Source: Streptomyces sp. NBC_00654
GTDB taxonomy: Bacteria; Actinomycetota; Actinomycetes; Streptomycetales; Streptomycetaceae
NCBI RefSeq assembly: GCF_026341775.1
Contig: NZ_JAPEOB010000002.1
Span: 2,108,001 to 2,172,000, forward strand
Direction of reading: 5' to 3'
Length of the DNA stretch: 64,000 bases
Part shown: piece by piece, positions 1-64,000 of the stretch
Layout of the letters: every line of letters starts with the position of its first letter
Numbering within the stretch: position 1 is the first letter of the stretch
Notes under the pieces: model-generated
The model's database searches: none
Told to the model about the DNA's origin: nothing
The model's input: only the letters and a program-made list of their open reading frames with translations
Translations under genes and position numbers: made by a program

Positions 1-1261
1 GCCGGCCGGGCGGTTCCGCACGGGCCAGTTGACGGATCAGCTCGTCCGCCGTGACCCCCGCCTTGCTGAACAGCACCCGGACCCCGCGCGGCGGGGCGAG
101 CAGTACCGGCACGGCCAGCTCCGCCCCGTCGAACACACAGGTCATCTCGGCGCCGGTCTGCGCCGCGAGCACCGAGAGACCGCCCAGCAGCCGCAACCGC
201 TGCTTCTCCAGCGGCATCTGCGGATATCCGGTCTTGGTGACGTTGTAGCCGTCCACGATCAGATGCGCCTGCGGCAGCGCGAGCAACTGGTCCAGGAGCG
301 CCGGGTCCGTCTCCGAAAGGGCCCTGGCGGCGATGTCCTTGGGCGACATCCGGCCCGGCTCCACCGCCTCGACGCCGTCGGCGGGACGGATCGTCGAGGG
401 CGGCAGCGCCAGTTCGCGGCGCAGCCCGCGGGCCGCGTCCAGCACCGTGTCGAGCAGCAGCCGCAGGCGCATGTCCTCGACGGAGCGCCCCTCCCTGGCC
501 GCCCTGCGGCTCGCCTCGACGGACGACTCCGCCTCGCCGAGCCGCGCCTTGAGCCGCCGCGACTCGCTCTCGGCCGCGGAGACCTGGGCGGCCGTCTCGG
601 CCCGCAGCGCGTCGGCCTCGGCCGCGCTCCGGCGCAGCGCCGCCTCGCTGCGCTTCACCTCGCTCTGCGCGCTGCGCAGTTTGCGGTGGAGGGACTCGGC
701 CTCCTTGCGGGCCGCGTCCAGCTCGGCGCGCAGCCTCTCCGTCTCGCTCCTGGTCAGCGCCCGCGCCTGGGCCAGTTCCTCGCGCAGCCGGTCCAGCTCG
801 CGCCGGGTCTCCTCGTCGGCCCGTTCCGCGTCGGCGCGCTGGACCTCCTCGCCGGCGGCCTCTACCAGCTTGACCCAGCCGGCCGGGCGCAGCACATAGG
901 CGGCCGCGGCCACATCGACGGGATCGGCGGCGGCGGGCGGCGCGCCCGCCTCCAGCGCACCGGCCAGCTCGGGCTGGGCCTGGGCGATCCGCTCGCCGAT
1001 GCGCTGCCGGAACAGCGGATCGCTCGCCAGGGCGGCCGCCATCGCGTTCCCGGCGAACTTGGCACGCCGGGTCGGGGTGAAACGGGCGTACTGCCGCAGC
1101 TGGGCGGGCAGTTCGCTGACCGTCAGGCCGCCGAAGGCGTCCGCGACCAGCGCGACGACCCGCCGCCGTACGCCCTCGGGCAGCGGGCGGTCGAGCACCT
1201 CGACGGCACCGTCGTCGGCCGCATCGGCCGGTTCGGCGCCGTTAGTCGGCTGCTCCACCAT
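1..1261 (-). CDS. NYN-domain RNA-binding/nuclease-like protein (3' end cut by window)
   Basis: The reading frame runs leftward off the window, so the C-terminus is missing; about 420 codons are visible. The start is ATG at 1261 (MVEQPTNGAEPAD). Residues ~25-100 form a helical N-terminal domain. Residues ~115-220 are a long Ala/Glu/Arg-rich coiled coil (many EAE, RRE, LRAE heptads). The C-terminal part contains LIVDGYNVTKTGYP followed by ETDP/EKQRLRLL and CVFDGAELAVP, the acidic motifs of a NYN (Nedd4-BP1/YacP-like) PIN-type nuclease domain. YacP-like NYN proteins are linked to RNA processing. A role in RNA decay is inferred from the fold; the substrate is unknown. Confidence 0.85.
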   Translation of the reverse strand, partial: MVEQPTNGAEPADAADDGAVEVLDRPLPEGVRRRVVALVADAFGGLTVSELPAQLRQYARFTPTRRAKFAGNAMAAALASDPLFRQRIGERIAQAQPELAGALEAGAPPAAADPVDVAAAAYVLRPAGWVKLVEAAGEEVQRADAERADEETRRELDRLREELAQARALTRSETERLRAELDAARKEAESLHRKLRSAQSEVKRSEAALRRSAAEADALRAETAAQVSAAESESRRLKARLGEAESSVEASRRAAREGRSVEDMRLRLLLDTVLDAARGLRRELALPPSTIRPADGVEAVEPGRMSPKDIAARALSETDPALLDQLLALPQAHLIVDGYNVTKTGYPQMPLEKQRLRLLGGLSVLAAQTGAEMTCVFDGAELAVPVLLAPPRGVRVLFSKAGVTADELIRQLARAEPPGR

Positions 1262-1295
1262 CCGTCACCCCAAATTGTCTGTCCGGGCGGCCCCC

Positions 1296-1538
1296 TCAGG
1301 AGTCGGCACCAGGCCTGTCCACCAGTTCGATCTGGTCCACCGCGTTGCACCAACGACACCGGACCGACTCGATGGTCTCACTGACCACCTCGCGCTCCTC
1401 GACACTCGACTCCCCGGCCAGGTCGAGATGAACGTACTCGACGACCTTGGAGGACCTCGTCACATCGAAGCGAGTGAGATTGCCGCAGAGCGTGCAGCGC
1501 CAGCGAGTAGCGTCGGTCGGCTGGGGAACCGTCGTCAT
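1296..1538 (-). CDS. small zinc-ribbon protein
   Basis: An 80-residue protein starting MTTVPQPTDATRW. The ATG at 1538 is preceded by an AGAGGA Shine-Dalgarno 8 nt away; a start further upstream at 1571 is possible but has no better site. Two CxxC pairs (CTLC near residue 15 and CRWC near residue 61) can bind one zinc. They flank a hydrophobic/acidic middle segment with VVEYVHLDLAG. It lies 34 bp upstream of the NYN gene on the same strand, so the two may be co-transcribed. I recognise it only as a conserved actinobacterial hypothetical; function unknown. Confidence 0.8.
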   Translation of the reverse strand: MTTVPQPTDATRWRCTLCGNLTRFDVTRSSKVVEYVHLDLAGESSVEEREVVSETIESVRCRWCNAVDQIELVDRPGADS

Positions 1539-1737
1539 CGTTGCGTCCTCTTTCGTCGTTCGTCCGTCCACCGGGCCTCGGCCGCGCGCGGCCGGGTCCC
1601 GTGCTGTCCTGTCCCAAGGATCTCGCGGTGCGCCGTCGAACTGCGGAAGTCCTGGCGCAACCCTACGGCCTCGCGTATACCCATCGGCACGGCGAGGCGC
1701 TCTGTCCGCTTCTCCACCGGTGCGTCATGCTCTGTGC

Positions 1738-2475
1738 ATGATCGATTGGCGGGACAGGGCCGCAAGAATCCGGGCCGCGGCCGCGGCCGGCGGCGCTCCG
1801 GTCACCTACGGACTGATCGCGCTGAGCTGCGCCGTCTTCCTGGTCAGCCCGCTGTCCGGGTTCAGCCCCGGCTACGGCACCGGCGACACCCTGCTCGCCG
1901 CGCAGGCCGCGTACTTCGAGCGGTGGGGCGTCATCCCCGCCGAGCTGTGGGACGGCTCCGCGCACGCGACGCTCACCCCGCTCACCGCCCTGTTCGTGCA
2001 CGGGAGCTGGCTGCACCTGCTGGGCAACCTGCTCTTTCTGTACGTGTTCGGCGCGATGACCGAGGAACGGATGGGCCGCCTGGAGTTCACGTTCTTCTAT
2101 CTCGGCTGCGGCTATCTGGCGCTGGTCTGCTTCGCGGCGACGCACGCCGGGTCCGACCAGACCCTGGTCGGCGCGTCGGGGGCGATCTCCGCCGTGCTCG
2201 GCGCGTTCCTCCGCCTCTTCCCCAGGGCCCGGGTCACCAGCCTCTTCCCGTTCCTCTTCTTCCTGCCGCTGCGTTTCCCCGCCTGGATCGTGCTGATCTT
2301 CTGGTTCGTCCTGCAGTGGCTGGCCGCCCGGGCCGCGGGCAGCGGCCCCGGAGTCGCGTATCTGGCGCATGTGGCGGGGTTCGCCGCCGGGTTCCTCTAC
2401 GCCTGGGGACGCTGTCGGGGTGGGGCTAGAGTAAAGAGTCCCACCACGGCCACCGAGGGAGAAAGCCAGCCGTGA
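1738..2475 (+). CDS. rhomboid family intramembrane serine protease
   Basis: A 245-residue multi-pass membrane protein. It shows the rhomboid signatures in order: H88 with HLLGN (92-97), the nucleophile Ser147 in GASG (145-148) and the catalytic His211 in AHVAGFAAG. About six hydrophobic segments are visible, matching the basic six-helix rhomboid core. I chose ATG 1738 (MIDWRDRAARIR) because the frame upstream reads like non-coding sequence. The stop codon overlaps the GTG of the next gene by 4 bp, so the two are probably translationally coupled. The substrate is unknown. Confidence 0.9.
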   Translation: MIDWRDRAARIRAAAAAGGAPVTYGLIALSCAVFLVSPLSGFSPGYGTGDTLLAAQAAYFERWGVIPAELWDGSAHATLTPLTALFVHGSWLHLLGNLLFLYVFGAMTEERMGRLEFTFFYLGCGYLALVCFAATHAGSDQTLVGASGAISAVLGAFLRLFPRARVTSLFPFLFFLPLRFPAWIVLIFWFVLQWLAARAAGSGPGVAYLAHVAGFAAGFLYAWGRCRGGARVKSPTTATEGESQP

Positions 2476-2753
2476 TCACCGCGATCGTGCTCATCAAGAC
2501 CAGCGTGGACCGGATTCCCGAGATCGCCGAGGCCGTCGCCGCGCTGGACAGCGTCAGCGAGGTCTTCTCCGTCACCGGTACGTACGACCTGATCGCCATG
2601 GTCCGGGTGGCCAAGCACGACGATCTCGCCGATGTCATCCCCGGCCGGATCAGCAAGATCCCGGGCGTCGAGGGGACCGACACCCATGTGGCGTTCCGTA
2701 CGTACTCCCAGCACGACCTGGAGGCGGCCTTCGCCATCGGCCTGGACGCGTAA
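2472..2753 (+). CDS. Lrp/AsnC ligand-binding (RAM) domain protein without HTH
   Basis: A 93-residue protein starting GTG (MITAIVLIKTSVDRIPE). The whole length matches the C-terminal alpha/beta ligand-sensing (RAM/SAM) domain of Lrp/AsnC regulators: VFSVTGTYDLIAMVRV and IPGVEGTDTHVAFRTYSQHD. There is no DNA-binding helix-turn-helix. Such stand-alone RAM proteins bind amino acids or small effectors and can form oligomers with full-length regulators. The start overlaps the rhomboid stop (GTGA), and a strong terminator follows. The ligand is not deducible. Confidence 0.9.
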   Translation: MITAIVLIKTSVDRIPEIAEAVAALDSVSEVFSVTGTYDLIAMVRVAKHDDLADVIPGRISKIPGVEGTDTHVAFRTYSQHDLEAAFAIGLDA

Positions 2754-2762
2754 GCGGCGGGT

Positions 2763-2812
2763 ACGGCTTCGGCCGGGTACGGGGCAGCCGCCCGGTACCC
2801 GGCCGAAGCCGT
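2763..2812 (+). terminator. intrinsic terminator after the rhomboid/Lrp-like pair
   Basis: Perfect 18-bp inverted repeat (arms 2763-2780 and 2795-2812, 14-nt loop) starting 10 bp after the Lrp-like stop and just before the convergent aminotransferase stop at 2835. It can serve both strands. There is no long T tract, as is usual in Streptomyces. Confidence 0.8.
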
Positions 2813-2834
2813 TTCGCGTACCCGTGTCCGCGGG

Positions 2835-4211
2835 TCAGACCTGCGCCGCACCCCGGTCCGGGACGCAGCGGCCGCCCTCGGTGCGGTACTTCCACTGGGC
2901 GCCCTCGCGGACCAGTTCCCCCACCGCCCGTACGAAGCGCTCGATGTGCTCGTCCGGCGTACCGGCACCGAAGCTGACCCGGATGGCGTTCAGCGAGCGC
3001 TCGCCCGGCTCGGCTTCCGGAGCGCCGCACTCCCCCGGGTCCTGCGGGTCGCTGCCCAGCAGCGTGCGGACCAGCGGGTGGGCGCAGAACAGACCGTCGC
3101 GGACGCCGATGCCGTACTCGGCGGAGAGCGCGGCGGCGAAGTGCGAGCTGTTCCAGCCCTCCACCACGAACGAGATGACGCCGACCCGCGGGGCGTCGTC
3201 GCCGAACAGCGAGAGCACCTTGACCTCGGGGACCTCCGCGAGTCCCCCGCGGACCCGGGCGACGAGCCGCTGCTCACGGGCGACCAGGTCGTCGAAGCCG
3301 GCCTCGGTCAGCGCCTTGCAGGCGGAGGCGATGGAGTAGACGCCGATGACATTGGGCGAACCGGCCTCGTGACGGGCCGCGGTGGTGTGCCAGTCCACGT
3401 CCACGCCGCCGTCGGTGCGCCGGGCGACCTTGCGGGAGGCACCGCCGCCGGCCAGGTAGGGCTCGGCCTCCTGGAGCCAGTCGGCGCGGCCCGCGAGGAC
3501 ACCGGAGCCGAACGGCGCGTACAGCTTGTGTCCGGAGAAGGCGACCCAGTCGACGTCCAGCCCGGCGATGTCCACGGGGTGGTGCGGGGCGAGCTGGGCG
3601 GCGTCCAGGACGATCCGGGCACCGTGCGCGTGGGCGGCGGCGGCCAGTTCCTTCACGGGCCACAGCTCACCGGTGACGTTGGAGGCGCCGGTGACGCAGA
3701 CCAGGGCCGGGCCGTAGGGGTCGCGGTCGGCGAGCGCCCGCTCCAGGGTCTCGACCGCCTGGGCCGGGGTGCGCGGCGCGTTGAGGTAGGTGACCCGGGC
3801 GTCGCGCCAGGGCAGCAGGGAGGCGTGGTGCTCGGTCTCGTACACGAACACCTGGCAGTCGGCGGGGAGTACGGCGGCCAGCAGGTTGAGCGAGTCCGTG
3901 GTCGAGCGGGTGAAGATCACCTGGTCCTCGGCCCGGCAGCCGAGGAACTCCGCGACGACGGCGCGGCTGTTCTCGAACAGGTCGGTGGAGAGCTGCGAAA
4001 GGTATCCGGCGCCGCGGTGGACGCTGCCGTAGTACGGGGCGTACGCGGCGACGTCGTCCCACACCCGCTGGAGCGCCGGGGCACTCGCCGCGTAGTCGAG
4101 GGCCGCGTAGGTGACCTCTCCACCCGTGACCAGCGGAACAGTGACGTTCTCCCCCAGAACCGGCAGAGGGGCACAAAGGGAACGATCGGTGGCAGCGGTG
4201 GAGACAGACAT
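2835..4211 (-). CDS. SufS-like class V aminotransferase / C-S lyase under SAM-IV control
   Basis: 458 residues, starting MSVSTAATDRSL; the ATG at 4211 has GGGAG six nt upstream. It is a fold-type I PLP enzyme of the class V family. The PLP lysine is K229 in FSGHKLYAPFGSG, the PLP-phosphate/pyridine ligands lie in TRSTTDSLN (101-109) and LDAAQLAPH (202-210), and the C-terminal GVRDGLFCAHPL (C376) is at the position of the persulfide-forming Cys of SufS-type desulfurases. The family members release sulfur from cysteine or cleave C-S bonds. The long leader contains a SAM-IV riboswitch, so a role in methionine/sulfur metabolism is likely. The exact substrate is unknown. Confidence 0.85.
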   Translation of the reverse strand: MSVSTAATDRSLCAPLPVLGENVTVPLVTGGEVTYAALDYAASAPALQRVWDDVAAYAPYYGSVHRGAGYLSQLSTDLFENSRAVVAEFLGCRAEDQVIFTRSTTDSLNLLAAVLPADCQVFVYETEHHASLLPWRDARVTYLNAPRTPAQAVETLERALADRDPYGPALVCVTGASNVTGELWPVKELAAAAHAHGARIVLDAAQLAPHHPVDIAGLDVDWVAFSGHKLYAPFGSGVLAGRADWLQEAEPYLAGGGASRKVARRTDGGVDVDWHTTAARHEAGSPNVIGVYSIASACKALTEAGFDDLVAREQRLVARVRGGLAEVPEVKVLSLFGDDAPRVGVISFVVEGWNSSHFAAALSAEYGIGVRDGLFCAHPLVRTLLGSDPQDPGECGAPEAEPGERSLNAIRVSFGAGTPDEHIERFVRAVGELVREGAQWKYRTEGGRCVPDRGAAQV

Positions 4212-4309
4212 GGCGAACTCCCGTAACAGGCAGGCGAAATCCATGCGCCGGCGGATACGCGGCAGCGCAGGAGAGGGGGAAAGAGGTGCGCGGAGAAGGG
4301 CGTCGAGCC

Positions 4310-4330
4310 CTATCGCATTCGCTTGCTCAC
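4310..4330 (-). other. candidate six-codon leader ORF (uORF) between riboswitch and aminotransferase
   Basis: A GTG (4330-4328) with a good AGGGAG site six nt upstream opens a frame reading V-S-K-R-M-R and a TAG stop, inside the leader between the SAM-IV aptamer and the aminotransferase start. Its Shine-Dalgarno lies in a short palindrome (TCCCTAGGGA), so its translation could respond to the upstream RNA fold. This is a candidate only: six codons cannot be judged by codon statistics. Confidence 0.35.
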
Positions 4331-4380
4331 AAGAGGCTCCCTAGGGACCAGGACCCCGGGGGTTGGCATACAACGATGCC

Positions 4381-4506
4381 GAGGGGCCCGCGCTTGCCGC
4401 AGACCTCGCTGCCTACGGCCTGGTCTTCACCCGGGGCACCCCGCCACGGACGGAGGGTTGCCGGACAGCGGGCCGGGGCCGTAGTCGCTGTCACTCATGA
4501 CCTGCG
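4381..4506 (-). ncRNA. SAM-IV riboswitch
   Basis: Read on the minus strand, the leader holds the SAM-IV aptamer signature: GGTCATGAGTGACAGCGA at the 5' side, then GCTGTCCGGCAACCCTCC, GGGGTGCCCCGGGTGA, GACC closing P1 (4422-4425 pairs with 4499-4502) and the 3' element GGCAAGCGCGGGCC. These follow the published SAM-IV consensus from Actinomycetales, which binds S-adenosylmethionine with a core like SAM-I. It sits about 170 nt upstream of the class V aminotransferase start, so it most likely lowers expression of that gene when SAM is plentiful. Two further short hairpins follow the aptamer (4365-4380 and around 4338-4347). Confidence 0.88.
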
Positions 4507-4537
4507 CAGCATCTTGCCATACGTACCGGCATGCGCA

Positions 4538-4568
4538 AGGGCGCGGTCCGTCATCCGGACCGCGCCCT
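4538..4568 (-). terminator. hairpin terminator downstream of trpD
   Basis: Perfect 13-bp stem (4538-4550 with 4556-4568, loop TCATC), located between the trpD 3' end and the SAM-IV leader on the same strand. The MITE-like element now separates it from trpD by about 185 bp, so it was probably directly behind trpD before the insertion. Confidence 0.7.
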
Positions 4569-4589
4569 CGGCCACACTTTCCGCGTTCA

Positions 4590-4752
4590 GAGCCTGTCGG
4601 GTGGCCTTCGATCGGCGAGTGGACGCGGCATGGTGCGTGCGATTCCAAGGCGCCGGGATGGCCTCGTAGCGGAGCTACCAGGGCATTTCGGCAACGCCGG
4701 AAGCGTGCGTGCCAGGGCGTGGCCACCCGATCAGAGGTCACCCGACAGGCTC
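4590..4752. mobile_element. MITE-like inverted-repeat element (163 bp) at the trpD stop codon
   Basis: Perfect 14-bp terminal inverted repeats (GAGCCTGTCGGGTG at 4590-4603 and its complement at 4739-4752) flanked by a 3-bp direct repeat TCA (4587-4589 and 4753-4755). The interior is also imperfectly self-complementary, with a GTAGC..GCTAC centre near 4655-4675, so the whole unit could fold into one long hairpin. There is no transposase ORF. Short TIRs with a TNA target duplication are like IS5-family (IS1031-type) elements, so a non-autonomous MITE is the best reading. The right-hand TCA is the complement of the trpD TGA stop, which the insertion preserved. Confidence 0.75.
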
Positions 4753-5817
4753 TCAGGCGTTGCTGGCCGCCACCCAGCGCTCCAGCGCCCGCTTGGCCGC
4801 ACCGGAGTCGACCGAGGCGGCGGCCTCGGCGGTCTTCGCCGTGATCCGCTCGTTCAGCGTGCCCTCGCCCTGGTCCAGCGCGACCAGGGCCGCGGCCGCG
4901 TTGAGCAGCACGGCATCGCGTACGGGCCCCCGCTCACCGTCCAGCAGCCGGCGGGCGACATCGGCGTTGTACGAGGCGTCGGCCCCCCGCAGTGCCTCGA
5001 CCGGCACCAGTTCCAGGCCCACGTCGCGCGGGTCGAAGGCCTCCTCGCGCACCCGGCCGTCGCGGACCACCCAGACCCGTGAGGTGGCGGTGGTCGTCAG
5101 CTCGTCGAGGCCGTCGTCACCGCGGAAGACCAGGGCCGAGTTGCCCCGGTCGGCGAGCACGCCCGCGACGATGGGCGCCATCCGCGCGTCGGCGACACCG
5201 ACGGCCTGGGACCGCACCCGGGCCGGGTTGGTCAGCGGCCCCAGGATGTTGAAGGTGGTCTGCGCGCCCAGCTCCTTGCGGGCCTTGGCCGCGTACCGCA
5301 GGGCGGGGTGGAACTTCACGGCGAAGCAGAAGGTGATGCCCGCCTCCTCCGCCACCGCGACGACCCGCTGCGGGGAGAGGTCGAGGTTGACGCCCAGTTT
5401 CTCCAGTACGTCGGAGGAACCGCTGGCCGAGGAGGCGGCACGGTTGCCGTGCTTGACCACCTTGGCACCGGTGCCCGCGATGACGATCGCCGCCATCGTG
5501 GAGATGTTGACCGTCTTGGCCAGGTCCCCGCCGGTGCCGACGATGTCGACCGTGCGGCCCGGTACGTGAATGGTGTTGGCGTGCTCGTACATCGCCCGGA
5601 CGAGTCCGGAGACCTCGTCGACCGTCTCGCCCTTGGCGCGCAGCGCGACCGCGAAGCCGGCGATCTGCGCGTCGGTCGCCTCGCCGCTCATGATGCGGTC
5701 CATGGCCCAGGCGGTGTCGTCCGACGTGAGGTCCTCGCGGCGCAGCAGCGGGTTCAGCACGCCGGGCCAGGAACGGTCCGCCACGCTGTCGCCGCCGTTC
5801 GGGGTCACAACGTTCAT
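4753..5817 (-). CDS. trpD: anthranilate phosphoribosyltransferase
   Basis: 354 residues. It transfers the phosphoribosyl group of PRPP to anthranilate in tryptophan biosynthesis. Family motifs are present: [18 protein letters not shown] (PRPP loop, residues ~90-107), [17 protein letters not shown] (119-136), [16 protein letters not shown] and [13 protein letters not shown]. Length is normal for TrpD. The ATG at 5817 gives [17 protein letters not shown]. It is on its own rather than in a trp operon, next to the respiratory genes, the same placement as in mycobacteria. The stop codon TGA is shared with the target duplication of the adjacent MITE-like element. Confidence 0.95.
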
Positions 5818-5886
5818 GGTCCGCTCCAGGGGTCCACAGCCGGTAAAGGGAATGGCTCCACCCTATCCAGCGCCGGGGACAGCGAA

Positions 5887-5915
5887 GAGCCCCGTCCATC
5901 GAATGGACGGGGCTC
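5887..5915 (-). terminator. terminator of the ctaE-qcrCAB operon
   Basis: Perfect 13-bp GC-rich stem (5887-5899 / 5903-5915, 3-nt loop) 26 bp beyond the qcrB stop and before the trpD start. Confidence 0.8.
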
Positions 5916-5940
5916 CCGCTGTGGCGATCAGTTCAGGCGA

Positions 5941-7590
5941 TCAGTGGTGACCGTGGCCGCTGGTGATCTCCTTGTACTCCTCGGCGGTGGGCTTGGCGAT
6001 CTGGTTGCCCTCGCCGTAGAGGCCCTTGCTGAGCTTGACGCGCAGCTTCTCCAGCAGGGAGACCTTCCGCTTGACGCCGTTCTCGTCGACCGCGGGGCCG
6101 ATCTCGGCCGGCTTGTACTGCTCGTGCGCCGTGAGCGTGTGCAGCTGGCCCTGGCTGAGCGGCTCGTGGATCTCGACGAACTCACCGTGCGGCAGGCGCT
6201 TGATGATGCCGGACTCACGTCCGTGCAGCACCTTCTCCTTGTCGCGGCGCTGGAGGCCGAGGCAGATCCGCTTGGTGACGATGAACGCGATGACCGGTCC
6301 GGCGAAGAAGAAGATCCGGACGAACCACGAGATGGCGTTCAGCGACAGGTGGAAGTGCGTGGCCCACAGGTCGTTGCCACCACCGACGAGGGCGATGAAG
6401 TACGCCGTGATCCAGGCGACGCCGAAGGCCGTACGGGTCGGGGCGTTGCGCGGGCGGTCCAGGATGTGGTGCTCGCGCTTGTCCCCGGTGATCCAGGACT
6501 CGAGGAACGGCCAGAGGGCGATCGCGCCGAGCATGACACCGAAGCCCACCAGAGGGATGAGCACACCCAGGACCAGCGTGTGGCCCCAGAGGTTGATCTC
6601 CCAGCCCGGCATCACGCGCACCAGACCCTCGGTGAAGCCCATGTACCAGTCGGGCTGGGCACCGGTGGAGACCTGGTCGATGCGGTACGGGCCGATGGCC
6701 CAGATCGGGTTGATCGAGGCGATGCCCCCGATCAGGGCGATGATGCCGAAGACCAGGAAGAAGAACCCTCCGGCCTTCGCCATGTACACCGGCAGCAGGG
6801 GCATGCCGACGACGTTCTTGTTGGTCCGGCCCGGACCCGCGAACTGCGTGTGCTTGTGGTAGAAGACCAGGATCAGGTGAGCGACCAGCAGACCGAGCAT
6901 GATGCCCGGCAGCAGCAGGATGTGGACCGAGTAGAACCGGGCCACGAAGTCGCCGCCGGGGAACTCTCCGCCGAACAGGAACATCGAGATGTACGTGCCC
7001 ACGATCGGCATGGACAGGATCGCGCCCTGGGTGAAGCGGACACCCGTACCGGAGAGCAGGTCGTCCGGCAGGGAGTAGCCGGTGAAGCCGGTGAACATGC
7101 CCAGCACGAACAGCAGGAAGCCGAACAGCCAGTTGATCTCACGCGGCTTGCGGAACGCACCCGTGAAGAAGACGCGCATCATGTGCACGAACATGGCGGC
7201 GAGGAAGATCAGCGCGGCCCAGTGGTGGATCTGCCGCATGAGCAGACCACCGCGGACGTCGAAGCTGATGTCCAGCGTCGAGGCGTAGGCCTCGGACATC
7301 CGGATGCCCTGCATCGGCTCGTACGAGCCGTGGTACACGACCTCGTTCATGCTCGGGTGGAAGAACAGCGTCAGATACACACCCGTGAGGATGATGATGA
7401 TGAAGCTGTAGAGCGCGACCTCACCGAGCATGAAGGACCAGTGGTCCGGGAAGATCTTGCGCATGTTGGCCTTGGCCAGGCTGTAGATGCCCAGCCGGCC
7501 GTCCGCCCAGTCGGCCACCCGCTCGCCGGCGGGCGCCTTGCGCTCGCTCGCCGCGTCAACGGTCGCTGTGTTGGTCGTCGAAGTACTCAT
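5941..7590 (-). CDS. qcrB: cytochrome bc1 complex cytochrome b subunit
   Basis: 549 residues, the long actinobacterial form of cytochrome b with an extended C-terminal tail. The protein has multiple membrane helices: the haem-bearing N-terminal cytochrome b half (~40-260), with the His-rich RQIHHWAALIFL and HILLLPGIMLGLLVAHL helices, and a C-terminal part with the quinol-site PEWY-like signature varied as QPDWYMGF. It forms the menaquinol-oxidising core of the bc1-aa3 supercomplex with QcrA and QcrC. Its ATG overlaps the qcrA stop by 4 bp (ATGA). The C-terminal ~120 residues are hydrophilic and cytoplasmic. Confidence 0.96.
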   Translation of the reverse strand: MSTSTTNTATVDAASERKAPAGERVADWADGRLGIYSLAKANMRKIFPDHWSFMLGEVALYSFIIIILTGVYLTLFFHPSMNEVVYHGSYEPMQGIRMSEAYASTLDISFDVRGGLLMRQIHHWAALIFLAAMFVHMMRVFFTGAFRKPREINWLFGFLLFVLGMFTGFTGYSLPDDLLSGTGVRFTQGAILSMPIVGTYISMFLFGGEFPGGDFVARFYSVHILLLPGIMLGLLVAHLILVFYHKHTQFAGPGRTNKNVVGMPLLPVYMAKAGGFFFLVFGIIALIGGIASINPIWAIGPYRIDQVSTGAQPDWYMGFTEGLVRVMPGWEINLWGHTLVLGVLIPLVGFGVMLGAIALWPFLESWITGDKREHHILDRPRNAPTRTAFGVAWITAYFIALVGGGNDLWATHFHLSLNAISWFVRIFFFAGPVIAFIVTKRICLGLQRRDKEKVLHGRESGIIKRLPHGEFVEIHEPLSQGQLHTLTAHEQYKPAEIGPAVDENGVKRKVSLLEKLRVKLSKGLYGEGNQIAKPTAEEYKEITSGHGHH

Positions 7591-8639
7591 CCGCGCTCCC
7601 AGAAGGCAGCACCGACGGGCTCATCGAAGTCGCCGAGCGCCTGAAGGTTGCCCTCAGTGTTCACGCCGATCCGCAGCTGCGGGAGAGGGTGACCGGCCGG
7701 ACCGAAGATGACGCGAGCGCCGTCGGAAAGGTCGAAGGTGGACTGGTGGCACGGGCAGAGCACGTGGTGCGTCTGCTGCTCGTACAGGCTGATCGGGCAG
7801 CCGACGTGGGTGCAGATCTTCGAGAAGGCCACGATGCCCTCGTGGGCCCAGTCGCGCTCCTTCTTGTCCTTGATGTCGTCCGGCTCGATGCGGATGATCA
7901 TCAGGGCGGCCTTGCCCATCTGCGTCTGGAAGTCGTGCGCCTCCGGGTCCAGGCCCTCGGGCATGGCGAAGGTCAGCGAACCGACGACGATGTCCTCGGG
8001 ACGCAGCGGCTCCATCGTGTTCATGTTGATGAGCTGCTTGCCCCTGGCCCACAGGGTGTGGCGGAGCTTCTTCTCCGGCAGCGGACCGAGGTCGCGCAGC
8101 AGCACCACGCCGGAGAGCGGCACCAGGGCCAGCGCGCCGAACATGGTGTTCCGGATCAGCTTGCGCCGTCCGAAGGCGGACTCCTCGGCACCGGCCTTGA
8201 AGTCGGCGAGAACCTTCGCCTTGACCTCGGGGGCCGCCTCGATGGCGTGCCGCTCGTCGGCGACCTCCACGTCGGACATCAGGGTGCGCGCCCAGTGGAC
8301 GGCCCCCGCGCCGATGAAGAAGAGCGCCACGCCGAGGGTCACACCCAGGGAGAAGTTGAGCGCGCTCACATGGCCGAAGGGCCAGATGAAGACGATCTTG
8401 TCCACCGGGAAGATGACGTAGGAGGCGATGAAGCCCACCGTCGCCAGCATCGACAGGGTGAACATGAACGCGACGGCCCGCTCGGAGCGCTTCGCGGCAC
8501 GTTCGTCGATGTCCTGGATGCGCGGCTTGTGGGCCGGCAGCCCCGGGTCGGCGAACGGGTCGTCCGTACCCTCTACCGCGCCGTGCGCGGTCTCCTGCTC
8601 TGCGGGCAGGGTCTCTTCTGGAATCTCTTGGCTACTCAT
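7587..8639 (-). CDS. qcrA: cytochrome bc1 complex Rieske iron-sulfur subunit
   Basis: 350 residues with three hydrophobic segments in the N-terminal half (around 53-75, 85-107 and 165-185), the extended actinobacterial form. The C-terminal Rieske domain carries CTHVGC (C276, H278) and CPCHQ (C295, H298), the ligands of the [2Fe-2S] cluster, with the typical GPAGHPLP loop afterwards. It passes electrons from menaquinol to QcrC. The acidic N-terminus is predicted cytoplasmic. Both ends overlap neighbouring genes by 4 bp, showing tight translational coupling in the qcrC-qcrA-qcrB order. Confidence 0.96.
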   Translation of the reverse strand: MSSQEIPEETLPAEQETAHGAVEGTDDPFADPGLPAHKPRIQDIDERAAKRSERAVAFMFTLSMLATVGFIASYVIFPVDKIVFIWPFGHVSALNFSLGVTLGVALFFIGAGAVHWARTLMSDVEVADERHAIEAAPEVKAKVLADFKAGAEESAFGRRKLIRNTMFGALALVPLSGVVLLRDLGPLPEKKLRHTLWARGKQLINMNTMEPLRPEDIVVGSLTFAMPEGLDPEAHDFQTQMGKAALMIIRIEPDDIKDKKERDWAHEGIVAFSKICTHVGCPISLYEQQTHHVLCPCHQSTFDLSDGARVIFGPAGHPLPQLRIGVNTEGNLQALGDFDEPVGAAFWERG

Positions 8640-9445
8640 GACTTCTTGGCCTTAGCGGTGTGGGCCGCGACCCAAACGGCAACTGCGATCAGTGCGCCCA
8701 GCCCGAAGATCCATGCGAACAGACCCTCGCTGACCGGTCCGAGTCCGCCGAGGGAGAGCCCTCCGGGGTTCTCGGACTCGGCACCGTTGACGGTCTTGAT
8801 GTACGCGATGATGTCCTTCTTCTCCTGCTCCGGCATCGTGGTGTCGGGGAAGGAGGGCATGCTCTGCGGGCCGGTCTGCATGGCCTCGTAGATGTGCTTC
8901 GGGCTCACGCCTTCGAGGCTCGGGGCGTACTTGCCGTGTGTCAGCGCGCCGCCCTCACCGGTGAAGTTGTGGCACTGGGCACAGTTGGTGCGGAACAGGT
9001 CGCCGCCCTTGGCGACGTCTGCCCCCGCCGGGTCGACCTGCTTCTCGGTCGGCGTGATCGGACCGGCGCCGAGCGACGCCACGTACGCCGCGAGCTGGTC
9101 GATCTCGGCCTGGGTGTAGATGACCTTCTTCTTCGGTACCTGGGCGCCCGGCTGCTGTGCCGGCATACGGCCCGTACCGACCTGGAAGTCGACGGCGGCG
9201 GAGCCCACGCCGACAAGCTGCGGCCCGTCGGTGGTGCCCTGACCGCCGGCTCCGTGGCAGCTGGCGCAGCCGACGGAGTAGAGCTTCTTGCCCTCCTCGA
9301 TGGCGAGGGACTGGGCGGTTTCATCGGCCTGCGCCTTGCCCGCAGGCGCAAACGCGGCGTACAGCCCCCCGGTAGCCGCCAGCGCGAGGAGTAGTACGAC
9401 GATCGCCGCCAGTGGATGGCGTCGTCGTGCGGAGAGCTTTTTCAC
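8636..9445 (-). CDS. qcrC: cytochrome bc1 complex dihaem cytochrome c subunit
   Basis: 269 residues. An N-terminal signal/anchor helix (12-32) precedes two cytochrome c domains with CASCH (60-64) and CAQCH (155-159) haem-binding motifs and a C-terminal membrane helix (243-262). Dihaem QcrC replaces a mobile cytochrome c in actinobacteria and hands electrons directly to the CuA centre of cytochrome aa3. The stop overlaps the qcrA start. It lies 55 bp after ctaE. Confidence 0.96.
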   Translation of the reverse strand: MKKLSARRRHPLAAIVVLLLALAATGGLYAAFAPAGKAQADETAQSLAIEEGKKLYSVGCASCHGAGGQGTTDGPQLVGVGSAAVDFQVGTGRMPAQQPGAQVPKKKVIYTQAEIDQLAAYVASLGAGPITPTEKQVDPAGADVAKGGDLFRTNCAQCHNFTGEGGALTHGKYAPSLEGVSPKHIYEAMQTGPQSMPSFPDTTMPEQEKKDIIAYIKTVNGAESENPGGLSLGGLGPVSEGLFAWIFGLGALIAVAVWVAAHTAKAKKS

Positions 9446-9500
9446 GGATTACCCCGGTGTCAGGATCTTCTGCGTCGATGGTGGGTGGGTGCGAGCCCGG

Positions 9501-10121
9501 TTACTTGATCATGTAGATCGTGGCGAAGAGGCCGATCCACACGACATCGACGAAGTGCCAGTAGTAGGACACGACGATGGCGGCGGTTGCCTGTTCGTGG
9601 GTGAACCTCTTGGCCGCGTATGTTCTGCCGAGAACCAGCAGGAAGGCGATGAGACCGCCTGTCACATGCAGACCGTGGAAGCCGGTGGTCAGGTAGAACA
9701 CCGAGCCGTACGGGTCGGACGACAGGGAGAGCCCCGCGTCCTTGACCAGCTCGGTGTACTCCAGGACCTGGCCGCCGATGAAGATCGCACCCATCACGAA
9801 GGTGATGATGAACCAGGTGCGGAGCTTCTTCACATCGCCCCGCTCCGCGGCGAAAACGCCGAGCTGGCAGGTGAGTGAGGAAAGCACCAGGATCGTGGTG
9901 TTCGTCGCCGAGAACGGGAAGTTCAGATGATGAGCCATCTCCTTCCAGTGATCCGGTCCCATCACCGATCGCAGGGTGAAGTACATCGCGAAGAGGGCCG
10001 CGAAGAACATCAGCTCGGAACTCAACCAGATGATGGTTCCGACGCTGGTGAGGTTCGGTCGATTGACCGACGGGTGCGCGTGCCCGGTTTCTACTGTCGT
10101 TGCTGTCGCCACGACCGACAT
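9501..10121 (-). CDS. ctaE: cytochrome c oxidase subunit III
   Basis: 206 residues with five hydrophobic helices, normal for actinobacterial CtaE. The subunit III features [38 protein letters not shown] and [15 protein letters not shown] are all present. It is the first gene of the ctaE-qcrCAB operon, while the other oxidase subunits are encoded separately at 12.2-15.2 kb, as in other actinobacteria. The ATG at 10121 lies inside a perfect palindrome that may control the operon. Confidence 0.95.
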
Positions 10122-10132
10122 TATGTCGGTCG
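10112..10132. promoter_or_regulatory. 21-bp perfect palindrome across the ctaE start codon
   Basis: Arms CGACCGACAT (10112-10121) and ATGTCGGTCG (10123-10132) around one central base. The ctaE ATG forms part of one arm. It could be a repressor operator or an mRNA hairpin hiding the start codon. No known regulator motif was recognised. Confidence 0.5.
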
Positions 10133-10308
10133 CTTATCCCGCCCTCACTCCGGGGGGTGCCGTTCGGTGTGTCAGAGGGGTGTGTCCTCCCCGAACGGCC
10201 CATCGAATCGGTGTCATTACCGGTGCTGACAGGCTGTCGGTCGGAGTACGATCCGCGCATCGGTTCATGCCCCGAGAGCCCCGAAGACACAGATGTCACG
10301 GAGGAACA

Positions 10309-10710
10309 ATGCAGCCGACCGCCACGGTCCTGGTCTACAGCGACGACGCCAACATCCGCGAGCAGGTGAGGCTGGCAGCCGGTCGCAGGCCTGCGGCGGA
10401 CGTGCCACCGGTGGAGTTCCTGGAGTGCGCCACCCTGCCCGCCGTCCTGTCCGCACTGGACGGCGGCGGCATCGACATCTGCGTGCTGGACGGGGAGACG
10501 GCTCCCGCGGGCGGCATGGGCGTCTGCCGGCAGATCAAGGACGAGATCTTCGACTGCCCGCCGGTGCTCGTGCTGATCGGCCGCCCGCAGGACGCCTGGC
10601 TGGCCACCTGGAGCCGCGCGGACGCCGCGGTGACCCTGCCGGTCGAACCGGTCGAGTTCGCGGACGCCCTGGCCGCCCTGCTGCGCTCCCGGCTCTCCGT
10701 GGGGGCCTGA
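10309..10710 (+). CDS. atypical stand-alone response-regulator receiver domain
   Basis: 133 residues from ATG 10309, with GGAGGA just upstream; it diverges from ctaE. The fold matches a CheY-like receiver: the acidic pair D12-D13 (VYSDDANIRE) and the phospho-acceptor-like D61 (ICVLDGETAP). The conserved Thr/Ser after strand 4 reads LIGRPQD, and the usual invariant Lys of strand 5 is missing (AAVTLPVEP). Phosphorylation switching may therefore be altered or absent. There is no output domain. Its place between the cta and qcr operons suggests, but does not prove, a link to respiration. Confidence 0.85.
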   Translation: MQPTATVLVYSDDANIREQVRLAAGRRPAADVPPVEFLECATLPAVLSALDGGGIDICVLDGETAPAGGMGVCRQIKDEIFDCPPVLVLIGRPQDAWLATWSRADAAVTLPVEPVEFADALAALLRSRLSVGA

Positions 10711-10722
10711 GGGCCCCCACGG
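10697..10722 (+). terminator. terminator overlapping the receiver-gene stop codon
   Basis: Perfect 11-bp stem (10697-10707 / 10712-10722, loop TGAG); the loop contains the TGA stop of the receiver gene. It lies between convergent genes and may act on both strands. Confidence 0.65.
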
Positions 10723-10767
10723 GGGCCTGGGGAGACGTTCCGGGGGGCAGCGCACTCCGCTGCCGGG

Positions 10768-12021
10768 TCAGACCTGGGGGCGCAGGCGTGCGGCCTGGAC
10801 CGTGTTCGCGCCGTCCGGTGCCCCGCTGTGCAGGGCACTGCCCCTCTGCCACTTCTCCCAGGTCAGGTTCCAGTCGCCGAAGCCGTTGTCGAACGGGGTC
10901 ATCGTCTCGCCCTCGCTGCCGACGACCTTGACGATGTCGCCCTCGCGGACGGTGTCGAAGAACCATTCGGCGTCGTCGGTGCTCATGCCCGTACAGCCGT
11001 GGCTGACGTTCGCGCTGCCCTGCGAGCCGGTGGACCAGGGGGCGGCGTGGACGTACTCGCCGCTCCAGGTGACCCGGGTCGCGTAGTAGACCGGCAGGTC
11101 GTACGACTCGGAGGAGCCGGCCGCGATGCCGATGCTCTCCCCGCGCATGCGTACGTAGTACTCCTTGCCGAGCACCACCTTGACGCCGTTGCGGGTGGAG
11201 AAGCCGGGCTTGCCGGTGGTGACCGGAATGGTGTTGATCACTTCTCCGTTGCGCAGCACCGTCATCGAGTGGTCCGAGGCGTCGGTCACGGCCTCGATGC
11301 GGTCCCCGGTGGTGAGCTTCAGCGGCTTGGCGGCGGCCCCGTAGAGGGCGTTGGTCACCTTGATGCCCGTGAGGTTGCTGCGGACCTCGATGGTGGCCCT
11401 GGCGGGCCAGTAGTCCTGCGGGCGGTAGTGCAGGGTCTTGTCGTCCACCCAGTACCAGGAGCCGGTCACCGCGGGCGTGGAGCGGACCTTCAGGGCGCGC
11501 TCCACGGTGGCCCGTGAGGCCTTGTCCGCGACCGGAGCGCTCAGTTCCGCCGTGATGGGCTGTCCGACGCCGTAGGTGCCCGCCCTGGGGCCGAAGGAGA
11601 CGCTCAGCAGCTTCTTGGGCGAGGCGGTGTCGAACGTGAGCGTACGGCTGCCCGGAGCCCCGTCGTCGTCCTCGGTGGAGACCCTGACGGTGTATCCGGT
11701 GCCGGCCGCCAGCGGGGCCGTGGAGTGCCAGCGTCTGCCGTCGGCGGTCAGCTCGCCCGCCAGATGGCGGCCGCCCCGGTCCACCGCCGACACATCCGTG
11801 ATCCGGGTGTCGTCATCCGTGACGGTGACTTCGAGGGGCTTGTCCGGGTCGGCCTTGCGGCCCTCGGACGGACCGTTGAAGGAGACCTGGTCGCCCGCGT
11901 CGTACGGCTTCGCCGCGAGCGGATGGCCATCGGATCCACCACAGGCCGTCGCCCCTGCGACCAGGGTCACGACCAGCAGAGTGCAGCTCACTACGGTGCG
12001 GATGCGGGGCGTCTGGTTCAT
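10768..12021 (-). CDS. L,D-transpeptidase lipoprotein (Ig-like plus YkuD)
   Basis: 417 residues. A lipoprotein signal peptide ends at C27 (VAGATACGG). Two Ig-like beta domains follow (~40-250), then the YkuD catalytic domain with HAAPW and the nucleophile C343 in SHGCTGMS. A ~70-residue C-terminal extension follows, with DNGFGDWNLTWEKW. The domain order is that of mycobacterial LdtMt2-type enzymes, which form 3-3 peptidoglycan crosslinks on the outer face of the membrane. It lies downstream of the cta operon on the same strand but is separated from it by a strong terminator, so it is transcribed separately. Confidence 0.93.
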   Translation of the reverse strand: MNQTPRIRTVVSCTLLVVTLVAGATACGGSDGHPLAAKPYDAGDQVSFNGPSEGRKADPDKPLEVTVTDDDTRITDVSAVDRGGRHLAGELTADGRRWHSTAPLAAGTGYTVRVSTEDDDGAPGSRTLTFDTASPKKLLSVSFGPRAGTYGVGQPITAELSAPVADKASRATVERALKVRSTPAVTGSWYWVDDKTLHYRPQDYWPARATIEVRSNLTGIKVTNALYGAAAKPLKLTTGDRIEAVTDASDHSMTVLRNGEVINTIPVTTGKPGFSTRNGVKVVLGKEYYVRMRGESIGIAAGSSESYDLPVYYATRVTWSGEYVHAAPWSTGSQGSANVSHGCTGMSTDDAEWFFDTVREGDIVKVVGSEGETMTPFDNGFGDWNLTWEKWQRGSALHSGAPDGANTVQAARLRPQV

Positions 12022-12075
12022 GAACCCACGCTAAGAAGATTCATCCGATCCAGCGCGTTCAGTGCCTGCAAACGA

Positions 12076-12119
12076 GCGAGGGGCCCGGACCGCTCGGCTG
12101 AGCGGTCCGGGCCCCTCGC
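12076..12119 (-). terminator. terminator of the ctaCDF operon
   Basis: Perfect 20-bp GC-rich stem (12076-12095 / 12100-12119, 4-nt loop) located 33 bp after the ctaF stop and before the L,D-transpeptidase gene. Confidence 0.88.
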
Positions 12120-12151
12120 GGGGTGCTGCGGGTGTTACGGGTGGTGCGGTG

Positions 12152-12550
12152 TCACTGGGTGCGGTTCTCACCGCGGTAGTACTCGAAGACCCAGCCGAAG
12201 AGTCCGATCAGCAGGATCGGGGCCGAGAAGTAGAGCAGCCACCAGCCGAAGACGACGCCCATGAAGGCGAAGGCGCCGCCGACCGCCAGCGAGAGCGGCT
12301 GCCAGCTGTGCGGGGAGAAGAACCCCACCTCGCCGGCCTCGTCCGCGACATCGGCTTCCTTGTTGTCCTGGGCCATCTGGTCGACCCGGTTGGCCGTGAA
12401 GGCCAGATAGAAGCCGATCATGATGCTCAGGCCGAAGGCCAGGACGAGCGCGGTGGTGCCCACCGGCTCCTTGGACCACACACCGTAGGTGACGGCCATG
12501 GCGAGCATGAAGACGCTCAGCCAGATGAACATCTTGCCTTGGACCTTCAC
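12152..12550 (-). CDS. ctaF: cytochrome c oxidase subunit IV (actinobacterial)
   Basis: 132 residues with four hydrophobic helices (about 7-25, 30-51, 88-106 and 108-126), matching the actinobacterial CtaF family that stabilises cytochrome aa3. The middle loop is acidic ([13 protein letters not shown]). The ATG at 12550 overlaps the ctaD stop by 4 bp. It is the last gene of ctaC-ctaD-ctaF. Confidence 0.94.
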
Positions 12551-14283
12551 TTGCCCGCCTCCTTGCCGCCGGCGAGGGCCTTGTCGGCCTCGGAGTGGTG
12601 CTCAAGCTGTTCGAGCGCCGAGATCTCCGGGTGGTGCAGGTCGAACGCCGGGGATTCGGAACGGATCCGCGGCAGCGTGAGGAAGTTGTGCCGCGGCGGC
12701 GGGCAGGAGGTCGCCCACTCCAGCGAACGGCCGTAACCCCACGGGTCGTCGACCTCGATCTTCTTGCCGTACTTGGCCGTCTTCCAGACGTTGTAGAAGA
12801 ACGGCAGCATCGACAGGCCGAGCAGGAACGAGGAGATCGTCGAGATCGTGTTCAGCGCGGTGAAGCCGTCGGCGGCGAGGTAGTCCGCGTAACGACGCGG
12901 CATGCCCTCGGCACCGAGCCAGTGCTGCACCAGGAACGTGCCGTGGAAGCCGATGAACAGCGTCCAGAACGTGATCTTCCCGAGCCGCTCGTCCAGCATC
13001 TTGCCCGTGAACTTCGGCCACCAGAAGTGGAATCCGGAGAACATCGCGAAGACCACGGTGCCGAAGATGACGTAGTGGAAGTGCGCGACGACGAAGTACG
13101 AGTCGGAGACGTGGAAGTCCAACGGGGGCGAGGCCAGGATGACGCCGGTCAGACCACCGAAGGTGAAGGTGACCAGGAAGCCGACGGCCCAGAGCATCGG
13201 TGTCTCGAAGGACAACGACCCCTTCCACATGGTGCCGATCCAGTTGAAGAACTTCACACCGGTCGGTACCGCGATCAGGAAGGTCATGAAGGAGAAGAAC
13301 GGCAACAGCACACCGCCGGTGACGTACATGTGGTGGGCCCACACGGTCACCGAGAGGCCCGCGATGGCGATCGTCGCGCTGATCAGGCCGATGTAGCCGA
13401 ACATCGGCTTACGGCTGAACACCGGGATCACTTCGGAAATGATTCCGAAGAACGGCAGGGCGATGATGTACACCTCTGGGTGGCCGAAGAACCAGAAGAG
13501 GTGTTGCCAGAGCAGTGCGCCGCCATTGGCCGCGTCGAAGATGTGCGCGCCGAACTTGCGGTCCGCCTCCAGCGCGAAGAGCGCGGCGGCCAGCACCGGG
13601 AAGGCCAGCAGGACCAGCACACCGGTCAGCAGGACGTTCCAGACGAAGATCGGCATGCGGAACATCGTCATGCCGGGTGCGCGCATGCAGATGATCGTGG
13701 TGATGAAGTTGACCGAACCGAGGATCGTGCCGAAGCCGGAGAAGGCCAGACCCATGATCCACATATCGGCGCCGATGCCCGGCGAGCGGACCGCGTCCGA
13801 CAGCGGGGAGTAGGCGAACCAGCCGAAGTCGGCCGCACCCTGCGGGGTGAGGAAGCCGGCCACCGCGATGATCGACCCGAAGAGGTACAGCCAGTACGCG
13901 AACATGTTCAGCCGCGGGAACGCCACGTCGGGCGCACCGATCTGGAGCGGCATGATCCAGTTCGCGAATCCGGCGAACAGCGGCGTCGCGAACATCAGCA
14001 GCATGATCGTGCCGTGCATCGTGAACGCCTGGTTGAACTGCTCGTTCGACATGATCTGCGTGCCGGGACGGGCCAGCTCGGCGCGCATGAAGAGCGCCAT
14101 CAGTCCGCCGATGCAGAAGAACACGAACGACGTGACCAGGTAGAGCGTGCCGATCGTCTTGTGGTCAGTGGTGGTCATCCACTTGATGACGACGTTTCCC
14201 GGCTGCTTGCGCCGTACCGGCAGCTCGTCCTCGTACGAGTCGTCTGCTGCCTCGGCACCCTGAGGTTCGTTGAGGATGCTCAC
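12547..14283 (-). CDS. ctaD: cytochrome c oxidase subunit I
   Basis: 578 residues from GTG 14283 ([14 protein letters not shown]). This start overlaps the ctaC stop by 4 bp (GTGA), and the longer upstream frame has no subunit I similarity. The twelve-helix haem-copper oxidase core is intact: [11 protein letters not shown] with a haem a ligand, the cross-linked [10 protein letters not shown] (CuB site), AHHMYVTGG, and [14 protein letters not shown]. It reduces O2 to water and pumps protons. It ends with a hydrophilic tail of ~50 residues. Confidence 0.96.
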
Positions 14284-15248
14284 AGTTTGTTCGTCTCCGC
14301 ATTCCTGGCCGGGTCCGTCTGCTCGATGCCTGCCGGCACGTAGCCCGTCTGACCCTTCTCCGCCAGCTCCTTGAGGTGCTGCTGGTAACGCTCGGGAGAG
14401 ACGATCTTGACGTTGAAGAGCATCCGGGAGTGGTCGGCGCCGCAGAGCTCGGCGCACTTGCCCATGTAGGTGCCCTCCCTGGTGGGAGTGACCTCGAACG
14501 CGTTGGTGTGGCCCGGGATGACGTCCTGCTTCATGAGGAACGGCACCACCCAGAAGGAGTGGATGACGTCACGCGAAGTAAGGACGAAGCGGACCTTCTC
14601 ACCCTTCGGCAGCCACAGGGTCGGACCCGGGTTGCCGTTCTGCGGGTTGCGGGTGCCGGGGATGCCCACGTCGTAGACGCCGCCGGCGTCCTTGGGGAAG
14701 TCCTTGCGGTACCGGTCGGGAATGGCGTCGAGTTCCTTGGGGATCTCGCTGCCGGCGGAAGGCTGGCCTTCCACCTTCTCGATGTAGTTGAAGCCCCAGC
14801 TCCACTGGTAGCCGACCACGTTGATGGTGTGGGCCGGCTTCTCGGAGAGTTCGAGGAGCTTCGATTCATCGCGCGCGGTGAAGTAGAAGAGCACCGAGAC
14901 GATGATGAGGGGAACCACTGTGTACAACGCCTCGATGGGCATGTTGTACCTGGTCTGCGGAGGTACCTCCACCTTGGTCCGGCTGCGCCGGTGGAAGATG
15001 ACGCTCCAGATGATCAGCCCCCAGACAAGGACACCCGTGACGAGCGCTGCCGCCCACGAGCCTTGCCAGAGGGAGAGGATCCGAGGGGCCTCTTCCGTTA
15101 CCGGGGTGGGCATACCAAGGCGAGGGAAATCCTCCCAGTTGTATGAACAACCGGAGGCCGTCGCCAGGACCAGGCCCGCAGTCAGCACCTGCGGCAGCTT
15201 CCGCCGCATCGGGCGCCGCGACGAGCGGTCGGAGCCGTTGGGACTCAC
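14280..15248 (-). CDS. ctaC: cytochrome c oxidase subunit II
   Basis: 322 residues, a lipoprotein-type subunit II. I chose GTG 15248 ([12 protein letters not shown]), which has AAGG at a proper distance, over an ATG ten codons upstream. The signal peptide has a lipobox at ATASGC. Two transmembrane hairpin helices (~60-85 and ~103-125) follow. The periplasm-side cupredoxin domain holds the CuA ligands in CAELCGADH (C265, C269, H273) and the electron-entry YQWSWGFNY aromatic stretch. It accepts electrons from QcrC. It is the first gene of the ctaC-D-F operon. Confidence 0.95.
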
Positions 15249-15518
15249 GTAGCGCCTTCCCGAGAGTCTCGCCCGCACGGTCGGCGCGCCCGTCTCGCTG
15301 GTCGGTCGCCGGCCCTGACGCGGGCAGGGGTTTGGATGTTTATGCGGACCAAACCCTACTGGACGCTATTTGGGGTCGCGCGGGGAGGGTGCCCAACGCG
15401 CCGCCCGACTCCCCGAAGGGGTGGAATCCGGGCCTCCAGCCGCCATCTGACGCCCCCTCTCCCGTCCCGGCGGGCGGTCGGCTCCGGGGTGGGAGCGGGG
15501 GCGGGCTAGCGTGGCGGC

Positions 15519-16901
15519 GTGCCCTACTTCGACGCCGCCTCCGCCGCCCCCCTGCACCCCGTCGCCCGCCAGGCGCTGCTTGCCGCCCTGGACGAGGGCT
15601 GGGCCGATCCCGCCAGGCTCTACCGGGAGGGGCGGCGCGCCCGGCTGCTGCTGGACGCGGCCCGGGAGGCGGCGGCGGACGCGGCCGGCTGCCGTCCGGA
15701 CGAGCTGGTGTTCACCTCTTCGGGGACGACGGCGGTGCACGCCGCGATCGCCGGGGCGCTCGCCGGGCGTCGGCGTGTCGGACGCCATCTGGTCCACTCC
15801 GCGGTCGAACATTCGTCGGTACTCCATTCGGCCGCGGCCCATGAGGCCGCGGGCGGGTCGTGCTCCGAGGTGCCGGCCGGCCGGTCGGGGGCGGTGAGCC
15901 CGGAGGCGTACGCCGGGGCCCTGCGCGCCGACACCGCGCTGGCCTGCCTCCAGTCGGCCAACCATGAGGTGGGCACCGAGCAGCCGGTGGCCGAGGTGGC
16001 CGGGATCTGTGCCGCCGCCGGGGTGCCGCTGCTGGTGGACGCGGCCCAGTCGCTGGGGTGGGGGCCGGTGCCCGGCGGCTGGTCGCTGCTGACCGCCTCC
16101 GCCCACAAGTGGGGCGGGCCCGCGGGGGTCGGGCTGCTGGCCGTGCGCAAGGGGGTCCGCTTCTCCCCCCAAGGCCCCTTCGGGGAACGGGAGTCGGGGC
16201 GGGCCGCCGGGTTCGAGAACATCCCGGCGATCGTGGCGGCGGCGGCCTCACTGCGGGCGGTGCGCGCCGAGGCGGCGGCCGAATCGGTACGGCTGCGGGC
16301 CCTGGTGGAACTGATCCGGACCTCGGTGGCCGCGCGGGTGCCCGATGTGGAGGTGGTGGGCGACCCGGAGCGGCGGCTGCCGCATCTGGTCACCTTCTCC
16401 TGTCTCTATGTCGACGGGGAGACGCTGCTGGATGAACTGAATCGGGAGGGATTTTCCGTATCGTCCGGTTCGTCCTGCACCAGCAGCACACTGACGCCGA
16501 GCCATGTGCTCAAGGCGATGGGCGTGCTGTCCGAGGGAAATGTCCGGGTCTCGCTCCCGGCGGGCACCACCCGGGCCGATGTCGACCGCTTCCTCGATGT
16601 CCTGCCGGGCGTGGTGGCCGGGGTCCGGGAGAAGCTGGGCGCCCCGGTGGCCGCCCCCGTCTCCCCCGCTCCCGCGGAGTCCCTCGTCGTCGACGCTCTG
16701 GGCCGGCGCTGCCCGATTCCGGTGATCGAACTCGCAAAGGTGATCGGAGAGGTGCCCGTGGGCGGCACGGTGACGGTCCTGGCCGACGACGAGGCGGCGC
16801 GCCTGGACATCCCGGCCTGGTGCGAGATGCGCGGTCAGGAGTACGTGGGTGAGGAGCCGGCGGACCGGGGCTCGGCCTATGTGGTCCGCCGGCTCGGCTG
16901 A
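15519..16901 (+). CDS. cysteine desulfurase fused to a TusA-like sulfur carrier
   Basis: 460 residues with two domains. Residues 1-375 are a NifS/IscS-type class V desulfurase: PLP lysine K197 (ASAHKWGG), the DAAQS motif at 174-178 and the sulfur-accepting C320 in SSGSSCTSS. Residues 389-460 are a TusA/SirA domain with the signature LGRRCPIP (C398). The fusion would take sulfur from cysteine and pass it straight to its own carrier domain. GTG 15519 is the first plausible start. It ends directly against the stop codon of the convergent kinase gene. Likely roles are tRNA thiolation or Fe-S/cofactor sulfur supply (inference). Confidence 0.9.
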   Translation: MPYFDAASAAPLHPVARQALLAALDEGWADPARLYREGRRARLLLDAAREAAADAAGCRPDELVFTSSGTTAVHAAIAGALAGRRRVGRHLVHSAVEHSSVLHSAAAHEAAGGSCSEVPAGRSGAVSPEAYAGALRADTALACLQSANHEVGTEQPVAEVAGICAAAGVPLLVDAAQSLGWGPVPGGWSLLTASAHKWGGPAGVGLLAVRKGVRFSPQGPFGERESGRAAGFENIPAIVAAAASLRAVRAEAAAESVRLRALVELIRTSVAARVPDVEVVGDPERRLPHLVTFSCLYVDGETLLDELNREGFSVSSGSSCTSSTLTPSHVLKAMGVLSEGNVRVSLPAGTTRADVDRFLDVLPGVVAGVREKLGAPVAAPVSPAPAESLVVDALGRRCPIPVIELAKVIGEVPVGGTVTVLADDEAARLDIPAWCEMRGQEYVGEEPADRGSAYVVRRLG

Positions 16902-17876
16902 CTACACCAGGTGGACGCGCACCTCGGCGGCGGCCACGTCGCCGTACGCCTTGGTGAAGCGGTCCATGAAGTCGGTGTGGCGCAGGGTGTACTCCTGGGT
17001 GCCGACCGTCTCGATGACCAGGGTGGCCAGCATGCAGCCGACCTGGGCCGCGCGCTCCAGGGAGACGCCCCAGGCCAGACCGGAGAGGAAACCGGCCCGG
17101 AAGGCGTCGCCGACGCCGGTCGGGTCGGCCTTGGCCTCCTCGTCCGGGCAGCCGACCTCGATCGTCTCCTCGCCGACCCGCTCGATCCGGACACCGCGGG
17201 CGCCGAGCGTGGTGACCCGGTGGCCGACCTTGGCCAGGATCTCCTCGTCGCTCCAGCCGGTCTTGGACTCGATGAGCCCCTTCTCGTACTCGTTGGAGAA
17301 GAGGTACGTGGCGCCGTCCAGCAGGATCCGGATCTCCTCGCCGTCCATGCGCGCGATCTGCTGGGAGAAGTCGGCGGCGAACGGGATGCCCCGGGTGCGG
17401 CACTCCTCGGTGTGCCGGAGCATCGCCTCGGGGTCGTCGGCGCCGATCGAGACCAGGTCGAGGCCGCCGAACCGGTCGGCGACGCTCTTCAGCTCGATCA
17501 GCCGGGCCTCGCTCATCGCGCCCGTGTAGAAGGAGCCGATCTGGTTGTGGTCGGCGTCGGTCGTACAGACGAAGCGGGCGGTGTGCAGGACCTCGGAGAT
17601 CCGTACGGAGCCGGTTTCGACACCGTGCCGGTCGAGCCAGGCGCGGTACTCGTCGAAGTCGGAGCCGGCGGCGCCGACGAGGACCGGGCTGGTGCCGAGC
17701 AGGCCCATGCCGAAGCAGATGTTCGCGGCGACACCGCCCCGGCGCACATCGAGGTTGTCGACGAGGAAGGAGAGGGAGACCGTATGCAGCTGATCCGCGA
17801 CCAGCTGGTCGGCGAAACGGCCGGGGAAGGTCATGAGGTGATCGGTGGCGATGGAGCCGGTGACTGCAATACGCAC
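16902..17876 (-). CDS. PfkB-family sugar/nucleoside kinase, probable adenosine kinase
   Basis: 324 residues from GTG 17876 (MRIAVTGSIATDHLM), which has GGAG 10 nt upstream. It has the PfkB ribokinase fold: RRGGVAANICFGMGLLG near the N-terminus, the anion-hole/catalytic motif DPTGVGDAFRAGFLSG near residue 250 and a DFSQQ substrate-loop segment. In mycobacteria the gene at the same position beside ctaC is adenosine kinase AdoK, so adenosine phosphorylation is the likely reaction. That assignment rests on synteny. Its stop codon directly abuts that of the desulfurase-TusA gene. Confidence 0.85.
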   Translation of the reverse strand: MRIAVTGSIATDHLMTFPGRFADQLVADQLHTVSLSFLVDNLDVRRGGVAANICFGMGLLGTSPVLVGAAGSDFDEYRAWLDRHGVETGSVRISEVLHTARFVCTTDADHNQIGSFYTGAMSEARLIELKSVADRFGGLDLVSIGADDPEAMLRHTEECRTRGIPFAADFSQQIARMDGEEIRILLDGATYLFSNEYEKGLIESKTGWSDEEILAKVGHRVTTLGARGVRIERVGEETIEVGCPDEEAKADPTGVGDAFRAGFLSGLAWGVSLERAAQVGCMLATLVIETVGTQEYTLRHTDFMDRFTKAYGDVAAAEVRVHLV

Positions 17877-18023
17877 GGGGAGAATGCTCCTGCGGAAGGC
17901 GAAGGGAACGCTGAGCGCGCCCTCCGGGACGGCGTGACAGTTCACGCTACCGGGTGATCGCGTTCCGACCGAGAGGGGAAAACTACCCGATAGTAGGGCT
18001 TTCTACCTGAGCACGACCGTGCA

Positions 18024-18029
18024 TACGGT
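18024..18029 (+). promoter_or_regulatory. -10 box for a leaderless transcript (small protein)
   Basis: TACGGT ends 6 nt before the ATG at 18036, leaving no room for a ribosome-binding site. This supports leaderless expression of the 65-residue gene. Confidence 0.5.
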
Positions 18030-18035
18030 GCGGAT

Positions 18036-18233
18036 ATGTCGAAGCACATCGCACCGCGTGAGTCCGAGATGAGCCTTGCCGAGCTGCGCGGTGACTGCGC
18101 GCGAATGGCGCCGCACTGGGTGGTACCGGCGAGGGCGGCCGCGGCCCCGGTGGCACCGTCCCTGATCCACGGGGTATCGGTGCCTCCCGCGTCCGCCCGG
18201 CTGATCGACTCGATGTCCGAGTACGGCGACTGA
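18036..18233 (+). CDS. small conserved hypothetical protein
   Basis: 65 residues (MSKHIAPRESEMSLAELRG). It is mostly soluble, with an acidic/basic N-terminal half, a short Ala/Pro-rich middle and a C-terminal SARLIDSMSEYGD. The codon third positions are GC-rich as in genuine genes of this genome, and a leaderless-type -10 precedes it. No domain was recognised. It diverges from the kinase gene and precedes a terminator hairpin. Confidence 0.6.
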   Translation: MSKHIAPRESEMSLAELRGDCARMAPHWVVPARAAAAPVAPSLIHGVSVPPASARLIDSMSEYGD

Positions 18234-18306
18234 GACCGGTCCGAGCCCCGGAACCGGCTGCGGCAAACGGCTTTTTCCGGCCGGTTCCCACCGGTCCGGC
18301 CGGGGC

Positions 18307-18346
18307 TCCACCGGCGGGCGCGGACTCCCCCGCGCACGCCGGTGGA
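18307..18346 (+). terminator. hairpin terminator after the 65-residue gene
   Basis: 10-bp outer stem (18307-18316 / 18337-18346) with an inner GC stem. Another inverted repeat around 18250-18290 includes a short T run. Together they separate the small gene from the next one. Confidence 0.55.
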
Positions 18347-18440
18347 ACCGTGCGCTCCCCTGCTCCGTCCCACCGTTGTCCACCACCCGGGGGACACACG
18401 GCAGACACCGTGACGGCGATGCAGTCGAAGGAGCGATCCG

Positions 18441-19895
18441 GTGAGCACCGAGCGACCCGACAACGACGTGACCGGTCTCCGGCGGCGACGTCCACCGCTC
18501 GCGGTGGTCTCGGTGGCGGCAGCGGTGCTGCTGGCCGGCGGCGGCGGCGCGTACTGGGCCTCGACCGCCTCGGAGGGCGGCGGTACGGACAGTGGCGCCG
18601 CGCCCCAAAGCGCCGGCGCGGCCCCCCTGCTGTCCCTGGACGCGTCCGAGGAGACCCCCGGGGCGCCGCCCCCGGGCATCGCCCCGGGCGAACCGGACCC
18701 GGGGGGCTCCGGGATCGTCTACCGCGCCTCCGGCGAGCTGCCCGACGGCCCGGACTCGGCGGCCGTCCACCGCGCGACGGGCACCGTCACCGCGGCCGAG
18801 GTCACCCGGCTGGCGAAGGCCCTCGGCCTCACCGGCACCCCGCACACCGAGGGCACCTCCTGGGCGGTGGGCGCGGGCAAGGACGGCCCCTCCCTCAAGG
18901 TCACCAAGCAGGCGCCGGGCACCTGGACGTTCGCCCGGTACGGCTCCGGGGGCCCGGTCCCGTGCGAGCCCGGCAGGATGTGCGCGAACAAGGACGGGGG
19001 GCCGGGCGCGGCGGACCCGGTGAGCGACAAGGCGGCCAAGGCGGCCGCGGCCCCCGTGCTCAAGGCGGCCGGCCAGGACGGCGCGGCCCTCGACGCGGGC
19101 CAGCTGATGGGCGCCGTACGGGTGGTGAACGCCGACCCGGTGGTCGACGGGCTGCCCACGTACGGCTGGCAGACCGGGATCCAGGTGGGCCCCGGCGGCG
19201 AGGTGGTCGGCGGCAGCGGGCATCTGAAGGCCCTGGAGAAGGGCGACACCTATCCGGCGGTCGGCGCGGACGAGGCGCTGAAACAGCTGAACGCCGCCAA
19301 CCGGAACAGCGGCCCGCCCGACGTCGGCGGCTGCGCCGTCCCCGTACCGCTGGAGGACGGGGTACCGCTGGAGGACGGGCAGAAGCCCCTGAAGCCCACG
19401 AAGCCCTCTCAGCCGCAGTGCGTGCCGTCGAACGGCAAGCCGGCGCCGGTCACGCGGACGGTCCACAAGGCGGTGTTCGGGCTGGCCCTGAACCATGTGG
19501 ACGGCCGGCAGACCCTCGTACCTTCCTGGCTCTTCTCGGTACGGTCGGCGCCCGGCGGGCCGGAGAGCACCGTCACCCAGGTGGCCGTGGCCCCCGATTT
19601 CCTGACGAAGCCGGATGCCCCGCAGCAGCCGGGCGACCGGAAGGTCACCTCGTACAGCGCGGACGGCCGGACGCTGGAGGTGACGTTCTGGGGCGGCGTG
19701 TGCAGCACGTACACGGCGAGCGCCGAGGAGAGCGCGGGTCAGGTGCGGGTGTCGGTGACCGAGGCGAAGCAGGACGGCGACAAGGTCTGCGTCATGATCG
19801 CCAAGGAGCTGAAGCGGACGGTGACGCTGGACGCGCCGCTGGGCGACCGCAGGGTCGTCGACGCGGAGTCGGGCAGTGCGGTGCCGCGCGGCTGA
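18441..19895 (+). CDS. membrane-anchored secreted protein, unknown function
   Basis: 484 residues from GTG 18441, preceded by AAGGAG. A cytoplasmic N-terminus (1-19, Arg-rich) leads into one hydrophobic segment (20-43, PPLAVVSVAAAVLLAGGGGAY), then a large extracytoplasmic region rich in Gly, Ala, Pro and charged residues. A tandem of VPLEDG units occurs near residue 300. Cysteines (for example PVPCEPGRMC and GGVCSTY) may form disulfides. It resembles the mycobacterial membrane protein at the same locus (near adoK and the HesB gene) in position and topology; function is unknown. Confidence 0.85.
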   Translation: MSTERPDNDVTGLRRRRPPLAVVSVAAAVLLAGGGGAYWASTASEGGGTDSGAAPQSAGAAPLLSLDASEETPGAPPPGIAPGEPDPGGSGIVYRASGELPDGPDSAAVHRATGTVTAAEVTRLAKALGLTGTPHTEGTSWAVGAGKDGPSLKVTKQAPGTWTFARYGSGGPVPCEPGRMCANKDGGPGAADPVSDKAAKAAAAPVLKAAGQDGAALDAGQLMGAVRVVNADPVVDGLPTYGWQTGIQVGPGGEVVGGSGHLKALEKGDTYPAVGADEALKQLNAANRNSGPPDVGGCAVPVPLEDGVPLEDGQKPLKPTKPSQPQCVPSNGKPAPVTRTVHKAVFGLALNHVDGRQTLVPSWLFSVRSAPGGPESTVTQVAVAPDFLTKPDAPQQPGDRKVTSYSADGRTLEVTFWGGVCSTYTASAEESAGQVRVSVTEAKQDGDKVCVMIAKELKRTVTLDAPLGDRRVVDAESGSAVPRG

Positions 19896-19913
19896 ACACG
19901 GTCCGGACACACG

Positions 19914-19956
19914 ACGGCGGCGGCCCCCGGGATCACTTCCCGGGGGCCGCCGCCGT
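19914..19956 (+). terminator. strong terminator after the membrane-anchored protein
   Basis: Perfect 19-bp GC stem (19914-19932 / 19938-19956, loop TCACT) directly downstream of the stop at 19895. Confidence 0.85.
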
Positions 19957-19969
19957 CGGTCCGCCGCCC

Positions 19970-20029
19970 AGGGCGTGTGCCGAAAGCCCCGCCCTTCGGG
20001 CGGACGGCGCTGCTTTCGGCATACGCCCT
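19970..20029. repeat. 60-bp nested inverted repeat (cruciform) reaching into the HesB-gene stop
   Basis: Outer arms 19970-19987 and 20012-20029 pair over 18 bp with one mismatch (a G-T wobble), and a second small hairpin (CCGCCC TTCG GGCGG) occupies the middle. The right arm runs into the TAG stop of the HesB-family gene. It may be its terminator, but the nested form and the nearby, separate 19-bp terminator suggest a dispersed palindromic repeat. Confidence 0.6.
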
Positions 20030-20384
20030 AGTTGAAGGAGTCGCCGCAGGCGCAGGAACCCGTGGCGTTCGGGTTGTCGATCGTGAAGCCCTGCTTCTCG
20101 ATGGTGTCGACGAAGTCGATGGAGGCGCCGCCCAGGTACGGGGCGCTCATCCGGTCGGTGACGACCTTGACGCCGTCGAAGTCCTTCACGACGTCGCCGT
20201 CGAGCGAACGCTCGTCGAAGAAGAGCTGGTAGCGCAGGCCCGAGCAACCGCCGGGCTGAACGGCGACGCGCAGCGCCAGGTCCTCGCGGCCCTCCTGTTC
20301 CAACAGGCCCTTGACCTTGGCTGCGGCGGCGTCCGAAAGGAGGATGCCGTCGTTCACGGTGGTGGTCTCGTCCGATACGGACAT
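20028..20384 (-). CDS. HesB/IscA-family iron-sulfur cluster insertion protein
   Basis: 118 residues. The A-type carrier signature is complete: PGGCSGLRYQLFFDE with the first cysteine and the C-terminal CACGDSF pair, which together hold the cluster. Length is typical for ErpA/IscA. It delivers [Fe-S] clusters to client enzymes; nadA, an Fe-S enzyme, is the next gene on the opposite strand. The best annotated relatives in actinobacteria are called ErpA. There is no adjacent isc/suf operon. Confidence 0.93.
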   Translation of the reverse strand: MSVSDETTTVNDGILLSDAAAAKVKGLLEQEGREDLALRVAVQPGGCSGLRYQLFFDERSLDGDVVKDFDGVKVVTDRMSAPYLGGASIDFVDTIEKQGFTIDNPNATGSCACGDSFN

Positions 20385-20552
20385 CTGCTTCTCTCCCGGG
20401 TTGTACGGACTGCTTGCCGACGTTTCAACCGTCGGGGCCGCGGATTCATTCCGGGCCAGGCGCCTGTCTGTTCCTTTTCATGCTCGCACACCACCCGGGC
20501 AGCCGGATGCGTCACATCGACGCGATCGGCATCGTCAACGTGACGCGAAGCG

Positions 20553-20579
20553 GTTATCATAAATAACGTCAAATAGACG
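20553..20579. promoter_or_regulatory. AT-rich palindromes in the nadA promoter
   Basis: GTTAT-CATAA-ATAAC (20553-20567) is a perfect 5+5 palindrome, followed at once by CGTC-AAATA-GACG (20567-20579). The AT content is very unusual here. A GTGACG-like -35 (20539-20544) would place the -10 inside the first palindrome. This fits an operator for a repressor of NAD synthesis, but no known motif was matched. Confidence 0.45.
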
Positions 20580-20615
20580 AAAAGGCTAGTCCGCAGAGAA
20601 GAGAGGGTGCGTGAC

Positions 20616-21794
20616 GTGACCACCGCCCAGCCCCTGGATGTACAGCCGTCGCCCCTCGCGCTGCTGCTGCTCGGCCGTGAGGCCGACCCGAAGAGCGAGC
20701 GCGGCGTCGAGTGCCCCGGCGACCTCCCCTCCCCGTCCGACCCGGACCTGGTGGAGCGCGCCCGCGCCGCGAAGGAGAAGCTCGGGGACAAGGTCTTCGT
20801 CCTCGGCCACCACTACCAGCGCGACGAGGTCATCCAGTTCGCGGACGTCACCGGCGACTCGTTCAAGCTCGCCCGGGACGCGGCGGCGCGCCCGGAGGCC
20901 GAGTACATCGTCTTCTGCGGCGTGCACTTCATGGCCGAGTCGGCGGACATCCTGACCACGGACGACCAGAAGGTCGTGCTGCCGGACCTGGCGGCGGGCT
21001 GCTCGATGGCCGACATGGCCACCGCCGAGCAGGTCGCCGAGTGCTGGGACGTCCTGACCGAGGCCGGTGTCGCCGAACAGGTCGTGCCCGTCTCGTACAT
21101 GAACTCCTCCGCCGACATCAAGGCCTTCACCGGCAGGCACGGCGGCACGATCTGCACCTCGTCCAACGCGAAGACGGCCCTGGAGTGGGCCTTCGAGCAG
21201 GGCGAGAAGGTGCTCTTCCTCCCCGACCAGCACCTCGGCCGGAACACCGCCGTGCGGGACATGGGGATGACGCTGGAGGACTGCGTCCTCTACAACCCGC
21301 ACAAGCCGGGCGGCGGCCTGACCACCGAGGAACTGCGCGCCGCGAAGATGATCCTGTGGCGCGGGCACTGCTCGGTGCACGGGCGCTTCTCGGTCGAGTC
21401 CGTCAACGACGTGCGCGCCCGCATACCCGGCGTCAATGTGCTGGTGCACCCGGAGTGCAAGCACGAGGTCGTGTCGGCCGCGGACTACGTCGGTTCGACC
21501 GAGTACATCATCAAGGCCCTGGAAGCGGCCCCGGCCGGCTCGAAGTGGGCGATCGGCACGGAACTGAACCTGGTCCGCCGGCTCGCCGACCGCTTCGCGG
21601 CCGAGGACAAGGAGATCGTCTTCCTCGACCGGACGGTCTGCTTCTGCTCGACGATGAACCGGATCGACCTGCCGCACCTCGTCTGGACGCTGGAGTCGCT
21701 GGCCGAGGGCAATCCGGTCAACCGGATCGAGGTCGACCCGGAGACGGAGAAGTACGCGAAGCTCGCGCTGGAGCGGATGCTCGCGCTGGCGTAG
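20616..21794 (+). CDS. nadA: quinolinate synthase
   Basis: 392 residues. It condenses iminoaspartate with dihydroxyacetone phosphate to give quinolinate, the first committed product of NAD synthesis. Features seen: VLGHHYQRDEVIQFADVTGDSF, FCGVHFMAESADIL, AGCSMADM, the NSSA substrate motif, HPECKHEVV and VCFCSTMNRIDL, supplying the three [4Fe-4S] cysteines. Length is at the longer end for NadA. GTG 20616 was chosen for its GAGAGG spacing; GTG 20607 is three codons upstream. There is no nadB or nadC next to it in this window. Confidence 0.94.
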   Translation: MTTAQPLDVQPSPLALLLLGREADPKSERGVECPGDLPSPSDPDLVERARAAKEKLGDKVFVLGHHYQRDEVIQFADVTGDSFKLARDAAARPEAEYIVFCGVHFMAESADILTTDDQKVVLPDLAAGCSMADMATAEQVAECWDVLTEAGVAEQVVPVSYMNSSADIKAFTGRHGGTICTSSNAKTALEWAFEQGEKVLFLPDQHLGRNTAVRDMGMTLEDCVLYNPHKPGGGLTTEELRAAKMILWRGHCSVHGRFSVESVNDVRARIPGVNVLVHPECKHEVVSAADYVGSTEYIIKALEAAPAGSKWAIGTELNLVRRLADRFAAEDKEIVFLDRTVCFCSTMNRIDLPHLVWTLESLAEGNPVNRIEVDPETEKYAKLALERMLALA

Positions 21795-21823
21795 CCGCGC
21801 GGGCGCGGCCCGACGTATACGAG

Positions 21824-21862
21824 GGGGCCTGTCCCACGCGGGGTACGCGCGGGACAGGCCCC
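21824..21862 (+). terminator. terminator after nadA
   Basis: Perfect 12-bp stem (21824-21835 / 21851-21862, 15-nt loop) between the convergent nadA and RND genes, so it can act in both directions. Confidence 0.75.
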
Positions 21863-21900
21863 TTCACCGTCAGCCGTCCGTCAGGGAGCGGGCCGGCGGA

Positions 21901-24900
21901 TCACACGCCCGAGGGCTCCGTCTCGCGGGCCTCGTCCGTGGCCCGCGCGGCCGGGAGACCGGACTTCGCAGCGCGCTTGGCCGCCTTCTTTCCGGCCCGG
22001 CGCTCCTTGCGCAGCTCGACCATCGCGTACAGCGTCGGCACGAGCAGCAGCGTCAGCAGCGTGGAGGTGATCAGACCGCCGATCACCACGACCGCCAGCG
22101 GCTGCGAGATGAAGCCGCCCTCGCCGGTGACGCCGAGCGCCATCGGGAGCAGCGCGAAGATCGTCGCCAGTGCGGTCATCAGGATCGGGCGGAGCCGGTG
22201 ACGGCCGCCCTCGACGACCGCCTCGACGATGCCCATGCCCTGGGACCGGTACTGGTTGATCAGGTCGATCAGCACGATCGCGTTGGTCACCACGATGCCG
22301 ATCAGCATCAGCATGCCGATCATCGCGGGAACGCCCATCGGGGTGCCGGTGATAATGAGCAGCCCCAGCGCGCCGGTGGCCGCGAACGGGATGGAGATCA
22401 GCAGGATCAGCGGCTGGACCAGGGACCGGAAGGTCGCCACCAGCAGCATGAAGACGATCGCGATGGCCGCCAGCATGGCGAGGCCCAGCTTCATGAAGGC
22501 GTCGTTCTGGTCCTCGGAGACTCCGCCGATGGTGGCGGTGGCACCCTCCGGGAGGTCCAGGGCGTCGATCTTCGACTGGAGCGAGGTGGAGACCGCGCCG
22601 GTGTTGTCGCCGATGGGCTTGGCGGTGATCGTCGCGGCGCGCTGGCCGTCGATCCGGGTCATCGAGACCGGGCCGGGGACCAGCTTCACCTCGGCGATCG
22701 TGCCGAGCTCGACCGGGCCGAGCGGCAGGTCCTTGAGCTCGGCCATCGTGGTGGCCGGGTGGGAGGACCGGACGATGATGTCACGCTCGGTGTCGTCCAG
22801 GATCGCCTTGCCGGACGGGGTGCCGCGCACCGCACCGGCGACGGCCGCGCCGAGCGTGGCCTGGTCGAATCCGGCGGCGGCCGCCTTGTCGTTGGCCTTG
22901 ACCGAGATCCGCGGGATGCTCTGCGCCAGGTCGCTCTGGACGTCGGTGACGTCCTTGATCTTGCCGACCTCGGTGCGTACCGCTTCGGACGCCTTCTTCA
23001 GGACGTCGGCGTCGGAGGCCTTGACCACCACGCTGAGGTCCTGGCTGCCGAAGCCGTCGCCCGCGGCGATGGTGGTGTCCCCGATGCCGTCGAGCTTGCC
23101 GAGGGCCTCGTCGATACGGTCCTGAGCGGCCTCGAAGTCGGCCGCGTCCTTCAGGGTGACCTGGTAGGAGGCCTGGTTGGCGCCCGTACCGCCGCCGAAG
23201 GCCGCCATGAAGCCGGAGGAGCCGACGGTGACCTGGTAGTCCTTGACGCCCTTGTCGCCGTCGAGGACCTTCTCGACCTTCCGGGCCGCCTTGTCGGCGG
23301 CTTCCAGGCTGGTGCCGGGGGTCAGCTCCTGCTTGATGGAGAGGACTTCCTGCTCACCCTGGTCGAAGAAGTTCGTCTTGAGCAGCGGCACCATGCCGAA
23401 GGTGCCGAAGAGCACCGCGACGGCGATGACGATGCTGGTGATACGGCGCCGGGTCGCGAACTGGAGCACCGGGACGTAGAGCCGCTGGAGCTTGCTGGCC
23501 GCTTCCTTCTCCTCCGCCTTGCGGCGTGCCTCGGCCGGGTTCTCCTCCGTGCCCTTGGGGGCGCGCAGGAACCAGAACGAGAGGACCGGGACGACGGTCA
23601 GCGAGACCAGCAGGGAGGCCAGCAGGGCCGCGGTGACGGTGAGCGAGAACGAGCCGAAGAGCTGTCCGACCATGCCGCCGACCAGACCGATCGGCAGGAA
23701 GACGGCGACTGTGGTCAGCGTGGAGGCGGTGACCGCTCCGGCCACTTCCTTGACGGCCGCGATGATCGCCGGCTGGCGCTCCTCGCCGTAACCGAGGTGC
23801 CGCTTGATGTTCTCCAGGACCACGATCGAGTCGTCGACGACACGGCCGATGGCGATCGTCAGCGCGCCGAGCGTGAGCATGTTCAGCGAGAGGTCGCGGG
23901 TCCAGAGCACGATCAGCGCGAGGACCACGGAGAGCGGGATGGAGACCGCGGTGACCAGGGTCGAGCGCAGCGAGGCGAGGAAGACCAGGATCACGATGAC
24001 CGCGAAGACGAGGCCGAGCGCGCCCTCGGTGGTCAGACCGGAGATCGCCTTGGAGACGGCGGGGCCCTGGTCGGAGACGACGGTCAGCTCGGCGCCGGCG
24101 CCGAGGTCCTTGCGCAGGTCCGGGAGCTTCTCCTTGACGGCGTCCGAGATGGCGACGGCGCTGCCGTCCTTGTCCATCGTCGCCATGACGGCGAGGCTCG
24201 GCTTGCCGTTCGTCCGGGTGATGGAGACCGCGGCGGAGGGCTCCTGCTTCACCTCGGCGACGTCACCGAGGCGAACCGGCTTTCCGGGCTGACCGGTCGC
24301 CGGGTCCTTGGCGGTGACCTGGAGGTCCTGGATCTGCTTCAGCGAGGTGAAGCCGCCGCCGACCTGGATGGTGCGGCTCTTGCCCGCCTCGGAGAACGCA
24401 CCGGCCGGGACGGTGGCGCCGCCCGCCTGGAGCGCCTGGGCCAGCGATCCGGCGTTCAGACCGGCCCCGGCGAGCTTCTTGTCGTCGGGGACGACGGAGA
24501 TCTGGAGGTCCTGGACCCCGTCGACGGCGACCTGGCCGACACCCTCGATGTCCTCCAGGGCGGGGACGACCGTGCGGTCCAGCTGGTCGGCGAGCGCCTG
24601 CTGGTCCTTGTCGGCGGTGACAGCGAGGACCACGGTCGGGATGTCGTCGGTGGAACCGGCGATGACCTGGGGGTCCACGTCGTCGGGGAGCTGGATGCGG
24701 GCCCGGTTCACGGCCTGCTGGATGTCGGCGACGAGCTGCTTGGTGCCCTCGTCACCGAAGTCGAACGTCGCCATGATGACGGCGTTGCCCTCGCTGGCGG
24801 TCGAGGTTATGCCCTCGATGCCGTCGACGGCCTTGATGGAGTTCTCCAGGGGTTCGACGACCTGCTTCTCGACCACATCGGGAGACGCACCCGGATAGGG

Positions 24901-25050
24901 GGCCAGCACCGACACCATCGGGAGTTCGATGGTGGGCAGCAGCTGCTGCTTGAGCTGCGGGATCGCGATCGCTCCGAAGACGAGCGCGACGATCGAGATC
25001 AGCCCGATCAGGGCCCGTTGCGCGAGGCTGAATCTGGACAGCCAGGACAT
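21901..25050 (-). CDS. RND-superfamily efflux transporter (AcrB/HAE1-like)
   Basis: 1049 residues from ATG 25050 (MSWLSRFSLAQRALIG); the frame upstream to 25347 shows no similarity and is not coding. The architecture is that of AcrB-type transporters: helix 1, a large porter domain (PGASPDVVEKQVVEPLE), helices 2-6 with a GRVVDDSIVVLENIKRHL helix 4 carrying the proton-relay Asp pair, a second porter domain, and helices 8-12 ending PLAVVVIGGLITSTLLTLLLVPTLYAM. No membrane-fusion or outer-membrane partner is nearby, as expected in a Gram-positive. The substrate is unknown. The two-component system lies upstream on the same strand. Confidence 0.92.
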   Translation of the reverse strand: MSWLSRFSLAQRALIGLISIVALVFGAIAIPQLKQQLLPTIELPMVSVLAPYPGASPDVVEKQVVEPLENSIKAVDGIEGITSTASEGNAVIMATFDFGDEGTKQLVADIQQAVNRARIQLPDDVDPQVIAGSTDDIPTVVLAVTADKDQQALADQLDRTVVPALEDIEGVGQVAVDGVQDLQISVVPDDKKLAGAGLNAGSLAQALQAGGATVPAGAFSEAGKSRTIQVGGGFTSLKQIQDLQVTAKDPATGQPGKPVRLGDVAEVKQEPSAAVSITRTNGKPSLAVMATMDKDGSAVAISDAVKEKLPDLRKDLGAGAELTVVSDQGPAVSKAISGLTTEGALGLVFAVIVILVFLASLRSTLVTAVSIPLSVVLALIVLWTRDLSLNMLTLGALTIAIGRVVDDSIVVLENIKRHLGYGEERQPAIIAAVKEVAGAVTASTLTTVAVFLPIGLVGGMVGQLFGSFSLTVTAALLASLLVSLTVVPVLSFWFLRAPKGTEENPAEARRKAEEKEAASKLQRLYVPVLQFATRRRITSIVIAVAVLFGTFGMVPLLKTNFFDQGEQEVLSIKQELTPGTSLEAADKAARKVEKVLDGDKGVKDYQVTVGSSGFMAAFGGGTGANQASYQVTLKDAADFEAAQDRIDEALGKLDGIGDTTIAAGDGFGSQDLSVVVKASDADVLKKASEAVRTEVGKIKDVTDVQSDLAQSIPRISVKANDKAAAAGFDQATLGAAVAGAVRGTPSGKAILDDTERDIIVRSSHPATTMAELKDLPLGPVELGTIAEVKLVPGPVSMTRIDGQRAATITAKPIGDNTGAVSTSLQSKIDALDLPEGATATIGGVSEDQNDAFMKLGLAMLAAIAIVFMLLVATFRSLVQPLILLISIPFAATGALGLLIITGTPMGVPAMIGMLMLIGIVVTNAIVLIDLINQYRSQGMGIVEAVVEGGRHRLRPILMTALATIFALLPMALGVTGEGGFISQPLAVVVIGGLITSTLLTLLLVPTLYAMVELRKERRAGKKAAKRAAKSGLPAARATDEARETEPSGV

Positions 25051-25449
25051 GGGTGGGTCTCTCTTCTGTGGCTTGCGCGGCAGATGGGCGGGAGGAGGAA
25101 CGGGGGAAGCCTCCCGCCGCTTGTACCGACCGGCACATGGGGGATGGGAGAAGGAGCGGGGCCGGGTGTGTCCGGCCGGCGGGACTGAGGATCGGTGGAT
25201 GGCCGAGCCGTGGTGAGTGACGGCAACGCCGCAGATGTGCGTGCCCCGCCCCGCGACCCCGCCCCCCAGGTACTGGTCGTTCTCATACGATCGCCGATCC
25301 AGGTTGCCGGGACGTCGGCCCCCGGGTTGCTTTCTTATGTCGCGCATACCGCAGGTGGAGTACGCCGGATCTCCACCTGTAGCCGCACCCGCCGGCTCCG
25401 CCCCTCCTCCACCCGGCGCCCCGCGGTCACTCCGGCCGACGCTCCGCGG
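25051..25449. other. intergenic region upstream of the RND gene
   Basis: A 399-bp stretch between the RND start and the response-regulator stop. It holds the terminator hairpin at 25352-25379 and, presumably, the RND promoter. No clear -10/-35 pair, operator palindrome or RNA gene was recognised. Confidence 0.5.
25352..25379 (-). terminator. terminator downstream of the two-component system
   Basis: 9-bp perfect stem CAGGTGGAG/CTCCACCTG around a 10-nt loop, 70 bp beyond the response-regulator stop. Confidence 0.65.
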
Positions 25450-26139
25450 TCACTCCAGCCGGGCCCGCACCAGCCCCGACTCATAGGCGATGACGACGAG
25501 TTGGGCCCGGTCGCGGGCGCCGAGCTTCGCCATGGCCCGGTTCACATGGGTCTTGACGGTGAGCGGGCTGACGGCGAGCCGCTCGGCGATCTCGTCGTTG
25601 GAATGTCCGCCCGCGACCAGTACGAGGACCTCGCGTTCGCGCACGGTGAGCGCGGCGAGCCGCTCGGAGTACGCGGCGGAGTCCGGCCCCTCCCCCGAAC
25701 TTCCGCCCTGGGCGAGGAAGGTGGCGATGAGCCCCTTCGTCGCCGCCGGGGAGAGCAGCGCCTCACCGCCCGCGGCGACACGGATGGCATTGAGGAGTTC
25801 GTCCGGTTCCGCTCCCTTTCCGAGGAAGCCCGAGGCTCCGGCGCGCAGTGACTGCACGACGTACTCGTCCACCTCGAACGTGGTGAGCATGACGACGCGT
25901 ACCTCTGCCAGATCCGGGTCGGCGCTGATCATGCGGGTGGCGGCGAGCCCGTCCGTGCCCGGCATCCGGATGTCCATCAGCACCACGTCGGCGCGCGTCG
26001 AGCGGGCCAGCTCCACGGCCTGCGCACCGTCCGCCGCCTCCCCGACGACCTCCATGTCGGGCTCCGAGTCCACCAGCACCCGGAACGCGCTGCGCAGCAG
26101 CGCCTGGTCGTCGGCGAGCAGCACCTTGATCGGTGTCAT
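25450..26139 (-). CDS. NarL/LuxR-family response regulator
   Basis: 229 residues. The receiver domain (1-120) has D10-D11, the phospho-acceptor D56 (VVLMDIRMPG), T86/T87 and K109 (LGKGAEPDEL). The C-terminal LuxR helix-turn-helix (~165-225) reads LTVREREVLVLVAGGHSNDEIAERL and SPLTVKTHVNRAMAKLGARDR. Its ATG overlaps the kinase stop (ATGA), so this is a kinase-regulator pair. The target genes are unknown; the downstream RND transporter is a reasonable guess. Confidence 0.94.
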   Translation of the reverse strand: MTPIKVLLADDQALLRSAFRVLVDSEPDMEVVGEAADGAQAVELARSTRADVVLMDIRMPGTDGLAATRMISADPDLAEVRVVMLTTFEVDEYVVQSLRAGASGFLGKGAEPDELLNAIRVAAGGEALLSPAATKGLIATFLAQGGSSGEGPDSAAYSERLAALTVREREVLVLVAGGHSNDEIAERLAVSPLTVKTHVNRAMAKLGARDRAQLVVIAYESGLVRARLE

Positions 26140-27419
26140 CCGCGTCCCCCCGTCCTGCCCGCCGTGCCCGGCCGCTCCGGTTCACCCGTGCGGGCCCTGA
26201 CCGGCAGGATCGCATGCACCCGGAATCCGCCTCCGTACCGAGGCCCCGCGGTGAGGGTGCCGCCGAGCGCGGTGACGCGTTCGCGCATGCCGACGAGGCC
26301 GTGGCCGCCGCCGTGGCGGTCCTCGTCCTCGGCGGCGGGGCAGGCGTCACCGCCGCGGCCGTTGTCGAGCACCGTGACCTCCGCCGTCACCCCGACCCGT
26401 ATGACGCTCACCTCGGCCCTGGCACCGGACCCCGCGTGTTTGCGGACATTGGTCAGCGCCTCCTGGATGACCCGGTAGGCGGCCAGGTCGACGGCCGCGG
26501 GCAGCGGGGGCTCGCTGTCGGCACAGGCCACCTCGACGGGGAGCCCGGCGTGGCGGAAGGTGTCCACCAGCCCACCGAGGACGCCGAGCCCGGGAGCGGG
26601 TTCGGTGGGGGCCTCGGGGTCGCCGGACTGCCGCAGCAGCCCGACCGTGGCCCGGAGTTCGTTGAGCGCCGAGCGGCTGGCGTCCCGGACGTGGGCGAGC
26701 GCCTCCTTGGCCTGGTCCGGGCGCCTGTCCATGACATGGGCGGCCACCCCGGCCTGGACGTTGACCAGGGCGATGTGGTGGGCGACGACGTCGTGCAGGT
26801 CCCGGGCGATCCGCAGCCGCTCCTCGGCGACCCGGCGGCGGGCCTCCTCCTCGCGGGTGCGCTCGGCACGTTCGGCGCGTTCCCTGATCGCGTCGACGAA
26901 CGCGCGCCTGCTGCGGACCGCGTCCCCCGCGGCGCCCGCCATCCCGGTCCAGGCGAAGACGCCGAGGTTCTCCTGCGCGTACCAGGGGGACGAGCCGAAG
27001 ACCATCGTGGCCACGGTCAGCACCGCCATGGTGACCAGGCCGACCCGCCAGGTGGTGGGCCGGTCGGTGCGGGAGGCGACGGTGTAGAGCGCGAGGACGA
27101 CCCCCATGACGACCGGGGCCGGCGGGTCCGTCAGCACGAACTCCGCGGCCGCCAGGGCGCCGGTGAAGGCGAGCACCGCCATGGGGCGCCTGCGGCGCAG
27201 CACGAGGGCCCCGGCGCTGAGCGCCATCATGAACACGCTGAAGACCCCCGGGCTGCGGGTGCCGAAGCTCGGCCTCCCGGCGTTCGCCGCGCCCGGGTCG
27301 GCGAACGACGCGCAGATCATGCTCAGGAACACGATGAGGGCGAGGGCCCCGTCGAACGCCAGGGGATGGTCCCGCAGCCAGCGGCGGGCGCGCACGAGCC
27401 CGGTCGAGAGGGTGGTCAC
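26136..27419 (-). CDS. two-component sensor histidine kinase (HisKA_3)
   Basis: About 427 residues from GTG 27419; a TTG three codons upstream (27428) is also possible. The N-terminal half has six hydrophobic segments (residues ~20-165) with very short loops, so the signal is probably sensed in the membrane. The phospho-acceptor His sits in RIARDLHDVVAHHIALVNVQ, and the ATPase domain shows YRVIQEALTNVRKHAG, VLDNGRG and GHGLVGMRERV. It pairs with the overlapping LuxR-type regulator. Confidence 0.92.
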   Translation of the reverse strand: MTTLSTGLVRARRWLRDHPLAFDGALALIVFLSMICASFADPGAANAGRPSFGTRSPGVFSVFMMALSAGALVLRRRRPMAVLAFTGALAAAEFVLTDPPAPVVMGVVLALYTVASRTDRPTTWRVGLVTMAVLTVATMVFGSSPWYAQENLGVFAWTGMAGAAGDAVRSRRAFVDAIRERAERAERTREEEARRRVAEERLRIARDLHDVVAHHIALVNVQAGVAAHVMDRRPDQAKEALAHVRDASRSALNELRATVGLLRQSGDPEAPTEPAPGLGVLGGLVDTFRHAGLPVEVACADSEPPLPAAVDLAAYRVIQEALTNVRKHAGSGARAEVSVIRVGVTAEVTVLDNGRGGDACPAAEDEDRHGGGHGLVGMRERVTALGGTLTAGPRYGGGFRVHAILPVRARTGEPERPGTAGRTGGRG

Positions 27420-27528
27420 ATCGGGCAACGGTACGGCGTGTCGTACACGGATCCGTCAGCGCGGTGTGCGAATACGACCACAGAACCGTCACTGTCCCGA
27501 AGGCCGGGCCCGCAAGCCGCGGCGGACA

Positions 27529-27570
27529 GCACGGTGCCCCGCGGCCGGCGGACCGGGCGGGGCACTGTGC
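27529..27570 (-). terminator. terminator of the pspA operon
   Basis: 14-bp stem (27529-27542 / 27557-27570) with one wobble pair, 49 bp beyond the pspAA stop and before the kinase gene. Confidence 0.65.
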
Positions 27571-27618
27571 GAGGCGGGTGCTGTCGGAGCGTGGAGCGGG
27601 AGTCGTGCGCGGCGGCTG

Positions 27619-27897
27619 TCAGCCGGGGATCAGTCCGTCGTCGCGGAGCATGGCGCGCACCTCTTCGAGGGTCGCGTCCGGCGACGGCAGGATCAGCCCG
27701 GACGGCTCCAGGGAGTCGTCCGGCAGGGGTGTGCCGAGCTCGCGCACCTTGTCCAGGAGCGCGTGGAGCGTGGTGCGAAAGCCGGGGCCGTCGCCGCTCT
27801 CCATTTCCGCGAGCAGTACGTCGTCGAGCTCGTTGAGCTCGGCGACATGACTGTCGGCCAGGCTGACCTGGCCCTCCCCCATGATCCGTACGATCAT
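27619..27897 (-). CDS. pspAA: PspA-associated protein PspAA
   Basis: 92 residues from ATG 27897 (MIVRIMGEGQVSL); the upstream extension of the frame lies inside pspA and is not used. The start sequence MIVRIMGEGQ, the middle LNELDDVLLAEMESG and the C-terminal DATLEEVRAMLRDDGLIPG match the PspAA domain found next to PspA in actinobacteria. It is only 10 bp from the pspA stop, so one operon. It presumably modulates PspA at the stressed membrane. Confidence 0.9.
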   Translation of the reverse strand: MIVRIMGEGQVSLADSHVAELNELDDVLLAEMESGDGPGFRTTLHALLDKVRELGTPLPDDSLEPSGLILPSPDATLEEVRAMLRDDGLIPG

Positions 27898-27907
27898 GAC
27901 GTTGCCC

Positions 27908-28702
27908 TTACTGCTTGTCGAACCTGTGCGGGGACTGCTGCGACTGCGGTGCGGCGTCCTGGGCACCGCCCTCGATGGCCTGCTGCGAGGAGGAGGAGCC
28001 GCCGGCCAGTTCGGCCTTCATGCGCTGCAGCTCCAGCTCCACATCCGTACCACCGGAGATCCGGTCCAGCTCGGCGGCAATGTCGTCCTTCGCCGTCCCG
28101 GTCGGGTCGTCCAGCGCTCCGGAGGCGAGCAGCTCGTCGATGGCACCGGCCCGCGCCTGGAGCTGCTGGGTCTTGTCCTCGGCCCGCTGGATCGCCAGAC
28201 CGACGTCGCCCATCTCCTCGGAGATCCCGGAGAAGGCCTCGCCGATCCGGGTCTGCGCCTGGGCAGCCGTGTAGGTCGCCTTGATCGTTTCCTTCTTCGT
28301 ACGGAAGGCGTCGACCTTGGCCTGAAGGCGCTGGGCCGCGAGAGTGAGTTTCTCCTCCTCACCCTGCAGCGTGGTGTGCTGCGTCTCCAGGTCCGTGACC
28401 TGCTGCTGGAGGGCGGCGCGCCGGGACAGCGCCTCGCGGGCCAGGTCCTCGCGGCCGAGCGCGAGCGCCTTGCGGCCCTGGTCCTCCAGCTTGGACGACT
28501 GTCCCTGCAGCTGGTTCAGCTGCAGCTCCAGCCGCTTGCGCGAGGTCGCCACATCGGCGACGCCGCGGCGCACCTTCTGAAGCAGCTCCAGCTGCTTCTG
28601 GTACGAGTAATCGAGGGTCTCGCGCGGATCCTCGGCCCGGTCAAGGGCCTTGTTTGCCTTCGCGCGGAAGATCATCCCCATACGCTTCATGACACCGCTC
28701 AT
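27908..28702 (-). CDS. pspA: phage-shock protein A (PspA/IM30/Vipp1 family)
   Basis: 264 residues. The N-terminal amphipathic segment (MSGVMKRMGMIFRAKANKALD) is followed by the long ESCRT-III-like helical coiled coil (residues ~25-220) with the landmark DPRETLDYSYQKQLELLQ. The Gln/Ser/Ala-rich C-terminal tail (SSSSQQAIEGGAQDAAPQSQQS) is poorly conserved. It binds stressed cytoplasmic membranes and maintains integrity. It sits in a two-gene operon with pspAA. The ATG 28702 start is conventional; M5 is an alternative. Confidence 0.94.
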   Translation of the reverse strand: MSGVMKRMGMIFRAKANKALDRAEDPRETLDYSYQKQLELLQKVRRGVADVATSRKRLELQLNQLQGQSSKLEDQGRKALALGREDLAREALSRRAALQQQVTDLETQHTTLQGEEEKLTLAAQRLQAKVDAFRTKKETIKATYTAAQAQTRIGEAFSGISEEMGDVGLAIQRAEDKTQQLQARAGAIDELLASGALDDPTGTAKDDIAAELDRISGGTDVELELQRMKAELAGGSSSSQQAIEGGAQDAAPQSQQSPHRFDKQ

Positions 28703-28972
28703 GGGCTTCGCGCGCCCCCTTCTGACGGACTGAGCTCCAGCACTCCAACAGAACCCACAGTACGGGCCCTGTCTCTATTACCGCACTGTTCGGACGCGGA
28801 TGTGCTCCTCCCAAAGGACGACTGCGCCCGGAGAACGCTCCAGCCCAGGGAGTAGGTGGTGGTCAGGGAGGCGGGTGACAAACGTCCGTTCTGCCCCTGT
28901 CAGGACCCATCTCGAAGGCGGGCCGTTGCCGGATCGTTCCCGCCCGGTCCGTGCGTGCCGCGGCCGACCCCG

Positions 28973-28978
28973 TACCCT
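28973..28978 (+). promoter_or_regulatory. -10 box for leaderless DUF3043 transcript
   Basis: TACCCT lies 8 nt before the GTG at 28987, with no Shine-Dalgarno between, as expected of a leaderless mRNA. Confidence 0.5.
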
Positions 28979-28986
28979 TGGGTTTT

Positions 28987-29583
28987 GTGTTCCGTAGCCG
29001 TGCCAAGGAAGAGAAGGTCCCCACCGACAAGGTGACGACGGACCTCTCCAGGCAGTCCCGCGACCCGCAGGCCCCCAAGGGCCGCCCGACCCCCAAGCGC
29101 AGCGAGGCCCAGACGCAGCGCCGGCGTGCCTCCAGCACGCCGACCGACCGCAAGGCGGCCATGAAGCGCCAGCGCGAAGCGCGCCGCGTCGACATGGCCA
29201 AGCAGCGTGAGGCGCTCGCCACTGGCGACGAGCGCTACCTCCCCGTGCGCGACAAGGGGCCGGTCCGGCGCTTCGTCCGTGACTTCGTGGACTCGCGCTT
29301 CTGCGTCGCCGAGTACTTCCTGCCGCTCGCAGTGATCATCCTGATCCTCAGCGTGATCCAGATCCAGAACATCCAGAACATCTCGCTGCTGCTCTGGCTC
29401 GGCGTGATCGTGCTGATCGTGGTCGACTCGATCGGCCTCGCGTTCCGGCTCAAGAAGCAGCTGCGGGAGCGTTTCCCGGACACCCCGAAGCGCGGCGCCG
29501 TCGCGTACGGCCTGATGCGCACGCTCCAGATGCGCCGCCTGCGGCTTCCCAAGCCCCAGGTCAAGCGCGGAGAGCGGCCCTGA
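28987..29583 (+). CDS. DUF3043 membrane protein
   Basis: 198 residues from GTG 28987 (MFRSRAKEEKVPTDKV). The N-terminal ~90 residues are very basic and Gln/Arg-rich (TQRRRASSTPTDRKAAMKRQR) and probably contact nucleic acid, ribosome or lipid head groups. Two transmembrane helices follow (~113-134 and ~138-157), then a basic C-terminus. This is the actinobacterial DUF3043 family, of unknown function. The stop overlaps the apparent CTG start of the methyltransferase, so the two are translationally coupled. Confidence 0.9.
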   Translation: MFRSRAKEEKVPTDKVTTDLSRQSRDPQAPKGRPTPKRSEAQTQRRRASSTPTDRKAAMKRQREARRVDMAKQREALATGDERYLPVRDKGPVRRFVRDFVDSRFCVAEYFLPLAVIILILSVIQIQNIQNISLLLWLGVIVLIVVDSIGLAFRLKKQLRERFPDTPKRGAVAYGLMRTLQMRRLRLPKPQVKRGERP

Positions 29584-30377
29584 GTACGGAGACCTCCGGG
29601 TTCACGGGGGTCTCTTCGGCGTGGCTGGACGGTCTCGGCGGCCTGCGCAACACGGTCCGCCAGGAACTCGTCGCCCGGCAGCTGGACGAGCAGATAGCCG
29701 CCCGTTTCCCGGTGGGGCAGCGGCTGCGGGTGCTCGACGTCGGCATGGGCCAGGGCACCCAGGCCCTGCGGCTGGCGCGGGCCGGGCACTCGGTGACCGG
29801 CCTGGAGTCCGACGCGGCCATGCTGCGGGCGGCCCGTGAGTCGCTGTCGGCGGAGCCCGAGGGCATCCGGGAGCGGGTCAGGCTGATCGAGGGCGACGGC
29901 CGGGACACCGGGGTGCACTTCCTGCCCGGCAGCTTCGACGTGGTCCTCTGCCACGGCGTGCTGATGTATGTACCGGAGCCGGACCCGATGCTGGCGGGCC
30001 TGGCCCGGATGCTGGCCCCCGGCGGGCTGCTCTCGCTGCTCGTACGGAACGCGGACGCGCTGGCGATGCGCCCCGGGTACGCCGGGGACTTCGCGGGCGC
30101 GCTGGCGGCCTTCGACACCGCCACGTACACCAACCGGCTCGGCCTCACGGTGCGGGCCGACCGGCTCGACGCCGTGACGGCCACGCTCGCCGGAATCGCG
30201 GCGCCGCTGCACGCCTGGTACGGGGTCCGGGTCTTCACGGACAACGTGGGCAACGACGTGGAGCTGCCCGCCGCCACGGAGCTGGAGCAGCTGCTGGCCG
30301 CGGAGGACCGGGCCGCGCGGACGGATCCGTACCGCCGGGTGGCGGCCCTGCTGCATCTGTGCGGAGTACGCGGCTGA
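29580..30377 (+). CDS. SAM-dependent methyltransferase, probably CTG-initiated
   Basis: About 265 residues. The class I methyltransferase fold is clear: motif I VLDVGMGQGTQALRLARAG, the acidic loop GLESD, VRLIEGDGRD, and motif IV-like FDVVLCHGVLMYV with LARMLAPGGLLSLLVRN. Upstream of motif I the open frame gives a normal N-terminal helix (SAWLDGLGGLRNTVRQEL), but it contains no ATG, GTG or TTG until 29712. A CTG at 29580 with GGAGAG 5 nt upstream overlaps the preceding TGA (CTGA) and is the best start; the GTG at 29712 would cut into the fold. The substrate is unknown. Confidence 0.8.
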   Translation: MSTETSGFTGVSSAWLDGLGGLRNTVRQELVARQLDEQIAARFPVGQRLRVLDVGMGQGTQALRLARAGHSVTGLESDAAMLRAARESLSAEPEGIRERVRLIEGDGRDTGVHFLPGSFDVVLCHGVLMYVPEPDPMLAGLARMLAPGGLLSLLVRNADALAMRPGYAGDFAGALAAFDTATYTNRLGLTVRADRLDAVTATLAGIAAPLHAWYGVRVFTDNVGNDVELPAATELEQLLAAEDRAARTDPYRRVAALLHLCGVRG

Positions 30378-30492
30378 CGCTGCGGGAAGCGGGCCGCGAG
30401 TGCGGCCGCGGATGGGCCGCGGAGGCGGCGGCGCCGCCCCGTTCGGCCCATCAGCACAGGCCCCGCGGGGTCGGTGCCATGAGACTCCGGAC

Positions 30493-31590
30493 ATGGACTC
30501 ATCACACTCCCGACACTCCCGCAGCCGGGTGCGACGGCTGCTGATGCCGCTGACCGCGGGTGTCTGCGCGATCACCCTGGTGGGCGGCTGCTCCGGTTCC
30601 GGCTCCGACTCCGTGGAGCCCAGTTCCAGTCCGACGGGCGCGGCACAGGGGTCGGCCTCCCGCGCCACCAATGACCTCCAGGACGACTATCAGGCCGTCA
30701 TCAAGGACGTACTGCCCTCGGTCGTACAGATCGACGCCTCCGACAGTCTGGGCTCCGGCATCGTCTACGACGGCAAGGGGCACATCGTCACGAACGCCCA
30801 TGTCGTCGGCGGGGAGAAGTCCTTCAAGGTCAGCGTCGCCACCGGGGGCAAGGTCCTCAGCGCCTCGCTCGTCTCCGCGTATCCGGAACAGGATCTGGCC
30901 GTCATCAAGCTCGACAAGGTCCCCGACGGGCTGAAGGCGGCGAAGTTCGGCGACTCGGAGAAGGTCGAGGTGGGGCAGATCGTGATGGCGATGGGCTCGC
31001 CGCTCGGCCTGTCCAGCAGCGTCACGCAGGGCATCGTCTCGGCCCTCGGCCGGACCGTGAGCGAGAGCCGTTCGGGCGGTGGCACCGGGGCGACGATCGG
31101 CGACATGGTGCAGACCTCGGCGGCGATCAACCCGGGCAACAGCGGTGGCGCGCTGGTGAACCTCAACAGCGAGGTGATCGGCATTCCGACGCTGGCGGCG
31201 ACCGACCCCCAGATGGGTGACAGCGCGGCGCCCGGGATCGGGTTCGCGATCCCGGTCTCGATGGTGAAGACGGTCGCCGACCAGATCATCAGGAGCGGCA
31301 GGGTCACCGACTCGGGGCGGGCGGCGCTGAACATCACCGGCCGCACGGTCGTCGACGACAGTTACCAGCCGGCCGGGGTGGCACTGGTCAGCGTGACCAA
31401 GGGTGGCGCCGCCGACAAGGCGGGGCTGCGGGTCGGCGACATCATCACCAAGGTGGGCGACGCCCCGGTCACGACGATCACGTCGCTCTCGGAGGCCCTG
31501 GCGGGCGAGAAGCCCGGCCAGAAGGTCGAGGTGACCTACACGCGCGGCAGCACGGAGAAGACGGCCGAGGTCACGCTGGGCGAGATCTGA
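30493..31590 (+). CDS. HtrA/DegP-like trypsin-fold protease with PDZ domain, lipoprotein
   Basis: 365 residues from ATG 30493. The signal peptide has a lipobox (TLVGGC, C33), so the mature protein is membrane-tethered on the outside. The S1C catalytic triad is H103 (TNAHVVGG), D134 (EQDLAVIKL) and S217 (NPGNSGGAL). A single PDZ domain follows (~265-355, GVALVSVTKGGAADKAGLRVGD). It probably degrades misfolded exported proteins or acts in envelope-stress signalling. Length is normal for actinobacterial HtrA-like enzymes without an N-terminal cytoplasmic domain. Confidence 0.93.
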   Translation: MDSSHSRHSRSRVRRLLMPLTAGVCAITLVGGCSGSGSDSVEPSSSPTGAAQGSASRATNDLQDDYQAVIKDVLPSVVQIDASDSLGSGIVYDGKGHIVTNAHVVGGEKSFKVSVATGGKVLSASLVSAYPEQDLAVIKLDKVPDGLKAAKFGDSEKVEVGQIVMAMGSPLGLSSSVTQGIVSALGRTVSESRSGGGTGATIGDMVQTSAAINPGNSGGALVNLNSEVIGIPTLAATDPQMGDSAAPGIGFAIPVSMVKTVADQIIRSGRVTDSGRAALNITGRTVVDDSYQPAGVALVSVTKGGAADKAGLRVGDIITKVGDAPVTTITSLSEALAGEKPGQKVEVTYTRGSTEKTAEVTLGEI

Positions 31591-31610
31591 TCCGGTCCGC
31601 GGACCGGATC
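31589..31610 (+). terminator. first terminator after the HtrA-like gene
   Basis: Perfect 10-bp arms with a 2-nt centre (GATCCGGTCC / GGACCGGATC), starting within the stop codon at 31588-31590. Confidence 0.6.
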
Positions 31611-31628
31611 GCGCGGGAGCGGAACGGG

Positions 31629-31664
31629 GCGGGCGGTACAGGTGGAAGTCCCTGTACCGCCCGC
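31629..31664 (+). terminator. second terminator after the HtrA-like gene
   Basis: Perfect 14-bp stem (31629-31642 / 31651-31664, 8-nt loop), between two convergent genes. Confidence 0.75.
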
Positions 31665-31737
31665 CCTTACCGGTTTCCGCCGTCCGCCGCCAGCCGTCCG
31701 TCTTCCCGTCGTACAGGACCGGTCGGTCCTCCCGGTG

Positions 31738-31779
31738 TCAGGTCTGGTCCGCCGTGTGTCAGGCCTGGTCCGCCGTGTC
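31738..31779. repeat. 21-bp tandem duplication at the 3' end of the small acidic gene
   Basis: Two 21-bp units (31738-31758 and 31759-31779), 19 of 21 bases identical. The second unit encodes the last six residues and stop of the downstream small gene. The first unit repeats them just past the stop and would itself read HTADQT and a stop. Confidence 0.75.
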
Positions 31780-32022
31780 GGCCCGGTCCTCCGCGCCGGC
31801 GCCGTCCGCGCCCTCGGCCCCGTCCGCGCGCAGGCTCATCGGGCCGTAGATCTTGGCCGAGTCCTCGAACAGCGTCACCTGCTCCGCCCCGCCCGCCAGG
31901 AGCTCCTTCCAGAACTCACCGATCCAGGACTCCGCGTCCCCCTGCGTCGTGAACTCCTCCGGCTGCAGCGCCGGCTCCGTCTCCGTACCGTCGGACTTCT
32001 CGAACCGCCACGTCCACGCCAT
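31759..32022 (-). CDS. small acidic conserved hypothetical protein
   Basis: 87 residues from ATG 32022 (MAWTWRFEKSDGTE), which has a perfect AGGAGG five nt upstream. The body (ESWIGEFWKELLAGGAEQVTLFEDSAKIYGPMSL) is compact and aromatic. The C-terminal 20 residues are Ala/Asp/Glu-rich and low-complexity (ADGAEGADGAGAED). No domain was recognised; similar short proteins occur across Streptomyces at this locus. It diverges from cobU. Confidence 0.75.
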   Translation of the reverse strand: MAWTWRFEKSDGTETEPALQPEEFTTQGDAESWIGEFWKELLAGGAEQVTLFEDSAKIYGPMSLRADGAEGADGAGAEDRADTADQA

Positions 32023-32100
32023 GTCCGCCTCCTGGGTCACGTTGCTGCCCGAAGCCTAGCCGGGCGCGCACCCCGAGCGGGGACGCGGGAGGATCATCGT

Positions 32101-33303
32101 GTGGAACTGACTCTGCTCGGCACCGGAGCCCCCGACGGGCTGCCCCGGCCCGACTGCCCCTGCGCCGTCTGCGCCACGGCCCACGGCCCGCGGGCACGGG
32201 CCGCGACCGCCCTCCTGGTCGACGACGCGCTGCTGCTCGATCTCACCCCCGGGGCCGTGCTCGCGGCCGCCCGCGCGGGGCGTTCGCTGACCGGGGTGCG
32301 CCAGGTCCTGCTGACCCATCCCCACGACGGGCCCGCCGTCGAGCTGCCCGCCGTGCTGCCGCCGGCCGGGCGGGTGCCGGACGGCCAGGTACTGACCCTG
32401 ATCAGCGGCCACCGGGTACGGGCGGTGCCGATGGACGCCCCGGGGACCGGCTACGAGGTGACCTCGCCGGAGGGCGAACGGCTGCTGTACCTCCCGCCGG
32501 GAGCGGCGCCCTCCGGGCTCACCGACCGGGCGAAGGCGCCGTACGACATGGTGGCCGCCGATGTGATCGCACGGCCCGACGCCGTGGCCCGGCTGCGGGC
32601 CGTCGACGCGATCGGCCCGACCACCGAGGTCATCGCCGTCCATCTGGACCACGACGCACCGCCGGGCGCCGCGCTGGACCGTCGGCTCGCGGCCGCCGGT
32701 GCGCGGGCCGTGCCGGACGGTACGACGCTGGTGGTGGGCGAGTACCACGCGGTCCCGGACGTGCCCCGGCGCACGCTGGTGACCGGTGGCGCGCGGTCCG
32801 GGAAGTCGCTGGAGGCCGAGCAGCGCCTGGAGACCTTCCCCGCGGTGGTGTACGTGGCGACCGGCGGCCGCCGCGACGGCGACGCCGAGTGGGCGGCGCG
32901 GGTGGGGCTGCACCGGGAGCGCAGGCCCGCCGTGTGGCAGACCGAGGAGACCTGCGAGCTGGCGGGGCTGCTGTCGGCGGACGGGCCCCCGCTGCTGATC
33001 GACTGTCTGTCGCTGTGGCTGACGGACGCGATGGACCGGGTGGGCGCCTGGGACGACGCGCGGTGGGCGGACGGTGGCGAGGAGGCGCTGCGGGAGCGGG
33101 TCGCGGAGCTGGTCGGCGCGGTGCGCGCGACCCGGCGGAAGGTGGTGGCGGTGACCAATGAGGTGGGCGCGGGGGTGGTGCCGGCGACGGCCGCGGGGCG
33201 GCGGTTCCGGGACGAGCTGGGACGGCTGAACGCGGCGGTCGCGGCCGAGTGCGAGGAAGTGCTGCTGGTGGTGGCGGGGCAGGTGCTGGTACTGCGGGGG
33301 TGA
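32101..33303 (+). CDS. cobU: adenosylcobinamide kinase/guanylyltransferase with N-terminal MBL-like domain
   Basis: 400 residues from GTG 32101 with GGGAGG upstream. Residues ~1-215 resemble a metallo-beta-lactamase-fold domain (ELTLLGTGAPDGLP, CPCAVC, LLTHPHDGP, HLDHDAPPG) with several metal ligands apparently degenerate. Residues ~222-400 are CobU: P-loop GGARSGKS, DCLSLWLTD and TNEVGAGVVPATAAGRRFRDELGRLN. CobU phosphorylates adenosylcobinamide and then attaches GMP. Normal CobU is about 180 residues, so the N-terminal half is an added domain. It sits in the same direction as cobT. Confidence 0.92.
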   Translation: MELTLLGTGAPDGLPRPDCPCAVCATAHGPRARAATALLVDDALLLDLTPGAVLAAARAGRSLTGVRQVLLTHPHDGPAVELPAVLPPAGRVPDGQVLTLISGHRVRAVPMDAPGTGYEVTSPEGERLLYLPPGAAPSGLTDRAKAPYDMVAADVIARPDAVARLRAVDAIGPTTEVIAVHLDHDAPPGAALDRRLAAAGARAVPDGTTLVVGEYHAVPDVPRRTLVTGGARSGKSLEAEQRLETFPAVVYVATGGRRDGDAEWAARVGLHRERRPAVWQTEETCELAGLLSADGPPLLIDCLSLWLTDAMDRVGAWDDARWADGGEEALRERVAELVGAVRATRRKVVAVTNEVGAGVVPATAAGRRFRDELGRLNAAVAAECEEVLLVVAGQVLVLRG

Positions 33304-33411
33304 GCCCGCCTCCGGGCGTACTCGTGGGCAGGCGGCACCGGTACTGTTCCCGGCAGGAGCCCGCCGCCGGGTTCCCGGACCCCGACGTGACGACCCGCGA
33401 GGCAGACCTCC

Positions 33412-34575
33412 GTGAATCTGGACGACTTCTCCGACCTGATCGAACGCCCCGACGGCGGCGTACGGCGCGATGCCGAGGAACGCCGGGAGCGGCTGACCGT
33501 TGCCCCCGGTGCCCTCGGCCGCCTCGACGAGCTGGCCGAGTGGCTCTCCGCCGCACAGCAGTCCGTGCCGGTCAAGCCGGTCGAGCAGCCGCGTGTGGTG
33601 CTCTTCGCCGGTGACCACGGGGTCGCGGAGCTGGGGGTGTCCGGCCGCGCGGCGGGGAGTGCCCACGAGCTGGTCCGGGCCGCGCTGGACGGCGCGAGCC
33701 CCGTATCGGTACTGGCCCGCCGCTTCTCCGTGCCGCTGCGGATCGTCGACGCGGGGGTGGACTGCGACCCGGAGCTGCTGCCCGAGTCCGTCGTACGGCA
33801 CCGGGTGCGGCGCGGCAGCGGGCGGATCGACATCGAGGACGCGCTGACGGCGGAGGAGGCCGAGCAGGCGGTACGCCTGGGTATGGCGATCGCCGACGAG
33901 GAGGCCGACTCCGGCACCGACCTGGTGGTGCTCGGCGATCTGAGTGTCGGCGGCACCACGGCCGCGGCCACGCTGATCGCCGCCCTGTGCGGCACGGACG
34001 CCTCCGTGGTCACGGGGCGCGGCGGTGCGGGCATCGACGATCTGGCGTGGATGCGCAAGTGCGCGGCGATCCGGGACGCGCTGCGCCGGGCCCGGCCGGT
34101 CCTCGGTGACCAGCTGGAGCTGCTGGCCACGGTCGGCGGTGCGGATCTGGCCGCGACGACGGGCTTCCTGCTCCAGAGCGCGGTGCGCCGGATGCCGGTG
34201 ATCCTGGACGGCGTCGTGTCGGCGGCCTGTGCGCTGGTGGCGCAGCGGGCGGCGTTCCGGGCTCCGGACTGGTGGCTGGCGGGTCAGGTCAGCGGTGAGC
34301 CCGCGCAGACGAAGGCGCTGGACCGGATGGCCCTGACGCCGCTGCTCGACCACGGCGTCACGGTCGGCGAGGGCAGCGGAGCGCTGCTCGCCCTGCCGCT
34401 CGTCCAGGCCGCGGCGGCGCTGGCCGCCGAACTTCCCGAGCGCGCGCCGGAAGCGGAAGCCGAAGCGGACGCGGAAACGGAAGCGGAAACGGACGACGAA
34501 GCGGGCGACGAAGCCGGTCACTCGGACGCCGGCAACACCGCCCCCGTGACGAGCGACGCGAAGAGTGGCGGCTGA
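33412..34575 (+). CDS. cobT: nicotinate-nucleotide--dimethylbenzimidazole phosphoribosyltransferase
   Basis: 387 residues from GTG 33412. CobT makes alpha-ribazole phosphate for the lower ligand of cobalamin. Landmarks: VVLFAGDHGVAELGVS, LGDLSVGGTTAAATLIAAL, VVTGRGGAGIDD and the catalytic-glutamate region HGVTVGEGSGALLALPL. The last ~45 residues are an acidic, low-complexity tail (EAEAEADAETEAETDDEAG), absent from typical CobT and built on a hexanucleotide repeat. It lies 108 bp after cobU, and no cobalamin riboswitch was found upstream. Confidence 0.93.
   Translation: MNLDDFSDLIERPDGGVRRDAEERRERLTVAPGALGRLDELAEWLSAAQQSVPVKPVEQPRVVLFAGDHGVAELGVSGRAAGSAHELVRAALDGASPVSVLARRFSVPLRIVDAGVDCDPELLPESVVRHRVRRGSGRIDIEDALTAEEAEQAVRLGMAIADEEADSGTDLVVLGDLSVGGTTAAATLIAALCGTDASVVTGRGGAGIDDLAWMRKCAAIRDALRRARPVLGDQLELLATVGGADLAATTGFLLQSAVRRMPVILDGVVSAACALVAQRAAFRAPDWWLAGQVSGEPAQTKALDRMALTPLLDHGVTVGEGSGALLALPLVQAAAALAAELPERAPEAEAEADAETEAETDDEAGDEAGHSDAGNTAPVTSDAKSGG
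34449..34502 (+). repeat. GGAAGC-type hexanucleotide repeat inside the cobT 3' end
   Basis: Nine consecutive variants of GGAAGC (GGAAGC, CGAAGC, GGACGC, GGAAAC) encode the acidic Glu/Ala/Thr tail of CobT. A closely related repeat follows cobS at 38858-38941. Confidence 0.8.
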
Positions 34576-34659
34576 CCGCTCCCGGACACAACGCGGGCCG
34601 CGCATACCGGTGGCAGCCCGCCTCACCACGTTCCGCGATGCCCCATATGATCGCGTTGC

Positions 34660-36501
34660 ATGGGAGAGGTCCGATTGTCCAATGAGGAAGCCGGGCGCAG
34701 TACCGCCCGGTCACGGCGCAGCGCGGCGTTCGCCATCTGGTACCTGCGTGTCGTCTCGTTCATCAATTTCCTGAGCGCCGTCTGGGTCACTCTCGGCCAG
34801 GACCTGCGGCGCCACAACACCGAGAACTTCTTCACGCCCTATCTGCTCACCGCGGGCTTCTCCTCCGGAGTGGTCGCGCTCTTCCTGGCGGTCACGATGC
34901 GGCGGCGCAAGCGGGCCGCCTGGATCGTCAATGCGGTGGCGGGCGGGCTTCTGCTGCTGCTCCTGGCTCTCGCGTTCCTCTTCCCGGAGATCAGGCAGCA
35001 CGCGCAGAACTGGATCTCACTGGCCCTCACCGCGGCGTTCGTCCTGGCGCTGCTGCTGGGCCGGCGGGAGTTCTACGCGAAGGGCGACCGCTCCAACCCC
35101 AGGCTGGCGGCCGTCGTGGCGGCCGTCGGGCTGCTGGTCACCTCGCTGCTCGCCGCGGGGCTGGTCACCCTCACCAACACCGCGCACGACGACTACCGCT
35201 CGACGTTCCTGGACCGCTGGCGCTACGGGGCGCTGCGGCTGGTCTCGGTCGCCGCGGACGACTCACGGTTCCCCGGCATCACCACGCCGGGCTGGGTCGA
35301 TGTCGTCATCAACGTCCTGTCCACCCTGCTGCTGATCGCCGTGGTGTACGTGGCCTTCCGGGCCCGCCGGGCCGTCGACGCGCTCACCCCCGAGGACGAG
35401 GCGAGGCTCCGCGGTCTCCTGGACAAGTACGGCGACCGCGACTCGCTCGGCTACTTCGCGCTGCGGCGCGAGAAGAGCGCCGTCTGGTCGCCGACCGGGA
35501 AGGCGGCCGTGGTCTACCGGGTGGTCGGCGGGGTCTCGCTCGCCTCCGGCGACCCGATCGGCGACCCCGAGGCCTGGCCGGGCGCGATCACACCGTGGCT
35601 GGCCGAGGCCCGGGAGCACGGCTGGATCCCGGCGGTCATGGGCGCGAGCGAGGAGGCGGGCACCGTCTACGCCCGGCACGGTCTCGACGCACTGGAGCTG
35701 GGCGACGAGGCGATCGTGGAAACGGCCGATTTCACCCTTGAGGGGCGCGCGATGCGCACCGTGCGCCAGGCGTACAACCGGGTCCGGCGGGCCGGTTACG
35801 AGGTGACCGTCCGACGGCACGCGGACATTCCCGCCGACGAGATGGCCGAGCTGCTGCGCCGCGCCGACGACTGGCGCGACGGGGCCACCGAACGCGGCTT
35901 CTCCATGGCTCTCGGGCGCCTGGGCGACCCGGCGGACGGGCAGTGCGTGATGCTGGAGTGCCGCGATGCCCCCGCTGCGAGCGACACACCCGGCAGCACC
36001 GCCGGGGACGGCGGGGCGGACGGGGACGGCGGGGCGCGCGCGAAGCCGGGCGAGCTGCGCGCCGTCCTGAGCTTCGTCCCCTGGGGCCCGCACGGCCTCT
36101 CGCTGGACCTGATGCGCCGCGACCGGGACGCGGAGAACGGCCTGATGGAGTTCATGGTCATCGAGCTCCTCCAGCGTTCCGGGGAGATCGGGATCACGCA
36201 GGTCTCGCTCAACTTCGCGATGTTCCGGTCCGTCTTCGAGAGGGGATCGCGGCTGGGTGCCGGACCGGTGCTGCGGCTGTGGCGCTCCCTGCTGAGCTTC
36301 TTCTCGCGCTGGTGGCAGATCGAGTCGCTCTACCGTGCCAACGCCAAGTACCGACCGATCTGGGAGCCCCGATTCATGCTCTTCGAGAAGAGCGCCGACC
36401 TGTTGCGCATCGGCGTCGCGGCGGGCCGCGCCGAAGGGTTCCTGGAGGCTCCCGGGCTGCCCAGGTGGATGCACCGCACCCATCTGGAAACCCATAGATG
36501 A
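34660..36501 (+). CDS. MprF/LysX-like phosphatidylglycerol aminoacyltransferase (DUF2156)
   Basis: 613 residues from ATG 34660. The N-terminal part has about six membrane helices (residues ~25-235). The C-terminal domain (~245-600) is the DUF2156 dual-GNAT fold of MprF: AVVYRVVGGVSLASGDPIGDP, TLEGRAMRTVRQAYNRVRRAGYEV, LRAVLSFVPWGPHGLSLDLMRRDRDAENGLMEFMVIELL and NFAMFRSVFERGSRLGAG. Such proteins move an aminoacyl group, usually Lys, from tRNA to phosphatidylglycerol and lower the surface charge. A Gly/Asp-rich loop near residue 440 is an insertion. It overlaps the next gene by 4 bp. Confidence 0.88.
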   Translation: MGEVRLSNEEAGRSTARSRRSAAFAIWYLRVVSFINFLSAVWVTLGQDLRRHNTENFFTPYLLTAGFSSGVVALFLAVTMRRRKRAAWIVNAVAGGLLLLLLALAFLFPEIRQHAQNWISLALTAAFVLALLLGRREFYAKGDRSNPRLAAVVAAVGLLVTSLLAAGLVTLTNTAHDDYRSTFLDRWRYGALRLVSVAADDSRFPGITTPGWVDVVINVLSTLLLIAVVYVAFRARRAVDALTPEDEARLRGLLDKYGDRDSLGYFALRREKSAVWSPTGKAAVVYRVVGGVSLASGDPIGDPEAWPGAITPWLAEAREHGWIPAVMGASEEAGTVYARHGLDALELGDEAIVETADFTLEGRAMRTVRQAYNRVRRAGYEVTVRRHADIPADEMAELLRRADDWRDGATERGFSMALGRLGDPADGQCVMLECRDAPAASDTPGSTAGDGGADGDGGARAKPGELRAVLSFVPWGPHGLSLDLMRRDRDAENGLMEFMVIELLQRSGEIGITQVSLNFAMFRSVFERGSRLGAGPVLRLWRSLLSFFSRWWQIESLYRANAKYRPIWEPRFMLFEKSADLLRIGVAAGRAEGFLEAPGLPRWMHRTHLETHR

Positions 36502-37229
36502 CCGTCCGTACGGGCGCCCTGCGTTCGGCGGCCCGCCGGGAGTGGGGGCCGCTGCTGGGAACCGTACGGCGGGCACTCGCCGCACGTGGCGCGCGGGCCG
36601 TCCCGCTGACGCTGACGGCCGTGTTCCTGACGGCGCTGATACAGGTGGTGCAGAACCGGTCCTGGGGATTCCGGACCGTGCAGAACCTCGGCGCGGTGCG
36701 GGCCGAGGACCCGCTCTGGCTCGCCCTGCTTCGTACCCCGTTGTCACTGTTCGTCCCCGCGCTCGACCTGCCGGTGTGGGGTGCGCTGGCGCAGTTGCTC
36801 CTGGTGCTCGGCATCGCCGAGATCACGCTGGGGCGCGGGCGCACGCTGGGTATCGCGTATCTGGCGACACTGGCCGGGACGCTGTACGCCCGGGTCGGCG
36901 TCGCGGTCGGTCCGGCGGGGTTCTTCGGACTGCCCGCCTCCGACGCCCAGGTCGTGGACACGGGCCCGTCGGCGGCGGTGGTGGGGCTCGCGGTGTACGT
37001 CTGCTGCGCCTGCCGGGCCTGGTCCACCGGGGCGCTCGTGATCGTGGCGATGATGGTGGAGATCGTCTTCAAGGACAACCTGGCGGGCAAGGAGCATCTC
37101 GCCGCGATCGCCGCCGTACTATTCCTGTGCGCCGCGGCCGAGTGGCACCGGCACACGCGCCGGCGCGGTCAGGACCGGGGCGGGGGCGGCAGCGGCACCC
37201 GGTCCGGGGCCCCGCCGATGAGGTCCTGA
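36498..37229 (+). CDS. rhomboid-like integral membrane protein coupled to the MprF-like gene
   Basis: 243 residues from ATG 36498, overlapping the previous stop (ATGA). There are about six hydrophobic helices (~35-53, 92-110, 115-134, 155-175, 178-190, 198-214). S158 in TGPSAAVVGL and H200 in KEHLAAIAAV lie on successive helices roughly like the Ser/His pair of rhomboids, but the usual GxSG and HxxxxHxxxN motifs are not exact, so a pseudo-rhomboid is possible. The C-terminus is Gly/Arg-rich and overlaps the convergent gene by 61 bp. Tight coupling suggests it works with the aminoacyltransferase. Confidence 0.8.
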   Translation: MTVRTGALRSAARREWGPLLGTVRRALAARGARAVPLTLTAVFLTALIQVVQNRSWGFRTVQNLGAVRAEDPLWLALLRTPLSLFVPALDLPVWGALAQLLLVLGIAEITLGRGRTLGIAYLATLAGTLYARVGVAVGPAGFFGLPASDAQVVDTGPSAAVVGLAVYVCCACRAWSTGALVIVAMMVEIVFKDNLAGKEHLAAIAAVLFLCAAAEWHRHTRRRGQDRGGGGSGTRSGAPPMRS

Positions 37230-37933
37230 AACCTGCGGCGCGGCCCCACCCACCGCACGTCGTGGTGGTAGGCGCGCAGCACCGCCCGGGAGCGGGCCCG
37301 GTGCCGGCCCCGGTAGAAGCGCCTCGCCCAGAGCGATGTCGGCCGGGCCAGCCGGATCGCGCCGATCAGCGCGATGAACGGGACGAGCGTACCGACCACC
37401 GCCATCCGCGCCTTGCCCTTGAACAGGGCGATCAGCACGAAGCAGAAATTGATCACGACGGACAGGATGACGCTCAGCCGGCTCTGCTGTTCGTCGCCGC
37501 TGACGTCGTCCACCCCCAGCGGTGAGAAGCCCGCGAGGACCAGCAGGACGAGCGAGGCCGTGAGGACGACGACCTCCACGCTGCGGCGGCCCTCCTCGGT
37601 CCAGTACACGTCGTCGAGGTGGAGGATCAGCGCGAACTCGTCGAGCACGAGCCCCGCCCCCACCCCGAAGATCACCGCGAAGACCCCTGCGGTCACCCCG
37701 TGGCGTCCGCTCGCGACCGCGCCGAAGCCGCCGACCACGGACAGCACGACCCCGGGCACCACATGGTGGATGTGCACCCCGCCCGGGGTGATGTTGCGGA
37801 ACGGCCCCTTCCCCGCCCGGATCATGCGGGTGATGGTGCGGGTGACCGCGAAGGTCAGGACGAAGGCGCTCAACGCCAGGAGCAGCGGGAGTTTGCCCGG
37901 CTCGGTGATGTTGGCGTACCACCAGTGACCCAT
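37169..37933 (-). CDS. integral membrane protein, unknown function
   Basis: 254 residues from ATG 37933 (MGHWWYANITEPGK), which has GGGAG 8 nt upstream; an in-frame start 11 codons upstream lacks a site. There are six to seven hydrophobic segments. A His-rich loop, GGVHIHHVVPGVV, follows helix 1, and a second loop has LDEFALILHLDDVYWTEEGRRS with conserved acidic and His residues that could bind metal. The C-terminal 60 residues are Arg-rich. Its 3' end overlaps the convergent rhomboid-like gene by 61 bp. I do not recognise a characterised family. Confidence 0.82.
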   Translation of the reverse strand: MGHWWYANITEPGKLPLLLALSAFVLTFAVTRTITRMIRAGKGPFRNITPGGVHIHHVVPGVVLSVVGGFGAVASGRHGVTAGVFAVIFGVGAGLVLDEFALILHLDDVYWTEEGRRSVEVVVLTASLVLLVLAGFSPLGVDDVSGDEQQSRLSVILSVVINFCFVLIALFKGKARMAVVGTLVPFIALIGAIRLARPTSLWARRFYRGRHRARSRAVLRAYHHDVRWVGPRRRFQDLIGGAPDRVPLPPPPRS

Positions 37934-38008
37934 GCCACCCACTCCCGATACGTCACATTGCTCCATTTTGGAGGCGTTTCGCCCAATCTATCGGCGAGAT
38001 GAACCGGC

Positions 38009-38014
38009 TAGCCT
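38009..38014 (+). promoter_or_regulatory. -10 box for leaderless cobS transcript
   Basis: TAGCCT ends 7 nt before the GTG at 38022, which supports this start and leaderless expression. Confidence 0.55.
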
Positions 38015-38021
38015 GCCCGCG

Positions 38022-38804
38022 GTGACCTCCCTGAACAGCCACGGCATACGTTTCGCCTTCGGCACGCTGACCGTGCTCCCCGTCCGCGTCACCCGCTGGG
38101 ACCGCGGGAGCGCCCGCGCCGGAATGCTCTGCGCCCCGCTCGCCGGTCTTGTCGTGGGCCTGCTCGCCGCCGCGCCCGGCTCCCTGCTGCTGCTGTCCGG
38201 GGCGGGGCCGCTGCTCGCGGCGGTCGCCTCCGTCGCGGTGCCCGCGGCCCTCACCCGGGGCCTGCACCTGGACGGCCTGGCGGACACCGCGGACGGCCTC
38301 GGCAGCGCCAAACCGGCCGAGGACGCCCTGCGGATCATGAAGCAGTCGGACATTGGGCCGTTCGGTGTCATCACGCTGCTCCTGGTCCTGCTGGCCCAGG
38401 TCGCGGTCCTCTTCCAGCTGTACGGGCAGGGCTGGGCGCACGGGGCGCTGGGGGCGGCCGTCGCCGCCGTCGCGGCCCGGCTCGCGCTCACCCTGGCATC
38501 GCGTCAGGGAGTGCCCGCGGCCCGCCCGGAGGGGCTGGGCGCGGTGGTCGCGTCCACGGTTCCGGTGGGGCGCGCGACGGCGGCCGGGGTCCTCACGGTG
38601 GCGGGCTGCGCGGCGGCGGGCGCGCTGCTGGGCCCGTGCGGGGCGCTGCACCACGCGCTCGCCGTACTGGGCGCCCTCGTGGCCGCCGAACTGCTGCTCA
38701 GGCACTGTGTGCGGCGCTTCGGCGGGGTGACCGGGGATGTCTTCGGCGGGCTGGAGGAGACGGCGGCGACAGCGGCCCTGGTGATCCTGGCGCTGGGGGC
38801 GTGA
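38022..38804 (+). CDS. cobS: adenosylcobinamide-GDP ribazoletransferase (cobalamin synthase)
   Basis: 260 residues from GTG 38022 (MTSLNSHGIRFAFGTLTVLPVRV). CobS joins adenosylcobinamide-GDP to alpha-ribazole in the membrane, the last step after CobU and CobT. Seen: the RGLHLDGLADTADGLGSAK motif and IMKQSDIGPFGVITLLLVLL, with about seven hydrophobic segments. Length is typical. It is separated from cobT by 3.4 kb of membrane-protein genes. The longer upstream frame would begin inside the neighbouring gene and is not used. Confidence 0.93.
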   Translation: MTSLNSHGIRFAFGTLTVLPVRVTRWDRGSARAGMLCAPLAGLVVGLLAAAPGSLLLLSGAGPLLAAVASVAVPAALTRGLHLDGLADTADGLGSAKPAEDALRIMKQSDIGPFGVITLLLVLLAQVAVLFQLYGQGWAHGALGAAVAAVAARLALTLASRQGVPAARPEGLGAVVASTVPVGRATAAGVLTVAGCAAAGALLGPCGALHHALAVLGALVAAELLLRHCVRRFGGVTGDVFGGLEETAATAALVILALGA

Positions 38805-38857
38805 GCTGCCGGGCAGGTCGCCGCGGGCCGGCGCCCGGCCCGAACCGACCCCGCCCC

Positions 38858-38941
38858 GGAACCAGAAGCGGAACCGGAACCGGAAGCGGAACCGGAAGCG
38901 GGGCCAGAACCGGAAGCGGAACCGGAGGCCGAAGCGGAACC
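38858..38941. repeat. tandem hexanucleotide repeat (GGAACC/GGAAGC), 14 units
   Basis: 84 bp of consecutive six-base units, mostly GGAACC and GGAAGC with a few single-base variants (AGAAGC, GGGGCC, GGAGGC, CGAAGC), in the gap between cobS and the convergent lipoprotein gene. Not coding. It resembles the repeat in the cobT tail. Confidence 0.9.
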
Positions 38942-38957
38942 CCGCCCCGGGCTCCGG

Positions 38958-39809
38958 TCAGCAGGCCTTCCGCCAGACGCCGAGCTCGTACTTCTTGAGC
39001 AGGGAGCTCAGCCCCAGCCGCCGGGAATCCGCGCAGAACCGGGCCACCGGCAGCTCGTACTCGACGTGGAAGACGGCCTTCCCCGCCTCGATGAACGGGG
39101 TGAGATCCCCGCATTCCCCGTACTGGGCACACTGTTCGTTGACCGCGAAGTCGAAGTCCCCCACCAGCTCCGGGATCTGGTCCAGGTCGTTCTTCAGGCC
39201 CACGGCGAGCCCGTGGCGGTGGGCGATGCGGGCGATGAGGCGGTTGTAGCGCAACTGGTCGGCGGCGGTGAGCGGAAAGCCGGTGCGGTTGCGGTAGCCG
39301 TCCATGTTGTCCGGCTCCACGGCGTCGAAGCCCTTCTTCGCGCACATGGCGATCCGGGCCTCCATCAGGGGTTCCAGGATGTCGACGGCGCGGATGTCGA
39401 ACCAGCGCTCGCCCTCCCAGCCGTTGCCCCGGCCGAGCACCGCGGCGGGGAACTCCCCGGCGTCCGGGCGGAAGTCCTCCCAGGCGCCGGTGGAGAGATA
39501 GCAGATCACCTTGCGGTCCCGGCGGTGCAGACCGGCCACCGCCGCCGCGTCGTGATCGAAGCCGTCGATGTCGTACACCGGAACGTCGACCGTCGGATCG
39601 AGCCGGCCGGAAAGCTGCCACTGCCAGTCCAGACCCGGCTCCGGACGCCAGCGGGACCCGGTGTCCGGACCGGCGGAACCGGAGCGCTCCGGAGGGCCGG
39701 ATTCCGGCCGCCCCGGGGTACAGCCGGAGAGCAGGACCAGCAGAATCAGTACGGTGACGGGCACCGGCGACCACCGCCCCGTACCCTCTTCCCCACCCCT
39801 GCCCCGCAC
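38958..39809 (-). CDS. GH114/TM1410-like lipoprotein (endo-alpha-1,4-polygalactosaminidase family)
   Basis: 283 residues from GTG 39809, with GGGGGA just upstream. The lipoprotein signal ends at LLSGC (C30), so it is exported and membrane-anchored. The mature part matches the TIM-barrel GH114 family: WQWQLSGRLD, VPVYDIDGFDHD, VICYLSTGAWEDFRPD, GFDAVEPDNMDGY and the acidic/Asn motifs near VGLKNDLDQIPEL and NEQCAQYGEC. These enzymes hydrolyse galactosamine-containing exopolysaccharide. The substrate here is inferred only. A longer start at 39908 is unlikely because it would move the signal peptide inward. Confidence 0.82.
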   Translation of the reverse strand: MRGRGGEEGTGRWSPVPVTVLILLVLLSGCTPGRPESGPPERSGSAGPDTGSRWRPEPGLDWQWQLSGRLDPTVDVPVYDIDGFDHDAAAVAGLHRRDRKVICYLSTGAWEDFRPDAGEFPAAVLGRGNGWEGERWFDIRAVDILEPLMEARIAMCAKKGFDAVEPDNMDGYRNRTGFPLTAADQLRYNRLIARIAHRHGLAVGLKNDLDQIPELVGDFDFAVNEQCAQYGECGDLTPFIEAGKAVFHVEYELPVARFCADSRRLGLSSLLKKYELGVWRKAC

Positions 39810-40122
39810 CGTTCCCCCGCTTCTCCCGGTTTCTCCCGGCTTCTCGACCTGCCCGGCACCGGCCGGAACAACGACCCTACTGCGGGCCCACGTTCCCTCC
39901 GGCCCCACCCGGCGGGGAGGACCGCCGGAGCGCTGCCGGAGGAGCGCCGGAGCACCGCGGCGGGGGCGGGCCGGACCGGGAACGGCCCGCCGCCGTGATC
40001 CAACAGGAAAGGCGCGCGTAGGCTCATTCCCGGCACATTGCGGCGGCGTCTACGATGCGCCGGGCACGGTCGGCCCACCCCTCGACCGACACAGAACTCA
40101 ACGGAAGCGAGATTTCACCACC
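39810..40122. other. divergent promoter region between the GH114-like gene and pepA
   Basis: 313 bp. On the plus strand a TAGGCT (40019-40024) could be the pepA -10; on the minus strand a TAGGGT near 39878 could serve the lipoprotein gene. A hairpin-forming GC repeat lies near 39967-39990. No RNA gene or operator was recognised. Confidence 0.4.
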
Positions 40123-41664
40123 GTGACTGCTCTCACTCTCAGCACCTCCGGCGCGGCGACGCTGCGCGCCGACGCACTCGTCGTCGGCGTCGCGAAGGGT
40201 GCCAAGGGCCCGGTGCTCGCACCGGGCGCCGAGGCCGTGGACAAGGCGTTCGACGGAAAGCTCGCCACCGTCCTGGAGACCCTGGGTGCCACAGGTGCCG
40301 AGGGCGAAGTGACCAAGCTCCCCGCGCCGTCCGGCCTCAAGGCCCCGGTCGTCATCGCGGTCGGTCTCGGTCCGGTCCCGGACAAGGACGACGCGTACGA
40401 CTCCGAGGCGCTGCGCCGGGCCGCGGGCAGCGCGGCCCGCGCGCTGACCGGTTCGAAGAAGGCCGGCTTCGCCCTGCCGGCCGAGTCCGTCGAGGACGCC
40501 GAGGCCGTCGCCGAGGGCGCGCTGCTCGGCGCGTACGCCTTCACCGCCTACCAGGGCGGCGAGAACAAGCTCGCCCCCAAGGGCAAGAAGGACAGCGGTC
40601 CGAAGCAGCCGCTCGCCGAGGTGGCCCTGCTCGGCGCCAAGCCGCGCGACAAGGCGTTCAAGGCCGCCGCCGAGCGCGCCGTCGCCCTCGCCGAGGAGAT
40701 CAACCGCGCCCGCGACCTGATCAACACCCCGCCGAACGACCTGTACCCCGAGTCCTTCGCCGCCGTGGCCACCGCCGCCGGCAAGGAGCACGGCATCAAG
40801 GTGCAGATCCTCGACGAGAAGGCGCTCGTCAAGGGCGGCTTCGGCGGTCTGCTGGGTGTCGGCCAGGGCTCGTCCCACGGCCCCCGCCTGGTGAAGCTCG
40901 CCTACACGCACCCGAAGGCGGAGAAGACCCTGGCCCTCGTCGGCAAGGGCATCACCTACGACTCGGGCGGCATCTCGCTGAAGCCGGCCGGCCACAACGA
41001 GACGATGAAGTGCGACATGAGCGGCGCCGCCGCCGTGTTCGCCGCCGTCGTCGCGGCCGCCCGTCTCGGCCTCCGGGTCAACGTCACCGGCTGGCTGGCG
41101 CTCGCCGAGAACATGCCGTCCGGCAACGCCACCCGCCCGGGTGACGTGCTGCACATGTACAGCGGCAAGACCGTCGAGGTGCTCAACACGGACGCCGAGG
41201 GCCGTCTCGTGCTCGCCGACGCGCTGACCCGCGCCTCGGAGGAGAAGCCGGACGCGATCGTCGACGTGGCGACCCTGACCGGCGCGATGGTGCTGGCGCT
41301 CGGCAACCGCACGTTCGGCATCATGGCGAACGACGACGCCTTCCGTACCTCCATCCACGAGATCGCCGAGGAGGTCGGCGAGGCCTCCTGGCCGATGCCG
41401 CTCCCCGCCGACCTGCGCAAGGGCATGGACTCCCCGACCGCCGACATCGCCAACATGGGCGAGCGGATGGGCGGCGGCCTGGTGGCCGGTCTGTTCCTCC
41501 AGGAGTTCGTGGGCGAGGGCATCGCCTGGGCGCACCTGGACATCGCGGGTCCGGCCTTCCACGAGGGCGCGCCGTACGGTTACACGCCCAAGGGCGGCAC
41601 CGGTTCCGCGGTCCGCACCCTGGTGCGGCTGGCGGAGCGCACCGCCGCCGGAGACCTCGGCTGA
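40123..41664 (+). CDS. pepA: leucyl aminopeptidase (M17 family)
   Basis: 513 residues from GTG 40123 (MTALTLSTSGAATLRADAL). The C-terminal half is the M17 dimetal peptidase: VGKGITYDSGGISLKPAG (first Lys/Asp ligands), MKCDMSGAAAV, and NTDAEGRLVLADAL (Asp/Glu ligands and catalytic Arg). The N-terminal ~180 residues form the regulatory macrodomain-like region. Typical length. It removes N-terminal residues from peptides in the cytoplasm. It is followed by its own terminator, so it is separate from lpd. Confidence 0.95.
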   Translation: MTALTLSTSGAATLRADALVVGVAKGAKGPVLAPGAEAVDKAFDGKLATVLETLGATGAEGEVTKLPAPSGLKAPVVIAVGLGPVPDKDDAYDSEALRRAAGSAARALTGSKKAGFALPAESVEDAEAVAEGALLGAYAFTAYQGGENKLAPKGKKDSGPKQPLAEVALLGAKPRDKAFKAAAERAVALAEEINRARDLINTPPNDLYPESFAAVATAAGKEHGIKVQILDEKALVKGGFGGLLGVGQGSSHGPRLVKLAYTHPKAEKTLALVGKGITYDSGGISLKPAGHNETMKCDMSGAAAVFAAVVAAARLGLRVNVTGWLALAENMPSGNATRPGDVLHMYSGKTVEVLNTDAEGRLVLADALTRASEEKPDAIVDVATLTGAMVLALGNRTFGIMANDDAFRTSIHEIAEEVGEASWPMPLPADLRKGMDSPTADIANMGERMGGGLVAGLFLQEFVGEGIAWAHLDIAGPAFHEGAPYGYTPKGGTGSAVRTLVRLAERTAAGDLG

Positions 41665-41678
41665 GACAGCCGGCGTCG

Positions 41679-41708
41679 TACGGCCCCGGGCATATGTCCG
41701 GGGCCGTA
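41679..41708 (+). terminator. terminator after pepA
   Basis: Perfect 11-bp stem (41679-41689 / 41698-41708, 8-nt loop) 14 bp after the pepA stop. Confidence 0.75.
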
Positions 41709-41989
41709 TGTGTTCTTCCGTCGGTATCGCCGCACGGTCCGGGCGGGTTTCGCTCTCGACGAAATCCGTACGTCTCCACGCAGCGGTAACCGTCCGGGAC
41801 GGACGATCATCCGTCCCAGACCCGGGCCCCGCGTCCCGCCCACCGTCAACAAGTGCGAAGATGGGTTCTCGGCAGGACAGGGCCCCCACCACAGGGCCGA
41901 ACAACAAAGCGGCCGAACACCAGCCGACCGGCCGGTCACACCCCAGCGACGGGGCCCGGCGTACGGCGCACATGCATGGAGGACGTGAC
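41709..41989 (+). other. long leader/promoter region upstream of lpd
   Basis: 281 bp without a gene. It contains an 8-bp hairpin (41795-41802 / 41809-41816) and a possible weak promoter near 41845-41875 (GTCAACA, then GAAGAT). Nothing here matches a known riboswitch. Confidence 0.4.
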
Positions 41990-43378
41990 GTGGCGAACGA
42001 CGCCAGCACCGTTTTCGACCTAGTGATCCTCGGCGGTGGCAGCGGCGGGTACGCCGCGGCCCTGCGCGGAGCGCAGCTGGGCCTGGACGTCGCCCTGATC
42101 GAGAAGGGCAAGGTCGGCGGCACCTGCCTGCACAACGGCTGCATTCCCACGAAGGCGCTGCTGCACGCCGGCGAGATCGCCGACCAGGCACGCGAGGCCG
42201 GCCAGTTCGGCGTCAAGACGACCTTCGAGGGCATCGACATCGAGGCCGTCCACGCGTACAAGGACGAGGTGATCGCCGGCCTGTACAAGGGCCTGCAGGG
42301 TCTCATCGCCTCGCGCAAGGTCCACTACATCGAGGGTGAGGGCCGGCTCTCGTCGCCCACCTCGGTGGATGTGAACGGCCAGCGCATCCAGGGCCGCCAC
42401 GTGCTACTGGCGACCGGCTCCGTGCCGAAGTCGCTGCCGGGCCTGGAGATCGACGGCAACCGGATCATCTCCTCGGACCACGCGCTGAAGCTGGACCGGG
42501 TCCCGAAGTCCGCCATCGTGCTGGGCGGCGGCGTCATCGGCGTCGAGTTCGCCTCCGCGTGGAAGTCCTTCGGCACCGAGATCACCATCGTCGAGGGCCT
42601 GAAGCACCTCGTCCCGGTCGAGGACGAGAACAGCTCGAAGCTTCTTGAGCGCGCGTTCCGCAAGCGCGGCATCAAGTTCAACCTCGGTACGTTCTTCGAG
42701 AAGGCCGAGTACACGCAGGACGGCGTCCGCGTGACCCTGGCCGACGGCAAGACCTTCGAGGCCGAGCTGCTTCTGGTCGCCATCGGCCGCGGCCCGGTCT
42801 CGCAGGGCCTGGGCTACGAGGAGGCCGGCGTCGCGATGGACCGCGGCTATGTCCTAGTCGACGAGTACATGCAGACCAACGTCCCGACCGTCTCGGCCGT
42901 GGGCGACCTGGCCCCGACCCTCCAGCTCGCGCACGTCGGCTTCGCCGAGGGCATCCTGGTGGCGGAGCGGCTGGCCGGTCTCAAGACCGTCCCGATCGAC
43001 TACGACGGCGTGCCGAAGGTGACGTACTGCCACCCCGAGGTCGCCTCCGTCGGTATCACCGAGGCCAAGGCCAAGGAGATCTACGGTGCGGACAAGGTCG
43101 TCGCCCTCAAGTACAACCTCGCGGGCAACGGCAAGAGCAGGATCCTGAAGACCGCGGGCGAGATCAAGCTCGTCCAGGTCAAGGACGGTGCCGTGGTCGG
43201 CGTCCACATGGTCGGTGACCGCATGGGCGAGCAGGTCGGCGAAGCGCAGCTGATCTACAACTGGGAGGCGCTGCCCGCCGAGGTCGCGCAGCTCATCCAC
43301 GCCCACCCGACGCAGAACGAGGCCATGGGCGAGGCCCACCTGGCTCTGGCCGGCAAGCCTCTCCACTCCCACGACTGA
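41990..43378 (+). CDS. lpd: dihydrolipoyl dehydrogenase (E3)
   Basis: 462 residues from GTG 41990, with GGAGG 7 nt upstream. It reoxidises dihydrolipoamide on E2 with NAD+. The FAD fold begins FDLVILGGGSGGYAAA; the redox disulfide is C46-C51 in GGTCLHNGCIPTK, with His in place of the usual Asn-Val pair; AIVLGGGVIGVEFAS binds NAD; the C-terminal HAHPTQNEAMGEAHLAL supplies the catalytic His-Glu. It is 61 bp upstream of the E2 gene in the same operon. Confidence 0.96.
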   Translation: MANDASTVFDLVILGGGSGGYAAALRGAQLGLDVALIEKGKVGGTCLHNGCIPTKALLHAGEIADQAREAGQFGVKTTFEGIDIEAVHAYKDEVIAGLYKGLQGLIASRKVHYIEGEGRLSSPTSVDVNGQRIQGRHVLLATGSVPKSLPGLEIDGNRIISSDHALKLDRVPKSAIVLGGGVIGVEFASAWKSFGTEITIVEGLKHLVPVEDENSSKLLERAFRKRGIKFNLGTFFEKAEYTQDGVRVTLADGKTFEAELLLVAIGRGPVSQGLGYEEAGVAMDRGYVLVDEYMQTNVPTVSAVGDLAPTLQLAHVGFAEGILVAERLAGLKTVPIDYDGVPKVTYCHPEVASVGITEAKAKEIYGADKVVALKYNLAGNGKSRILKTAGEIKLVQVKDGAVVGVHMVGDRMGEQVGEAQLIYNWEALPAEVAQLIHAHPTQNEAMGEAHLALAGKPLHSHD

Positions 43379-43439
43379 TCCTCAGTCCCGGGCGCGACGA
43401 CCGACCACTTCCGCATTTTCGTAAGGAGCAACTGAAACC

Positions 43440-45233
43440 ATGTCGGTTTCCGTAACCCTTCCGGCGCTCGGCGAGAGCGTCACCGAGGGCACTGTCACCC
43501 GCTGGCTGAAGGCCGAGGGCGAGCGCGTCGAGGCCGACGAGCCGTTGCTCGAGGTCTCGACCGACAAGGTCGACACCGAGATCCCGGCGCCCGCGTCCGG
43601 CATCCTCGCCGCCATCAAGGTCGCCGAGGACGAGACCGTCGAGGTCGGCGCCGAGCTGGCCATCATCGACGACGGCACCGGAGCCCCGGCCCCGGCCGCC
43701 GCTCCGGCAGCCGAGGCACCCGCCGCTCCGGCCCCCGCCGCCGAGGCTCCGGCCCCGGTGGCCGAGGCACCCGCCGCTCCGGCCCCCGTGGCCGAGGCAC
43801 CCGCCGCCGCCCCGGCCGGTGGCGCCGCCGGTACCGACGTCACCCTCCCCGCGCTCGGCGAGAGCGTCACCGAGGGCACCGTCACCCGCTGGCTGAAGGA
43901 GGTCGGCGAGGAGGTCGCGGAGGACGAGCCCCTCCTGGAGGTCTCCACGGACAAGGTCGACACCGAGATCCCGGCCCCCGTCGCGGGTGTGCTGCTGGAG
44001 ATCGTGGTCGCCGAGGACGAGACCGCCGAGGTCGGCGCCAAGCTCGCCGTCATCGGTGCCGCGGGTACGGCTCCGGCCGCCGCCCCGGCCCCGGCCGCTC
44101 CGGCGCCCGCTGCCGCCCCGGCTCCCGCTGCCGCCCCGGCTCCGGTGGCCGCTCCGGCACCGGCTCCGGCTCCCGTGGCCGCTCCGGCCCCGGCCCCGGT
44201 GGCTCCCGCCGCTCCGGCCCCGGTCGCCGCTCCGGCGCCCGCCCCCGTCGCCCCGGCTCCGGTGGCTCCGGTGGCTCCGGTGGCTCCGGCCGCACCGTCG
44301 GGTGACGACGGCGCGTACGTCACGCCGCTGGTCCGCAAGCTCGCCTCCGAGAACGGTGTCGACCTGGGCGCGGTCAAGGGCACCGGCGTCGGTGGCCGTA
44401 TCCGCAAGCAGGACGTCGTCGCCGCCGCGGAGGCCGCCAGGGCCGCCGCTGCCGCTCCGGCGCCCGCGGCTCCCGCCGCCGCCAGGGCTCCGAAGCTGGA
44501 GGCCTCCCCGCTGCGCGGTCAGACGGTCAAGATGACCCGTATGCGCAAGGTCATCGGCGACAACATGATGAAGGCGCTGCACTCGCAGGCCCAGCTGACC
44601 ACGGTTGTCGAGGTCGACATCACGAAGCTGATGAAGCTGCGCAACCAGGCGAAGGCCGCCTTCGCCGCCCGTGAGGGCGTCAAGCTGTCCCCGATGCCGT
44701 TCTTCGTGAAGGCGGCGGCCCAGGCGCTGAAGGCCCACCCGGTCGTCAACGCCCGGATCAACGAGGACGAGGGCACCATCACGTACTTCGACTCGGAGAA
44801 CATCGGCATCGCCGTGGACGCCGAGAAGGGTCTGATGACCCCGGTCATCAAGGGTGCGGGCGACCTGAACATCGCCGGTATCTCGAAGAAGACCGCCGAG
44901 CTGGCCGGCAAGGCCCGCGGTGGCGGCCTGACCCCGGACGACATGTCGGGTGCCAGCTTCACGATCAGCAACACCGGTTCGCGCGGTGCGCTGTTCGACA
45001 CCGTCATCGTGCCCCCGAACCAGGCAGCCATCCTGGGCATCGGTGCCACGGTCCGCCGTCCGGTGGTCATCGACCACCCGGACCTCGGCGAGACGATCGC
45101 GGTGCGCGACATGACGTACCTCGCGCTCTCCTACGACCACCGTCTGGTGGACGGCGCGGACGCCGCCCGCTACCTGACCACGGTCAAGGCGATCCTGGAG
45201 GCCGGTGAGTTCGAGGTCGAGCTCGGCCTCTGA
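43440..45233 (+). CDS. sucB: dihydrolipoamide acyltransferase (E2) with two lipoyl domains
   Basis: 597 residues. Order: lipoyl domain 1 (1-77, lipoyl K43 in STDKVD), Pro/Ala linker, lipoyl domain 2 (131-206, K172), a long Pro-Ala-Val linker (~208-287), the E1/E3-binding domain (292-327), and the acyltransferase domain (365-597) with H567 and D571 in HRLVDGAD. Annotation of the family usually says succinyltransferase (SucB), but its neighbours lpd and aceE and the mycobacterial counterpart DlaT suggest it is the pyruvate dehydrogenase E2, perhaps shared with 2-oxoglutarate dehydrogenase. Confidence 0.92.
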
Positions 45234-45261
45234 ACGACCCGTCTGTAACCAGCCTCACCAG

Positions 45262-45300
45262 CGGCGCCCCCGTCCGGAACTCCTCCGGGCGGGGGCGCCG
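45262..45300 (+). terminator. terminator of the lpd-sucB operon
   Basis: 17-bp stem (45262-45278 / 45284-45300, loop ACTCC) with one wobble pair, 28 bp after the stop. Confidence 0.85.
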
Positions 45301-45459
45301 CCGTATTGTCTAAGACCGACCGGCACTGTCCGGGACCGACCGGCACCGGCCAGGACCCGCCGCGAACGGCGCCCACCGGCCGGCCGGTCTCCACACCGCC
45401 GCTCACCCCTGCCGCCGTGCTGGTGTAGGCAGCACCGGTTTGCCCAGAAGGAGCACCCC

Positions 45460-46083
45460 ATGACCCCGCCAGTCGTCCACTCGCTGCGCGAACAGATCCG
45501 CGAGCACATCGTGGACGGGATCGTCAGCGGGCGCTGGAAGCCGGGCGAGCGGATCGTGGAGCGGCGCATCGCCACCGAGCTGGAGGTCAGCCAGACGCCC
45601 GTGCGCGAGGCGCTGCGGGAACTGGAGACGCTGCGGCTGATCGAGTCGGCGCCCAACAAGGGCGTCCGCGTCCGCAATCTCACCGCCGCCGATCTGGAGG
45701 AGAGCTACCCCGTACGGGCCGGGCTGGAGCAGATCGCGGCGGAGCTGGCGGCCGGGGTGCTGGGCGAGGACTGCTCGGCGCTGACGCCCCATGTGGCGGC
45801 CCTGTACGAGGCGGACCGGCTGGCCGACGGGGAGGCCCAGGTGCGGCACACGGTGGCGTTCCACCGGGAGATGGTGCGGGCCGCCGGGAACGCCGTACTG
45901 CTGCACACCTGGGAGGGGCTGGGCATCGAGGTGTTCACGGCCCTGTCCATCCGCTGGCTGGGCACGGTGCAGAAGTCGTACGCGGAGGAGCACGAGGCGC
46001 TCGTCGAGGCGTTCCTGCGGCAGGACCCACAGATCGGGCTGCTGGCGAAGGCGCACGTCCTGGGCTGCGCGCCGCGCGCCTGA
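45460..46083 (+). CDS. GntR-family regulator (FCD subgroup)
   Basis: 207 residues from ATG 45460, with AGAAGGAG 7 nt upstream. The N-terminal winged helix-turn-helix reads SLREQIREHIVDGIVSGRWKPGERIVERRIATELEVSQTPVREALRELE. The C-terminal all-helical FCD effector domain (~75-200) has the conserved His/Asp-type pocket around AFHREMVRAAGN. FadR/PdhR-like FCD regulators sense carboxylic acids. Its place between the E2 and E1 genes of pyruvate dehydrogenase makes control of aceE by pyruvate or a related acid the leading idea. Confidence 0.9.
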   Translation: MTPPVVHSLREQIREHIVDGIVSGRWKPGERIVERRIATELEVSQTPVREALRELETLRLIESAPNKGVRVRNLTAADLEESYPVRAGLEQIAAELAAGVLGEDCSALTPHVAALYEADRLADGEAQVRHTVAFHREMVRAAGNAVLLHTWEGLGIEVFTALSIRWLGTVQKSYAEEHEALVEAFLRQDPQIGLLAKAHVLGCAPRA

Positions 46084-46226
46084 GCCCCCCGATCATCTGC
46101 GCCGAGGGGCGCTCGACCGTGCGGCCGGCCACCCCTTATGTGCGGTTTGCCCCGTCACTCCGTGCCCTGTTTCGCGGCACCCCATGCCACTTTTCTTCAG
46201 ATCGAGAAGTTTTGCCTTCAATCCTT

Positions 46227-46243
46227 TGATCGATCATCGATCA
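46227..46243. promoter_or_regulatory. 17-bp perfect palindrome, candidate GntR operator at the aceE promoter
   Basis: TGATCGAT-C-ATCGATCA, 100 bp upstream of aceE in an AT-rich patch. It fits between a possible -35 (TTTGAT, 46225-46230) and -10 (TTAGAG, 46249-46254), so a bound repressor would block polymerase. The GntR gene ends 143 bp upstream. Confidence 0.6.
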
Positions 46244-46342
46244 GCGACTTAGAGTTCACTCCGCGGGCCCACCGGCCCCATTCGCCCTGTCCTGCCAGCC
46301 AGGGCCTTTCTCCACCCCCCTCCTCTCCGGAAGGCGGCGATC

Positions 46343-49012
46343 ATGACCGACCCCGTAGGAAAGCTTCCGAGCGAGCTCGACCAGCTCCCGGACCGTGACC
46401 CCGAGGAGACCGCCGAATGGGCGGCCTCCCTGGACGCCGTCACCAAGGCCGCGGGCCCGCACCGCGCCGCATACCTGATGCGCCGTTCGCTCCAGCACGC
46501 CGAGGGCGCCGGTCTCGCGCTGCCCAAGCTGCTGGAGACCGATTACGTCAACTCCATCCCCACCGCCGCCGAGCCCGCGTTCGACGGCGACCTGGAGATG
46601 GAATCCCGGATCACCGCCTGGAACCGCTGGAACGCGGCCGCGATGGTCACCCGCGGCGCCCGCGCCGGCGTCGGCGGCCACATCGCCACCTTCGCCTCGG
46701 CCGCCTGGCTGTACGAGACCGGCTTCAACCACTTCTTCCGCGGCAAGGAGGGGGACGGCTCCGGCGACCAGCTCTACATCCAGGGCCACGCCTCCCCCGG
46801 CATCTACGCCCGCGCCTTCCTCGACGGCCGGCTCAGCGAGCGGCAGCTGGACAACTTCCGCCAGGAGACGGGCGGCGACGGTCTGCCGTCCTACCCGCAC
46901 CCGCGGCGGCTGCCCTGGCTGTGGGAGTTCCCCACCGTGTCGATGGGTCTCGGCCCGCTCTCCGCCATCTACCAGGCGCGCTTCAACCGCTATCTGACCA
47001 ACCGCGGCATCAAGGACACGTCGGAATCGCACGTCTGGGCCTTCCTGGGCGACGGCGAGATGGACGAGCCCGAGGCGACCGCGGCCCTCGCCCTCGCGGC
47101 GCGGGAGCAGCTGGACAACCTGACCTTCGTCATCAACTGCAACCTCCAGCGCCTCGACGGCCCGGTCCGCGCCAACTTCCGCGTGGTCCAGGAGCTGGAG
47201 GGCGCGTTCCGCGGTGCCGGCTGGAACGTCGTCAAGACGCTCTGGGGCAACGCGTGGGACGAGCTGTTCCAGCTGGACACCACGGGTGCGCTGGTCCGAC
47301 GGCTCCGCGAGGTCCCGGACGCGCAGTTCCAGACGTACGCCACCCGCGACGTCGCGTACATCCGTGAGCACTTCTTCGGCACCGAGCCCGCGCTCGCCGC
47401 GCTGGCGAAGCTGCTGACCGACGCGAAGATCGCCGAGTGCTTCTACACCTCCCGCGGCGGCCACGAGGCCCGCAAGGTGTACGCGGCCTACCGCGCGGCT
47501 CTCGCGCACAAGGGCGCGCCGACCGTGGTCCTCGCGCAGACGGTGAAGGGCTACACGCTCGGCAAGGGCTTCGAGTCCAAGAACGCCAACCACCAGATGA
47601 AGAAGCTGTCCGTCGACGAGTTCAAGGACATGCGCGAGCTGCTCGGACTCCCGATCCCGGACAGCGCCTTCGCGGACGGCCTGGTGCCCTACGGCCACCC
47701 CGGCGCCGACTCCCCCGAGGTCCGTTACCTCCAGGAGCGGCGTGCCGAGCTCGGCGGCCCCGCCCCGGCCCGCCGGACGCACCTGGTGTCCCTGCCGCAG
47801 CCGGAGGAGCGCGCGTTCAAGGCGCTGTACAAGGGCTCCGGCAAGCAGGAGATGGCCACCACCATGGCGTTCGTACGCCTGGTGAAGGACCTGATGCGGG
47901 ACAAGGAGACCGGCAGGCGCTGGGTGCCGATCGTCCCGGACGAGGCCCGTACCTTCGGTATGGAGTCGCTGTTCCCGTCGGCCGGCATCTACTCCCCGCT
48001 GGGCCAGACGTACGACCCGGTCGACCGCGACCAGCTGATGTACTACAAGGAAGCCAAGGACGGCCAGATCCTCAACGAGGGGATCACCGAGGCCGGGGCC
48101 ATGGCCGACTTCATCGCCGCCTCCACGTCGTACGCGACGCACGGCGAGACGATGATCCCCTTCTACATCTTCTACTCGATGTTCGGCTGGCAGCGGACCG
48201 GCGACCAGATGTGGCAGCTCGCCGACCAGCTCGGCAAGGGCTTCATCGTCGGTGCCACCGCGGGCCGCACGACGCTCACGGGCGAGGGTCTCCAGCACGC
48301 GGACGGCCACTCGCACCTGATCGCGTCCACGAACCCGGCGTCGCTCAACTACGACCCGGCGTTCGCGTACGAGATCGCGGTGATCGTCAAGGACGGTCTG
48401 CGCCGGATGTTCGGCCCCGCGCCGGAGGACGTCTTCTACTACCTGACGGTCTACAACGAGCCGAAGGCCCAGCCCGCGATGCCCGAAGGTGTCGAGGAGG
48501 GCATCCTCAAGGGCCTGTACCGCTTCAAGGAGGGCACGCCCGTCACGGCGGACGCGCCGCGCCTCCAGCTGCTCGCCTCCGGTACGGCCATCCACTGGGC
48601 CCTGAGGGCCCAGGAGCTGCTGGCCGCCGACTGGGGTGTCACGGCCGACGTCTGGTCCGCCACCTCGTGGGGCGAGCTGCGCCGCGACGCGCTGGCGTCC
48701 GACGAGGCGCTGCTCCGCGGCGAGCAGCAGGTGCCGTACGTGACCCAGGCGCTCTCCGGTGCGCCGGGCCCGGTGCTCGCGGTCAGCGACTGGATGCGTC
48801 AGGTCCCGGACCAGATCAGCCAGTGGGTGGAGCAGGACTGGTCCTCGCTCGGCACGGACGGCTTCGGCCTCTCCGACACCCGTGACGCGGCCCGCCGCCA
48901 CTTCGGTGTCGACGCCGAGTCGATCACGGTCGCGGCCCTGGCCCAGCTGGCCCGCCGCGGCGAGGTCACCGCGTCCGCGGTCAAGGAGGCCCGGGAGCGC
49001 TACGGGCTCTGA
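46343..49012 (+). CDS. aceE: pyruvate dehydrogenase E1 component (homodimeric)
   Basis: 889 residues from ATG 46343. It decarboxylates pyruvate with thiamine diphosphate and acetylates the lipoyl groups of E2. The TPP motif is GDGEMDEP (236-243) to NCNLQRLDG (265-273). Other landmarks: [67 protein letters not shown] and [10 protein letters not shown]. Length agrees with the single-chain AceE type. It is monocistronic, with its own terminator, next to the GntR gene and its candidate operator. Confidence 0.97.
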
Positions 49013-49051
49013 GCCCCCACGGCCCCCGGAGCCTCGACAGTCCCCGGTCAC

Positions 49052-49080
49052 CGGGTGTGCGCGCCGGTCGCGCACACCCG
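49052..49080 (+). terminator. terminator after aceE
   Basis: Perfect 12-bp stem (49052-49063 / 49069-49080, 5-nt loop) 40 bp after the stop. Confidence 0.8.
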
Positions 49081-49105
49081 ACGGCCGGGGGCTTCGCCGT
49101 GCGGC

Positions 49106-49111
49106 GACAAT
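49106..49111 (+). promoter_or_regulatory. -10 box for leaderless WYL regulator transcript
   Basis: GACAAT ends 6 nt (GGGCCC) before the ATG at 49118, without a ribosome-binding site. Confidence 0.55.
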
Positions 49112-49117
49112 GGGCCC

Positions 49118-50092
49118 ATGCGCGCTGCCCGGCTGATCAAGATGGTGCTGCTCCTCCAGTCCCGTCCCACCATGACCGCCGCCGAACTGGCCAGGGAGCT
49201 GGAGGTGTCGGAGCGGACGGTCACCCGGGACGCGCAGGCGCTCTCCGAGGCGGGTGTCCCGGTGTACGCGGACCGGGGCCGGGCCGGCGGCTACCGGCTC
49301 ATCGGCGGCTACCGCACGCGCCTCACCGGGCTCGCCCGTGACGAGGCCGAGGCCCTCTTCCTCTCCGGGCTCCCCTCCGCGCTGCGCGAGATGGGCCTGG
49401 CGGACGCCGCGTCCGCCGCCCGGCTGAAGGTGTCGGCGGCCCTGCTGCCCTCGCTGCGGGACGCCTCCGACTCCGCCGCCCAGCGCTTCCATCTGGACGC
49501 CCCGCGCTGGTACCACGAACCGGCCACCCCCGAACTGCTGCCCGCCGTGGCCGAGGCCGTCTGGGACGACCGCCTCGTCCGGGCCCGCTACCGCAAGGGG
49601 GGCGAGGGCGGCGCGGAGGTGGAGCGGGACATGGCCCCGTACGGTCTCGTCCTCAAGGCCGGGGTCTGGTACCTCTGCGCCCGGGTGGCGGAGGACTTCC
49701 GGGTGTACCGGATCGACCGCTTCACCTCCGTGACACCGGCGGAGGAGCACTTCGCACGCGACGAGGGCTTCGACCTGCCCCGCTTCTGGGACGAGCGGGC
49801 GGCGCAGTTCGCCCGCTCGCTGCTGCGTACGGAGGTGACGGTACGGGTGTCCGGCGCGGGCGCCGGGCGCCTGGCGCACACGGGCGACCGGGCCGCCGTC
49901 CAGGAGGCGCTGGACGCGGCCGGGCCCCCGGACGCGGACGGGTGGCGCACGGTCACCCTGCCGGTCGAGTCGCTGGACGTGGCGTACGGCCAGCTGCTGA
50001 CGCTGGGGCCCGAGTTGGAGGTCCTGGATCCGCCCGCGTTCCGCGCCCGCTTCGCCGAGGCCGCCGAACGGCTGCGCGAGCTCTATCGCTGA
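49118..50092 (+). CDS. HTH plus WYL-domain transcriptional regulator
   Basis: 324 residues. The N-terminal HTH_11 winged helix reads MVLLLQSRPTMTAAELARELEVSERTVTRDAQALSEAGVPVYADRGRAGGY. The WYL ligand-binding domain lies at ~145-225, with the hallmark region MAPYGLVLKAGVWYLCARVAEDFRVYRIDRFTSV, and a WCX-like C-terminal extension follows. WYL regulators sense nucleic acids or nucleotides. The start is fixed by the leaderless -10 just upstream. The regulated gene is unknown; the next gene, a DUF4240 protein, follows 62 bp later. Confidence 0.9.
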   Translation: MRAARLIKMVLLLQSRPTMTAAELARELEVSERTVTRDAQALSEAGVPVYADRGRAGGYRLIGGYRTRLTGLARDEAEALFLSGLPSALREMGLADAASAARLKVSAALLPSLRDASDSAAQRFHLDAPRWYHEPATPELLPAVAEAVWDDRLVRARYRKGGEGGAEVERDMAPYGLVLKAGVWYLCARVAEDFRVYRIDRFTSVTPAEEHFARDEGFDLPRFWDERAAQFARSLLRTEVTVRVSGAGAGRLAHTGDRAAVQEALDAAGPPDADGWRTVTLPVESLDVAYGQLLTLGPELEVLDPPAFRARFAEAAERLRELYR

Positions 50093-50154
50093 AAGGCTTC
50101 ATTTCGGTGTCTCCGCGTGCGTCGCCCGCCGCCAAGCACGATGCTGGACCCGTG

Positions 50155-50676
50155 ATGGACGAGACGGAATTCTGGGAGCTCATCGACAGCACCCGCGAGG
50201 CCGCCGAGGGCGACCCCGAGGACCATGCCGACCTGCTGGTGGAACGGCTGGTGCAGCTCGATCCCGATTCCGTGCTGGACTTCGCCCGGCACTTCGAGGC
50301 CCGCTACAACCGCGCGTACCGCTGGGACCTGTGGGGCGCCGCCGCCGTGCTGCTCGGCGGGGCGAGCGACGACGCGTTCGACTTCTTCCGGTGCTGGCTG
50401 ATCGGCCAGGGCCGGGAGGTCTTCGAGGGCGCGCTGCACGATCCGGACAGCCTCGCCGGGCTTCTCGACGACTTCGACGAGGAGCTCGACGGGGATGCCG
50501 AGGACCTGGGCTACGCCGCCGACGAGGCGTACGAACAGCTCACCGGCGTGGTCGCGCCGGACCTGGGGCTTCCGCCGCAGGCCACGGATCCCGGGGGCAC
50601 TCCGGTGAGCTTCGAGGACGACGCGGCCCTGGCGGCACGTTTCCCCCTGCTGTGGGACCGCTTCGGCGCGGGCTGA
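50155..50676 (+). CDS. DUF4240 domain protein
   Basis: 173 residues from ATG 50155 (MDETEFWELIDSTREA); a GTG one codon upstream is also possible. It begins with the DUF4240 signature (MDETEFWELID), contains RWDLWGAAAVLLGGASDDAFDFFRCWLIGQGREVFE and ends with an acidic part. It is a soluble, acidic, mainly helical protein. DUF4240 proteins occur next to toxin/immunity loci and in many actinobacteria, but their function is not established. Confidence 0.85.
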   Translation: MDETEFWELIDSTREAAEGDPEDHADLLVERLVQLDPDSVLDFARHFEARYNRAYRWDLWGAAAVLLGGASDDAFDFFRCWLIGQGREVFEGALHDPDSLAGLLDDFDEELDGDAEDLGYAADEAYEQLTGVVAPDLGLPPQATDPGGTPVSFEDDAALAARFPLLWDRFGAG

Positions 50677-50737
50677 CCCGGGGGCGGGCCCGCGGGCTGA
50701 CCCGGGGGCGGGCACCCCGGGCCGGGGCCTGCCTGGA

Positions 50738-51508
50738 TCAGAAGTGGGTTCCGCCGTCGATCCGGATCTCCGTACCGGTGATGAACGCGCCGTCCTCGGA
50801 GCCGAGCATCGCGACGACACCCGCCACGGTGTCCGGGCTGGCGAAGCCCGCGCCGAGGGCCGGGGAGAGCTTCGCGAAGAGCGACATGTCGGCGTCGGCG
50901 GGCAGCCCCGGGCCGTTGCCGCTCGTCATGTCGGACGAGATCGAGCCGGGCGCGACGGCGACGAACCGCACCCCCTGCTTGCTGTACTCGCTCGCCAGGG
51001 CGTGGGTCATCGACTGGATGCCGCCCTTGCTCGCCGCGTAGGCCGCCATGTATGGGTGCGCGAAGGCGGCCGAGGTGGAGGAGAAGTTCACGACGGCCGG
51101 CGCGTCGCCCTCCAGCAGGGCCGGGATCGCCTCACGGACCATCAGGAACGTGCCGGTGAGGTTGACCGCGATGATCTTGTTGAAGAGCTCCAGCGTGGTC
51201 TTGTGCGTGTGCTCGGAACGCAGGATCCCGGCCGCGTTCACCAGCACGTCCAGGCCGCCGAGGGTGTCGAGCGCGGAGGCGACACCGGCGCGTACCGACG
51301 CCTCGTCGGAGATGTCCAGGGCCAGGGTGGTGAGGCGCTCGGCGGTGCCGTCGGCCACGGCGGTCCCGTAGGTCTCCGCCAGCCCGGCCGCGTTGACGTC
51401 GGCGGCGACGACACGGCCGCCCTCGGCCAGGACGCGGTGGACGGTGGCCCGGCCGATGCCGGAGCCGCCGCCGGTGATGAGGACGCGGCGGCCTTCGTAG
51501 CGGTTCAT
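50738..51508 (-). CDS. short-chain dehydrogenase/reductase
   Basis: 256 residues from ATG 51508 (MNRYEGRRVLITGGGSGIG), with GGGAG 7 nt upstream; the longer frame is not used. Classical SDR: the NAD(P) motif TGGGSGIGR, VNAAG (91-95), the catalytic Ser in VVNFSSTSA and the Y-K pair in YMAAYAASKGG, and a C-terminal GTEIRIDGGTHF as in many 3-oxoacyl-ACP-reductase-like dehydrogenases. It diverges from a TetR gene, which probably controls it. The substrate is unknown. Confidence 0.92.
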   Translation of the reverse strand: MNRYEGRRVLITGGGSGIGRATVHRVLAEGGRVVAADVNAAGLAETYGTAVADGTAERLTTLALDISDEASVRAGVASALDTLGGLDVLVNAAGILRSEHTHKTTLELFNKIIAVNLTGTFLMVREAIPALLEGDAPAVVNFSSTSAAFAHPYMAAYAASKGGIQSMTHALASEYSKQGVRFVAVAPGSISSDMTSGNGPGLPADADMSLFAKLSPALGAGFASPDTVAGVVAMLGSEDGAFITGTEIRIDGGTHF

Positions 51509-51680
51509 GTGATGTCTCCCGATCCCGGATCCGCCGGCGTGTGCGCCGGATGTCCGATGACGATCCCGAGGGATATCCGGCTGGACGTCCCGATTCATGT
51601 CCACCGTACGTCTAGGTGTCACGTTTTGCCATAACAGCATTACGTGCATCCGCATTCCGTCCGCGCCCCGCCCACCGGGG

Positions 51681-51686
51681 TAATCT
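51681..51686 (+). promoter_or_regulatory. -10 box for leaderless TetR transcript
   Basis: TAATCT ends 7 nt before the ATG at 51694. It lies in the 185-bp divergent region between the SDR and TetR genes. Confidence 0.55.
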
Positions 51687-51693
51687 GCTGGGA

Positions 51694-52323
51694 ATGAGCC
51701 CTCAGCAGCCGTCCCTCACCGAGCGCCGCAAGGCCGCCACCCAGCTGGACATCGCGCGGGCGGCCGCCGCGCTCTTCGCGGAGCGCGGACCGGACGGCAC
51801 CACGGCCGAGGACATCGCCCACCGGGCGGGCGTGGCGCTGCGCACCTTCTACCGGTACTTCCGGTCCAAACAGGACGCGGTGGGCCCTCTGCTGTCCGGC
51901 GGCGCCGAGCGCTGGCGGGGCCTGCTCGAAGCGGCCGAGCCCGGATCCCCGTTCGCCGAGGCCCTGGAGCGCGCCGTCAACGACTCGCTGGCCGCGCCGG
52001 ACGCCTCGGCGGTCGAGCAGCTCACCTGGACGCGCGGTCTGCTCCGGGCCGCCGACGGAGATCCGGCGCTGCGCGCGGTCTGGTACCGGGTCAACCAGGA
52101 CTCCGAGGAGCGGCTGCTCCCGGTGCTGACCCGGCTGGTGGGCGAGGGCGCGGACCCGCTGGAGGTACGGCTCGCGGCGGCGGCCGCCACCGCCGCGGTA
52201 CGGGTGGCACTGGAGGCCTGGGCCCGGACGGACGCACCGGCGACCGGCGACGGTTCACCGGCCGCGCTCGCGGTGCGCTGCCTGCATGAACTCATGGGCG
52301 GAACCCGGCTGTTCAAGGGGTGA
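51694..52323 (+). CDS. TetR/AcrR-family regulator
   Basis: 209 residues from ATG 51694 ([19 protein letters not shown]). The N-terminal TetR HTH is clear: [45 protein letters not shown]. The C-terminal helical domain (~75-200) is variable and would bind the inducer. Leaderless promoter upstream. Divergent orientation to the SDR gene suggests it represses that gene and itself from the shared 185-bp region. Confidence 0.9.
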
Positions 52324-52398
52324 TCCGACTCCCCGCCGACCGCCGCGACCGGAACGCCACGTCCGGCCGGGCCCGCCGGAAGGCCCGTCAGGAAGCCG

Positions 52399-52920
52399 TC
52401 AGGCGGTCGTCAGCGAACGCCCCATCAGAACGTCGTCGACATAGCGTCCGTGCAGGAAGAACTCCCCCCTCAGCACGCCCTCCACGGCGAAGCCCTCCGA
52501 CGCGTACAGGGCACGGGCCGGGGCGTTGTGGCCGAGCACCCGCAGGGTGACGCGGTTCGCGCCCTGGCGCCGCGCCTCGGCGCAGGCGGCCCGCAGCAGG
52601 GCCCGCGCGACGCCGTTACCGCGCGCCCAGCCGGCGACGGCCAGGCCCTGTATCTGCCGCACATGCGCGTTGCAGGCCAGCGGGGTGGGCGGCACGAGCC
52701 GGATGTACCCGGCGATGCGGAGCCCTTCGGAAGCGCTGTGCGCCTCCGCCACGAGGAAGTCCCCGGGCCGGTGCCGCTCGTCGTAGAAGGGCTCGTACGG
52801 CGGCTGCGGCTTCGGCTGCACGGCGTGCAGCGTCGACCAGGTGGCCCGGTCGAGCTCACCCAGCGCGTCGCCGTCGGCGAGCACCGCGTGACGGACGGGG
52901 CGGAGCGGGAGCGAGTCCAT
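52399..52920 (-). CDS. GNAT-family N-acetyltransferase
   Basis: 173 residues from ATG 52920 (MDSLPLRPVRHAVLADG). GNAT fold: IAGYIRLVP, the acetyl-CoA pyrophosphate loop VAGWARGNGVARALLRAA, and VLGHNAPARALYASEGFAVEGVL in motif B. The very end has FLHGRYVDDVLMGRSL. The acceptor is unknown. The longer upstream open frame is not GNAT-like. It diverges from the epimerase gene with a 20-bp tandem repeat between them. Confidence 0.88.
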   Translation of the reverse strand: MDSLPLRPVRHAVLADGDALGELDRATWSTLHAVQPKPQPPYEPFYDERHRPGDFLVAEAHSASEGLRIAGYIRLVPPTPLACNAHVRQIQGLAVAGWARGNGVARALLRAACAEARRQGANRVTLRVLGHNAPARALYASEGFAVEGVLRGEFFLHGRYVDDVLMGRSLTTA

Positions 52921-52950
52921 GGCCTCACTGTGCCACGCCGCGATCCGGGC

Positions 52951-53000
52951 GATCCACGGAGTTTCCGCGTGATCCACCGGGGTTCCGTGTGATCCATGGG
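52951..53000. repeat. 20-bp tandem repeat, 2.5 copies, between GNAT and epimerase genes
   Basis: Units at 52951-52970 and 52971-52990 share GATCCAC-GG-GTTCCG-GT (about 16 of 20 bases), with a partial third unit at 52991-53000. It lies in the divergent promoter region and could contain repeated protein-binding sites. Confidence 0.6.
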
Positions 53001-53001
53001 G

Positions 53002-53007
53002 CAGGAT
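53002..53007 (+). promoter_or_regulatory. -10 box for leaderless epimerase transcript
   Basis: CAGGAT, then GGGCCC, then ATG 53014; the same arrangement as the WYL regulator promoter. Confidence 0.5.
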
Positions 53008-53013
53008 GGGCCC

Positions 53014-53913
53014 ATGCTGCGCACCCGTATCGCCGTGAGCGGATCGTCCGGACTCATCGGAGCGGCGCTGGTGCGCTCGCTGCGGGCCGACGGACACGAG
53101 GTCACCCGCCTGGTCCGGCGTCCGGCGCGGGCGGGCGACGAGGTGGAGTGGGATCCCGGACGGGGTTATGTGGACGTGGCCGGCCTGGTCGGCTGCGACG
53201 CCGTCGTCCATCTCGCCGGGGCCGGGGTCGGCGACCGCCGCTGGACCGAGGCGTACAAGCGGGAGATCCGCGACAGCAGGGTGCTGGGCACCGCCGCGAT
53301 CGCCGAGGCCGTCGCCTCGCTCGACACTCCCCCGAGGATCCTGCTGTCCGGGTCCGCGATCGGCTTCTACGGCGACACCGGGGACCGCGCGGTGGACGAG
53401 AGCGCTCCGCCCGGCGAGGGCTTCCTGCCCTCCGTGTGCGAGGAGTGGGAAGCGGCCACCGCCGCCGCGGAGGAGGCCGGTGTACGGACGGTGCACGCGC
53501 GCACCGGACTGGTGGTCGCCCGCCGGGGCGGGGCCTGGGGCCGGCTCTTCCCGCTCTTCAAGGCCGGACTCGGCGGACGGATGGGCAACGGCCGCCAGTA
53601 CTGGAGCTTCATCGCGCTGCACGACCACATCGCGGCCCTGCGCCACGTCCTCGAAACGGAGACGCTGTCCGGACCGGTGAACCTGACCGGACCCGATCCC
53701 GTCACCAACGCCGAGGTGACCGCCGCGATGGGCCGCGTGCTGCACCGCCCGACGCTCTTCACCGCCCCCGCGCCCGCGCTGCGCGTCGCCCTCGGGGACT
53801 TCGCCGGGGACGTCCTGGGCAGCCAGCGGGTACTGCCGGCGCGGCTCCTCGACTCCGGATTCACCTTCGCCTTCCCGGGAATCGACGCGGCCGTCCGCGC
53901 GGCCCTGCGCTGA
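53014..53913 (+). CDS. TIGR01777-family NAD(P)-dependent epimerase
   Basis: 299 residues from ATG 53014 (MLRTRIAVSGSSGLIGAAL). Extended SDR fold: GSSGLIGAAL nucleotide motif, DAVVHLAGAGVGDRRW, the LLSGSAIGFYGDTGDRAVDE segment typical of TIGR01777 proteins (Tyr in IGFYG), and GPVNLTGPDPVTNAE, followed by a C-terminal DUF1731-like part, LARLLDSGF-type. Its substrate is unknown. It is directly upstream of a flavin oxidase gene in the same direction. Confidence 0.92.
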   Translation: MLRTRIAVSGSSGLIGAALVRSLRADGHEVTRLVRRPARAGDEVEWDPGRGYVDVAGLVGCDAVVHLAGAGVGDRRWTEAYKREIRDSRVLGTAAIAEAVASLDTPPRILLSGSAIGFYGDTGDRAVDESAPPGEGFLPSVCEEWEAATAAAEEAGVRTVHARTGLVVARRGGAWGRLFPLFKAGLGGRMGNGRQYWSFIALHDHIAALRHVLETETLSGPVNLTGPDPVTNAEVTAAMGRVLHRPTLFTAPAPALRVALGDFAGDVLGSQRVLPARLLDSGFTFAFPGIDAAVRAALR

Positions 53914-53922
53914 TCCGGCACC

Positions 53923-53949
53923 CGGTGGCGGGGCCGCCGCCCCGCACCG
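53923..53949 (+). terminator. hairpin after the epimerase gene
   Basis: 10-bp stem with one bulged base (53923-53933 / 53940-53949), 9 bp after the stop. Probable terminator, weaker than others here. Confidence 0.5.
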
Positions 53950-54093
53950 TGTGCGACCCCATGCACCGGCCCCCAGGTGCGCGCGACTGTATCTGTATCG
54001 GCCATCCTCCTAGCCTCGACCCGAACTCCGGCATTCCGGGGGCCTGTTGGGGGCAAGAGCCCCCCACCAGTCGCGCCGACTCGGGAGGGGCAT

Positions 54094-55449
54094 GTGCTCA
54101 GCACGGCACACCACGCGGACGTGGTCATCATCGGGGCCGGAACAGCCGGTCTGTCAGCGGCCCATCAGCTGACCAGCGCGGGGGTCAGCGTCACAGTTCT
54201 GGAGGCCGCCCCCCATGTCGGCGGCCGCCTGGTCACCCACGAAGTGGACGGCTTCCTGCTCGATCGCCTGGGCCCCCTGCTCAGCACCTCGCACCCCGAA
54301 CTGCGCCTCACCCCCGGGCTCGACGGTCTGGTCCTGCGGGAGTTCGCCCCCGGGGTCCTCGTCCACAGCGAGGGCCGCCGCCACCGGACCGGCGACATAC
54401 GAAGCGCGAGGGGCGCACTGAAAGCGGTGCGCACCCGGTCGAGCGCCCCCCGCACCCGGCAGGGCACGGGCCGGGGCGATGGCCGGGGCATCCCCCGGAG
54501 CGGCGCCATGGCGGAGGCCATCGACCGGGCCCGGCTCGGGGCCGCCCTGTCCCGGCTGGCCGCCGTTCCGGCCGACCGGATCCTGAACCGCCCGGAACGG
54601 ACGGCGCTGGCCGCCCTGCCGACCCACGGCCTCCCCGCCCGGACGGTCAACGGCTTTCTGCGCCCGCTGCTCTCCGCGCTGCTCAGCGACCCGGAGCTCA
54701 CCACATCGAGCCGGCGCGCCGATCTCGCCCTGCGCGGCTACGCGCGCGGCGGGCTCTGTGTGCCGGAGGGCGGCTCGGCCGCCCTGCCCGCACTGCTGGC
54801 GGCCACGCTGCCGCCGGGCACCGTACGGACGGGAGTCCATGTCACGGCCGCCGACATCACCTCGGTGCGCACCAAGGAGCACGGTGAACTGAACTGCCGC
54901 TCCCTGCTGCTGGCCACCGGGGCGGGAGCGGCCGCCGAGCTGCTGCCGGGGCTGCGGATTCCGGCCTTCCATCCGGTGACGGTCCTTCACCACACGGCGC
55001 CCGCCCCGCCGCCGACGGGCAGTTCGCTGCTGCTGGACGCCGACCGCTCGGGCCCGGTCGCGTACAGCGCCGTGATGAGCGAGGTCGACCCCTCGCGCGC
55101 GCCCCGGGGCCGCACGCTCATCACCTCGACGGTGCTCGGCACCCCGCCGCCGGACCTCGACCGCTCGGTCCGCGGACATCTCGCGGCGCTGTACGGCACC
55201 CCGACGGACGACTGGGAGCTGCTGGCGGCCCATCACGACCCGGAGGCGGTCCCGGCGATGGAGCCGCCGCACGATCCGCGCCGCCCGGTCCGGCTGCTCG
55301 CCGGGCTGTACGTGTGCGGTGACCACCGCGACACGAGCACGGTCCAGGGCGCGCTGTACTCGGGGCGCCGCGCGGCCGCGGCGATCCTGGCCGACCTGGG
55401 CGTACGGAAGGAGTACGGGGACGGCTCCACGCTCACCGAAGCGGCGTAG
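54094..55449 (+). CDS. FAD-dependent amine oxidase/protoporphyrinogen-oxidase-like protein
   Basis: 451 residues from GTG 54094 with GGGAGG upstream; the 39-codon upstream extension is not coding. The N-terminal dinucleotide motif is HADVVIIGAGTAGLSAAHQL, followed by the GGR motif HVGGRLVT of the flavin amine-oxidase family. The C-terminal FAD contact is RLLAGLYVCGDHRDTSTVQGALYSGRRAA. An Arg/Gly-rich insertion (TRSSAPRTRQGTGRGDGRG) near residue 120 is unusual. The substrate is unknown; such proteins include PPOX-like, carotenoid and polyamine oxidases. Confidence 0.87.
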   Translation: MLSTAHHADVVIIGAGTAGLSAAHQLTSAGVSVTVLEAAPHVGGRLVTHEVDGFLLDRLGPLLSTSHPELRLTPGLDGLVLREFAPGVLVHSEGRRHRTGDIRSARGALKAVRTRSSAPRTRQGTGRGDGRGIPRSGAMAEAIDRARLGAALSRLAAVPADRILNRPERTALAALPTHGLPARTVNGFLRPLLSALLSDPELTTSSRRADLALRGYARGGLCVPEGGSAALPALLAATLPPGTVRTGVHVTAADITSVRTKEHGELNCRSLLLATGAGAAAELLPGLRIPAFHPVTVLHHTAPAPPPTGSSLLLDADRSGPVAYSAVMSEVDPSRAPRGRTLITSTVLGTPPPDLDRSVRGHLAALYGTPTDDWELLAAHHDPEAVPAMEPPHDPRRPVRLLAGLYVCGDHRDTSTVQGALYSGRRAAAAILADLGVRKEYGDGSTLTEAA

Positions 55450-55469
55450 GCGCGGGGCGCCACGCCACA

Positions 55470-55492
55470 GGGCCGGGGCGCCGCGCCGGCCC
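55470..55492. terminator. short hairpin between convergent oxidase and regulator genes
   Basis: 7-bp stem (GGGCCGG / CCGGCCC), 20 bp after the oxidase stop and next to the convergent regulator stop at 55496. Confidence 0.45.
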
Positions 55493-55495
55493 CGG

Positions 55496-57160
55496 TCAGC
55501 CGAGGGCGGCGACCCGGTCGCGGTATCCGCGTACGGCGGCCGCGTCCCGGTACGGCTCCAGCCGGCGCTCGAACTCCCGCACATACTCCGTGGCGCGGGC
55601 CGAGCGCATCTCGGACGCCTGCTGCGCCGCCTCGGCGGCCAGCAGGCAGGCCTGGTCCAGTTCGCCGAGGCCGAGCCGCGCGGTGGCGAGCACCACCCGG
55701 CAGAACAGTCTGCTGCGGGCGTAGGCCGGGGCGCGCAGCTGGAGCGAGCGCTCCGCGTGCTGCGCGGCGGCCCGGTACTGCTGGAGGTCCCGGTGGCAGT
55801 GGCCGAACTCGTCCGCCAGCTGGGCCTCGTCGAAGTACCGGGCCCAGTGCGGCATCTCGTCGCCGGGGCGCGCGGACTCCAGGGCGCGCTCCGCGCGGGC
55901 CAGCGAGGCGACGCACGCCCGTGCCTCACCGAGCACCCCGTGCCCGCGCGCCTCCACCGAGTGCAGCAGCGCCTGGGCGACGGGGGGCGCGGCGGAGCCG
56001 ATGCCCTGCTGGGCGACGCGCGCCAGCTGGACTCCCTCCCTGCCGTGGCCGAGGTAGACCGCCTGACGGCTCATGGTGATCAGGACGTAGGCGCCGTAGC
56101 CCCGGTCTCCGGCGGCCTGGGCGAGCCGCAGGGCCTGGACGAAGTAGCGCTGGGCCAGACCGTGCGCGGCGATGTCGTACGAGGTCCAGCCCGCCAGCCG
56201 GGTCAGGTCCGCGGCCGCCGAGAACAGCCGCCTCCCGGTGGCCTCGCCGTAGCTCCCCCGGAGCATCGGCTCGGCCTCGTGCTCCAGATACCGCACCAGG
56301 GCCTGCCGGGCGTGTCCGCCGCCGTAGGCGTTGTCGAGGGTGCGGAAGAGCTCACCGACCGAGCGGAGTGCGGCGACGTCCCCGCTGCCCACCCGCTGCC
56401 CCGGCCCGCGGTCGGTGGAGCGCTGCCTCGGCACGACGGGCGGTGCCGGCGGCACGGGTGGGCGCACGGGTCCGGGGCCGGTCGTACCGGCGCCCCCGCG
56501 GCCTCGCTGTCCCCCCAGCGCCGAGGAGCGGTGCGGGCCGGAGCCCGGCCCGCCCGTGCCCATCGGTCCGGGGGCCCCGCCGGGTCCGGCCGCCCCTGTC
56601 GCGCCGGGCGCCCCGGCTCCTCCGAGCCCTCCGGCCCCCGCGGTTCTGCGGGGCGCGCCCGGCGGGGCGGTGGACTGCGCCGCCGCGGCCCGGGGTGCCG
56701 TGTCGCCGTTGCCCGCCCACTCGTCGGCCCGTCCGATCAGCCAGTCCCGGCTGGGGACGACCAGTCCGGCCGGGGTGAAAGCGATCTTGCGCAGCTCCGC
56801 GTGGCTGCCGGAGTCCTTGCGCCACAGGCCGCTGACGATGTCGACCGCCTCGGCCGGGGTGGCCGCGAACTCCAGCCCCGCGTAGACGGGCGCGCAGGCG
56901 TCGAGGCCCAGGTCCTGCGCGGAGAGCCGGCGTCCCAGTCGCCGGGTGAAGACCTCGGCGATCAGCGCGGGCGTGGTTCCCCGGGGCTGCTGTCCCCGCA
57001 GCCAACGGGTCACCGAGGTCTTGTCGTACCGCAGATCGAGGCCGTGTTCGAGTCCGAGTTGATCGACCCGGCGGGCCAGGCCGGCATGGGAGAAACCGGC
57101 TTCCGCGATGAGTGAGGCGAGTCGGCGGTTGGGGGTGCGCTGCGGGGGTCGTTCCGACAT
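55496..57160 (-). CDS. HTH/TPR regulator with Gly-Pro linker (NsdA-like)
   Basis: 554 residues. The N-terminal ~60 residues look like an XRE-type HTH (RRLASLIAEAGFSHAGLARRVDQL ... YDKTSVTRWLRGQQPRG). Residues ~160-250 are a Gly/Ala/Pro low-complexity linker (GGLGGAGAPGATGAAGPGG). The C-terminal 300 residues are helical tetratricopeptide-like repeats with paired Ala and Tyr residues. This domain order is that of Streptomyces development/antibiotic regulators such as NsdA. A regulatory role is inferred; this gene itself is not known to me. It diverges from lipB. Confidence 0.82.
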   Translation of the reverse strand: MSERPPQRTPNRRLASLIAEAGFSHAGLARRVDQLGLEHGLDLRYDKTSVTRWLRGQQPRGTTPALIAEVFTRRLGRRLSAQDLGLDACAPVYAGLEFAATPAEAVDIVSGLWRKDSGSHAELRKIAFTPAGLVVPSRDWLIGRADEWAGNGDTAPRAAAAQSTAPPGAPRRTAGAGGLGGAGAPGATGAAGPGGAPGPMGTGGPGSGPHRSSALGGQRGRGGAGTTGPGPVRPPVPPAPPVVPRQRSTDRGPGQRVGSGDVAALRSVGELFRTLDNAYGGGHARQALVRYLEHEAEPMLRGSYGEATGRRLFSAAADLTRLAGWTSYDIAAHGLAQRYFVQALRLAQAAGDRGYGAYVLITMSRQAVYLGHGREGVQLARVAQQGIGSAAPPVAQALLHSVEARGHGVLGEARACVASLARAERALESARPGDEMPHWARYFDEAQLADEFGHCHRDLQQYRAAAQHAERSLQLRAPAYARSRLFCRVVLATARLGLGELDQACLLAAEAAQQASEMRSARATEYVREFERRLEPYRDAAAVRGYRDRVAALG

Positions 57161-57428
57161 CAGCTGTACGGTCTCCTGCCTTCGGGGCCGGGCGGGCAGC
57201 CCTAATGGAACGGCGCGAATTTAGCGGCCTCCTGGGCGGTCACAGCCACCTTTGCTCCACTTTCATCCGATCGTGTGAGGATTGCGGGCAGTGCTGACGG
57301 GAATGACCTGCCGGGTCACCCGTTCGGGAGCGGTCGTACAGTGGCCCGGGGCGCGATCAGTGCAGGGCGACGTGGCTCCGGGGACATCCCTCCGGGCTCC
57401 CGGCACCACGAGTAGGAAGGGCATCCCC

Positions 57429-58238
57429 GTGAGTGAGCTGCGGTTCGTCCGTCTGGGGTTCGGCGAGGAAGCGGTCGAGTACCAAGAGGCCTGGCAGAAG
57501 CAGCGCGAGGTGCACGCGGCCCGGTTCGAGGACACCGTCCCGGACACCTGCCTGCTCCTGGAGCACCCGCCGGTCTACACGGCGGGACGCCGCACGGCGG
57601 ACAGCGAGCGCCCGCTGGACGGCACTCCGGTCATCGACGTGGACCGCGGCGGCAAGATCACCTGGCACGGCCCGGGGCAGCTCGTGGGCTACCCCATCCA
57701 GAAGCTGCCGCGCCCGGTCGACGTCGTCGCGCATGTCCGCCGGCTGGAGGACGCGCTGATCCGTACGGCGGCCGAGTTCGGCCTGGAGACCTCCCGGGTC
57801 GAGGGCCGCAGCGGTGTCTGGGTGCTGGGCGACCCGGTCGAGGAGCGCCGCTCGTCCGGCGGGCTCTCGCTCGACTTCGACCCGAGGCTCCAGGACGACG
57901 AGTTCGACCCCCGGCTGAACGGCCCCGAGTACGCCCCGTCCAACGCGGGCCAGCGCCGTGAGGACCGCAAGCTCGCCGCGATCGGGATCCGGGTCGCCAA
58001 GGGCGTGACCATGCACGGTTTCGCCCTGAATGTGAACCCGGACAACACCTGGTTCGACCGGATCGTGCCCTGTGGCATCCGGGACGCCGGGGTCACCTCG
58101 CTCAGCAGCGAGCTGGGCCGCGAGATCACCATCGCGGACGTCCTCCCGGTCGCCGAGAAGCACCTGCGGGACGTCCTGGAGAACGCGGATCTCGCGCCCA
58201 GGGTGATCGAGCCCCCGCGGGCCGCGGCTTCCGCTTAG
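57429..58238 (+). CDS. lipB: lipoyl(octanoyl) transferase
   Basis: 269 residues from GTG 57429 ([16 protein letters not shown]) with AGGAAGG upstream. It moves octanoyl from acyl carrier protein to lipoyl domains, for example those of the E2 in this window. Motifs: [32 protein letters not shown], the catalytic K181 ([10 protein letters not shown]) and the thioester C215 ([14 protein letters not shown]). An insert of about 40 acidic/Asp-Pro-rich residues (~137-178) is absent from the usual enzyme of about 215-230 residues. Confidence 0.95.
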
Positions 58239-58361
58239 GGCCGTTCGGGGAATAGGCCCCGATGGCCACAGGTTGGCCAGGCGTAAGACCGTTTGAACTA
58301 CGGGCGTACCCTGGTGTTCGCCGAAGAATCGAATGCAGTGAGAGCAAAGGGGAGTGCCGGA

Positions 58362-59339
58362 GTGTCCGCTGTCGCACCCGACGGGCGCAAGATGCTGCGC
58401 CTGGAGGTCCGGAACAGCCAGACCCCCATCGAGCGCAAGCCCGAGTGGATCAAGACCCGGGCGAAGATGGGCCCCGAGTACAACCAGTTGCAGAAGCTCG
58501 TCAAGAGCGAGGGGCTGCACACGGTCTGCCAGGAGGCGGGCTGTCCCAACATCTTCGAATGCTGGGAGGACCGCGAAGCCACCTTCCTCATCGGTGGCGA
58601 CCAGTGCACCCGGCGCTGTGACTTCTGCCAGATCGATACGGGCAAGCCGCAGGCGCTGGACCTGGACGAGCCCCGCCGTGTCGGCGAGTCGGTCGTCACG
58701 ATGGACCTGAACTACGCCACCATCACCGGCGTCGCCCGCGACGACCTGGAGGACGGCGGCGCCTGGCTGTACGCCGAGACCGTGCGCCAGATCCACGCGC
58801 TGACGGCGGAGCGGGAGGCCGGTGCGACCAAGGTCGAACTGCTGATCCCCGACTTCAACGCGGAGCCCGAGCAGCTCGCCGAGGTCTTCTCCTCGCGCCC
58901 CGAGGTGCTCGCGCACAACGTGGAGACGGTGCCGCGGATCTTCAAGCGGATCCGCCCCGGCTTCCGCTACGAGCGTTCCCTGGAAGTCATCACGCGGGCC
59001 CGCGAGGCCGGCCTGGTGACCAAGTCCAACCTGATCCTCGGCATGGGCGAGACCCGCGAGGAGGTCAGCGAGGCGCTCCAGGACCTGTACGACGCGGGCT
59101 GCGAGCTGATCACGATCACGCAGTACCTGCGGCCGTCCGTGCGGCACCACCCGGTCGAGCGCTGGGTGAAGCCGCACGAGTTCGTGGAGCTGAAGGACGA
59201 GGCCGACGCGATCGGCTACTCCGGTGTGATGTCGGGGCCGCTGGTGCGTTCCTCGTACCGTGCCGGGCGCCTCTTCCAGCAGGCGATGGAGGCCCGCGGC
59301 GCCGCCGCGGTCCCCGCGGCCGCCGCCCCCAGTGTGTGA
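58362..59339 (+). CDS. lipA: lipoyl synthase
   Basis: 325 residues from GTG 58362 ([18 protein letters not shown]), with GGGGAG 7 nt upstream. Radical SAM enzyme inserting two sulfurs into octanoyl-protein. The auxiliary cluster ligands are C56, C61 and C67 ([12 protein letters not shown]); the radical-SAM cluster is C82, C86 and C89 (CTRRCDFC); the C-terminal RSSYRAG contains the conserved Ser. It sits 123 bp downstream of lipB. The Ala/Pro C-terminal tail is short and variable. Confidence 0.96.
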
Positions 59340-59468
59340 ATCTGCGCACAAGTGACTACCGGTCGGTAATGACCCGTTCGGCGCGGCCCGTACGCTCCCC
59401 CGCAGGTGGGGGGACGCGTATGGGCCGCTTCGACGTGCGCGCCGCCGGAATCAAGGTTTCATTGGTGT

Positions 59469-59497
59469 TTGACCGACCGGTCACGCACTGGTAACAC
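59469..59497 (+). promoter_or_regulatory. housekeeping promoter (-35 TTGACC, 17 nt, -10 TAACAC)
   Basis: TTGACC at 59469-59474 and TAACAC at 59492-59497 with the ideal 17-nt spacing, upstream of the 67-residue gene. The -35 overlaps the right half of a 10-bp inverted repeat whose other copy is at 59360-59369. Confidence 0.7.
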
Positions 59498-59619
59498 CGA
59501 GCAGTGACCCTAGGTACACCCGCGGCACCGGCTCCCGCAGCCGCTGTCGATGCCGTCACCGCTCGCCGTACACCGCTCCGCCCCCATTCCGCGCATCCGC
59601 TCCGAGGGGAACCACCACG

Positions 59620-59823
59620 ATGCAGGCCGCGCCGGTCCGTACCATCCCGTCCGTCACCCATGCCCTGCGTGCCGTCGAGTCGCTGCTGCTGAGCAGCGGC
59701 CAGCGCACGGCCCGCCGCAACGCCTGGACGGCGGTCCTGGAGGACCGCCGCCGGGCCAAGGACCGCGTCGAGGCCCTGCACGTACTGGAGGCCGTGGCCG
59801 ACCGCCGTTCCCGGGCCACGTAA
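59620..59823 (+). CDS. small conserved hypothetical protein
   Basis: 67 residues from ATG 59620 with GAGGGGAA upstream. It is soluble, basic and largely helical (SVTHALRAVESLLLSSGQRTARRNAWTAV, then EDRRRAKDRVEALHVLEA). No domain was recognised. A good promoter precedes it. The stop TAA supplies the first bases of the -10 box of the next gene. Confidence 0.72.
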   Translation: MQAAPVRTIPSVTHALRAVESLLLSSGQRTARRNAWTAVLEDRRRAKDRVEALHVLEAVADRRSRAT

Positions 59824-59826
59824 ACT
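59821..59826 (+). promoter_or_regulatory. -10 box for leaderless DUF4191 transcript, overlapping a stop codon
   Basis: TAAACT begins with the stop codon of the preceding 67-residue gene and ends 7 nt before the ATG at 59834. Confidence 0.6.
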
Positions 59827-59833
59827 TCTGTAC

Positions 59834-60541
59834 ATGGCGAGGAAGGCAAACACTGAAGGCGCGGACAGCGCCGAGAACGCGGGGCGGCTCAAGCAGATCG
59901 CCCTGACCTACAAGATGACCAGGCGGACCGACTCCAAGATCGGTCTTGTCGTCGCTGGTGTGGGAATCGTCACCTTCGGTGTCCTTCTCGCCATCGGCTT
60001 CGTGGTCGGGCATCCGGTCTATCTGGGCATCCTGGGCTTCGTCCTGGCCCTCCTCGCGATGGCGATCGTCTTCGGGCGGCGTGCCGAGCGGGCGGCCTTC
60101 GGGCAGATGGAGGGACAGCCCGGCGCGGCGGCGGCGGTACTGGACCGGGTCGGCCGCGGCTGGACCACGACGCCCGCGGTCGCGATGAACCGCAGCCAGG
60201 ACGTCGTCCACCGGGCCGTCGGCAAGGCCGGCATCGTGCTGGTGGCCGAGGGCAACCCGAACCGGGTGAAGAGCCTCCTGGCGGCCGAGAAGAAGAAGAT
60301 GGCCCGCATCGTGATCGACGTACCGGTGCACGACATCATCGTCGGTGACGGCGAGGGCCAGGTGCCGCTGAAGAAGGTGCGCACCAAGATGCTGAAGCTC
60401 CCGCGCGTCCTGACCGGCCCGCAGGTGACCGCGGCCAACGACCGGCTGCGGGCGATGGGCGACCTGATGAGCAACATGCCGCTGCCGAAGGGCCCGATGC
60501 CCAAGGGCATGCGGATGCCGCGCGGCGGAAAGATGCGCTGA
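59834..60541 (+). CDS. DUF4191 membrane protein
   Basis: 235 residues. A basic N-terminus (MARKANTEGADSAENAG) leads to two transmembrane helices (~38-58 and ~63-81) followed by a soluble C-terminal domain. This is rich in KK/KR motifs (LLAAEKKKMARIVIDVPV, VPLKKVRTKMLKL) and ends with a Met/Pro/Gly tail (PLPKGPMPKGMRMPRGGK). It is the counterpart of the mycobacterial membrane protein beside glnA1. Function is unknown; promoter is leaderless. Confidence 0.9.
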   Translation: MARKANTEGADSAENAGRLKQIALTYKMTRRTDSKIGLVVAGVGIVTFGVLLAIGFVVGHPVYLGILGFVLALLAMAIVFGRRAERAAFGQMEGQPGAAAAVLDRVGRGWTTTPAVAMNRSQDVVHRAVGKAGIVLVAEGNPNRVKSLLAAEKKKMARIVIDVPVHDIIVGDGEGQVPLKKVRTKMLKLPRVLTGPQVTAANDRLRAMGDLMSNMPLPKGPMPKGMRMPRGGKMR

Positions 60542-60559
60542 CCGCCCCACCCACGCGCG

Positions 60560-60612
60560 AAAGAGGCGGCCCCGGTACCGATCGGCCTGATCGGTACCGG
60601 GGCCGCCTCTTT
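60560..60612 (+). terminator. very strong bidirectional terminator (24-bp stem)
   Basis: Perfect 24-bp stem (60560-60583 / 60589-60612, 5-nt loop) followed by a T-rich run, between the DUF4191 and RDD genes, which are convergent. Confidence 0.93.
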
Positions 60613-60660
60613 CGTTCTTTTCCCTGCCCGGTGCCCTGTGCCCCCGTACGGGGATCCGGC

Positions 60661-61128
60661 TCAGATACGGACCTGAACGGCGCGGGCCAGCCGGTCGTGC
60701 AGACCACGCCCGTCGCGGTCCCAGACCAGGGCGGGAATGACGAGAAGGAGCAGCACGCTCCGCAGGATCACGCGGCCACCACCGGCCCGGCCTCCGTTCT
60801 CGGAGACGACGCGCAGCCCCAGGATGCGCTTGCCGGGCGTGGAGCCGATGGTTCCGACCGTGAGCACGCTCATCACGAGGAAGATCCCGAGTGCCCAGTT
60901 GCCCGCCGCCTGCTGGTCACCGCGAGCGAGCAGCCCGTATGCGATCACCATGCAGAGCGACCAGTCGATGAAGAGTGCTCCGAAGCGGCGGCCGAGCGGG
61001 GCCACGGACCCCGGTCCCTTCTCGGGCAGACCGAGCCTCTTGCCCCGGTAGCCGAAGTCGGCACCCATCTCCTCGGCGGCCGCGCGCGGCCCGGAGAGCC
61101 ACGATCCGATTGCTTGCCTGTTGTCCAC
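60661..61128 (-). CDS. RDD-family membrane protein
   Basis: 155 residues from GTG 61128 (MDNRQAIGSWLSGPRAAAEE). The start is fixed by a leaderless -10 just upstream; the upstream extension is not coding. The RDD domain has three hydrophobic helices (~49-66, 77-97, 122-138) with the Arg-Asp-Asp type signature LGRRFGALFIDW, and STPGKRILGLRVV and DRDGRGLHDRLA. RDD proteins are small transporters or membrane chaperones. It diverges from glnA. Confidence 0.88.
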   Translation of the reverse strand: MDNRQAIGSWLSGPRAAAEEMGADFGYRGKRLGLPEKGPGSVAPLGRRFGALFIDWSLCMVIAYGLLARGDQQAAGNWALGIFLVMSVLTVGTIGSTPGKRILGLRVVSENGGRAGGGRVILRSVLLLLVIPALVWDRDGRGLHDRLARAVQVRI

Positions 61129-61134
61129 CCGTCC

Positions 61135-61140
61135 ACGGTA
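61135..61140 (-). promoter_or_regulatory. -10 box for leaderless RDD transcript
   Basis: On the minus strand TACCGT lies 6 nt before the GTG at 61128. Confidence 0.5.
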
Positions 61141-61214
61141 CTGCGCGGGTGTCCGCGCCCGGCCGGGCGGGGCACCGGTACACGTCGCTGAGGCGCCGCT
61201 CACACCCGCCCCGG

Positions 61215-61252
61215 TTAACTTGGGCGAAACAAATGGGTCATGCTTGAGAAAT
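61215..61252 (+). promoter_or_regulatory. GlnR operator upstream of glnA
   Basis: Four half-sites with regular 6-nt spacing: TTAAC (61215-61219), GAAAC (61226-61230), GTCAT (61237-61241) and GAAAT (61248-61252), matching the GTnAC-n6-GAAAC tandem recognised by the nitrogen regulator GlnR. A likely -10, TATGGT, follows at 61263-61268. GlnR activates glnA in Streptomyces under nitrogen limitation. Confidence 0.9.
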
Positions 61253-61349
61253 CCCGCCTGCCTATGGTCGGGTCCAGCGTGTGCCACCGCACTGGCCGCA
61301 CAACGAGCTGCAACCCCGTCCCTCCCGGGCCGGGAGTAGGAGGAGTTGG

Positions 61350-62759
61350 ATGTTCCAGAACGCCGACGAAGTGCAGAAGTACGTCGCGGACAACGACGTC
61401 AAGTTCATCGACGTCCGGTTCTGCGACCTGCCCGGGGTGATGCAGCACTTCACGATCCCGGCAGCGACCTTCGACCCGGCCGAGGAACTCGCCTTCGACG
61501 GTTCGTCGATCCGCGGCTTCCAGGCCATCCACGAGTCCGACATGGCGCTCCGCGCCGACCTGTCGACGGCTCGGGTGGACCCGTTCCGCCGCGACAAGAC
61601 GGTCAACATCAACTTCTTCATCCACGACCCGATCACCGGCGAGCAGTACAGCCGTGACCCGCGCAACGTGGCCAAGAAGGCGGAGGCGTACCTCACCTCC
61701 ACCGGCATCGCGGACACCGCGTACTTCGGTCCCGAGGCCGAGTTCTACGTCTTCGACAACGTCCGCTTCCAGACGTCGGCGAACGAGAGCTTCTACCACA
61801 TCGATTCCGAGGCGGGCGCCTGGAACACCGGTGCGACCGAGAACAACCGCGGCTACAAGGTCCGCTACAAGGGCGGCTACTTCCCGGTCCCGCCGGTCGA
61901 CCACTTCGCCGACCTGCGTGCCGAGATCTCCCTGGAGCTGGACAAGAACGGCCTCCAGGTCGAGCGCCAGCACCACGAGGTCGGCACCGCCGGCCAGGCC
62001 GAGATCAACTACAAGTTCAACACGCTGCTGGCCGCGGCCGACGACCTGATGCTCTTCAAGTACATCGTGAAGAACGTCGCCTGGCGCAACGGCAAGACCG
62101 CGACCTTCATGCCGAAGCCGATCTTCGGCGACAACGGCTCGGGCATGCACGTCCACCAGTCCCTGTGGGCCGGCGGCGACCCGCTGTTCTACGACGAGCA
62201 GGGCTACGCGGGCCTGTCGGACATGGCGCGCTACTACATCGGCGGCATCCTCAAGCACGCCCCGTCGCTGCTGGCCTTCACCAACCCGACGGTGAACTCG
62301 TACCACCGCCTGGTCCCCGGCTTCGAGGCCCCGGTCAACATGGTGTACTCGCAGCGCAACCGCTCCGCCGCGATGCGCATCCCGATCACGGGCTCGAACC
62401 CGAAGGCCAAGCGCGTCGAGTTCCGCGCCCCGGACCCGTCCTCGAACCCGTACCTGGCCTTCGCCGCGCTGCTGATGGCTGGCCTCGACGGTGTGAAGAA
62501 CAAGATCGAGCCGGCCGAGCCGATCGACAAGGACCTCTACGAGCTGGCTCCCGAGGAGCACGCCAACGTCCAGCAGGTCCCGACCTCGCTCCCGGCCGTG
62601 CTGGAAGCGCTGGAGGCCGACAACGAGTACCTCCAGGCCGGCGGTGTCTTCACGCCCGACCTGATCGAGACGTGGATCGACTACAAGCGCACGCACGAGA
62701 TCGCCCCGATCCAGCTGCGCCCGCACCCGCACGAGTTCGAGCTGTACTTCGACCTCTAA
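61350..62759 (+). CDS. glnA: glutamine synthetase type I
   Basis: 469 residues from ATG 61350, with AGGAGG 6 nt upstream. It forms glutamine from glutamate, ammonia and ATP and is the main ammonium-assimilating enzyme. GSI motifs: FDGSSIRGF, the metal-binding [35 protein letters not shown], and NRSAAMRIP. The adenylylation tyrosine is Y397 ([12 protein letters not shown]), so activity can be switched off by GlnE. Transcription is under GlnR (operator at 61215-61252). Confidence 0.97.
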
Positions 62760-62798
62760 AGCACGTCCCCGTCGGCCGGTGAGGCCGCCGGAGTCATC

Positions 62799-62843
62799 GC
62801 CCGAGGGCCGTCACCCGCTGTTCGGGGGTGACGGCCCTCGGGC
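62799..62843 (+). terminator. terminator after glnA
   Basis: Perfect 18-bp stem (62799-62816 / 62826-62843, 9-nt loop) 39 bp after the stop and just before the convergent pPIWI-RE-like gene. Confidence 0.85.
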
Positions 62844-62855
62844 GTCGGGGCTCCG

Positions 62856-64000
62856 CTACTCGTCGTCCGGCACCTGGGCCTTCAGCGGTGCGGTGGCCAG
62901 GGGCAGGACGTACTCGTTCGCCATCCGTGCCAGGTGCAGGGGCAGCGGGCGGGCCAGGGGCGGGTAGTCGTCGTGGAAGCGGAGCTGGTGCGCGAGGGTG
63001 GCCCATTCGGCGGGCCGGTCGGCCGGGCGGTCGGTCCTTCCGGCGTCGGCCAGGGCCTTCTCCGACAGGCAGCCGAGCACGGTCAGCTCCAGATGGACCG
63101 GATTCCACGCGCTCTTGCCGGGAGCCGTACGGCCCGCGGCGGTGGGGACCAGTTTCATCAGGCCCTTGGGCAGCGTCGCCGTGTGCGGTACGTCGGCCGT
63201 GCTGGCGAAGACGCGGTTCTCCGGGTCGGACGTGCCCCACACCCCCTTCGCGAAGCCCGCCCGGCCCACGCCGTCATGTGCGTACCACTCGGGGACCTCC
63301 TCACGGCCGTTGGCGTCCCGGGCGAGGACGACCCGCAGGTCGGGGCCGTACACCGCGAGCCGTTGGGCGTCGGACGCGCCGAAGCCCAGCATGTCCCGGG
63401 CCAGAGCTCCGTTACGGAGACGGGGCCAGCACTGACGCAGGTTTCCGCTGCTCGCCATCAGCAGGGTGGGGCGGTCGCGGAGCTGGTAGAGCAGTGCCCG
63501 GATCTGCCGTTCGGCCTCCTGCTGCCCGTCGCCGGTGACCGTTCCGCCCCGGGCGGGGGCGGGCGCGGTGACCGCGGCGTCCCGGGACAGGGCGAGAAGA
63601 AGGTCCGGGTAGGGCACCCAGGCCGCGCGTTCGGAGTCCCAGCCATGGATGCCGCCGGGGCCCTCGTCGGGGCGGACCCGTACGGCGACGAGACGGCGCG
63701 CGGGGCAGCGCGTGGGGCCCTTCCTCGTGTAGCGCACCAGCCACAGGGCGGCGTACTGCACGTCCTGCGGGATGCCCGGCCCCACCCGGTGCGCGGGAGG
63801 TGCGGTCGCCCCGAGCTGGCGGAAGGCGTCGAGCCACGCCGAGCGCGCCCGGTGCGGGAGTGTGTCTTCGGCGTCCCCGGGAAGACCGATGAACTGGCTG
63901 AGCCGCCCGCGGCCCGCGAAGCCGAGACGCAGCGCGTGCTTCGGATCGGAGTCGAGGGCCCGGAAGTGGTCCTTTCCCCCGAGCTCGATGATCGCCATCC
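62856..64000 (-). CDS. pPIWI-RE-like protein, C-terminal RNase H-fold part (5' end beyond window)
   Basis: At least 381 codons remain open to the window edge; an in-frame ATG at 63998 is probably internal. The visible part looks like the RNase H/PIWI-like domain of pPIWI-RE proteins: IIELGGKDHF, DPKHALRLGFAGRGRLSQFI, a central DRPTLLMASSGNLRQCWPRLRNG, an EVPEWYAHD segment, and KSAWNPVHLELTVLGC with the family's C-terminal hallmark HDDYPPLARPLPLHLARMANEYVLPLA. The RE name comes from conserved Arg and Glu residues. Full proteins are near 900 residues or more. pPIWI-RE was predicted to act with a helicase and nuclease in defence against plasmids or phages. Confidence 0.78.
   Translation of the reverse strand, partial: MAIIELGGKDHFRALDSDPKHALRLGFAGRGRLSQFIGLPGDAEDTLPHRARSAWLDAFRQLGATAPPAHRVGPGIPQDVQYAALWLVRYTRKGPTRCPARRLVAVRVRPDEGPGGIHGWDSERAAWVPYPDLLLALSRDAAVTAPAPARGGTVTGDGQQEAERQIRALLYQLRDRPTLLMASSGNLRQCWPRLRNGALARDMLGFGASDAQRLAVYGPDLRVVLARDANGREEVPEWYAHDGVGRAGFAKGVWGTSDPENRVFASTADVPHTATLPKGLMKLVPTAAGRTAPGKSAWNPVHLELTVLGCLSEKALADAGRTDRPADRPAEWATLAHQLRFHDDYPPLARPLPLHLARMANEYVLPLATAPLKAQVPDDE

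Follow-up and report, generated by a model that had tools for sequence, protein, structure and literature searches.

Systems built around pPIWI-RE proteins were predicted in 2013 and have been little tested since, and the gene that enters at the right edge of the DNA analysed here (the window; 64,000 nucleotides, G000:C2:2108001-2172000) raises the question of what cuts in such a system and what decides when. The 3′ part of this gene lies in the window (62856..64000, minus strand; approximately residues 552-931 of 931), and the gene continues to G000:C2:2173651 (L002:5152), where L002 is a fetched stretch that includes the 16.5 kb past the window (window coordinate = L002 + 60499). The edge open reading frame (62856-63998, minus strand) encodes the C-terminal 41% of a 931-residue protein and is open through the window edge; because the frame runs on to G000:C2:2173651, its ATG at 63998 encodes residue 552, a Met inside the protein. 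The complete gene (G000:C2 2170856-2173651, minus strand) has a GTG start that overlaps the end of a DinG helicase gene, and its product contains X, MID and RNase H domains.

The partial protein alone matched the RNaseH_pPIWI_RE profile strongly (PF13032; 250 bits against a cut-off of 25, E 4.8e-74), and it also matched MID_pPIWI_RE (PF18157, E 1.3e-20) and the PADLOC model PprPIWI (E 9e-140, profile positions 506-871 of 882). The full 931-aa protein carries pPIWI_RE_X (PF13111, E 1.2e-121), PF18157 (E 2.7e-26) and PF13032 (E 2.8e-73) in one chain. The C-terminal half of the MID domain (63789..64000, minus strand; whole match residues 493-621) and the RNase H-like PIWI domain (62901..63755, minus strand; residues 633-917) lie within the window. 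These profile matches, the X-MID-RNaseH order and the R/E hallmark bear out the pPIWI-RE identity proposed in a preliminary description of the window; the peptides it had named, including DPKHALRLGF, are present in the translation, the WNP..LE peptide carries the hallmark Glu, E855, and the sequence past 64,000 contains the N-terminal pPIWI-RE modules with adjoining DinG helicase and REase genes, as it had anticipated. The predicted fold is that of an Argonaute/PIWI protein, and a PDB sequence search with the PIWI profile gave no match. A database search for PIWI relatives returned 196 proteins at E ≤ 1e-5, with identities taken from 120 of these; the nearest among the matches listed were 94, 90 and 87% identical, all named Streptomyces.

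The gene belongs to a complete island behind glnA on the host chromosome. Four genes lie on the minus strand in the order PD-(D/E)XK nuclease (G000:C2 2178304-2179941, L002:9805-11442; PprPDDEXK E 1e-170), Y-REase (G000:C2 2177171-2178367, L002:8672-9868; PprRE E 4e-78), DinG-type helicase with a Z domain (G000:C2 2173639-2177178, L002:5140-8679; PprDinG E 2e-262) and PIWI. All four proteins match Ppr models of PADLOC-DB, so publicly available models already cover this four-gene core. The rest of the island consists of a divergent Ser/Thr kinase gene on the strand opposite to the core (G000:C2 2179971-2180888, L002:11472-12389) and, on the PIWI strand, the gene for an AfsR-like (wHTH/NB-ARC/TPR) regulator (G000:C2 2180946-2183777, L002:12447-15278). 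Beyond these lies a plus-strand gene of 253 aa with no family assigned (L002:15940-16701) and with relatives in 7 of 31 loci. Two further reading frames were dropped as antisense shadows, one of the AfsR-like gene (L002:12687-15461, plus strand) and one of the 253-aa gene (L002:15846-17186, minus strand).

The arrangement resembles the three-gene system described by Burroughs, Iyer and Aravind in 2013 in its X-MID-RNaseH PIWI protein with an R/E pair, its Y-REase, its DinG protein with a Z domain and Cys cluster, and its order of REase, DinG and PIWI with touching or overlapping ends (PMC3702460). It differs from that system, as set out in the available portion of the source, in that the operon begins not with the REase gene but with a duplicated PD-(D/E)XK gene, the REase site is lost, and a divergent kinase and an AfsR-like regulator are present (PMC3702460). 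The same portion of the text counts Streptomyces as one of the hosts in which the genes stand alone, and reports no associated methylase; the terms RecB and PDDEXK are absent from it, and kinases are mentioned there for the eukaryotic part or in references (PMC3702460). The description of this locus as part of a three-part system was therefore not borne out, given the duplicated PD-(D/E)XK gene at the front and the kinase and AfsR-like regulator in the conserved neighbourhood.

To the own locus were added 30 further stretches and 80 named loci; the latter were the best of 165 found, which leaves distant relatives under-sampled. The named loci came from Streptomyces, Actinacidiphila, Nocardiopsis, Kitasatospora, Amycolatopsis, Actinokineospora, Nonomuraea, Nocardia, Micromonospora and other genera. 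Counts over 94 loci leave out 12 sequence duplicates and five truncated, fragmentary or remnant loci (L059, L060, L061, L062 and L140). In all 94 of these actinomycete loci, PD-(D/E)XK, Y-REase, DinG and PIWI genes follow one another in this order on one strand, as scored with profiles built from Streptomyces clusters; the overlap filter of the gene map hides the PD-(D/E)XK gene in L104 and the Y gene in several loci, and separate searches recover all four. Triads lacking a match to the nuclease profile were found on two Nostoc plasmids (L180 and L181, one typed conjugative) and one Streptomyces plasmid, and phages gave no match. In L180, the REase gene of the triad is annotated as a MerR family regulator. 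Two of the loci set aside come from genomes with another pPIWI-RE locus. In L060 (G133:C32:10000-29999), positions 14530-15895 contain a C-terminal fragment of PIWI, covering residues 795-919 at 80% identity to the own protein, right next to a gene of the 253-aa type; this is apparently what is left of a kinase+AfsR island after its deletion, and the genome carries locus L053 as well; L059 (G196:C1:2641300-2661299) has fragmentary pPIWI-RE and DinG genes, and its genome also has L057.

The residues of the PIWI protein point away from cutting by this component. At the place expected for a catalytic Asp, the first RNase H strand (VAVRVRP) has R658 (63678..63680, minus strand), and no Asp occurs anywhere in this strand in any of the 94 loci. 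The second RNase H column is S734 (MASSGN; 63450..63452, minus strand); it is Asp in 14 of the 94 loci (13 in the kinase+AfsR clade, thus 13 of the 29 loci of the own clade, and one in the sister clade) and also in the Nostoc triads. Conservation is high elsewhere: D, K and R of the MID motif D-P-K-x-A-x-R (residues 569-575) are kept in 94/94 loci, and the R/E pair that names the family (PMC3702460), present here as R813 (63213..63215, minus strand) and E855 (63087..63089, minus strand), is Arg in 91/94 and Glu in 90/94. Judged by these residues, the PIWI protein of this island is probably nuclease-dead and probably guide-binding. PsPIWI-RE of Pseudomonas stutzeri, a member of the same family with a DinG neighbour, has guided nuclease activity and is described as cutting with D525 and D610 (Huang et al. 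2022, PMC10991935); the protein studied here differs in having no first-strand Asp and a Ser in the second column, where the equivalence of columns is inferred from strand position. A further source, PMC7641849, concerns Piwi in general in the portion available.

The Y-REase has also lost its active site in this clade. Its catalytic residues are kept in 0 of 29 kinase+AfsR loci, compared with 61 of 66 loci elsewhere in which D..DxK is intact (a table of 95 rows, the 94 loci plus L061). In L002 the three catalytic columns read S, R and Y, and the Pfam REase match falls just under the cut-off (25.3 vs 26.1 bits). Since only a single clade shows the loss, the association with the AfsR module amounts to one event and not a replicated correlation. 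In the DinG helicase, Walker A GxGKST, DEAD-box DExD, motif VI QxIGR and four Cys are present in 100% of 94 rows; motif strings tallied by type are the commonest strings, and column counts were scored separately over the 94 loci.

The one nuclease of the locus with an intact active site is the PD-(D/E)XK protein. Its D, (D/E)xK, Q and 1+3 cysteine pattern are all present on a predicted RecB/Cas4 fold, the (D/E)xK motif reading RExK, and the protein, which reads as a tandem duplication with one half dead, keeps two Fe-S-type cysteine sets. Such cysteines bind Fe-S clusters in relatives. The protein resembles AdnA and the Argonaute-associated Cas4 family (ACE1; PDB 9iac and 9iab); a PDB sequence search with the protein itself gave just two chance-level rows. 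It departs from ACE1 in its apparent tandem duplication, one half being dead, and in having pPIWI-RE, DinG and Y-REase as partners, and its position beside a PIWI-fold protein parallels the Argonaute/ACE1 pair.

In the 2013 proposal, the PIWI protein finds an RNA/DNA hybrid, DinG opens it and the REase cuts (PMC3702460). Because the Y-REase and PIWI RNase H sites are both degenerate here, this cutting model misfits the clade as written, and it needs change because the intact nuclease is the PD-(D/E)XK protein.

The AfsR-like protein (943 aa) matches AfsR over residues 23-933 (E 4e-47; profile 4e-105), and an initial reading as a STAND effector was dropped after this full-length match. The reference structures 8k60 and 8jke are of AfsR from Streptomyces coelicolor, whose kinase partner is AfsK. 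In that pair, AfsK phosphorylates AfsR, and AfsR binds DNA repeats at the promoters it controls. Like AfsR of S. coelicolor, the protein has NB-ARC and TPR regions along its full-length match; unlike it, it lies in a probable anti-invader island beside a short kinase (305 aa, kinase domain 12-255). NB-ARC and TPR were called in all seven aligned AfsR-like members, Trans_reg_C in four and BTAD in three; Pfam called neither of the latter two in the protein of L002, and PADLOC called a TPR model only. By eye, the short stretch between the kinase and nuclease genes showed no clear SARP-type direct repeats.

Which control module accompanies the core depends on the clade. Among 111 loci, duplicates included, we counted kinase+methyltransferase in 46, kinase+AfsR-like in 33, a c8/c9/c12 set in 11, methyltransferase alone in 4, kinase alone in 4 and no detected module in 13 (upstream of PIWI only, with AfsR-like scored from 150 bits); four of these 13 are truncated, fragmentary or remnant, leaving 9 quartets without a detected module. 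Mapped onto a DinG tree with 97 rows, the seven module labels need 9 changes, compared with a shuffled mean of 50.4 (0 of 200 shuffles as low). The own locus falls in a group of 29 rows, 28 of them kinase+AfsR, with support 91 (support 100 for the 27 rows without L091 and L093); the tree was built by a quick method with long-branch warnings, and its deepest joins are unsure. The 29th row, L082, is broken with its genes in pieces and was counted by the longest pieces; of the three other loci scored as kinase alone, L113 and L120 carry a methyltransferase downstream.

None of the 29 loci of the kinase+AfsR clade has a methyltransferase profile match on either side; such a match is present in 41 of the 42 loci of the kinase+methyltransferase types, in all 4 of type D, in 3 of 9 of type E and in none of the 10 of type C. 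The sister-clade enzyme is of N6 type (PF02384, E 9e-30) and also matches a type I-like profile, and the kinase of that clade is longer. The sister subtype, with PADLOC mad2/mad6 and MTase_I matches, resembles the kinase and N6-methyltransferase defence systems of MADS and Pgl/BREX type, since its quartet is accompanied by a kinase together with an N6 methyltransferase like those of type I systems; the own subtype differs from them in having no methyltransferase profile match in the fetched stretch. A strict co-loss of REase and methylase was considered and dropped: the REase is kept without a methyltransferase profile match in the fetched stretch in 10/10 type C and 6/9 type E loci (the other 3 of type E have weak downstream matches), and these 16 loci indicate that REase and methylase are not a strict pair.

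Our leading interpretation, held with middling confidence, is that the locus is a pPIWI-RE island of a kinase+AfsR subtype, most likely an anti-invader system, that works as follows. The kinase and AfsR-like regulator would detect an internal state and activate the core operon in the manner of an AfsK/AfsR-like pair, a step whose chances we put as evenly balanced. The PIWI protein, with its Argonaute-like predicted fold and conserved MID motif and without nuclease activity of its own, would rather probably hold a small guide or an invader RNA/DNA hybrid, which the DinG helicase, its ATPase motifs and four Cys being intact, is likely to remodel. Because its REase site is lost, we read the Y protein as quite probably a scaffold or DNA-binding adaptor, and the cut, to judge from motif and predicted fold, would probably fall to the second of the duplicated halves of the Fe-S PD-(D/E)XK protein. 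Defence activity, guide binding and regulation by the kinase/AfsR-like switch are what we infer, and the question of what cuts and what decides when is reduced to the sites of the PD-(D/E)XK protein, the kinase and the NB-ARC region. The fuller picture of a PIWI immune machine, in which the PIWI RNase H and Y-REase sites are dead, a duplicated Cas4/AddB-like Fe-S nuclease cuts, an NLR-like (NB-ARC/TPR) AfsR-type regulator and a kinase form the switch, and a sister clade joins the same core to a kinase and an N6 methyltransferase, is tentative, and we hold it as possible rather than probable. With these two sets of partners, one core would be wirable to epigenetic or to signalling-based self/non-self control. 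Several points weigh against the leading interpretation: a limited literature search found no phage or plasmid test of the kinase+AfsR subtype, the characterised PsPIWI-RE was tied to ciprofloxacin sensitivity and cell division instead of defence (PMC10991935), SARP-type repeats were not clear by eye, the REase loss is a single event, 16 loci retain the REase without a methyltransferase match in the fetched stretch, the own genome has an unlinked methyltransferase homologue, and Asp persists in the second RNase H column of 13 of the 29 loci of the clade.

The kinase and AfsR-like protein might instead form a separate signalling or STAND-type defence unit that shares the island, with the quartet working without the pair. 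NB-ARC/TPR proteins and kinases are frequent in many Streptomyces contexts, the PADLOC matches of the kinase are only to kinase models of other systems, generic ones (PD-T4-6/mad6), and the quartets without a detected module would suit such a unit. However, the pair stays with one quartet clade (28 of 29 rows) that, going by record titles, spans several actinomycete genera, the longest kinase and nuclease reading frames have divergent starts 29 bases apart in the own locus, and all six island genes are under purifying selection in four close locus pairs, so we consider this explanation unlikely. The same signature of selection, together with the open reading frames of the own copy and a REase loss that is clade-wide, argues against an island decaying on its way out; two degenerate nuclease sites, the remnant L060 and the broken copy L082 are what such decay would leave, but as an account of this locus it seems to us most improbable.

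A housekeeping module for replication or R-loop repair, in place of defence, would accord with the action of DinG on R-loops (PMC3702460) and with the findings on PsPIWI-RE, whose deletion raised ciprofloxacin sensitivity and changed cell division and which was linked to these and not to defence (PMC10991935). We judge it quite unlikely in view of a patchy distribution, of triads on Nostoc plasmids, and of the remnant and fragmentary copies (L060, L059 and L082). As to the distribution, the pPIWI-RE query (P0001) matched 28 genomes, the own included, out of 199 from the same genus (E ≤ 1e-20), and PF13032 matched 5 out of a phylum-wide draw of 296. That the 2013 model holds as written, with PIWI sensing the hybrid, DinG unwinding it and the Y-REase cutting, is very improbable for this clade, whose REase residues are lost throughout (S, R and Y in L002), although it suits the triads and also the remaining subtypes, with their intact D..DxK in 61/66.

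As to where the island sits, its left flank is glnA (61350..62759, plus strand), a core gene outside the island with which the PIWI gene is convergent, as the preliminary description had correctly stated. Between the two stop codons lies a perfect 18-bp inverted repeat with a 9-nt loop (62799..62843; arms 62799-62816 and 62826-62843), probably a terminator serving both genes. When 29 glnA loci from relatives are compared with the own sequence, similarity is lost at 62753-62767, around the glnA stop codon, in 27 of them; the nearest relative stays similar as far as 62845, just past the inverted repeat, and one other contig ends inside glnA. Of 16 other genomes examined, 11 become similar again at approximately L002:17686-18130 (G000:C2 from ~2186185), next to a 103-aa gene and a gene named by eye as ArsC-like, which mark the right edge; in the other five the first match was farther on in three and absent in two, one of which had a 4.2 kb contig. 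No direct repeats of at least 12 bp joined the two island ends tested, and a search of the own genome with the glnA-downstream DNA of relatives gave scattered matches elsewhere and none at the slot. The slot is variable, and no mobile-element boundary was found. Its length ranges from 1.9 to 16.3 kb in the 11 genomes with both edges matched, compared with 15.4 kb here, and the relatives listed have ordinary-looking genes in it (named by eye). This variability agrees with the suggestion that the region behind glnA is a neutral site; as a habitual site for the island it did not stand, since a glnA reading frame lies beside the island in just 2 of 31 fetched loci (ORF clusters). Streptomyces sp. 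CBMA291 (G184, L069) has a kinase+AfsR island in the same glnA/ArsC-like slot.

Several arrangements in other loci were also observed. One quartet clade (L044, L051-L054, L057, L129, L134, L136 and L138) has proteins of ~297, 372 and 503-564 aa in place of kinase or methyltransferase, some with an AAA/helicase-like protein farther out; of the type C proteins c8, c9 and c12, one of each was scanned, with no Pfam or PADLOC match. L088, L092 and L097, which have no upstream module, show weak methyltransferase matches (141-172 bits) downstream of the PIWI gene, together with reading frames resembling, by eye, type I restriction-modification genes. The genome studied here has an unlinked homologue, 46% identical, of the methyltransferase of the sister islands (G000:C3:550719-552947). 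A fourth arrangement, with kinase and methyltransferase both opposite to the core strand, occurs in L086, L087, L089, L090 and L056, and in L090 AfsR-like and 253-aa-type profile matches lie behind PIWI, as if two islands stood back to back.
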